DNA of 36,473 bases from Herbinix sp. (lineage in GTDB: Bacteria > Bacillota > Clostridia > Lachnospirales > Lachnospiraceae), in contig JAQZBA010000006.1 of the NCBI GenBank assembly GCA_029239365.1, positions 1-36,473 on the forward strand, read 5' to 3'. The notes under the pieces are model-generated. The model was not told the DNA's origin. It did no database searches and worked only from the letters and a program-made list of their open reading frames with translations. Positions 1 to 36,473 of this stretch are shown here, in pieces. The stretch's first letter is position 1. Every line of letters starts with the position of its first letter. A program made the translations under genes and the position numbers.

Positions 1-308
1 GGAGCGAAAGATGATCTATAGGTAATCTATAGAGCGTGTAGCAATAGAAAGAATGAATCAAAGAATTAATCAGGTAATATGTAAGTATATTACATTAAAA
101 TGGTAGTTCCTGTCAATTGAAAACTACCGGATAGACATTAATTTGGTATATATTAACAACAACTTCTTTTTATTCTGCCATTTTTCACAACGCATTCCGC
201 CCTACCGGTTCCTATCCGGATGGAGCCTCTCGCCTTGCTCCTCGTATCTTCTCTTCCCGGAAGAATTCGTCCGGGACATCTCTTCCGGGAAGATAATGTT
301 GTAACAGA

Positions 309-581
309 TCATGCATAGGAATAATATAGCGATAGGCCATAAAGCAACAGAAATCCAGGTAACCCAAGAAGTCCATTCGTCAAGACTGTAACTCCGTTAA
401 CCCCGACACTAACGGGATACCCCTGAATACTTAGGGCGAGATTCAGAAGATAGATACCTGCCGTTCCAAAACAGGCACGTAGTGCAAAATCAATCAGTAG
501 GTCCGGCCTGCGCCTGATAATACATACGGTGATAAATATTACACAAGCGATAATAATCGCAATAAAGATATAGCTGTTCAT
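309..581 (-). CDS. BofA-like (pro-sigmaK processing inhibitor family) small membrane protein
   Basis: 90 aa, N-terminal TM segment, conserved C-terminal 'VTVLTNGLLGLPGFLLLYGLSLY' resembling the BofA family; located next to a YaaL-like gene. Confidence 0.75.
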   Translation of the reverse strand: MNSYIFIAIIIACVIFITVCIIRRRPDLLIDFALRACFGTAGIYLLNLALSIQGYPVSVGVNGVTVLTNGLLGLPGFLLLYGLSLYYSYA

Positions 582-715
582 ACTCTTATCCTCCTTGTCC
601 AGTGGTAGCTCCTAGTTCATTTATATACTTGTTTATCCATTTTATGTTAATAAATAGAATAAAAGGCAAATATTTTGACTATACTATAAGCAAATATAAT
701 TAGGATGGTGATTGA

Positions 716-934
716 ATGCCACTATTTACTAAGAAGAGACCATTAAAAGATAATCTGATGCTGATAAACGAGATCAATAAGACTAAGATGGCGCTGGAGG
801 CAGCTTATTCTAACTTTGAGAATGTTGTTGATCCGGACCTAATTGATAGCTGTATCTATGAGCTGAATGCAATCCAGAACAGATATCATTTTCTTCTAAA
901 ACAGGCTAAGGCTACGGAGCAAAGATACTGTTAA
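716..934 (+). CDS. YaaL/DUF2508 family protein
   Basis: 72 aa; 'LMLINEINKTKMALEAAYSNFENVVDPDLIDSCIYELNAIQNRYHFLLKQAK' matches the YaaL/DUF2508 pattern; adjacent to bofA-like gene as in the recR-yaaL-bofA neighbourhood, but divergently oriented. Confidence 0.75.
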   Translation: MPLFTKKRPLKDNLMLINEINKTKMALEAAYSNFENVVDPDLIDSCIYELNAIQNRYHFLLKQAKATEQRYC

Positions 935-972
935 TTAACAATTGATAATCGATAACCTTCCAGAAACTATGA

Positions 973-1003
973 ATAAGGCTGTCCCAATTCAGGACAGCCT
1001 TAT
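973..1003 (+). terminator. Intrinsic terminator-like hairpin after YaaL-like gene
   Basis: ATAAGGCTGTCC ... GGACAGCCTTAT 12-bp inverted repeat, 7-nt loop, followed by pyrimidine-rich sequence. Confidence 0.6.
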
Positions 1004-1100
1004 CTTCTTATGTATCTTATTATATTCGTAAGTACCTTAATAATTTTATCAATTCATAACTGTAAAGTACATTATTATTCTTTTGTACTCTGAACTTTTC

Positions 1101-1213
1101 CTAAGTATCTTGATTATTCCTAAGTATTTTGATTATTCCTAAGTATCTTGATTATTCCTAAGTATCTCGATTATTCCTAAGTACCTTGATTATTCCGAAG
1201 TATCTGATTATTC
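1101..1213. repeat. 19-bp tandem repeat (about 6 units)
   Basis: CTAAGTATCTTGATTATTC repeated with 0-2 changes at 1101, 1120, 1139, 1158, 1177, then an 18-bp variant at 1196; flanked by degenerate copies of TTCYTAWGTAYCT between about 1005 and 1410. Confidence 0.9.
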
Positions 1214-1423
1214 TTATGTACTCTATACTTCCTTCGTAACTTATCCAATTCTATTGCAGCCTTGGAAGCCTTTGTACTTTTATTTCTTGTTTTCTTCCGT
1301 GTCTCATTACTCTTATGTATTTCAGAATTCTTATGTATCTTTCCTTCGCTTTTTGTCTCAGGCGATTAGCCCTGATGTATCTCATGACAATTCTTTCGTA
1401 TGCTTCCCTCTTTGGTATCGGCT

Positions 1424-1903
1424 TTATGCAATAAACCCGCGGCTCTTGTTACTCGGATCAACATAGGTCTCATTGAGATAACCTCTGCCGTAGGTTAAGC
1501 CTGCGTAGAGCTGCTGCGTATTACGCATGACAGGACCACTTTTATCGGATTTGCTAACACCCTCGAACCCAACTAGAAGCTTATTCAGTACACTTTCTGC
1601 ACTGTCTAAGGAATCCGGAATTCTACGGATGATCGCTTGAATAATTCTCTTATTAACATATAGATATAGACTGAGTAAGTCATAGGAGATTGCATAGCTA
1701 TAGTTTAATGCTGCCTGCAACTCCGTGATATACTTCTGTGCCAGCTTTAGCTCTTTATCAAAGCCTGCTATGTCACACTTAGCAAATGCTTCCCGCGCTT
1801 CCTTAATCTCTGTCAAAATCATTTCATACAAGATCACGGTTAATTCGCTCTGCGAAGCCTGTGTTACTCTTAAGGAAAATGCTTTGATTGCTTCTTTATT
1901 CAT
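1424..1903 (-). CDS. fliS: Flagellar export chaperone FliS family
   Basis: 159 aa; 'QASQSELTVILYEMILTEIKEAREAF...ELQAALNYSYAISYDLLSLYLYVNKRI'; lies directly downstream of flagellin on the same strand. Confidence 0.85.
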   Translation of the reverse strand: MNKEAIKAFSLRVTQASQSELTVILYEMILTEIKEAREAFAKCDIAGFDKELKLAQKYITELQAALNYSYAISYDLLSLYLYVNKRIIQAIIRRIPDSLDSAESVLNKLLVGFEGVSKSDKSGPVMRNTQQLYAGLTYGRGYLNETYVDPSNKSRGFIA

Positions 1904-1935
1904 ATTCTCCTACCTTCCATTGTAACCAACGGCGA

Positions 1936-3495
1936 TTATTGTTGTAATAGAGTAAGAATAGTCTGGGGTCTCTGGTTGGACTGAGCAAGCATGGAGGTAC
2001 CGGCCTGCGCGAGTACGTTCTTCTGTGTATAGTTTGCCATCTCTTCTGCCATATCTACATCCTCGATACGGGATAAGGACTCAGTCATATTCTCTGAGGT
2101 AGTATCCAGATTGGAGATTGAATGCTCCAGTCGGTTCTGATAAGCACCTAACTTGGAACGAATTGCGGATACTGTATTAATTGCGTTATCCAGCAAGGTG
2201 ATCGCTTCCTGTGCACCATCTGCTGTACCTATATTTATCTTATCTACTCCTAAGGTAGCCGGAGTTACCTCCGGAATTCTTACTGCCATAGTCTGGCCTT
2301 CGTTTGCACCAATCTGAAGATCCATAGGACCGGCATCCAGGACGGATACTGTTACTTCAATATCGCCTGCCGGTGTTGAAGCGGTATCTTCAACTCCCGG
2401 AGTGAAAACTCGTGTTAATGTATTAATATATGCGTCATCAAAAACTGTTCCTCTTGTGCCAGGCTCAACTTCAAAAACCATACTAAAATCATTTCGGTCA
2501 GATACAGTTACTTTATTACCATCAACGGAAACCGTTGCTGTCTCTTTAAATATTGAGGTAGCTGATAATACAACATTTGCCTCTGCATCAAAGCCTTTTG
2601 AAACCGCACCATCAATGGTAAGACCAAGAAGATTGCACAGGTCCTCATTATCGCAGTACAACTCAACTTCTTGACTAGAACCATAATTTCTTGAAACAAA
2701 AATCATGTACGAGTTATCTGCTATCGGATCAACATCATACCCAGCCATCTCAGTAGCTCCGGTTGCTGATGGAGTATTTGCTGCTGATGCAAAAACATTA
2801 ATATCAACATTGTCACAGGCATCTCTAACCTTCTCGAATACATCATCCATGGTATCACCGACATTGACGGAAACAGTCTCGCCATTAATATTGATGGTAC
2901 CCGCTAAATCTTCTGTAATTTTTCCTCCCGATAGATCAGTATAATCTATTTGTGCTCCGACGATAACTGCCTGTCTCGCATCTCGAGTGATCTCTACTTC
3001 ATAACTACCTACGTCTACTGTGTCAGATAACGACACCAGACTTACATTATTGTTACTGGAATATGACTTTCTATCGATATTACCATCAAGCAGCGTCATC
3101 GTATTGAATTCTGTGGTTTCAGAGATTCTGGTGATTTCCTGGTTTAACTGGTCGATTTCGGATTGAATTGCAACACGGTCTGCGGTTGTATAGGTTCCAT
3201 TCGCGGACTGAACTGAAAGCTCTCTCATTCTTTGAAGCATGGACTCAACTTCAACTAATGCACCTTCTGCGGTCTGGATAACTGAGATGCCGTCGGAAGC
3301 GTTTCTGGACGCCTGGTCAAGACCGGAGATCTGAGTTCTCATTTTCTCTGAAATTGCGAGGCCTGCTGAGTCATCTGCTGCACTGTTGATACGGAAGCCT
3401 GAGGATAATTTCTCTAAGCTATTATCGAGTAAATTATTCGTTTTTGCTAATTGGTTGTTAGCTTTTAAAGCCGAAATGTTATGGTTGATTCTCAT
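1936..3495 (-). CDS. Flagellin
   Basis: 519 aa; N-terminal 'MRINHNISALKANNQLAKTNNLLDNSLEKLSSGFRINSAADDSAGLAISEKMRTQISGL' and C-terminal 'IRSKLGAYQNRLEHSISNLDTTSENMTESLSRIEDVDMAEEM...NVLAQAGTSMLAQSNQ' are canonical flagellin termini; central region variable. Confidence 0.98.
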   Translation of the reverse strand: MRINHNISALKANNQLAKTNNLLDNSLEKLSSGFRINSAADDSAGLAISEKMRTQISGLDQASRNASDGISVIQTAEGALVEVESMLQRMRELSVQSANGTYTTADRVAIQSEIDQLNQEITRISETTEFNTMTLLDGNIDRKSYSSNNNVSLVSLSDTVDVGSYEVEITRDARQAVIVGAQIDYTDLSGGKITEDLAGTININGETVSVNVGDTMDDVFEKVRDACDNVDINVFASAANTPSATGATEMAGYDVDPIADNSYMIFVSRNYGSSQEVELYCDNEDLCNLLGLTIDGAVSKGFDAEANVVLSATSIFKETATVSVDGNKVTVSDRNDFSMVFEVEPGTRGTVFDDAYINTLTRVFTPGVEDTASTPAGDIEVTVSVLDAGPMDLQIGANEGQTMAVRIPEVTPATLGVDKINIGTADGAQEAITLLDNAINTVSAIRSKLGAYQNRLEHSISNLDTTSENMTESLSRIEDVDMAEEMANYTQKNVLAQAGTSMLAQSNQRPQTILTLLQQ

Positions 3496-3518
3496 TAAGT
3501 ATCACCTAATCCCTTTCT

Positions 3519-3545
3519 GTTTCGGCAGCCATCCCCCTCCATGTA
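3519..3545 (-). promoter_or_regulatory. Candidate sigma-D/sigma28-like flagellin promoter
   Basis: On the minus strand TACA-N15-GCCGAAAC, close to the TAAA-N15-GCCGATAA consensus, just upstream of an SD-like AGGTGAT and the flagellin ATG. Confidence 0.45.
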
Positions 3546-3648
3546 ATGATGGTTCGCACGATATCATTCTTAGTAAATTTTCTGTCTTTTGTTCAGCAAC
3601 TTCCATGTGGCCGAAATACATCTAATATTATACTTTTCTGTTTGCGCA

Positions 3649-6600
3649 TTATTCGCTATCTTCAGCGTATCGTACCATTTGTACCATCGCTTTCGCCAGC
3701 CGGTACAATGCCCGTTCCGTTTCATTTCCTACGGTTTGAGCATGTCCTTCTGTCTCCGGGTGCTGATAACTGTAGTTATCCTTTTCTCTAACTGACACAC
3801 CAAAATCCAGCTGCTTCAAATTTATGTTGCTTTCCTCTGCTACATTTGTTATCTCTGCTGCCTGAGCCTGAAACCGATTCAATCCATTACGGTTATCGCA
3901 AGCGATAAAACCCTTTAAGGTCTGCTCCTTTAATGAGAATTCTGCCCGGATATCACCCAACTCCTCCGACTTTATCGTCACGGATACTCTCCCTGAAGCT
4001 TCAGAGCTTCGCAGAATCGTAAGGTTCATATTCGTTATACCCTTCGTGGTTTCAATCGGTATCTGGTAGAATTCCTTCGATGCTAACCCTCTTAAAAATG
4101 TCATCTGCTTACCGATACTTCTAAGCTCTGCCAGCTTATTGCTATCTATAATCTCCTGCGAACATGCAAGCTCCAGTGTTTGTTTTGCCTGGGCTTCCAA
4201 GCTCTCATATGCTTCGTTCACCGAAGACTTGTCGAATATTGTATCGGATAATTCATTCAATTCCTTTAGCTTATTTTCTGAATTTTCGCTACTATTTTCA
4301 TTTTGTCTTCTTAAAAGCTTTACAATAGGCGATATTCCATTACTTAATATCTGATTGGCTATCAGGATATTCTGGGATGAGCTGTTCATCTGATAATCAT
4401 TTAGGAAGCGAAGCGACTGCTCTGAAGTCTTACATAATTCTCGGAGCTGTTGTACCTTCTGTGTATGTAATTCGGTTGTGCTATCCTCAGCCTCTACATT
4501 TCTCTGAAGCTGTTCCAGCAACATCTCTAAGGGAACATTCTTAATTGTATCCCACATTCCATTATCATCGGCTAAAGCAGCGGTCATTGATTGAAGAAGT
4601 CCTGTCTGAGTAGCTGTCGTATTGCTCCCTATCTGTTGAGCCTCCTGCTGTAATAGCCCTAGCTTCTCAGGAGAGATTTCATCCACGATCTGTTTGAGCA
4701 CGCGGTTAAGGTATTTCACTTGTTCCTCAAGCTGTGCCTTCTCCTCTGACTCTTCGCCCATCGCTTCTTCAGATAAATTGTTGAAACCGTTCAACTGTTC
4801 CGCAATACTCTCCTTGTTACGGCTGATCTCGGTCATACTACCGAATTCATCATCGATTGTTGCCGATATTCTGCCCTTCTTATCGGTCTGAACCGCTGTG
4901 AGCAGATGGGATAGCGTTACCTCCCTGTCCGCCTTAATTACTGATCCCAGAGCCGCACCATCCGATTTCTCAACATTATAGAGCAGACGGTATACACCGA
5001 TATAGGTCTTACGCTCCTGTGGTGTAATTCCATTCTCCTTCTCCAACTTGTGAAGATAATTACTAAACTTATCCTCGGTTGTTATTCCAAGTTCCTTTTT
5101 CATCCGGTCAATGGCAGTATTAAGCTCACTGATTGGCAGGTTCAGAGGGTTAATGCCTTCCTTTATCATCCTTACCGTAACTGCAGGATGCAGGTTTTGA
5201 ATTAAGGTAGTTACTTCTTTATCATAGGCTTTCACCTTATCGATCGCTTCCTGTGTTATCTCCATCCGGTTATAACCAAGAATACGAACCGCTCGTTGGT
5301 TTGCCTCGGTTTGATCAATCCCTAGTTCATTCAGCAAGGAATCCATATTCGCAAAGGCCTTTCGAATCGAATCTCCATACTCTGAGTTCGGTACCGTTGC
5401 CAAGGTCTCATAGGCAGTGCCTGCCTTCGCATATTCTGCCTGAAGTCTTGTGCCGGAGGACAACAATCCCGGTATAGACTGAGTTGACCTCTCAGCAAGT
5501 GTAGCACCTAGTACTGAGGAAGGCATAAGCTTAAGCTGTTCTACATTCTGGGTTGTGGTTCTTAAGGTCTCTAGCGCCTCGAAGGTGTCTTCAATATCTG
5601 CCTCACTTAGAAGCTTCTTATAGTAGCTATCCTCGAGCCTACGAAGCTCCTCTACCACCTTCTCTAGCTTCTCTGTCTCGATATGGATGCCCTTCTTCTC
5701 CAGTCTCCCGGCGGACTCCAGTGTCATCTTCAGACGGATCTCTTCTAATTGTCGCTGAGCCTTTACATCCTCATATTCCTGACGAACTGTATCATCTTTC
5801 CTTGAAGCATCAGTCGTACCTATATCTGACGAGCCCGGATTGCTTGATACCGTCTCCGACGTAGCTTCTTCTTCTCTGACTGTAGCCTCCACCTTAATCT
5901 TCCCAGTGGCTATCTCTGCCTGAACTGTTGCAAGCTTCTTTATTGTTAATTCCAGCTTCTCCTGCACAGCGTAGGTTACTGCCTCATCACTGATAGAGTT
6001 AATATTCGTTATTACCTGTTGTAAGTCCGAGACACTCTGAGACGCTAAGGTTACATCCTTTGGTGCAGTGCCGCTCCTCATGCCTTCGATAATACGGTCA
6101 AGTACCATCTCTGAATTCGTATTATCCTTAATTTCAGCCAACTCCCTCTTATAGGCGAAGGTCTCTGCTGTCAGAGGAAGCTTATTCTCTAGAATCCATC
6201 TTGCTTCTGACAGATTCGTCTGATTAACCTCATAACCAGCCTCTTCGATTACTGCCTTAACCTGGTTCTCCAGCTGACTCCATTCTTGTCCTGATAGCGA
6301 CTCTGTTTTCTCCTGATACTTTGCACTCCCACTGTAATATGCCTTATAGATATTCTCAATGGTAGGCTCTACGTCCTGGGATATGAGGTATTTCATTGCT
6401 TTGTCATCTATTTTTATCACCGTACCACTAAGCGCTAAAGCTTTATTGATACGATCAATATTCTGCTCTGTAACAGGAAGATTCTCAACTTTTAGTCTTG
6501 AGATCAGATCTGCTTCCTTTATTATGTAAGCATTTGCCCCCCCAGTCTTCTCATGGTGTGCCTGTTCTGCCTGGGTCTTCTCTGCTTTGATCCGGTTAAT

Positions 6601-7131
6601 TGCTTCATATAATCCGTGAATCGACATTGTCTCAACCGGAAAGCCTTCCATCTCTAAGGCTTTATAATCCTGCTCGGTGAATTTTATACTGATCTCTTCC
6701 AGCTTATCTAAAGCATCCTGAGTAGCCTTGTCTTTCTCTGACTCCTTGGAAGCCTGTTCCTTCTTAGTTCGTAAGGTCTCCCAATCCGTTTCCTTAACCT
6801 TGATCGCTTTGATGGTTTGGCGTAACGTGTTTATGTTATCCTCTATCAGCTTAAGCTCAATCTCCGCTTTGGATGCTTTGATTACCTCGAAGGTCTTTCT
6901 TTCCCCCGGAACAGCATTCTTTAATACTTCCTTTGAGGTGGTCACTCTTAGACCATCAAAATCAAGGATTACCTGCTCATCGACTGAGAAAACGGTGCCT
7001 GTGATTATTTGCCCCTGCTTCAGTCTTGCCAGCCCATCCTTGTTTTTATCACGCTCCACAGTCGTTTCTAAGCTTCTATTCTTCTCTACTGCTTTTTCTC
7101 TTCTTGCTTCCATTGAAACGTTATAATTCAT
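3649..7131 (-). CDS. Large FliK-like/DUF6240-type flagellar protein (putative hook-length control related)
   Basis: 1160 aa; N-terminal beta-rich 'GQIITGTVFSVDEQVILDFDGLRVTTSKEVLKNAVPGERKTFEVI', long helical repeat region, C-terminal 'GRVSVTIKSEELGDIRAEFSLKEQTLKGFIACDN' resembling the FliK C-terminal domain; upstream of flagellin; SD GGAGG before ATG. Confidence 0.6.
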   Translation of the reverse strand: MNYNVSMEARREKAVEKNRSLETTVERDKNKDGLARLKQGQIITGTVFSVDEQVILDFDGLRVTTSKEVLKNAVPGERKTFEVIKASKAEIELKLIEDNINTLRQTIKAIKVKETDWETLRTKKEQASKESEKDKATQDALDKLEEISIKFTEQDYKALEMEGFPVETMSIHGLYEAINRIKAEKTQAEQAHHEKTGGANAYIIKEADLISRLKVENLPVTEQNIDRINKALALSGTVIKIDDKAMKYLISQDVEPTIENIYKAYYSGSAKYQEKTESLSGQEWSQLENQVKAVIEEAGYEVNQTNLSEARWILENKLPLTAETFAYKRELAEIKDNTNSEMVLDRIIEGMRSGTAPKDVTLASQSVSDLQQVITNINSISDEAVTYAVQEKLELTIKKLATVQAEIATGKIKVEATVREEEATSETVSSNPGSSDIGTTDASRKDDTVRQEYEDVKAQRQLEEIRLKMTLESAGRLEKKGIHIETEKLEKVVEELRRLEDSYYKKLLSEADIEDTFEALETLRTTTQNVEQLKLMPSSVLGATLAERSTQSIPGLLSSGTRLQAEYAKAGTAYETLATVPNSEYGDSIRKAFANMDSLLNELGIDQTEANQRAVRILGYNRMEITQEAIDKVKAYDKEVTTLIQNLHPAVTVRMIKEGINPLNLPISELNTAIDRMKKELGITTEDKFSNYLHKLEKENGITPQERKTYIGVYRLLYNVEKSDGAALGSVIKADREVTLSHLLTAVQTDKKGRISATIDDEFGSMTEISRNKESIAEQLNGFNNLSEEAMGEESEEKAQLEEQVKYLNRVLKQIVDEISPEKLGLLQQEAQQIGSNTTATQTGLLQSMTAALADDNGMWDTIKNVPLEMLLEQLQRNVEAEDSTTELHTQKVQQLRELCKTSEQSLRFLNDYQMNSSSQNILIANQILSNGISPIVKLLRRQNENSSENSENKLKELNELSDTIFDKSSVNEAYESLEAQAKQTLELACSQEIIDSNKLAELRSIGKQMTFLRGLASKEFYQIPIETTKGITNMNLTILRSSEASGRVSVTIKSEELGDIRAEFSLKEQTLKGFIACDNRNGLNRFQAQAAEITNVAEESNINLKQLDFGVSVREKDNYSYQHPETEGHAQTVGNETERALYRLAKAMVQMVRYAEDSE

Positions 7132-7348
7132 TTTTATCCTCCATAATGCAGAATCTAAGCATTATCTTTCATCCCATGTTGTATTTCGGTATAAGCCGTA
7201 AAAAACTTAACCTGTGCTTCGCTTCCATCGTCTAAGGGAAATATTTCATATAGCACTTCTTACTTGGATAATTTACGAATAAATATGAAACAACAATACA
7301 TTTAAAGGGATGCTTATCCCTGTGATAAGTATCCGGCAGGAGGTAACT

Positions 7349-9106
7349 ATGTATCATATACTTCGAAAACGAATTCTTGCCCTCATCGTAAGCTTATGCC
7401 TTTCTATATCGCTTTTCGGCTGCAGCTTCACTACTAAGCCGGAAAAACAGCAAAGCCAATTCGATGATTTCATGAATAATTTGTTTGTTCAAGAGGTCCA
7501 GTCTGACAGTCTATCCCTGAATTATTCCCTCGCAGAGCCTGAGAACTTCGGAATACATCAGACAGAAGCAACCTTCGGAGAATATAGTATTAGCAGAATG
7601 AAGGAAGACCGTGTAGTCTCTGAGAATCATCTTAATCACTTACTTTCCTTTGATTATTCTCTTCTAACTAAGGATCAGCAGTTGACCTATGATATCGTGA
7701 AGACATATCTGGAAACCGATCTCTCCCTGAGTGAATTCAATTATTATTATGAATGCCTTGGCCCAACGACCGGAATACAAGCCCAGCTTCCCATTCTTCT
7801 CGCCGAATATAGCTTCTATGAAAAGGAGGATATCGATGAGTATCTTCGACTCCTTCCCCTTATCTATGATTATTTTGCAAGTATCATCCAATATGAACGT
7901 GAAAAATCGGAACAAGGTCTCTTCATGAGTGATGCCGTAGCAAAACGGATTATTGCCCAATGTGAAGCCTTTATCACTGACCCTAAGAATAATTTTCTAA
8001 TTACATACTTTGACGAAAAAATCTCTGGTTATAAGAATCTTACTAAGAAGGAAGCAACTGCTTATCGAAGAGCAAATGCTAAGATTGTTCTCACTTATGT
8101 AGTACCCGCTTATGAAATGCTGGCAGATGCCTTAGAGAAGCTAATGGGCACCGGAACCAATGCGGCCGGGCTTTACTATTATCCGGAAGGGCAAGCTTAT
8201 TATGAATGTCTCTCAAGATCTAAAACAGGTTCTGATAAAAGCATGGAGGAAATCATCAATATATTAGAGACTGCCATCGGGGATGGTATCGTAGATATTA
8301 CAGCGCTTACCTTATCCGACAAGAATATCATTGATAAATATCTGGAATTCAACTCCTTTCCCCTCACGAATCCAGAAGAGATATTGCAGGATTTAAAGAT
8401 GGATATCACTACCGATTTTCCCAAGGCAAAGACCGTTAATTGTGAGATCAAGTATGTACCGGAATCTCTCGCCAATTACGTGAGTCCGGCCATGTATCTA
8501 GTCCCTCCCCTGGATAGTTATCAGAATAATGATATCTACATCAACGGAAATGACGAAAAGACCTTATCCATGATCTATACTACCGTAGCTCATGAAGGTT
8601 ACCCGGGTCACATGTATCAATGTGTTTATTTCCGCAGCCAGAATCCGGCACCCATACGAAGTATTATGAACTTTATGGGTTATGATGAGGGCTGGGCGAC
8701 CTATGTCGAGATGTGCTCCTATCGTTTTGCAGGAATTGATGATAACCTTGCTGATTTTCTGAGAGCCAATAACATCGTTATATTATGCATGTATGCCCGG
8801 GCAGATATCGGAATTCATTATCAGGGCTGGACCAAGAAGTCGGTGATGAAATATATTATGAACTTTATTGGTGATTCAACCATTGCCGAACTCATCTACA
8901 ATACTCTGCTTGAAGAGCCTGCTATCTATCTTCCCTATGCTGTCGGATATCTGGAGATGCAGGAATTGCGGGATAAAGCGGAGAATGCCTTGGGTGACAA
9001 GTTCATTGCAAAGGACTTCCATCAATTTATTTTGGATATCGGCCCGGCACAATTTGAAATAATCGATAATTATATGGATTCCTGGGTCGATCATAGCCTT
9101 AAATAA
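7349..9106 (+). CDS. DUF885 family lipoprotein (putative metallopeptidase)
   Basis: Lipobox-like 'SISLFGCSF'; conserved 'HEGYPGHMYQ' motif and 'DEGWATYVE' typical of DUF885; start moved to ATG 7349 preceded by AGGAGGT (ORF track starts at 7310). Confidence 0.85.
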   Translation: MYHILRKRILALIVSLCLSISLFGCSFTTKPEKQQSQFDDFMNNLFVQEVQSDSLSLNYSLAEPENFGIHQTEATFGEYSISRMKEDRVVSENHLNHLLSFDYSLLTKDQQLTYDIVKTYLETDLSLSEFNYYYECLGPTTGIQAQLPILLAEYSFYEKEDIDEYLRLLPLIYDYFASIIQYEREKSEQGLFMSDAVAKRIIAQCEAFITDPKNNFLITYFDEKISGYKNLTKKEATAYRRANAKIVLTYVVPAYEMLADALEKLMGTGTNAAGLYYYPEGQAYYECLSRSKTGSDKSMEEIINILETAIGDGIVDITALTLSDKNIIDKYLEFNSFPLTNPEEILQDLKMDITTDFPKAKTVNCEIKYVPESLANYVSPAMYLVPPLDSYQNNDIYINGNDEKTLSMIYTTVAHEGYPGHMYQCVYFRSQNPAPIRSIMNFMGYDEGWATYVEMCSYRFAGIDDNLADFLRANNIVILCMYARADIGIHYQGWTKKSVMKYIMNFIGDSTIAELIYNTLLEEPAIYLPYAVGYLEMQELRDKAENALGDKFIAKDFHQFILDIGPAQFEIIDNYMDSWVDHSLK

Positions 9107-9267
9107 CGCTTATTTATTCCAAATAGTAGCATTTACACGTTGACATTTACATGCATCGGTTTTATACTTAATGTGGCGGACAATTGATAAATATACAATT
9201 CAAGTTCTATTAATTCTGTGTATAATTCAGAATAAAGGAACAATTTAAAAAAATAGGAGGATATATT

Positions 9268-10923
9268 ATGTCAACAAAAGCGTACTTTAAACGTGACGAA
9301 ATCGGTGCTAACAAACCCGGCTTTTCAAAAACTCGTTCAATCATCGAGGCAGCTTTCTATGGCAACAATGTCATCAAGGTAAACACCTTGAAGGAAGCAT
9401 ACGAGCTCGCAAAAAATTCCCCTGGTACAGTAATCACTGATATGCCTGTTTACCACGGAGAAGAATTTGGTCTTGAAAGAGATGCAAAAGTATTATTATT
9501 CAATGACGGATTTGTAACAGGACGTGCTGCAGCAGCTAGAAAGATTACGGGAGAACCTGGTGTAGACACCGAAGATCTTAATGCTAAGGTAATGGATGCT
9601 ATTTATGATACCAGATTTTCCACCTTATATCATGCAGAAGTATTCATCGGCTTAGATCCCGAATTCATGGTTAAGGCACACTTATTAATTCCGGAAGGCG
9701 AAGAAAACATCCTCTACTCCTGGATGCTTAACTTCCAATATATGACCGATGATTATGTAAAAATGTATAAAGCATCCAAACCGATTGGTGATGAATGCGA
9801 TATCTACATCTTCTCTAATCCTCAATGGAAACATTCTGGTCACCCGATGGGCTTGACCTATTTCAATACAATGACTAACTGTGCTGCTCTTCTTGGTATG
9901 AGATACTTTGGTGAGCACAAGAAGGGTACTCTCACGATCGCTTGGGCAATTGCAAACCGTAATGGTTATGCTTCCTGCCATGGTGGTGAGAAGAGATATA
10001 ACCTTGCTGACGGAAAGTCCTATGTTGCTTCCGTATTCGGTCTATCCGGTTCCGGTAAGTCCACGATTACTCATGCTAAACATGGTGGCAAATACGATGT
10101 AACCGTTCTTCATGACGATGCTTTCATCATCAATACAGAAACCGGTTCCTCCATCGCTATGGAGCCTACCTATTTTGATAAAACTCAAGATTATCCTACC
10201 GATTGTGAAGATAACAAGTATTTATTGACAGCTCAGAACTGCTCCGCTACTTTAGACGAGAATGGTCATATTGTTCTTGTTACTGAAGATATCCGTAACG
10301 GTAATGGCCGTGCAATTAAATCTAAATTATGGTCTCCGAACCGTGTAGATAAGATTTATGAGCCTGTTAACTCCATCTTCTGGATTATGAAGGATCCTAC
10401 ACTGCCCCCTGTTATCAAGTTAAAGGGCGCTTCCCTTGCTTCCGTTATGGGTGCTACTCTTGCTACTAAGAGAACAACCGCTGAGCGTCTTGCACCTGGC
10501 GTTGACCCTAACGCTTTGGTTGTAGAGCCTTATGCAAATCCTTTCCGTACCTATCCTTTAGTAAATGACTATGAGAAGTTCAAGAAATTAGTTGCTGAGA
10601 AGAATGTAGATTGCTATGTAATTAATACAGGCGATTTCATGGGCAAGAAGGTTAAACCTTCTGATACCTTAGGAATCATCGAAGCCATCGTTGAAGGCAA
10701 GACAAACTTCAAGAAATGGGCTGATTTTGCAGATATCGAGATCTTCGAATGGGAAGGCTTTGTTCCTAACCTAGATGATGCTGATTATAAGGCTCAGTTA
10801 AAGGCAAGAATGCTTGACCGAATTGAATTCGTTGAATCCAGAGAGACAGATAAGGGTGGCTTTGATAAGCTTCCTGCAGATGCATTAGAAGCTCTGAAAA
10901 AGGTAGTTTCCGAAATAGTATAA
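9268..10923 (+). CDS. pckA: Phosphoenolpyruvate carboxykinase (ATP-type)
   Basis: 551 aa; P-loop 'FGLSGSGKSTITHAKHGGKYDVTVLHDDAFIIN', 'SPNRVDKIYEPVNSIFWIMKD'; SD AGGAGG upstream. Confidence 0.9.
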   Translation: MSTKAYFKRDEIGANKPGFSKTRSIIEAAFYGNNVIKVNTLKEAYELAKNSPGTVITDMPVYHGEEFGLERDAKVLLFNDGFVTGRAAAARKITGEPGVDTEDLNAKVMDAIYDTRFSTLYHAEVFIGLDPEFMVKAHLLIPEGEENILYSWMLNFQYMTDDYVKMYKASKPIGDECDIYIFSNPQWKHSGHPMGLTYFNTMTNCAALLGMRYFGEHKKGTLTIAWAIANRNGYASCHGGEKRYNLADGKSYVASVFGLSGSGKSTITHAKHGGKYDVTVLHDDAFIINTETGSSIAMEPTYFDKTQDYPTDCEDNKYLLTAQNCSATLDENGHIVLVTEDIRNGNGRAIKSKLWSPNRVDKIYEPVNSIFWIMKDPTLPPVIKLKGASLASVMGATLATKRTTAERLAPGVDPNALVVEPYANPFRTYPLVNDYEKFKKLVAEKNVDCYVINTGDFMGKKVKPSDTLGIIEAIVEGKTNFKKWADFADIEIFEWEGFVPNLDDADYKAQLKARMLDRIEFVESRETDKGGFDKLPADALEALKKVVSEIV

Positions 10924-10944
10924 TTATTATGTCCTTATAGTTAC

Positions 10945-10996
10945 AAAAAAGCTGCGTACAGGTTCTGGTTTATCCATTGCCTGTACGCAGCTTTTT
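10945..10996. terminator. Bidirectional intrinsic terminator between pckA and metG
   Basis: AAAAAAGCTGCGTACAGG ... CCTGTACGCAGCTTTTT inverted repeat, with T-tracts in both directions. Confidence 0.9.
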
Positions 10997-11006
10997 AATT
11001 TATTAG

Positions 11007-13001
11007 TTATTGAATTTCCGCACCGGAGGGCATCGGTTTCTCCGGAACCATCAGTGCAAGATTGCCTTCTGCATCTTCTGCACAGAGTAACATACCTTCC
11101 GATAACATTCCGGCCAGGGTAGCGGGTTTCAGGTTCACAACGACCATAACCTTCTTACCAACCATCTGCTCCGGAGTGTAATGAGCCTTGATACCGGATA
11201 CAATCTGCTTTACCTGAGAACCGATCTTGACCTGGGAGCACAATAGCTTCTTGGATTTCTTAACCTCTTCACAAGCGATAATCTCACCAATCTGGAATTG
11301 CAGCTTTGCAAAATCATCATAAGTAATCTCTGGCTTCGCTTCAATATCTATGGCCTCTGCAGCACCTAATGCCTTCTCTTCCTTACCTTCCTCTGCTACA
11401 GCATCGGTCTTAACCTCTTGTGCTTCTCTCAATTCATCCACTTTAGCTATAACCTCCTTCAGATCAAGTCTTGCAAACAATATCTCCGGGGCATCAGTTA
11501 CCTTTGTTCCGGATACATATAAGCCATAGTTATTATATTCCTCTAGGCTGCGAGTCTTAGCATTCAACTGTGTCATAATCTTAGCAGCTGTCTCCGGCAT
11601 AAAGGATTCTAATAAGCTGGTACCGATACAGATACTCTCAACCAGATTATAGAGTACTGTCTCGAGTCGTGCCCTCGATGCTTCGTCCTTAGCCAGTGCC
11701 CAGGGTAATGTCTCGTCAATATATTTATTACAACGCTTGAATAAGGTAAATATCTCGCTGATAGCATCTGCTACACGAAGCTTCTCCATCTTAGCAATGA
11801 CCTTCTTCGGTGTCTCAAGTGCAAGGGCAATCAGCTCCTCGTCCACTGGTTCACTTACCTTACCATTGTTCACGATTCCGTCAAAGTACTTATTCGACAT
11901 GGATACCGTACGGTTAACGAGGTTACCTAAGGTATTCGCCAAGTCAGAATTAATCCTCTCCACAAGAAGCTCCCAGGAGATGATACCGTCATTATCAAAA
12001 GGCATCTCATGAAGGACGAAATATCGAACTGCATCTACTCCAAATAATTTAACCAAGTCATCGGCATAAAGTACATTGCCCCTAGATTTGCTCATCTTAT
12101 CTGCCGCACTACCCTGCATCAGCCAAGGATGACCGAACACCTGCTTCGGAAGCTCTACATTAAGTGCCATCAGAATAATCGGCCAGTAGATGGTATGAAA
12201 ACGAATAATATCTTTACCGATCAGATGAAGGTCTGCCGGCCAGTATTTCTTAAACTGCTCGGTACTATTGCCCTCTGCATCATAACCGATACCGGTGATG
12301 TAGTTGCTTAGAGCATCCAACCATACATATACTACATGTCTGTCGTCAAAGTCAACCGGAATACCCCATTTGAAGGATGTACGGGATACACACAGATCCT
12401 GGAGTCCTGGAAGCAGGAAATTGTTCATCATTTCGTTCTTTCTGGATTCCGGTTGTATGAATTCCGGATGCGTATTAATGTGTTCAATCAGACGATCCGC
12501 ATATTTGCTGAGCTTTAAGAAATAGGCCTCTTCTTTTGCAGGCTGTACCTCTCTGCCACAATCAGGACATTTGCCGTTCACCAGCTGTGAAGAGGTGAAG
12601 AAGGATTCACAAGGAGTACAATACATCCCTTCATAATGCCCTTTATAGATATCGCCCTGCTCGTATAAATTACGGAAAATCTTCTGTATCTGTTTCTCAT
12701 GATCTGCATCCGTAGTACGGATGAATTTATCATAGGAGCAGTTCATCATATCCCAAATACCCTTTATTTGTCCTGCAATCCCGTCGACGAATTCCTTGGG
12801 TGTAATTCCTGCATCTGCTGCCTTTAATTCAATTTTCTGTCCATGCTCATCGGTTCCGGTCTGGAAGAATACATCATAGCCTTCCATTCTTTTAAATCGC
12901 GCAATACTATCTGCTAATACGATCTCATAGGTATTGCCGATATGTGGTTTACCTGAGGTATAGGCGATTGCTGTTGTAATGTAATATGGTTTTTTGCTCA
13001 T
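11007..13001 (-). CDS. metG: Methionyl-tRNA synthetase
   Basis: 'KKPYYITTAIAYTSGKPHIGNTYEIVLADSIARFKRMEGYDVFFQTGTDEHGQKIE', 'KMSKSRGNV', C-terminal tRNA-binding domain; start set at ATG 13001 behind AAAGGA (ORF extends to 13076). Confidence 0.97.
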   Translation of the reverse strand: MSKKPYYITTAIAYTSGKPHIGNTYEIVLADSIARFKRMEGYDVFFQTGTDEHGQKIELKAADAGITPKEFVDGIAGQIKGIWDMMNCSYDKFIRTTDADHEKQIQKIFRNLYEQGDIYKGHYEGMYCTPCESFFTSSQLVNGKCPDCGREVQPAKEEAYFLKLSKYADRLIEHINTHPEFIQPESRKNEMMNNFLLPGLQDLCVSRTSFKWGIPVDFDDRHVVYVWLDALSNYITGIGYDAEGNSTEQFKKYWPADLHLIGKDIIRFHTIYWPIILMALNVELPKQVFGHPWLMQGSAADKMSKSRGNVLYADDLVKLFGVDAVRYFVLHEMPFDNDGIISWELLVERINSDLANTLGNLVNRTVSMSNKYFDGIVNNGKVSEPVDEELIALALETPKKVIAKMEKLRVADAISEIFTLFKRCNKYIDETLPWALAKDEASRARLETVLYNLVESICIGTSLLESFMPETAAKIMTQLNAKTRSLEEYNNYGLYVSGTKVTDAPEILFARLDLKEVIAKVDELREAQEVKTDAVAEEGKEEKALGAAEAIDIEAKPEITYDDFAKLQFQIGEIIACEEVKKSKKLLCSQVKIGSQVKQIVSGIKAHYTPEQMVGKKVMVVVNLKPATLAGMLSEGMLLCAEDAEGNLALMVPEKPMPSGAEIQ

Positions 13002-13091
13002 TCTTTCATCTATCCTTTCTGTTTTTAATCCCTGCTTCGAAGTAGCTTTCGTATTAGCCCTTCTGATTATTTTCATTCCTTAAGTTCTCTT

Positions 13092-13385
13092 CAACAAAAA
13101 AAACCCCCATCTTTAATTATTTTAAAGACGAGAGGTGCTCCCGTGGTACCACTTTAATTTACCTTTATCATTAATAAAGGCCTCAATCACTGCATCTTGT
13201 ACAGTGTCGCAGCATAACGGTTGCTTCCGTCGCAGCCTAAGATTACTCCTCGGTGCGCAGCTCCAAGACCATCTTCCACAGTTTTCGCGAGCCTAGTTTA
13301 AATAAGCCGGATCTTCATCCCTCTCCCCTTCTCAGCATAATCGGGGTTCTCTGTTAAGTGCTCCTCTGTGTACTCTTCTTTTCAT
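13092..13385 (-). ncRNA. T-box riboswitch leader of metG
   Basis: Minus strand contains 'AAAGTGGTACCACGG' (T-box antiterminator motif), followed by the terminator stem CTCTCGTCTTTA...TAAAGATGGGGG-TTTTTTTT, and Stem-I-like 'AAGAAGAGTA', 'ACAGAGAACCCCG...GCTGAGA'; located upstream of an aminoacyl-tRNA synthetase gene. Confidence 0.9.
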
Positions 13386-13556
13386 AGCCTTTACCATGTA
13401 TTTATGTCAAAGTATACCATGTGAAATAGGCTTTGTCAAAGCATTTCCTTTTATACATCCACTTCAAATATAATGCCTCACCACCCGGGATGGATTTATT
13501 TTCTAGCTCATGCTATAATGAAATAATGAAATAATTCGATGTCGATTGGAGCAATC

Positions 13557-15674
13557 ATGAAAATTAAATTAGCAAAGATAAGAACCCGAATACTTTGGGA
13601 AATCTTATTAATCATAGGATTATCCCTCCTACTTACCGGCTGCAACCGTATTGAGAAGAATCCTTCTTTGGATCTTACTGACGCTGCCGGTCAGATAACG
13701 GACGCTGTCACACCGACGTCCCTGCCTACCGTGGCTTTGCCCCAGAGCTCTCCGTCACCTTCTTCCGAGCCACCTTTAACGGAAGCTTATGATTTTATCA
13801 ATGACACCGGTACCGATCTGGAGAGCCGGATTAATCCACCCGGGGGTTACACGCGTGTAACTTCCACTGAGGGAGAGTTGGCGGATTTCTTACGTAAGCA
13901 TCCGCTGAAAAGTAGTGATAGTCAGCTCCTACTCTATAACGGTGAACCCAAGAGTAATCAAGACAATTATGCAGCATTATTTGAGCTTAGTCTAGGAGAT
14001 CGGGATTTACAACAGTGTGCAGATTCAATTCTTCGTATCTATGCAGAATATTATTGGTCCCTTGGTGCGTATGATAAGATTGCCTTTCATCTGACCAATG
14101 GCTTCTATATGGAGTATACCAAATGGCGTGTGGGTAATCGCCTACAAGTCGAGGGGAATAAAGTCAGTTGGGTGAAAACCGCCTCTTACGATGATTCCTA
14201 TGAAGAATTCCTAAACTATCTTACTATGGTGTTTGCCTATGCGGGTACCTTATCCCTTGCAGCGGAATGTGATCCTATCAGCACCAGCGAGCTACTACCG
14301 GGAGACCTATTCCTAAAAGGCGGCTCCCCGGGTCATTGCATCTTAATCGTGGATATGGCTGTTGACACTGAGGGTAATAAATGCTACCTCTTAGCACAAG
14401 GCTATATGCCGGCTCAGGACTTTCATGTACTTAAAAATCCCCTACACCCGGAAGACCCGTGGTATTATGCAGAAGAGATGGGATTCCCTCTCGATACGCC
14501 GGAATGGCAGTTCTCAGATCCGGCTGCTGTACGGTGGGATGCCTTTCCCTTCGAGGGTGCTCAGAATCTTATGGCGAATACTTTCCCTGAGGAAGACAGT
14601 CTTCCTGCCTGGTCTCCTTCTGGCACTGACAAAGAACACGACTCCAGTGTTACTCTGCTCGCAGTTGGCGATAATTTGATTCATATCGAAGTCGTCCAAA
14701 GCGGCAAGCAGGAGGATGGGCGCTTGAATTATGACCATCTGTATTCTAATCTAAAGGAGGAAATTACTGCGGCGGATATTGCTGTTGTGAATCAGGAGAC
14801 GATCCTGGGTGGTGAAGATTTTGTCTACTCCGGATATCCGAATTTCAACTCTCCTACCGAGATTGGAGACGCTCTTGTGAACGCCGGCTTTGATGTCGTT
14901 CTTCAGGCGACCAATCATACCATGGATATGGGGTTAAAGGGTATAGAGAATACCCTTTCTTATTGGAAGACAAAGCCTGAGGTGACAGTTCTTGGTGTCA
15001 ATGAGACCGAGGAAGCCAGTAAAGAGGTCACTATAGTTGAGAAAAACGGAATTAAACTTGCCCTACTTAATTACAGTTATAGTCTGAACGGCTATACTCT
15101 TCCTAAGGACAAGCCCTATCTCGTTAACATGCTGGACAAGAAAAAGATGGCTGAAGATATTGCTAAGGCGGAGGCCTTGGCTGACTTTACAATTATATTC
15201 CCTCATTGGGGCTCTGAATACATCTATGAAGCTACAAAGATGCAGAAGGACCTTACGCAATTCTATTATGAACAAGGTGTTGATCTTGTCATCGGTGCCC
15301 ACCCTCACGTCATTGAACCGGTGGAGTGGATTGAGACTGATGGTAATCATCGTATGCTGGTATATTATTCCTTAGGTAATTTTATGTCCTACCAGAAGGA
15401 ATCCCCTAGAATGCTTGGAGCTATGGCAGGAATTACAATTACCAAAGACGCTCTCGGTACCTATATCAGCGAAGCGAATATTACACCGATTGTAACCCAT
15501 TATGAAAACGGCCCGGCGGATTTTAATTATGGCCTCTATAAGCTCGCGGACTATACACCTGAACTGGCCAAGGTCCATGGCGTCTCCGATATTGCAAAAT
15601 ACGGTGCCATGGATTATCAAACCACTTACGACCTAGCGAAGAAAGTATTAGGCTCTTGGTTTCAGGATAAATAA
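13557..15674 (+). CDS. Lipoprotein with N-terminal DUF4846 domain fused to C-terminal CapA (poly-gamma-glutamate synthesis-type) domain
   Basis: Lipobox 'LLLTGCN'; 'INPPGGYTRV...FLRKHPLKSSDSQLLLYNGEPK...DLQQCADSILRIYAEYYWS' (DUF4846-like), then 'LLAVGDNLIHIEVV...VNQETILGG...FNSPTEIGDALVNAGFDVVLQATNHTMDMG...HWGSEY...GAHPHVIEPVEW...YSLGNFM' (CapA). Start chosen at ATG 13557 behind GGAG. Confidence 0.85.
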   Translation: MKIKLAKIRTRILWEILLIIGLSLLLTGCNRIEKNPSLDLTDAAGQITDAVTPTSLPTVALPQSSPSPSSEPPLTEAYDFINDTGTDLESRINPPGGYTRVTSTEGELADFLRKHPLKSSDSQLLLYNGEPKSNQDNYAALFELSLGDRDLQQCADSILRIYAEYYWSLGAYDKIAFHLTNGFYMEYTKWRVGNRLQVEGNKVSWVKTASYDDSYEEFLNYLTMVFAYAGTLSLAAECDPISTSELLPGDLFLKGGSPGHCILIVDMAVDTEGNKCYLLAQGYMPAQDFHVLKNPLHPEDPWYYAEEMGFPLDTPEWQFSDPAAVRWDAFPFEGAQNLMANTFPEEDSLPAWSPSGTDKEHDSSVTLLAVGDNLIHIEVVQSGKQEDGRLNYDHLYSNLKEEITAADIAVVNQETILGGEDFVYSGYPNFNSPTEIGDALVNAGFDVVLQATNHTMDMGLKGIENTLSYWKTKPEVTVLGVNETEEASKEVTIVEKNGIKLALLNYSYSLNGYTLPKDKPYLVNMLDKKKMAEDIAKAEALADFTIIFPHWGSEYIYEATKMQKDLTQFYYEQGVDLVIGAHPHVIEPVEWIETDGNHRMLVYYSLGNFMSYQKESPRMLGAMAGITITKDALGTYISEANITPIVTHYENGPADFNYGLYKLADYTPELAKVHGVSDIAKYGAMDYQTTYDLAKKVLGSWFQDK

Positions 15675-15683
15675 AATGAATCA

Positions 15684-15740
15684 AATAAGGTTGACCAAAA
15701 AGGTATATCACGATTGATATACGTTTTAGTCAACCTTATT
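15684..15740. repeat. Long inverted repeat/hairpin downstream of the DUF4846-CapA gene
   Basis: AATAAGGTTGAC-C-AAAA..GGTATATCA-CGAT-TGATATAC..TTTT-A-GTCAACCTTATT; nearly fully self-complementary over 57 bp, no clear T-run. Confidence 0.8.
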
Positions 15741-15900
15741 CTATAAATCTTCTACCCTCTCGCTTCCCCAACTTCTTCCTCTGGGTAATACCTTCTCCAG
15801 TACTAACCTTTTCAAGATTATCAAATTTTAGTTATATTGTCAATAGTCTTTCTATTTTTTTGTAAGTTTTATGTCATAATGCACTAATTATAATGACATA

Positions 15901-15932
15901 TTTATTAAAATAATTAATAATATTTTAATAAA
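15901..15932. repeat. AT-rich inverted repeat
   Basis: TTTATTAAAATA ... TATTTTAATAAA 12-bp arms. Confidence 0.6.
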
Positions 15933-16003
15933 TCTACCAGATATTGTGCTGTATTTTTAACATCCACTATTCATAGTTACAGAACTGTTCTACACCAGTT
16001 GAA

Positions 16004-17017
16004 TTACTTGCTGTAGCCTTTGGGATATTTACTCTGCCAACGGTAAGAATCCTCACACATTTTATCAATCCCTCTCTCCGCTTTCCAACCAAGCTCCTGA
16101 TAAGCCTTAGAAGCATCCGCATAGGATACCGCTATATCTCCCGGTCTTCTGGCTACAACCGTATAGGGCAGCTTCTTATTACATGCCTTTTCATAATTAT
16201 GAATGATATCAAATACACTATATCCGATGCCTGTTCCAAGATTATATATTACCAGACCCGGATGGTCAGTAAGCTTTTCAATTGCTTTGATATGGCCAAG
16301 TGCCAAGTCTACAACATGGATATAATCTCTTATTCCGGTGCCGTCCGGCGTATCATAATCATCGCCATTTACATTAATCTTCTCCAGTTCACCGATTGCA
16401 ACCTTAGCAACATAGGGAACCAGATTGTTCGGAATCCCACTGGGATCCTCTCCGATCTCTCCACTCTCATGAGCTCCAATCGGGTTGAAATAACGTAATA
16501 TCGCGATATTCCAAGTGGCATCCGATCGATAAAGGTCCTGGAGTATATCTTCAATCATCAGCTTGGTACGACCGTAAGGATTGGTTACAGATAATGGCAT
16601 ATCCTCGGTAACAGGGACCTTGGCAGGATCTCCATATACGGTAGCAGAGGATGAGAACACTAAACTTTTCACAGCAAATTCCTGCATTACCTCAAGAAGT
16701 ACGATCGTTCCACTCAGATTGTTTCTAAAATAGTTAAGTGGTTTAAGGCACGACTCACCGACTGCCTTTAACCCGGCAAAATGAATCACCGAATCAATCT
16801 TTTCCTTCTCGAATATCTGTCTAAGACTCTCCTTATCCAGGATATCGACTTCATAGAATGCTATCTTCCTACCCGTTAATTTCTCGACTCTTTTTACTGA
16901 TTCCATGGAAGAATTACTTAGATTGTCTACTATTACAACGTCATAGCCTGCATTTAATAACTCTAGATTGGTATGACTGGCAATATATCCGGCACCACCG
17001 GTTACTAATATCTTCAT
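16004..17017 (-). CDS. galE: UDP-glucose 4-epimerase
   Basis: '[36 protein letters not shown]', YxxxK '[11 protein letters not shown]', '[17 protein letters not shown]'; SD AGGAG. Confidence 0.97.
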
Positions 17018-17230
17018 ATTCTCACTTCTCCTTTAGTCACTCTTAATTCGCATTGATATCATTGTATCTCATATCTTCTGTTTTGCAAATAGTAAAATTA
17101 CATAATTTGGTTCATTTTCCAACAATACAGCCATTCCATTCATGGCCTGATATGCTAGAATTTAACTGAGAGAATGCTTTAATTCACAACTTCCAACCGG
17201 CTTAATTGCTACATAAATAAGGAAAACCAC

Positions 17231-18208
17231 ATGCGAAAATATGGTACTTATAAATATTTACTGCTCGGTGGTTCCCTTCTGATTTTAATCGGTCTTTCCA
17301 CCTTAGGTCCAGGCGAAGAGAAAACCAATCAGTATGAGAACGCCATCACGCAAGGATACATAGAACCAACCCTGACTCCGACTCCTATGATAGATACTGT
17401 GGATCATCCGGAAGCAATAGCGGTCAGGGATACCTTTCTTCAGCTGGGAGACAGCACAGAAGAAGTCATACGTAAGCTCGGACTTCCGGCACGTATTGCA
17501 GCAACCGAATATGAATTTAATTATTACATATACAATAATGATTACAAGAAGCTACTCTTCGTAGCTCTTCAGGATAATCAGGTCGTTGGCTTTTATACCG
17601 ATTCCCTTGACTTTAATTATCATGGCTTTCCTTATGGCGCAACCCTTGAGGAGATCAATGTTGTTCTCGGTGAACAATTTGCTCTCTCTGAGGTCCTGAC
17701 GATGCACCGCTCAGGCTGTAACATATCGATTCTGATGGACCGGTTGGAGACCGGTAAGGCTGTAGGTATCTATGTACTTTCTGAAACCGTAAAGGAAGAC
17801 GGCTATGATGAAGATGTCATGCATCAGGTAGAACAATTGGTGTATGATTTAGCTAATTCAGCACGTGTCCGAAACAAACTAAGCCCATTATCATGGTCCT
17901 CCTCTGCCGGACAGGCAGCAAGTAAACATAGCGAAAATATGGCCTTGAAGGATTTCTTTAGCCATAAGGATCCTTCGCTTAGAAGCCCCGGGGATCGCCT
18001 TAATGCAGAAGGAGTCTATTATCAGCGCTGTGGTGAGAATATCATCGCAGGCTACGGCAGCGCTATCCTATCCAGCCATGGATGGTATAATTCTAAAGGT
18101 CATCGAAACAACCTTCTGAATGAAGAATATCGCTATCTTGGTGTCGGCTTTACCTATGATAAAGATAGTATCTATAAAACCTATATTACGCAAAATTTCT
18201 ATCGATAA
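17231..18208 (+). CDS. CAP (SCP/PR-1) domain protein with N-terminal CAP-associated domain
   Basis: N-terminal TM; 'GDSTEEVIRKLGLPARI...' CAP-associated domain; 'LVYDLANSARVRNKLSPLSWSSSAGQAASKHSENMALKDFFSH...GENIIAGY...GWYNSKGHRNNLLNEEYRYLGVGFTY'. Confidence 0.9.
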   Translation: MRKYGTYKYLLLGGSLLILIGLSTLGPGEEKTNQYENAITQGYIEPTLTPTPMIDTVDHPEAIAVRDTFLQLGDSTEEVIRKLGLPARIAATEYEFNYYIYNNDYKKLLFVALQDNQVVGFYTDSLDFNYHGFPYGATLEEINVVLGEQFALSEVLTMHRSGCNISILMDRLETGKAVGIYVLSETVKEDGYDEDVMHQVEQLVYDLANSARVRNKLSPLSWSSSAGQAASKHSENMALKDFFSHKDPSLRSPGDRLNAEGVYYQRCGENIIAGYGSAILSSHGWYNSKGHRNNLLNEEYRYLGVGFTYDKDSIYKTYITQNFYR

Positions 18209-18280
18209 TTGCTTGCATTCACCCTGGAAATCATATATTCTTACAATAGATATTGATGTACAAAGGTTTGGTGATTGACC

Positions 18281-19024
18281 ATGGATAAGCAGCTATTTCT
18301 ACAAGCCTGTGAAGAGGTAATCGGACAGCAGCAGGGTCTGAACGGTATCGGTACCCTCGGTGAGAAGACGGTTCATTCGGTGCTAAAATATTATATCTCT
18401 CCGAATCACCTCAACCATGAGATCAGGGTTGGGGGATTTGTTGCGGATATCTGTACCGGAACAGAAATCATAGAGATACAGACCCGTCAATTTGATAAAC
18501 TTCGTAGGAAGCTTCAGACATTTCTCTCCTTTGCGCCGGTGACCGTTGTCTATCCTATCCCCAACACAAAATGGATCCGATGGGTTAATCCACAAACCGG
18601 GGAGATTAGTCCACGAAGAAAATCTCCTAAGCCGGGCTCCCCCTATTCTATCTTCCCTGAGCTCTATAAAATAAAGGAATATCTTGTGCATCCTAATCTA
18701 AAGCTGAAGATTGTTATGATGGATTTGGAGGAATACCGTTTTCTGGATGGCTGGAGCCAAGACAAGAAAAAAGGCTCTACCCGAAGTGACCGTATCCCAA
18801 CCGAACTGATGAAGGAGTTGGAGATTTCCTCCAATGCTACCGGTTATCAAGTATTAATACCGGAAGCTCTTGAGTACGAATTCACAGCAAAGGAATTTAA
18901 GAAAGCCTCAAGACTATCCTTACAGGTATCCAGAACCGCATTACATGTATTGAATTATGTAGGTGCTGTTGAACGCATCGGAAAGAAGGGTAACACTTTT
19001 ATCTATCGGCGTGCTCCACTGTAA
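18281..19024 (+). CDS. Uncharacterised conserved protein; putative PD-(D/E)XK-like nuclease fold with C-terminal winged-helix region
   Basis: 'GTLGEKTVHSVLKYYISPN..HEIRVGGFVADICTGTEIIEIQTRQFDKLRRKLQTFL' gives an E...(V)D...ExQ arrangement; C-terminal 'YEFTAKEFKKASRLSLQVSRTALHVLNYVGAVERIGKKGNTFIYRRA' resembles a wHTH. Motif-level inference only. Confidence 0.5.
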   Translation: MDKQLFLQACEEVIGQQQGLNGIGTLGEKTVHSVLKYYISPNHLNHEIRVGGFVADICTGTEIIEIQTRQFDKLRRKLQTFLSFAPVTVVYPIPNTKWIRWVNPQTGEISPRRKSPKPGSPYSIFPELYKIKEYLVHPNLKLKIVMMDLEEYRFLDGWSQDKKKGSTRSDRIPTELMKELEISSNATGYQVLIPEALEYEFTAKEFKKASRLSLQVSRTALHVLNYVGAVERIGKKGNTFIYRRAPL

Positions 19025-19085
19025 AAACAATCAAACGAATTAAATTGTGCTTATGAGTTATACTAGATACATTACATAGAAAAAT

Positions 19086-20111
19086 GTGAGGAGGAAAAGA
19101 TGGATCTATGATTCCATCCTAACAGAAATTATGAGTGAAGAAATGAATGGTAACAATGAACTTATTCAACCGGACATCGAGGCAGAGCCTGTTGTTGAAC
19201 CGGAGAAAATCCCTTCCATGGATGAGTTCAAGGAAGAAATTACACGTTCCTTAAAAAAGATTCATGAGGGTGATATATTAAAAGGTATCGTAATCGGAAT
19301 CTCCGAGGCCGAAGTAATTCTAGACCTTGGTTATTACACCGAAGGAATCATTAAGCTAGAGGAACTCAGTAATGACCCTAGCTTCTCAATCAAGGCAGAT
19401 GTAATCCTTGGAGAAGAGATCTCAGCCACTGTTATACGCGAGGATGATGGACACGGGAACATTCTCATGTCCAGAAAACGAGCTGATGACATTCTGGCAT
19501 GGGATCATCTAAAGGATGCTATGGTTCACCGTAAGATATTTAAAGTAAAGGTATCACAGGCTGTAAACGCCGGAGTTGTAACCTATCTCCTTGGTGTACG
19601 TGCTTTCATTCCTGCTTCGCACCTCGCATTAACCTATGTTGAGAATCTAGAGGCTTGGGTTGGCAAGGAGCTGGATGTAATCGTGATAACCGCTTCTGCA
19701 GATGATATGAAGCTGGTACTTTCTGCAAAAGAAGTTGCCCGAGACCTGGAGAAACAGGATAAAACCAGTAAGATATCCCGACTACAGACCGGTATTGTAA
19801 CCACCGGCATCGTTGAGAAGATTACTCCCTATGGTGCTTTTGTAAATATAGGTGAAGGCTTATCCGGATTATTACACATCTCGCAGATCTGCGATAAGAG
19901 AATTAAGTCACCCAGTGAAGTGATTAAAGAAGGTGAGACGGTGACGGTTAAGATTCTGGAGATCAAAGACGGAAAGATCAGCCTCAGCATGAAAGCCGTA
20001 GCTGAACAGGAAGAAGTTCTCGACGATGTTGAGGAGGCCGCTGCTACTTTCTCAACCGGAGAGGAAGCAACCACTGGACTTGCTGCCTTACTAAAAAACA
20101 TCAAGTTGTAA
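19086..20111 (+). CDS. S1 RNA-binding domain protein (RpsA-like)
   Basis: Three S1-like segments: 'GDILKGIVIGISEAEVILDLGYYTEGII', 'IFKVKVSQAVNAGVVTYLLGVRAFIPASHL', 'GIVTTGIVEKITPYGAFVNIGEGLSGLLHISQI'. The ORF as given starts with GTG at 19086; ATG at 19131 is another candidate start. Confidence 0.85.
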   Translation: MRRKRWIYDSILTEIMSEEMNGNNELIQPDIEAEPVVEPEKIPSMDEFKEEITRSLKKIHEGDILKGIVIGISEAEVILDLGYYTEGIIKLEELSNDPSFSIKADVILGEEISATVIREDDGHGNILMSRKRADDILAWDHLKDAMVHRKIFKVKVSQAVNAGVVTYLLGVRAFIPASHLALTYVENLEAWVGKELDVIVITASADDMKLVLSAKEVARDLEKQDKTSKISRLQTGIVTTGIVEKITPYGAFVNIGEGLSGLLHISQICDKRIKSPSEVIKEGETVTVKILEIKDGKISLSMKAVAEQEEVLDDVEEAAATFSTGEEATTGLAALLKNIKL

Positions 20112-20181
20112 CTAAATTAAGTCATAAACTGTAAGGTTATTATCAGTTAGATGTTAAAGAACAATATTAACAGGACGAACA

Positions 20182-20228
20182 AAGGCTTCGATATTATTCC
20201 TAACTCTGGAATAACCTCGAAGCCTATT
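20182..20228. terminator. Terminator-like hairpin between convergent genes
   Basis: AGGCTTCGA.ATTATTCC ... GGAATAA..TCGAAGCCT inverted repeat between convergent S1 gene and coiled-coil gene. Confidence 0.65.
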
Positions 20229-20254
20229 TATATACACTAACTCAACGCATCTGC

Positions 20255-20842
20255 CTAAAATGGAATAATCTCCATAACATATAAGATTAAAAATGCAAGA
20301 CCGCTGATGCTGATCAGGTTAAATATAAACAAAAACCAAAGAAGCGTATGACCCTTCGTTACTCTCCTCCCAAGTAGCTCCATATTGGCTGTAAGGTCAG
20401 TCTGATGCTGCTTGTTCTGGAATGCTGTTTGCTTCTGTATCTCAACTAAAAGCTCGGATATACGGTTGATAACATTTTTATCAACCCCTTCCAGACTCTC
20501 ATTCGCATTCATCAGTGCAGAGTTCAACTTCTCAAGCTCCATCTGGATATTGCTGATGGATCCCTTGTTCAAGTCTTCGAGCAGATCCATGGTCCGATCG
20601 CCCTGCTCCTTTAGATATGTGAGGTCTAAGGCGGTCTGAACACTAATTAGTTTTTGATCCGCGTTTCTGTGCTCACTAGTCTCTAGCTTATCTGCATATT
20701 CTAATAACCATCTTTTATAATTTTCTAAAGTCGTCCGATACTCTGCCAGTTTATGCTCATACATTGTAGTTACTTCTTTCGCTTCTTCCTTCATTATGTT
20801 ACTCATATCTTTTACACTAAACAGTCCGAATGGCAAATTCAT
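20255..20842 (-). CDS. Coiled-coil protein with C-terminal transmembrane anchor, unknown function
   Basis: 195 aa, heptad-rich central region, C-terminal hydrophobic 'TLLWFLFIFNLISISGLAFLILYVMEIIPF'; SD GGAG; 18 bp downstream of the alarmone synthetase gene on the same strand. Confidence 0.75.
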   Translation of the reverse strand: MNLPFGLFSVKDMSNIMKEEAKEVTTMYEHKLAEYRTTLENYKRWLLEYADKLETSEHRNADQKLISVQTALDLTYLKEQGDRTMDLLEDLNKGSISNIQMELEKLNSALMNANESLEGVDKNVINRISELLVEIQKQTAFQNKQHQTDLTANMELLGRRVTKGHTLLWFLFIFNLISISGLAFLILYVMEIIPF

Positions 20843-20860
20843 ACGTGTCTTTCTCCTTTG

Positions 20861-21667
20861 TTATGCTCTTAATCCGAATAAGATTCTCTTCTTCCCCGGT
20901 TTACTAGGTGCAGGCTCCTCTTTTTTTGCCTCCTCCTGAACAGCATGTCCTTCTTCCTCTTCAATTATCGTTCCAAAGGTCTCTGCAACTACCGTCTTGT
21001 AGGAACCGGCCAGCTCTTCTCGAAAACCCTCCATACGCTCCCTGCTAAAGTCTTTTATTTCTTCATTTAAGGTAAGCATCTTTTGATCCAGATAAGCTAC
21101 AATCTCAGAGCATTCTTTTAATTCTTTTCTTATGTGTTCCGGTGCATTTCCCTCGAACTTATAATAGATCTTATGCTCCAGACTCGCCCAGAAATCCATC
21201 GCGATGGTTCTGATTTGAATCTCAACCTTGGTTTCCACCATCCGGTCTGTAAGGAACACCGGTATCGTAATAATCATGTGATAGCTGGTATATCCGTTAT
21301 CCTTCGGACACATGATATAATCCTTTACTTTTAATACTTTGATATCACCTTGCTTGGATACAAGATCTGCTATGCGATAGATATCAGAGGTAAAGGAGCA
21401 TATGATACGAATCCCGGCTACATCATTCACATATTTAATTATATTATCTACTGTTAACTCCTTCTGATTATGGCGAAGCTTCTTCGCGATACTCTGAGGC
21501 GTCTTTAATCTCGAGATGATATGCTCTATCGGATTATACTGATGCGCTAATTTGAACTCATTGTTTAGTATCTCTAGTTTAGTATTGACTTCCTTTAACG
21601 CGGCGTCGTATAAAAGCAAAGCAGCATTCCACTCCTCAACCTCATCGTAAAACATGGGGAGATCCAT
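20861..21667 (-). CDS. Small alarmone synthetase, GTP pyrophosphokinase (RelA/SpoT synthetase domain) family
   Basis: 'YNPIEHIISRLKTPQSIAKKL...VNDVAGIRIICSFTSDIYRIADLV...VKDYIMCPKDNGYTSYHMIITIPV...VEIQIRTIAMDFWASLEHKIYYK' are canonical SYNTH-domain motifs; no HD domain. Confidence 0.9.
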   Translation of the reverse strand: MDLPMFYDEVEEWNAALLLYDAALKEVNTKLEILNNEFKLAHQYNPIEHIISRLKTPQSIAKKLRHNQKELTVDNIIKYVNDVAGIRIICSFTSDIYRIADLVSKQGDIKVLKVKDYIMCPKDNGYTSYHMIITIPVFLTDRMVETKVEIQIRTIAMDFWASLEHKIYYKFEGNAPEHIRKELKECSEIVAYLDQKMLTLNEEIKDFSRERMEGFREELAGSYKTVVAETFGTIIEEEEGHAVQEEAKKEEPAPSKPGKKRILFGLRA

Positions 21668-22024
21668 TTAATCACAACCTTCATATTGTATAGTCTGTCT
21701 AAAAACAGCCAAATTCCTGTTCATAATTTGTTCATTGTCATCATTATATCATAGAAATATGAATTTTTCTTGAAGAATCCAAAACTTAATGAAAAATTAA
21801 TGAATCCATTATATAGATCGCTCCTATGTGTTACGCAATGTTAAAGCATTACAGCAGGGTCAAGGGGGAAGCGTCCGGACTTGGAGAGTGGTATACCAGT
21901 CAAATAATGGTTGGCACCGTTGATTTTGCTGGATTTATAGTTTTTGAAGTTGGACGAGTTGTCACAAAAAACAGGAACAATTGTATACAAATGAAATAAT
22001 TATAAATTTTATTAAAAAAATGTG

Positions 22025-22054
22025 TTGACAATATACCCAATTCATGCCTATAAT
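22025..22054 (+). promoter_or_regulatory. Consensus sigmaA promoter
   Basis: TTGACA (22025-22030), 18-bp spacer, TATAAT (22049-22054); exact matches to both hexamers. Confidence 0.85.
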
Positions 22055-22089
22055 TATGGCAGACTATTACAGAAAGTGAGGTATTAACA

Positions 22090-22185
22090 ATGATTAGCAA
22101 CGTGAAATTTAGATTTAGCGCTATACACAACAATTTCATATCAAGCTCGTTAAGTGATATTACCTCATGGATTCGAAAAGATTAA
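22090..22185 (+). CDS. Putative 31-aa leader peptide (not in ORF track)
   Basis: ATG at 22090, stop TAA 22183-22185: MISNVKFRFSAIHNNFISSSLSDITSWIRKD; SD-like GAGGT 7 nt upstream; 36 bp downstream of the consensus -10; followed by structured RNA and an intrinsic terminator. Confidence 0.6.
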   Translation: MISNVKFRFSAIHNNFISSSLSDITSWIRKD

Positions 22186-22265
22186 ACCGTGACCTCATAT
22201 CTCTGCCCTACCTTGCTGCCGGTGGGAGAGGAATAGGATTACGCCAATAATTTTACGATAACTGT

Positions 22266-22295
22266 GCCGTGGTATTATCATACCACGGCTTTTTT
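22266..22295 (+). terminator. Intrinsic terminator / candidate attenuator upstream of ABC exporter operon
   Basis: GCCGTGGTAT-TATC-ATACCACGGC-TTTTTT: perfect 10-bp stem plus T-run, between leader ORF and the first ABC gene. Confidence 0.9.
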
Positions 22296-22506
22296 GTATG
22301 CTCGGATGCACGAAAGAAAAATTTTACAATGACATCCTATGGAACTAGTCTAAGCTATAATGAAATTGACGGTTAATAACACAATGTTGAGGAACACAGT
22401 GAAGCCAAGTGTATTCTCGGAACTATCCTATTTATGATTGTCATACGTAAATCATAAGTTGCTTATTTCCGGTAACATTGAACTTCACAATTGGAACGGA
22501 GGATTT

Positions 22507-24276
22507 ATGAAAAAGATTACAACCTATATTTTAAAGTATTGGTATGCCTATGCACTTGCGATTTTATGTATCGTGATTGCGGTATCACTGGATATGTTAT
22601 CCCCGCTGGTAACGAAGCGGATTATAGATAATGTTATCATCGGAGGAGAAATGGATCTTCTGCCGAAGATGCTTATCTTGATTTTTTTGATCGGTATCGG
22701 AAGATGTATCTTCCAGTATCTGAAGGAACTTATATTTGATTTAGTAAGTGCACGAATTACGGTGAATATTCGGAGGGATTTATTCAACCATATCCAGCGC
22801 TTATCTCTAAACTTTTTTGATAAGAACAATACCGGAGAATTAATGTCTCGTGTTAAGGATGATGTTGATCATATCTGGGCAGCGCTGGGTTTTGTCAGCA
22901 TGCTAATCATTGAGGTCGTTATCCATACCGGTATCGTATTGTTCTGTATGTATAACTTAAGCCCAAGCTTGGCAATATTTCCTACCATGGTTCTACCGAT
23001 TGTAGCGGCTTTGGCACTACTCATGGAGAAGAAACTTGGTAAGATATATGAAGCAATCAGTGAAGAAAATGCCCAACTGAATACCGTGGCGCAGGAGAAT
23101 CTCGCCGGAGTTCGTACAGTGAAGGCTTTTGCGAGAGAAAAACACGAGATAACCAAATTTTTATCTCATAACAAACGTTATTATGATCTGAATATGCAGC
23201 AATCCAAGGTATTTATCAAGTTATACCCATACTTTCAGTTTATTACCAAGCTATTACCGATGCTTGTTATTATGATCGGTGGCTATCAAGTAATTGAGGG
23301 TAAGATTACCTTAGGTACTTTAGGTGCCTTTGCAGAATATTCAACCAATATCGTATGGCCAATGGAAATGCTCGGATGGCTATCCAATGAATTAGCTTCT
23401 GCAATTGCTTCTACCAAGAGAATCAAGAAAATATTTACTGAAACACCACTGATCACAGAGTCTACGCATCCGGTCGTACTGAATGAGGTAAAGGGTTCCG
23501 TCCGTTTTAACCATGTATCCTTTAGCCTCACTGAGAAAAATATCCTTTCCGATATCAGCTTCGATCTGGCAGCGGGCAAGACCATCGGAATTATGGGTGC
23601 AACAGGCACCGGCAAAAGCTCAATTGTTAACATTCTACAACGTTTTTATGATATAACCGAAGGAGAGATTTATCTTGACGGTGTTAATATCAAGGAGATG
23701 ACCTTGCACCAATTACGCAGTAGTATCTCGCTGGTAATGCAGGATGTATTCTTATTCTCTGATACAATCAATGAAAATGTAAAATTGGGCAAAAGAAAAC
23801 ATGTCGGCAATGATGAGGTTATCGATGCAGTTCAAGGTGCACAAGCAAGGGATTTTATCGAACGGATGGAGGAGCAATATGAAACCATCGTCGGTGAACG
23901 TGGTGTAGGTCTGTCCGGTGGTCAGAAACAGCGTTTAAGCATTGCAAGAGCATTGGCAAAGAAGACACCAATCTTAATACTGGATGATTCCACCTCAGCA
24001 CTCGATATGGAGACTGAACTGATGATACAAAGGTCTCTAGCTCAGATTGAGGCAACCAAGATTATTATTGCTCATCGTATCTCTGCAGTACGTAACGCAG
24101 ATGAGATTATCATCTTAGAAGACGGTATGATTGCGGAACGTGGTACTCATGACAGCCTGTTACAGAATAAGGGCTACTATTATAAAACATTTATGGCACA
24201 ATATGGGGATTATCTTGATACTCCGGAGGATCTCGAGGTTGTGAATGACGAAAGGAAGGTGGCCGCATGTCAATAA
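22507..24276 (+). CDS. ABC exporter half-transporter (TMD-NBD), subunit with degenerate catalytic Walker B
   Basis: 'GIMGATGTGKSSIVNILQRFYD', signature 'GVGLSGGQKQRLSIARAL', Walker B 'ILILDDSTSALD' (D instead of catalytic E), 'IIIAHRISAV'. Start at ATG 22507 behind GGAGG (ORF track 22438). Confidence 0.95.
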   Translation: MKKITTYILKYWYAYALAILCIVIAVSLDMLSPLVTKRIIDNVIIGGEMDLLPKMLILIFLIGIGRCIFQYLKELIFDLVSARITVNIRRDLFNHIQRLSLNFFDKNNTGELMSRVKDDVDHIWAALGFVSMLIIEVVIHTGIVLFCMYNLSPSLAIFPTMVLPIVAALALLMEKKLGKIYEAISEENAQLNTVAQENLAGVRTVKAFAREKHEITKFLSHNKRYYDLNMQQSKVFIKLYPYFQFITKLLPMLVIMIGGYQVIEGKITLGTLGAFAEYSTNIVWPMEMLGWLSNELASAIASTKRIKKIFTETPLITESTHPVVLNEVKGSVRFNHVSFSLTEKNILSDISFDLAAGKTIGIMGATGTGKSSIVNILQRFYDITEGEIYLDGVNIKEMTLHQLRSSISLVMQDVFLFSDTINENVKLGKRKHVGNDEVIDAVQGAQARDFIERMEEQYETIVGERGVGLSGGQKQRLSIARALAKKTPILILDDSTSALDMETELMIQRSLAQIEATKIIIAHRISAVRNADEIIILEDGMIAERGTHDSLLQNKGYYYKTFMAQYGDYLDTPEDLEVVNDERKVAACQ

Positions 24277-26048
24277 ATGCCATCAAAGAAGACGAAATTA
24301 TTATTAATGTCAGCAAGAAAACAACCTTAATACGGTTATTCAGCTACATGCTGGCTTATAAAGGACCAATCATTGCAGTTATTCTGATTATGTTGACCAC
24401 TGTGTCAATCTCAATCGCAAATCCATTGATCATAGATCAGGCAATCGATGTCCACATTGCAAATAAGGATATGAACGGTTTATTCAAGCTAGGCTTACTC
24501 GCCCTTGTATTAAATGTATCCTTTGTACTATTAGTAAAGCTACGAATGTTTCTTATGGCGAAAGTATCGAATAATGTACTCCTAACGATAAGACAGGAAC
24601 TTTACTCTCATATTCAGAAGCTGAGCTTCAGCTTCTTCGACAGCCGCCCTACCGGTAAGATTCTCGCCAGAGTCATCGGTGATGTTAATTCCTTAAAGGA
24701 TGTGCTCTCCAATAGTGTTACGACTTTGATACCTGACTTTATTACGATTATTGCCGTAGTTATCATCATGGTGGTGATCAATTGGAAGTTGGCAGCCGCA
24801 TCCTTGATATCGCTGCCCTTTATGGCCTTTGGTCTATGGTACATCCAGACTCGTTCCCATAAGAGATGGCGTACACACAGAAAAAAGAGCTCCAACCTGA
24901 ATGCCTTCATCCATGAGGACCTCTCCGGTATGAGAATTATTCAAAGCTTTACAGCTGAGGATGAGACCGAAGAGACTTTTGATGAACTATTAGAAGAGCA
25001 TCGTAGCTCCTTTGTCAGTGCAATCGTATTAAATGATGCTTTCGGCTCGGTTATCGATTTTAGCTGGGGTGTCGGATCAATCTGTATGTATTTTGTTGCT
25101 GTAAAGCTCCTAAGAATTGATGCAGGAAATGTTGGTACCTTAATGGCTTTTGCCATGTACATTATGATGTTCTGGCGTCCAATTATGAACTTAAGTAACT
25201 TCTACAATCAACTTATTACTAATATAACAGGAGCAGAGCGTATCTTCGATATTCTGGACACCAAACCTGATATTGCAGATTCCGAATGTGTTACTGAACT
25301 TCCCGAGATTAAGGGGGAAGTAACCTTCGATCATGTATCCTTTGCTTATGATGCCGACACACAGGTATTGAATGATGTAAGCTTCTGTATTAAGCCCGGC
25401 GAGACCATCGCTCTCGTTGGTCCAACCGGTGCAGGTAAGACTACTGTCGTTAATCTGATCAGCCGTTTTTATGATATTCAACAGGGTAATATTTATCTCG
25501 ATGGATATAACATTAGAGACGTATCCATAGAAAGTCTGAGACAGCAGATGGGTATCATGACGCAGGATAATTTCTTATTCTCAGGTACCATTGCAGATAA
25601 TATTCGTTATGGTAAGCTAGATGCGACAGAGGAAGAAATCATCTCTGCTGCCCAGGCAGTGAATGCTCACGACTTTATTATGAAACAGGAAAAGGGATAT
25701 GAAACAGTGCTTAAGGAACGTGGTGCCGGTTTATCCATCGGTCAGAGGCAATTACTTGCTTTTGCAAGAACTATGGTTTCTATGCCGAAGATTTTAATCC
25801 TGGATGAAGCAACCTCAAGCATCGATACCCATACTGAGTTACTGGTTCAACAGGGTATTGAAGTCTTATTAAAAGGAAGAACCTCCTTTGTTATCGCACA
25901 CCGTTTATCTACCATACGTAAAGCAGACCGTATCTTCGTAATTGATGATGGCCGTATCTTAGAGGAAGGCAGCTCTGATGAGTTATTAGCCATGAAGGGT
26001 CAATATTACAATTTATACATGTCTCAGTTTAAGAATCTGGCAGGTTAA
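24267..26048 (+). CDS. ABC exporter half-transporter (TMD-NBD), partner subunit with canonical Walker B and altered signature
   Basis: 'ALVGPTGAGKTTVVNLISRFYD', signature 'GAGLSIGQRQLLAFARTM', Walker B 'ILILDEATSSID'; overlaps upstream gene by 10 bp. Confidence 0.95.
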   Translation: MSINAIKEDEIIINVSKKTTLIRLFSYMLAYKGPIIAVILIMLTTVSISIANPLIIDQAIDVHIANKDMNGLFKLGLLALVLNVSFVLLVKLRMFLMAKVSNNVLLTIRQELYSHIQKLSFSFFDSRPTGKILARVIGDVNSLKDVLSNSVTTLIPDFITIIAVVIIMVVINWKLAAASLISLPFMAFGLWYIQTRSHKRWRTHRKKSSNLNAFIHEDLSGMRIIQSFTAEDETEETFDELLEEHRSSFVSAIVLNDAFGSVIDFSWGVGSICMYFVAVKLLRIDAGNVGTLMAFAMYIMMFWRPIMNLSNFYNQLITNITGAERIFDILDTKPDIADSECVTELPEIKGEVTFDHVSFAYDADTQVLNDVSFCIKPGETIALVGPTGAGKTTVVNLISRFYDIQQGNIYLDGYNIRDVSIESLRQQMGIMTQDNFLFSGTIADNIRYGKLDATEEEIISAAQAVNAHDFIMKQEKGYETVLKERGAGLSIGQRQLLAFARTMVSMPKILILDEATSSIDTHTELLVQQGIEVLLKGRTSFVIAHRLSTIRKADRIFVIDDGRILEEGSSDELLAMKGQYYNLYMSQFKNLAG

Positions 26049-26108
26049 TTCCTGCCAACAGATAAAATATCTGAGTCAACAAGATGAATTGATAAATCAA
26101 TAGCATGA

Positions 26109-26149
26109 AGTATAGTGGTAGGAATTCATATGTATTCCACCACTATACT
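26109..26149. terminator. Terminator-like hairpin after ABC exporter operon
   Basis: AGTATAGTGG(T)AGGAAT ... ATTCC(A)CCACTATACT inverted repeat. Confidence 0.55.
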
Positions 26150-26197
26150 GTCTTTGAAACTATTCTAATTATTGTTCTACATATTATAGGATTCATA

Positions 26198-26249
26198 AAG
26201 CTCCCTAGTAGGACGCCGGTGTTATAACCGTCTTCCTCCTAGGGAGCTT
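26198..26249. terminator. Second hairpin between convergent ABC exporter and LytTR operons
   Basis: AAGCTCCCTAG ... CTAGGGAGCTT arms. Confidence 0.55.
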
Positions 26250-26303
26250 CTTAGTCTCTCTCCGCTTAAGATCTTAACTTATCCTGGAAATCTTATGATA
26301 ATG

Positions 26304-26741
26304 TTACTCTTCTTTCTTCTCGTCCGGATATTTACTACGAAGCCTTTGATTTATATGATCCGCTGTTCTTTTCTCATGATTGAACATGGCTAAGTTGACA
26401 CTGATATATACTGCTGCCACAAGAAATATCATTGATACTACTTGCACTAAATTGGTAGGATCAATCCAATGACATAGGATCGCAACACCCAATACGATAA
26501 CATTAATATAAGTATAATGAAGAACAAGACGTACTTTCATCTGCTTCTTGCTAATCTCTCGTTTTGAATAAAAGAACAATATCCCACAAGAAGTAATGGC
26601 TGACATTATGATTACCTGCCATACTATAGTGATTGGAAAGGTCAAGCCCGGCCAAAAGATGGTAATAAATATCGCTGTGCTAAGGATACTTCCTGATAAG
26701 ACATAAAAAAAGGTCCTTATTATCTTTTTTAACCAATTCAT
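26304..26741 (-). CDS. DUF3021-type four-TM membrane protein
   Basis: About 145 aa with four hydrophobic segments, immediately downstream of a LytTR regulator, the usual DUF3021 context; start at ATG 26741 behind AGGAGG. Confidence 0.75.
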   Translation of the reverse strand: MNWLKKIIRTFFYVLSGSILSTAIFITIFWPGLTFPITIVWQVIIMSAITSCGILFFYSKREISKKQMKVRLVLHYTYINVIVLGVAILCHWIDPTNLVQVVSMIFLVAAVYISVNLAMFNHEKRTADHINQRLRSKYPDEKKEE

Positions 26742-26753
26742 ATCTGCCACCTC

Positions 26754-27191
26754 CTACATTCCAAGCTTTTTCTTTAGTTCCGGTACATATTGTCTGGATA
26801 TTACAACCATTTCACCATTGAATAATTGTGCTTCGAACCTCCCTGAATAAGCCGGACTGATACTTTTAATTTTTGATGCGTTTAATATTATAGATTTGGA
26901 GGCACGGAAAAAGTCCGTATTCTTAAAATCCTCTTCAATCTCATACAGCTTCTGTTTTGTTTCATAGACGTTCTGCTTACAATAAAGGAATACTTTATTG
27001 TCCACTCCCTCAAAATAGTATACACTTGCCGGGTCAATCACAATGATGTTACCATCCTTAATTCCCGTCAGCTTCTTCTGTCCTTGTTTCAACTCTGCGA
27101 TCAGCTTCAAGATATTATCATTCAACTCCTTGCAGCGGAAGATAATCTGGTCTTCTTCGCCTGGGCTGCATTCTTCAATAATTATCTTCAT
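26754..27191 (-). CDS. LytTR family DNA-binding transcriptional regulator
   Basis: 'IIVIDPASVYYFEGVDNKVFLYCKQNVYETKQKLYEIEEDFKNTDFFRASKSIILNASKIKSISPAYSGRFEAQLFNGEMVVISRQYVPELKKKL' is a clear LytTR domain. Confidence 0.95.
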   Translation of the reverse strand: MKIIIEECSPGEEDQIIFRCKELNDNILKLIAELKQGQKKLTGIKDGNIIVIDPASVYYFEGVDNKVFLYCKQNVYETKQKLYEIEEDFKNTDFFRASKSIILNASKIKSISPAYSGRFEAQLFNGEMVVISRQYVPELKKKLGM

Positions 27192-27199
27192 AGGATCTC

Positions 27200-28111
27200 C
27201 TATCTGCTCATTACATTTCGCTTTCTTTGTAGTAACGCTGCTATTCCTATGAAGATTATACCACTAATTACCAAAAATGCTATCTTAATTGTTGTAGAGA
27301 TCGCCTCTCCCTCATATAAGATTGTAATTCCCATATATTCCTTATAACCATTCATTAACTCTTCTGGACAATTGGTAAAGGTCTTCGCCAGTATATCCTT
27401 TGTTAGCAAGTCACGCATAAAGGAGCAGCCATGTAGCAGCGGAAAGCATTTCAGCACATTTTGCACCCGCTCCGGAAGCATTCCCATAGGAAGATAGATT
27501 CCCGCAATAAATCCCACCAGTGTTCCAATGATCGTACTTAATCCGCCAAATGCACTCTGGCTATGAACAAAGTTAGCAATTAGGAACACCATCGTTGCTG
27601 AGGTAAATACATTTAACACAATATAGAGGAATACCTTGCCAAGTATCGCTATCGGTAACATGATCCCACCTGTAGCCACGATATAAGCTTCTCCGATGAT
27701 AATGGTGAGACTGCACATAATAATTCCCATAGCAATTGCTGCGATAATATAGCTAAACACGAAAATCCAACGACTTACCGGCGCCACATAGAAGCTGGAT
27801 AGTCTTTTCTGAGCTTCATCCTCAACCATAATACCAACCATGGACAGTGTAATCGTGATGGAGTTCACTACTACGATACCTGCTAAAGTCCAAAGCATTA
27901 CAAGCTGCTCTGCATTCGAGCGATCAAGTACCGTATCTCTCTCTCCGCCGTATTCATTCAACAGGTTAAGAACACTATCGGCATTCATCTTGCCGAGGAA
28001 AACCACCATAAGTCCAATAATAATCAACATAGATAATAATGAGAAGAATATATTGGAACGATCTCTGGTATAAACTAATATATTTCGTTTGACTAATCTA
28101 AATAATAACAT
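27200..28111 (-). CDS. ABC-2 type transporter permease
   Basis: 303 aa, six TM segments, 'LPIAILGKVFLYIVLNVFTSATMVFLIANF...GTLVGFIAGIYLPMGMLPERVQNVLKCFPLLHG'; adjacent to ATPase. Confidence 0.9.
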   Translation of the reverse strand: MLLFRLVKRNILVYTRDRSNIFFSLLSMLIIIGLMVVFLGKMNADSVLNLLNEYGGERDTVLDRSNAEQLVMLWTLAGIVVVNSITITLSMVGIMVEDEAQKRLSSFYVAPVSRWIFVFSYIIAAIAMGIIMCSLTIIIGEAYIVATGGIMLPIAILGKVFLYIVLNVFTSATMVFLIANFVHSQSAFGGLSTIIGTLVGFIAGIYLPMGMLPERVQNVLKCFPLLHGCSFMRDLLTKDILAKTFTNCPEELMNGYKEYMGITILYEGEAISTTIKIAFLVISGIIFIGIAALLQRKRNVMSR

Positions 28112-28126
28112 TTTATATTACCTCCT

Positions 28127-29035
28127 CTATAAGCTCTTTCCTGTGATATTTAGGAATACATCATCCATGGTTCCTTGGATTAGTTCAAAGGATTTTAGTT
28201 TATCCTTTACTTTGTTCAGTAGCTCTAAGCCGTACATAGAATCCGGGATGATAACTCGGATATGATTACTTCTATTCTCGAAGGAGAGCTTTTCCTCCTG
28301 CAACTGCTTAGCCATCTCATCCTTATCCTCCGGCACCAGCTTCAGGATATCCTGGGCATGCAGCTGCTTCAGTTCGGAAGGTGTTCCATTTGCCACAAGC
28401 TTGCCTGCCTCCATGATGGAGATGTACCCCGCTTTGGCTGCTTCCTCCATGTAGTGTGTTGTCAGGAATACAGTCATACTGTCTTCCTTTCTCAACCTCT
28501 CTACACTCTCCCAAACATTCTGCCTGGTCTGAGGATCCAATCCGGTCGTAGGCTCATCTAGGAATAATAACTCCGGCCGATTCATTAATGCCTTCGCTAT
28601 CTCACAGCGTCTCTTCTGTCCACCGGATAGCTTCCTGAATTGTCTGTTCAACACATCCCCTATATCAAGAATATCACAGACGTAATCAAGATTCTTATGG
28701 ATGGAGCTTGTGCGGCTGTCATAGAGAGATGCTCTTGTAATCAAGTTCTCCTTAATCGTTAACCGGTTATCCAAAGTATTATCCTGGAATACTACCCCGA
28801 TTTTACTACGAATCTTTTGATCCTCTTTTCCTAACTTATATCCACACACATATGCTTCACCTTCGGTACTGCCGAGTAAGGTGCACAGTATATTGATCGT
28901 TGTAGATTTACCAGCTCCATTTACACCGAGAAATCCATAAAGTTGCCCCTTCTTCACCCTGAAGCTGATGTCATCCACTGCTTTTACCTCAGTGAACTGC
29001 TTCCGTAGATTTTTTACTATTATGATATCCTCCAT
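28127..29035 (-). CDS. ABC transporter ATP-binding protein
   Basis: 'GFLGVNGAGKSTTINIL', 'LSGGQKRRCEIAKAL', 'LLFLDEPTTGLDPQTR'; start placed at ATG 29035 (MEDIIIVKNL) rather than 29065. Confidence 0.95.
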   Translation of the reverse strand: MEDIIIVKNLRKQFTEVKAVDDISFRVKKGQLYGFLGVNGAGKSTTINILCTLLGSTEGEAYVCGYKLGKEDQKIRSKIGVVFQDNTLDNRLTIKENLITRASLYDSRTSSIHKNLDYVCDILDIGDVLNRQFRKLSGGQKRRCEIAKALMNRPELLFLDEPTTGLDPQTRQNVWESVERLRKEDSMTVFLTTHYMEEAAKAGYISIMEAGKLVANGTPSELKQLHAQDILKLVPEDKDEMAKQLQEEKLSFENRSNHIRVIIPDSMYGLELLNKVKDKLKSFELIQGTMDDVFLNITGKSL

Positions 29036-29167
29036 ATTACTCCCTACCTTTCTATCTCTTATCATCTTATAATCAGGCTTATTGAGCCTTAATCAATGGC
29101 CAATTCCTTGTGCCCTCTGTTGTTATGAGTGTATTCCGGATGGGAAATTAATGCAATAGCATCGGAT

Positions 29168-29199
29168 GTAAGTTGCAATTATGAAAAGGTAAGTTGCAA
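29168..29199. promoter_or_regulatory. Candidate LytTR operator: direct repeats GTAAGTTGCAA
   Basis: GTAAGTTGCAA at 29168-29178 and again at 29189-29199: identical 11-mers with 21-bp start-to-start spacing, upstream of the ABC-LytTR-DUF3021 operon. Confidence 0.55.
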
Positions 29200-29285
29200 A
29201 AATACAGCTTAAGTGAACTCTCAAAACTACCTATAATTTGTAATTATCGTAAATTAGTGGTATCCATTTTCCACTATATCCTTTA

Positions 29286-29400
29286 TGATTAACATAGTGA
29301 GCATAATGCAAGCTTGCTTGTAAGTATGCGATCGGAGTGAACGATCATGAATACGCTCTATATTCATGATATAGTGATTAACGTAGTGAGCATACTGCAA
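29286..29400. repeat. Direct repeat pair flanking an inverted repeat
   Basis: TGATTAACATAGTGAGCATAATGCAA (29286-29311) and TGATTAACGTAGTGAGCATACTGCAA (29375-29400), 24/26 identical; between them ATCATGAATA...TATTCATGAT inverted repeat (about 29344-29370). Confidence 0.8.
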
Positions 29401-29448
29401 ATTAAAGTTTTCACCCATAAAAGTTGGATTCATAGGAGGGCGAGTCAC

Positions 29449-30021
29449 ATGAAAGTATTGTTGCTATTAGCCAAAGGCTTCGAAACAATGGAGTTTAGCG
29501 TCTTTGTTGATGTGTTGGGATGGGCCAGAAATGACTTTGGATGCCAGATAGAGGTTGATACCTGTGGTTTTCAGAAAGAAGTAATCAGTACCTTTCATAT
29601 TCCGGTACTCGTAGATAAGACTTTAGATGAAATCAATTGCCATGAATATGATGCGCTGGCTATTCCCGGTGGCTTCGAAGAATTCGGCTTCTATGAGGAC
29701 GCCTACGATGAACGGTTTCTCCATCTGATACGGGAATTTGACAGGCAGCATAAGATCATCGCTACCATCTGTGTTGCTGCCTTACCCTTGGGCAAAAGCG
29801 GAGTTCTAAAGAACCGACGGGCAACCACCTATCACCTGAGAGACGGCTACCGTCAAAAGCAATTAGCACAATTTCAAGTTGATGAACCTATCGTAATCGA
29901 TCATAATATTATCACCTCCTACTGTCCTCAGACAGCTCCTGACGTAGCCTTTCAGTTGTTGGAGATGTTAACCTCAACGGACCAGATGGAAGCTGTAAAG
30001 AAAGCGATGGGGTTTAAATGA
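29449..30021 (+). CDS. DJ-1/PfpI family protein
   Basis: 'MKVLLLLAKGFETMEFSVFVDVLGWAR...YDALAIPGGFEEFGFYEDAYDERFLHLIREFDRQHKIIATICVAALPLGKSGVLKNRRATTY'; start at ATG 29449 behind GGAGGG (ORF track 29347). Confidence 0.9.
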   Translation: MKVLLLLAKGFETMEFSVFVDVLGWARNDFGCQIEVDTCGFQKEVISTFHIPVLVDKTLDEINCHEYDALAIPGGFEEFGFYEDAYDERFLHLIREFDRQHKIIATICVAALPLGKSGVLKNRRATTYHLRDGYRQKQLAQFQVDEPIVIDHNIITSYCPQTAPDVAFQLLEMLTSTDQMEAVKKAMGFK

Positions 30022-30854
30022 CTATGAAGAATCTAATACGACTTACAGATTATTCAATTAATGATATAACTAATATCTTTACAATAGCAGATCGCATATC
30101 ACAAGGTGAATTCAAGGATTTCTTAACAGATAGTACGATATTATTATTCTTTCCTGCTGCGAGTATAAGAACAAGAGTAACCTTTGAAAAAGGAATTCAG
30201 CAACTGGGTGGAAATACGATTCTTTTTCCAAGTGACGCCTTGGACAAAAAGGAAGCTATTAAAGATGTCATCGGCTATCTTAATAATTGGGCCGATGGAA
30301 TTATTGTTCGACATAATGATATTACTAAGCTTGATGAAATGGCAAGGCATTCAACCGTTCCCGTGATTAATGCTATGACCGGCGTCAATCACCCCTGTGA
30401 GGTGCTATCTGATTTATATTCCTTGTCAAAACGAAGAACAGATTATCTGGAGGCAAAGTATTTATTTATCGGTGAAAAGGGAAATATCGGATTAGCCTGG
30501 CAGGAAGCCTCTAAAGTTCTTGGGTTTTCGTTAACACAAAGTTGCCCTGTAGGTTATGAAATGGATCATATCCCGGTAGAGTATGATATTCATAAAGCAG
30601 TTCAGGGTAAGGACATAATTCTAACAGATTCCCTAAGAAAAGAGATGATCAAAGACTTTAATAATTATCAGGTAACGCTTACTTTGCTTGATAAAGCCAA
30701 TCCCAATGTACTTTTTAATCCATGCCCTCCCTTCTTCCGAGGAGAAGAGGTAACAGATGAGGTAATACAAAGCGAATATTTTGTTGGTTATCAATTTAAG
30801 AGTACACTAATAGAGATTCAACAAGCAATTATTATTTATAATATGATGAGCTAA
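30018..30854 (+). CDS. Divergent aspartate/ornithine carbamoyltransferase superfamily protein
   Basis: 'SIRTRVTFEKGIQQLGGN' (SxRTR carbamoyl-phosphate motif), 'HPCEVLSDLYS' (HPCQ-like), 'LFNPCPPFFRGEEVTDEV' in place of HCLP/HPGPxNRG; overlaps the DJ-1 gene by ATGA. Confidence 0.8.
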   Translation: MTMKNLIRLTDYSINDITNIFTIADRISQGEFKDFLTDSTILLFFPAASIRTRVTFEKGIQQLGGNTILFPSDALDKKEAIKDVIGYLNNWADGIIVRHNDITKLDEMARHSTVPVINAMTGVNHPCEVLSDLYSLSKRRTDYLEAKYLFIGEKGNIGLAWQEASKVLGFSLTQSCPVGYEMDHIPVEYDIHKAVQGKDIILTDSLRKEMIKDFNNYQVTLTLLDKANPNVLFNPCPPFFRGEEVTDEVIQSEYFVGYQFKSTLIEIQQAIIIYNMMS

Positions 30855-30870
30855 TATATTGGAGGCTATT

Positions 30871-31383
30871 ATGAAATTAATCAGAACAATAACAGATCAA
30901 GATTTTCTTGCTTCCAACCTCATGTCAGAAGCCAAGCCAAGAGATACGGTAAGAACCTTATTATTTAATGAAGAAGGCAAAATAGCCGTGATGCATGTCT
31001 CCAGATACCAGCTCTATTCCTTTCCTGGCGGAGGTGTTGAATCAGGGGAAAGTCTAGAAGAGGCCCTTAAGAGAGAAATCCTTGAGGAAACCGGCTGTTG
31101 CTGCGAGATTATTCAGGAATTAGGGTATATCAAAGAAAACCGAGGACTCCTGGACTATACTCAACAGTCTTATTATTATGTCACCCAGAAACTCGGTGAA
31201 GCTCAGAAACCAATATTAACAATTACTGAGGTGAATAACGGAACCAGCTATGCTTGGTATGAGATAAACGAAGTAATGAATTTGCTTATGCTAACTGCAC
31301 ATGAAACCCTGCAGCAGAAATACTTACAGGCGAGAGATCTTGCAGCATTGGAGGAGTACCTTACTATTGTAAAAGGGAATTGA
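30871..31383 (+). CDS. Nudix hydrolase
   Basis: Nudix box 'GGGVESGESLEEALKREILEETGC'; start at ATG 30871 behind GGAGG (ORF track begins at TTG 30859). Confidence 0.9.
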   Translation: MKLIRTITDQDFLASNLMSEAKPRDTVRTLLFNEEGKIAVMHVSRYQLYSFPGGGVESGESLEEALKREILEETGCCCEIIQELGYIKENRGLLDYTQQSYYYVTQKLGEAQKPILTITEVNNGTSYAWYEINEVMNLLMLTAHETLQQKYLQARDLAALEEYLTIVKGN

Positions 31384-31432
31384 GCCTGTACCAAGAAGAT
31401 ATGGTATCTTCTTGGTACAGGCTCAATTCCCT
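31374..31432. repeat. Perfect 28-bp inverted repeat with 3-nt loop overlapping the Nudix stop codon
   Basis: AGGGAATTGAGCCTGTACCAAGAAGATA-TGG-TATCTTCTTGGTACAGGCTCAATTCCCT; no T-run directly after. Confidence 0.9.
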
Positions 31433-31535
31433 CTGTTATATAGAATCCATAATTATTTTTTGATTAGGGTCCTTGAGATTCAGACTGATGAATCAATTAA
31501 TATAAACCTAATCCTATTACTTCTATCCGTTAAAG

Positions 31536-32963
31536 CTAGAATTTTCTCTTAGGAATAGTAATAATGAAGCTCGAACCTTTCTTAAACTGGGAATGTATCT
31601 TAATCTTACCTGTATGGGCAAGAATAATTAACTTCGCTAAGGATAATCCAAGTCCATGCCCGCTGATATTCTGGTTTCTTACATGATCCGAGCGGTAGAA
31701 GCGATTGAAGATATGGTCAATGTCTTTCTTCGTCATACCGATACCTGTATCCGAAACCGTAATGACACAGTCATCATTCATCTTCTGGCATTTGATCGTA
31801 ATCTCGTCCCCGTCCTTGGAATATTTCACAGCATTATCAATAAAGATACGAATTGCCTGCTTCAGTGCCTGCTTGTCCCCGTAGACAATGACATCCTCCA
31901 TAATTGGATTATTAATGATCCGGTTACCTGCAACCAGCTTGGTCTCCCTCACCATATCCTCAACTAACGGACGCATATTAAAGCGCTTCTTTGTTAATTT
32001 TAATGTCTTCTTATCATGTCTGGATAGGAAGAGAAGCTTCTCTACCAGATCCTGCATCGATCTTGCTTCATTTTGGATCGCTTCAATTGATTCCTGGAGT
32101 ACTTCTTCATTCGTACTACCCCAACGGTTCAACATATTAATGTAGCCTTGGATTACCGCAATGGGAGTACGTAGCTCATGGGATGCATCCGATACAAATT
32201 GCTTCTGGCTCTCATAAGAGGTCTCTATTCGATCCAGCATTGCATTGATGACATTGGCAAGATCCTTTAACTCATTCTTGGTGCCTTCTACATTCAATCG
32301 TTCACTATGAAGATTATTCACGGTCAAGCGATTCGCTGTCGCTGACATTACTCGAATAGGCTCTAAGAGCTTTATGTCACTTCGTTTTCCCTTACGGATA
32401 ATCGACGCAACAATGACAAGATAAAGGAGCAACAGTTTCCATGCAATTGCTATGAAACGTTCATAACTGTCTGTCAGATTGTATTGAAATCTTCCCACAT
32501 AATCCTTGTTCCTCACAGAGAAGTTCCGGTCATCATTAATCACTATGGCGTATCTTGCATTTGTGAGGTCCATATGAATTCCATAGAAGAATTCCGTCGT
32601 CCCCCTTGGTTTATATGCAATATCATCATAGATCTTTTCCATAGAGACTTTATTTTGTATCCTCATAGAAAAACCTTGTGTACTATATGGATTAAGAAGA
32701 TTCTCATCTCCCCGGGCTTCAACACTTTTAATAATATCCTCGGACATCTTCTCATAAGCATCCTTCTCAGATGACATGAAAATCAAGAAGAAACCGAACA
32801 TAAGCAGGACACCATGAGTTACGAACAATTTTAAATATGCCATTGAAATACGAAATGCCATAGAAAGCCGGAAGTTACTTAACCATTCCTCCCGTTTTCT
32901 ACGAAAGGGGAGGACCGTTCTTCGTAGGAACGTTCTTATCGCTTCCAATAATATTTTACTCAT
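31536..32963 (-). CDS. Sensor histidine kinase
   Basis: 475 aa; two TMs, HAMP-like region, 'FVSDASHELRTPIAVIQGYINML', 'DNAVKYSKDGDEITI', 'SDTGIGMTKKDIDHIFNRFYR', 'GHGLGLSLAK'. Confidence 0.95.
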   Translation of the reverse strand: MSKILLEAIRTFLRRTVLPFRRKREEWLSNFRLSMAFRISMAYLKLFVTHGVLLMFGFFLIFMSSEKDAYEKMSEDIIKSVEARGDENLLNPYSTQGFSMRIQNKVSMEKIYDDIAYKPRGTTEFFYGIHMDLTNARYAIVINDDRNFSVRNKDYVGRFQYNLTDSYERFIAIAWKLLLLYLVIVASIIRKGKRSDIKLLEPIRVMSATANRLTVNNLHSERLNVEGTKNELKDLANVINAMLDRIETSYESQKQFVSDASHELRTPIAVIQGYINMLNRWGSTNEEVLQESIEAIQNEARSMQDLVEKLLFLSRHDKKTLKLTKKRFNMRPLVEDMVRETKLVAGNRIINNPIMEDVIVYGDKQALKQAIRIFIDNAVKYSKDGDEITIKCQKMNDDCVITVSDTGIGMTKKDIDHIFNRFYRSDHVRNQNISGHGLGLSLAKLIILAHTGKIKIHSQFKKGSSFIITIPKRKF

Positions 32964-32971
32964 TTATGTTT

Positions 32972-32994
32972 AGGCGAAAGCAAAAGCTTCGCCT
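32972..32994 (-). repeat. Short intercistronic hairpin between response regulator and kinase genes
   Basis: AGGCGAAAGC-AAAA-GCTTCGCCT inverted repeat just upstream of the kinase start. Confidence 0.5.
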
Positions 32995-33021
32995 TCCTCC
33001 CTCTAGTCGGTAATCTGTCAA

Positions 33022-33699
33022 TTAGTCCTTGATAATATAGCCAACACCGCGAACCGTTGAGATTAAGTGGATACCGTATTTCTCATCGATTTTCTGTCTA
33101 AGATAGCGGATATATACATCAACTACATTGGTATCACCGAAGTATTCATAATCCCATACATTATTCAAGAGCTGCTCTCTGGTTAATGCAATATTCTTAT
33201 TGCGCATCATATATTCGATAAGCTCATATTCCTTCTTCGTTAATATTAGTTCTTCCTCACCGTAGAAAGCGCTGTGACTCATAAGATTCAAAGTGACTCC
33301 GCCAATCTGTAGCAGATCCCCCTTCGCCTCAACCGTATGTTTCTTGCGATTTAAAGCTACCCTAATTCTAGCCAGAAGTTCTTCAATCGCAAAAGGCTTA
33401 GTCATATAATCATCCGCGCCGGTATCCAGTCCTGCAACCTTATCCGTTACATCATCCTTCGCAGTGAGCATAATAATCGGAACCTGCGATTCAAGGCGGA
33501 TTCTACGGCATACTTCAATACCATTTAAGCCCGGAAGCATAATATCCAGAATTACCATATCAACATTATCCTTCAATGCCTTCTCAAGTCCTGTTCGTCC
33601 ATCTGCAGCAAGCAATACTTCATAGCCCTCATGCTTTAGCTCCAGCTCCAGAAATCTTCCAATCTTAATCTCATCTTCAACAATTAATATCCTAGCCAC
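33022..33699 (-). CDS. OmpR/PhoB-family response regulator
   Basis: 'ARILIVEDEIKIGRFLELELKHEGYEVLLAADGRTGLEKAL...DMVILDIMLPGLNGIEVCRRIR' receiver and OmpR-type C-terminal 'YEYFGDTNVVDVYIRYLRQKIDEKYGIHLISTVRGVGYII'; start likely GTG 33699 behind GAGGAGG. Confidence 0.95.
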   Translation of the reverse strand: MARILIVEDEIKIGRFLELELKHEGYEVLLAADGRTGLEKALKDNVDMVILDIMLPGLNGIEVCRRIRLESQVPIIMLTAKDDVTDKVAGLDTGADDYMTKPFAIEELLARIRVALNRKKHTVEAKGDLLQIGGVTLNLMSHSAFYGEEELILTKKEYELIEYMMRNKNIALTREQLLNNVWDYEYFGDTNVVDVYIRYLRQKIDEKYGIHLISTVRGVGYIIKD

Positions 33700-33988
33700 C
33701 GTATGACCCTCCTCACACCATCTTAACCTATATGCCCCTATCAAAGTTTACACCATGTAATCCCATATACTCTGGTCACACAGGGTAAACATCAGCATCT
33801 TCTATCATTGTATCGGTTACTGCCAATTATTTCAATACATCTATATTAAAATTATATTAGAATACCGGTAGAGAAAGTTCAATCCTCTTCCATTAGAATT
33901 GCTTTCTATATAATTATTTAAAAATACGTGGTTTACCAATGATCTTGTCATAAATAACAAAGGGCATTTGCAGAATAGGTAGTAAAAA

Positions 33989-34036
33989 GAACAAGGAAGG
34001 ACAGTGTATTAAGAAGTATACTGTCCTTCCTTGTTC
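33989..34036 (-). terminator. Intrinsic terminator downstream of transketolase
   Basis: GAACAAGGAAGGACAGT ... ACTGTCCTTCCTTGTTC, with CTTTTTA on the minus strand after the stem. Confidence 0.85.
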
Positions 34037-34085
34037 ATAGGATGCAATTAGTTAAAAGCCTTTATGCTTTATTTAGATATTACTA

Positions 34086-36068
34086 TTATAATACACTTTT
34101 CACTGCCTTCACAACGTTCTCAGTTGTAAAGCCGAATTTCTTGAAGAGTGTTCCAGCCGGAGCAGATGCGCCAAAGCCCTTCATCGTAACTGTAGTTCCG
34201 TCAAGGCCAACATACTTGCCCCATCCGAAATCAGCACCGGCTTCCACTGCTACTCTTGCTCTTACCTTCTTAGGCAGGATGCTCTCCTTGTATTCGTCTG
34301 ACTGAGCCTCATATAAATCCATCGAAGGCATACTTACTACTCTTACGTCGATACCTTCTTTGCTAAGCTCCGCCTGAGCATTCACTCCAATCTCAACCTC
34401 AGAACCGCTTGCCAGGATGATTGCATCCGGAACTGACTTCTTAGCGTCAGAGATAATATAGCCACCCTTTAATGCTTCCTTTGAGGAACCTGCATACTGG
34501 GGAAGATTCTGACGGGTTAATACTAATGCGGTAGGTGTACCGGTAGAGGTTACCGCATAATACCAAGCAGCGATACACTCGGTAGCATCAGCCGGACGGA
34601 ATACGGTAAAGTTTGGCATAGCACGAAGCATTGCTAACTGTTCGATAGGCTCATGGGTAGGACCATCCTCGCCAACACCGATACTATCATGGGTAAGCAC
34701 GAAGGTTAAGGGAAGACCCATTAATGCGGAAAGTCTTGCCATCGGCTTAACATAATCACTAAATACGAAGAAGGTGGATACATAAGCTCTTAATCCGCCA
34801 TGAAGTGCAATACCGTTGCCGATCCCCGCCATAGCTAACTCTCTAACACCGAAGTGAAGGTTACGTCCGCCGTAATTCTCCTTTGCATAATCGCCCATAT
34901 CATTCATATAGGTCTTAGTGGATGGAGCAAGATCTGCTGCACCTCCGAATAAGTTGGGAAGAGTATTCTTTAAACGGTTAATAATCATTCCGGATAAGTT
35001 TCTGGTTGCATCCGGCTTATCCGTATATGCCCAGAAATCATCATTATCAATTAAATTCTTCGCAGCATTTACATCATGGTACTGATCCCATAATGCTTTC
35101 ATCTCAGGAAATGCCTTGCTATACTCAGCAAATAACTGTTTCCAGGATTCTTCTGCTTTAGCGCTCTCCTTAGCAAGAGCTTTATAGTTATCATAAACTT
35201 CCTCAGGAACGAAGAACGGTTCCTGGCTCGGCCATTCTAATTTTTCTTTTAATGCTTTAATATTGTCAGCACCCAGAGGTTCGCCATGAGCACTAGCCAT
35301 ACCTTCTCTCGGGCTTCCGAAGCCTATCTTAGTCTTAACAGTGATCATTGTAGGTCTGGAAAGATCAGCCTTAGCAGCTTCAATCGCAGCACCGATCTCT
35401 GCAAGATTGTTACCATCCTCAACAACTAAGGTCTGGAAACCATATGCTTCAAAACGTTTCTTAACATCTTCTGTGAATGCAATATTGGTACTTCCTTCGA
35501 TGGTAATCTTATTACTATCATATAATACGATTAATTTACCAAGACCTAAGGAGCCTGCTAAAGACATAGCTTCAGAGGTAATACCCTCCATCATACATCC
35601 ATCTCCGCCAAGTACATAGGTATAATGGTCAACTACCGGGAAGCCATCCTTATTAAACTTAGCTGCAAGATGAGTCTCGCCCATAGCCATACCTACTGCC
35701 ATAGCCATACCTGCACCAAGAGGTCCTGTGGTTGCTTCTACGCCAACCGTGTGACCATACTCCGGATGACCGGGTGTTAAGGAACCATCCTGACGGAAAC
35801 TAGCTAAATCTTCTGTAGTAAGACCATAACCGAATAAATGTAATAAGGAATATAACAGCATGGAACCATGTCCACCTGATAATACGAAACGATCTCTGTT
35901 ATCCCACTTCGGATTGGCCGGATTGTGTTTCATATGCTTAGCCCATAACTCATAAGCCATAGCTGCTGAACCTAATGGTAAACCTGGATGTCCCGAATTC
36001 GCTTTTTGAACGCCATCAGCGGATAATATTCTTATCGCATTTACTGACATTGTGTCGATGTTGCTCAT
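34086..36068 (-). CDS. tkt: Transketolase
   Basis: 660 aa; 'NAIRILSADGVQKANSGHPGLPLGSAAMAYELW', 'YVLGGDGCMMEGITSEAMSLAGSLGLGKLIVLYDSN', 'THDSIGVGEDGPTHEPIEQL'; SD AGGAGG. Confidence 0.98.
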   Translation of the reverse strand: MSNIDTMSVNAIRILSADGVQKANSGHPGLPLGSAAMAYELWAKHMKHNPANPKWDNRDRFVLSGGHGSMLLYSLLHLFGYGLTTEDLASFRQDGSLTPGHPEYGHTVGVEATTGPLGAGMAMAVGMAMGETHLAAKFNKDGFPVVDHYTYVLGGDGCMMEGITSEAMSLAGSLGLGKLIVLYDSNKITIEGSTNIAFTEDVKKRFEAYGFQTLVVEDGNNLAEIGAAIEAAKADLSRPTMITVKTKIGFGSPREGMASAHGEPLGADNIKALKEKLEWPSQEPFFVPEEVYDNYKALAKESAKAEESWKQLFAEYSKAFPEMKALWDQYHDVNAAKNLIDNDDFWAYTDKPDATRNLSGMIINRLKNTLPNLFGGAADLAPSTKTYMNDMGDYAKENYGGRNLHFGVRELAMAGIGNGIALHGGLRAYVSTFFVFSDYVKPMARLSALMGLPLTFVLTHDSIGVGEDGPTHEPIEQLAMLRAMPNFTVFRPADATECIAAWYYAVTSTGTPTALVLTRQNLPQYAGSSKEALKGGYIISDAKKSVPDAIILASGSEVEIGVNAQAELSKEGIDVRVVSMPSMDLYEAQSDEYKESILPKKVRARVAVEAGADFGWGKYVGLDGTTVTMKGFGASAPAGTLFKKFGFTTENVVKAVKSVL

Positions 36069-36118
36069 TGTAGATCCTCCTTAAAATAATAAATTGTATA
36101 GTTTTTATTGCCCCTTAT

Positions 36119-36473
36119 TTATTCACCAAATACTGCTTTATAATCCTGTTGAAACTTTTCAATACCGGACGATGTCATCGGATGCTTTGTACATTGCTCG
36201 ATAAGGCTATAAGGAACGGTAGCGATGTCTGCACCGGCTAAAGCGCATTCAGTAACATGAATTGTGTTACGGATGCTAGCTGCAATAATCTCGGTTTTTA
36301 TATTGTAGAGTCGAAAGATTTGGGAAATTGTCTTAATTAAATCTGAACCCAGTGTTGAGATGTCATCAAGTCGACCAACAAAGGGGGATACATAAGTAGC
36401 ACCTGCTCTAGCTGCTAGCAGGGCTTGATTTGCAGAAAATATAAGAGTTACATTTGTCTTAATACCTTCAGAA
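36119..36473 (-). CDS. Transaldolase / fructose-6-phosphate aldolase family protein, truncated by window edge (C-terminal part)
   Basis: My translation of the minus strand: [117 protein letters not shown]; next to transketolase. Confidence 0.9.

Follow-up and report, generated by a model that had tools for sequence, protein, structure and literature searches.

Results

Genes and features of the locus

The window, i.e. the whole stretch of 36,473 nucleotides of Herbinix sp. DNA that was analysed, carries three closely packed genes within an inserted stretch. The features of this locus are as follows.

29449..30021, forward strand: DJ-1/PfpI family protein, 190 aa (Pfam DJ-1_PfpI, 4.3e-30)
30018..30854, forward strand: putative OTCase-like orphan transcarbamylase of the HPCE/PCPP clade, 278 aa (Pfam OTCace_N, 6.5e-32, and OTCace, 1.2e-13; clade motifs, tree and model)
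30871..31383, forward strand: Nudix hydrolase, 170 aa, with a complete Nudix box, GGVESGESLEEALKREILEETGC (Pfam NUDIX, 5.3e-16)
31374..31432, no strand assigned: 28-bp perfect inverted repeat with a 3-nt loop, a probable terminator common to the triplet and the convergent histidine kinase gene
29066..31535, no strand assigned: accessory insertion flanked by the ABC-transporter operon (to 29065) and the histidine kinase gene (from 31536), with no triplet there in the congeners read

The layout described in the sequence-only reading, three genes on one strand with an ATGA overlap and a short gap, is confirmed: the TGA of the DJ-1/PfpI gene (30019-30021) overlaps the carbamoyltransferase ATG at 30018 (4 bp, 30018-30021), and 16 bp separate the end of the carbamoyltransferase gene (30854) from the Nudix ATG at 30871. 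The start methionine conserved in the carbamoyltransferase clade is Met3 (30024) of the called protein, and therefore the true start may be 30024, which would leave a 2-bp gap in place of the overlap. Good ribosome-binding sites precede the first and third genes, AGGAGG before the DJ-1/PfpI ATG at 29449 and GGAGG before the Nudix ATG. A longer DJ-1/PfpI reading frame from 29347, taken from the mechanical ORF list, is not needed. The three genes are predicted to be co-transcribed; close packing on the same strand is commonplace in bacteria, and by itself is no proof of shared function. An Rfam scan upstream of the triplet for an RNA element returned no match. A 26-bp near-identical direct repeat lies just 5' of the DJ-1 gene, at 29286-29311 and 29375-29400 of the window, the two copies 89 bp apart.

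None of the three proteins reaches any curated NCBIfam cut-off. The DJ-1/PfpI protein is well above the Pfam gathering score (105.1 against 26.6 bits), and its nearest NCBIfam model, TIGR01383, scores 98 bits, below the cut-off of 131. Comparison with DJ-1 places a Glu (in FETMEF) and a Cys (in ATICVAA) at the expected active-site positions, and both look intact. The Nudix protein matches the Nudix box pattern GX5EX7REUXEEXGU, and reached no cut-off in the NCBIfam scan.

The middle protein belongs to a separate transcarbamylase-fold clade

The fold and two-domain architecture of the transcarbamylase superfamily are evident both from Pfam and from a predicted structure (mean pLDDT 85.9; TM approximately 0.87 to OTCases), which was built from four sequences and is poorly modelled at residues 241-260 (pLDDT approximately 54-58). 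Matches were found to 85 PDB sequences, the best being OTCases (E approximately 1e-31, or approximately 1e-50 with a clade profile). The protein nevertheless reaches the cut-off in none of the curated models for OTCase, ATCase, PTCase or AOTCase that it matches. Its scores against NCBIfam cut-offs include 178 against 306, 156 against 281, 119 against 500 and 80 against 263 bits; for named models they are 156.2 against 280.85 bits (OTCase, TIGR00658), 75.7 against 236.95 bits (ATCase, TIGR00670) and 119.4 against 500 bits (PTCase, TIGR04384). We assembled a clade of 31 rows, thirty full-length sequences and one plasmid copy from Frondihabitans, and in a tree against 23 OTCase/ATCase rows it is held together with 100/100 support on a long stem. 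One additional member (L146) shares the motifs of the clade; below it, the first match (L147) is already a normal OTCase, which indicates a clean gap around the clade. L146 and L087 form a sub-branch in which HPCE and NPCPP are kept and the DKKE stretch of the 80's loop is absent. The earlier description of the gene as a divergent carbamoyltransferase is thus borne out, and more strongly than it was put; the possibility that the protein would turn out to be a normal OTCase or ATCase was examined and is contradicted by motifs, cut-offs and clade alike.

Active-site motifs of the clade

Transcarbamylases are defined by the motifs SxRT, HPxQ and HxLP, and Gln and Leu occupy the HPxQ and HxLP positions in all nine transcarbamylase types listed in Table 1 of PMC4581275. 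In the clade, the SxRT phosphate motif is present (R and T in 31/31 rows, S in 30/31), HPxQ is replaced by HPCE and HxLP by PCPP, each in all 31 rows, with the alignments setting HCLP against PCPP. The Gln, HCLP and the Arg are found in 21/21 OTCase reference rows. Every clade row has R51, T52, R53, R98, H125, E128, N156, D204, P235, C236, P237, P238, K261 and L264. In E. coli numbering, which is that of Table 1 of PMC4581275 and was placed via the OTCase rows rather than the E. coli sequence itself, the residues matching OTCase N167, D231 and C273 do not vary and the phosphate-binding residues are kept, while the R319 position is Leu with an invariant Lys three residues earlier. The DxxxSMG ornithine loop is deleted, the Asp alone being kept. 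Two normally invariant active-site motifs have changed in the same way across the clade.

The Gln-to-Glu change is the one recorded as a deficiency mutation, Q171E, in human OTCase, where R330 (the R319 equivalent) touches Q171 as well as the donor analogue's carbonyl oxygen, and Q171 also contacts E326 (PMC6098936). Taken together, the motif changes and these contacts indicate that the carbamoyl half of the donor pocket changed as a set and that the phosphate half stayed.

Neighbourhood, spread and origin

The sequence-only reading had taken the packing to imply coupled function, and had proposed a gene-neighbourhood search with the carbamoyltransferase as query. We compared 32 other loci, from three named genomes and 29 further genomes and including three broken or shortened copies, and found no recurring DJ-1/carbamoyltransferase/Nudix set; the partners of the carbamoyltransferase vary between genomes, and the triplet was found in this genome only, an outcome that the sequence-only reading had itself named as refuting its proposal. 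An adjacent DJ-1 gene was found at none of the 32 loci, the one weakly similar DJ-1 lying approximately 6 kb away (L026), and only at L027 does a Nudix gene adjoin, on the upstream side and with weak similarity (E 6e-6). Four other genomes of the family have DJ-1 relatives, 58-75% identical and set among unrelated neighbours; one (69%; L136:6855-7439, genome G547) sits between genes reading as panB and panC. For the Nudix protein, the nearest relative found shares 47% identity, and neither triplet partner adjoins it. A recurrent triplet is therefore ruled out over these loci, and a coupled pathway is not supported. Across the 32 loci, no carbamate kinase, deiminase or type of transporter emerged as a repeated neighbour of the gene. 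GNAT genes are enriched within two genes of the carbamoyltransferase (16/96, against 7/116 further off at the same loci; Fisher p 0.015), a modest signal from a common family. A literature search did not find HPCE together with carbamoyltransferase, and in the paper examined among those that name all triplet components, the mentions sit in unrelated places.

In the congeners read, the histidine kinase gene is followed by the flanking ABC-transporter genes or, where that operon is lacking, by the next conserved genes, and no triplet was seen at the junction. Two congeners carry a GNAT gene there (G004 and G012; L124:10503-10967 and L130:4492-4932), which indicates that this junction takes accessory genes. 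The triplet was found here only, as an inserted accessory block between the ABC-transporter operon and a two-component system.

Besides the window, the middle gene occurs in 21/396 genomes of the family, 6/390 of the class and 2/398 of the phylum. The middle protein of the triplet shares 67.5% identity with a copy in another family (G317), 62% with that of Sedimentibacter and 56% with the only congeneric copy found (G016); in the tree it groups with the G317 and Sedimentibacter copies (98/87 and 95/87). Since it is closer to copies of other families than to the congeneric one, the gene was probably acquired horizontally. Its GC3 is 0.30, compared with 0.47 for DJ-1, 0.40 for Nudix and 0.37-0.50 for the flanks, and the low GC3 and the tree grouping both fit a gene that arrived horizontally and came to lie next to two genes of different origin. 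Three genomes (L079, L080 and L081) have copies that are shortened, frame-broken or split, which suggests that the gene is dispensable. A clear clade member, 40% identical, lies on a plasmid of Frondihabitans (Actinomycetota; L140:5227-8045), where genes for a recombinase and an IS3 transposase flank it and its annotation is ornithine carbamoyltransferase; the next plasmid matches are at most approximately 32% identical. A viral origin was considered and rejected, as a scan of viral contigs contained no relative; the best phage matches listed are at most approximately 31% identical. Other OTCase/ATCase paralogs are present elsewhere in the same genome.

Discussion

The results of this analysis shift attention from the triplet to its middle gene, and it is this rare, roaming carbamoyltransferase-like group that merits study. 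We give roughly even weight for and against the following reading as a whole: the triplet is a one-off accessory unit whose middle gene, probably horizontal in origin, encodes an orphan transcarbamylase that transfers a carbamoyl group to a non-ornithine amine, with the DJ-1 and Nudix genes as separate cargo on the same transcript. The chemistry, donor, direction and role of the middle enzyme are what we infer from its conserved residues. The catalytic residues that are conserved indicate an enzyme, and one that probably binds an acyl-phosphate donor, probably carbamoyl phosphate. In the proposed mechanism, S49-x-R51-T52-R53, R98 and H125 would hold the phosphate of the donor, most likely carbamoyl phosphate, and the carbamoyl side would be handled by a rebuilt pocket where E128 replaces Gln, P235-C236-P237-P238 replaces HCLP, L264 replaces R319 and K261 is invariant. 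The amine, held by N156, D204 and C236 without an SMG lid, would then attack the donor carbon and yield a ureido product. The loss of the SMG loop argues against ornithine, and the amine is probably neither ornithine nor aspartate; the simplest reading would be carbamoyl transfer to an amine, with a predicted non-ornithine acceptor. The other paralogs argue against a housekeeping role, and the patchy spread, the GNAT-rich surroundings, the plasmid copy with its recombinase and IS3 transposase neighbours, and the broken copies point to a dispensable accessory function, possibly the occasional modification or detoxification of a small molecule.

Carbamoyl phosphate may not be the donor, because in human OTCase the same replacement of Gln by Glu is linked to disease (Q171E, PMC6098936). 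On this alternative, the clade would have kept the phosphate half of the pocket, rebuilt the carbamoyl half and come to move the group of another acyl or amidino phosphate to an amine, a reaction new to the fold. The joint fixation of E128, P237 and L264 with a retained phosphate site (31/31 rows, Ser in 30), the replacement together of the carbamoyl contacts (Gln, the Leu of HxLP and R319), and the contacts of Q171 with E326 and R330 and of R330 with the carbonyl oxygen in the human enzyme (PMC6098936) speak for such a change of donor. Glu is, however, still able to accept hydrogen bonds from the carbamoyl NH2, the main-chain oxygens of PCPP may stand in for the HCLP ones, the clade retains C236 and the proline P238, and ATCases work without R319 (PMC4581275), so that we regard both another donor and the new reaction that it would entail as unlikely, if worth keeping in view. 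A catabolic direction, in which a ureido compound and phosphate would give carbamoyl phosphate for ATP as in PTCase or oxamic transcarbamylase, has known precedents in the same fold family (PMC4581275), and the genome contains carbamate kinase-like sequence, in fragments that score under the curated cut-off; the absence of any recurring carbamate kinase, deiminase or transporter type beside the gene at 32 loci makes this direction improbable.

That the three genes make up a functional metabolite-repair or modified-nucleotide pathway draws on their tight packing, the ATGA overlap and the probable terminator 3' of the third gene, and on the occurrence of damage-control enzymes among DJ-1 and Nudix families. 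The triplet, however, is not recurrent, DJ-1 relatives lie elsewhere and GC3 differs among the three genes (0.47, 0.30 and 0.40), and we consider such a pathway quite improbable. It would be very surprising if the middle protein had no catalytic role and bound phosphate or an acyl phosphate as a sensor or scaffold: two of the three family-defining motifs are altered, but the Arg, Thr, His, Asp and Cys with roles in OTCase are invariant over deep divergence. An ordinary OTCase or ATCase of unusual sequence can be set aside almost entirely, as the protein matches OTCase families but is without DxxxSMG, HPxQ, HxLP and R319, scores below all cut-offs, belongs to a separate clade and has other paralogs elsewhere in the genome.

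The result argues against a DJ-1/carbamoyltransferase/Nudix pathway, and the plasmid copy illustrates that clade proteins can be misnamed. The clade carries, as a fixed change, a recorded human OTCase disease mutation. If active, it would show how the most conserved donor pocket of the fold can be rebuilt, and its substrate would be a new carbamoylated or otherwise acylated small molecule.

Comparison with known transcarbamylases

The middle protein shares with OTCase (ArgF/ArcB) the fold, the two Pfam domains, SxRTR, R106, HP, N167, D231, C273 and the Pro of HCLP; it differs in having HPCE for HPxQ and PCPP for HCLP, in being without the SMG loop, in the loss of R319 and of the K53 and Q82 equivalents, and in its length of 278 aa, compared with approximately 300-340 in OTCase. 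With PTCase it has in common a phosphate site of the carbamoyl-phosphate type and a place on the OTCase branch, but it scores 119 bits against the cut-off of 500, its HPxQ and HxLP motifs are changed and no agmatine-pathway neighbours were seen. The DPTCase and DBTCase enzymes, acting on 2,3-diaminopropionate and 2,4-diaminobutyrate, also belong to the OTCase branch and have an altered HxLP and second-substrate loop (PMC4581275), but their HPxQ Gln is retained and their HxLP motif reads HDLP, with Leu, and no biosynthetic cluster was seen at the present locus. Unlike the clade, the knotted transcarbamylase YgeW has both the HPxQ Gln and the HxLP Leu, and only 1/27 clade members matched its model, and that weakly. 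YgeW and the 'UTC' clades (PMC514541) are nevertheless similar in being orphans of the transcarbamylase fold with an unassigned second substrate, and the UTC clades of 2004 may include the HPCE/PCPP clade.
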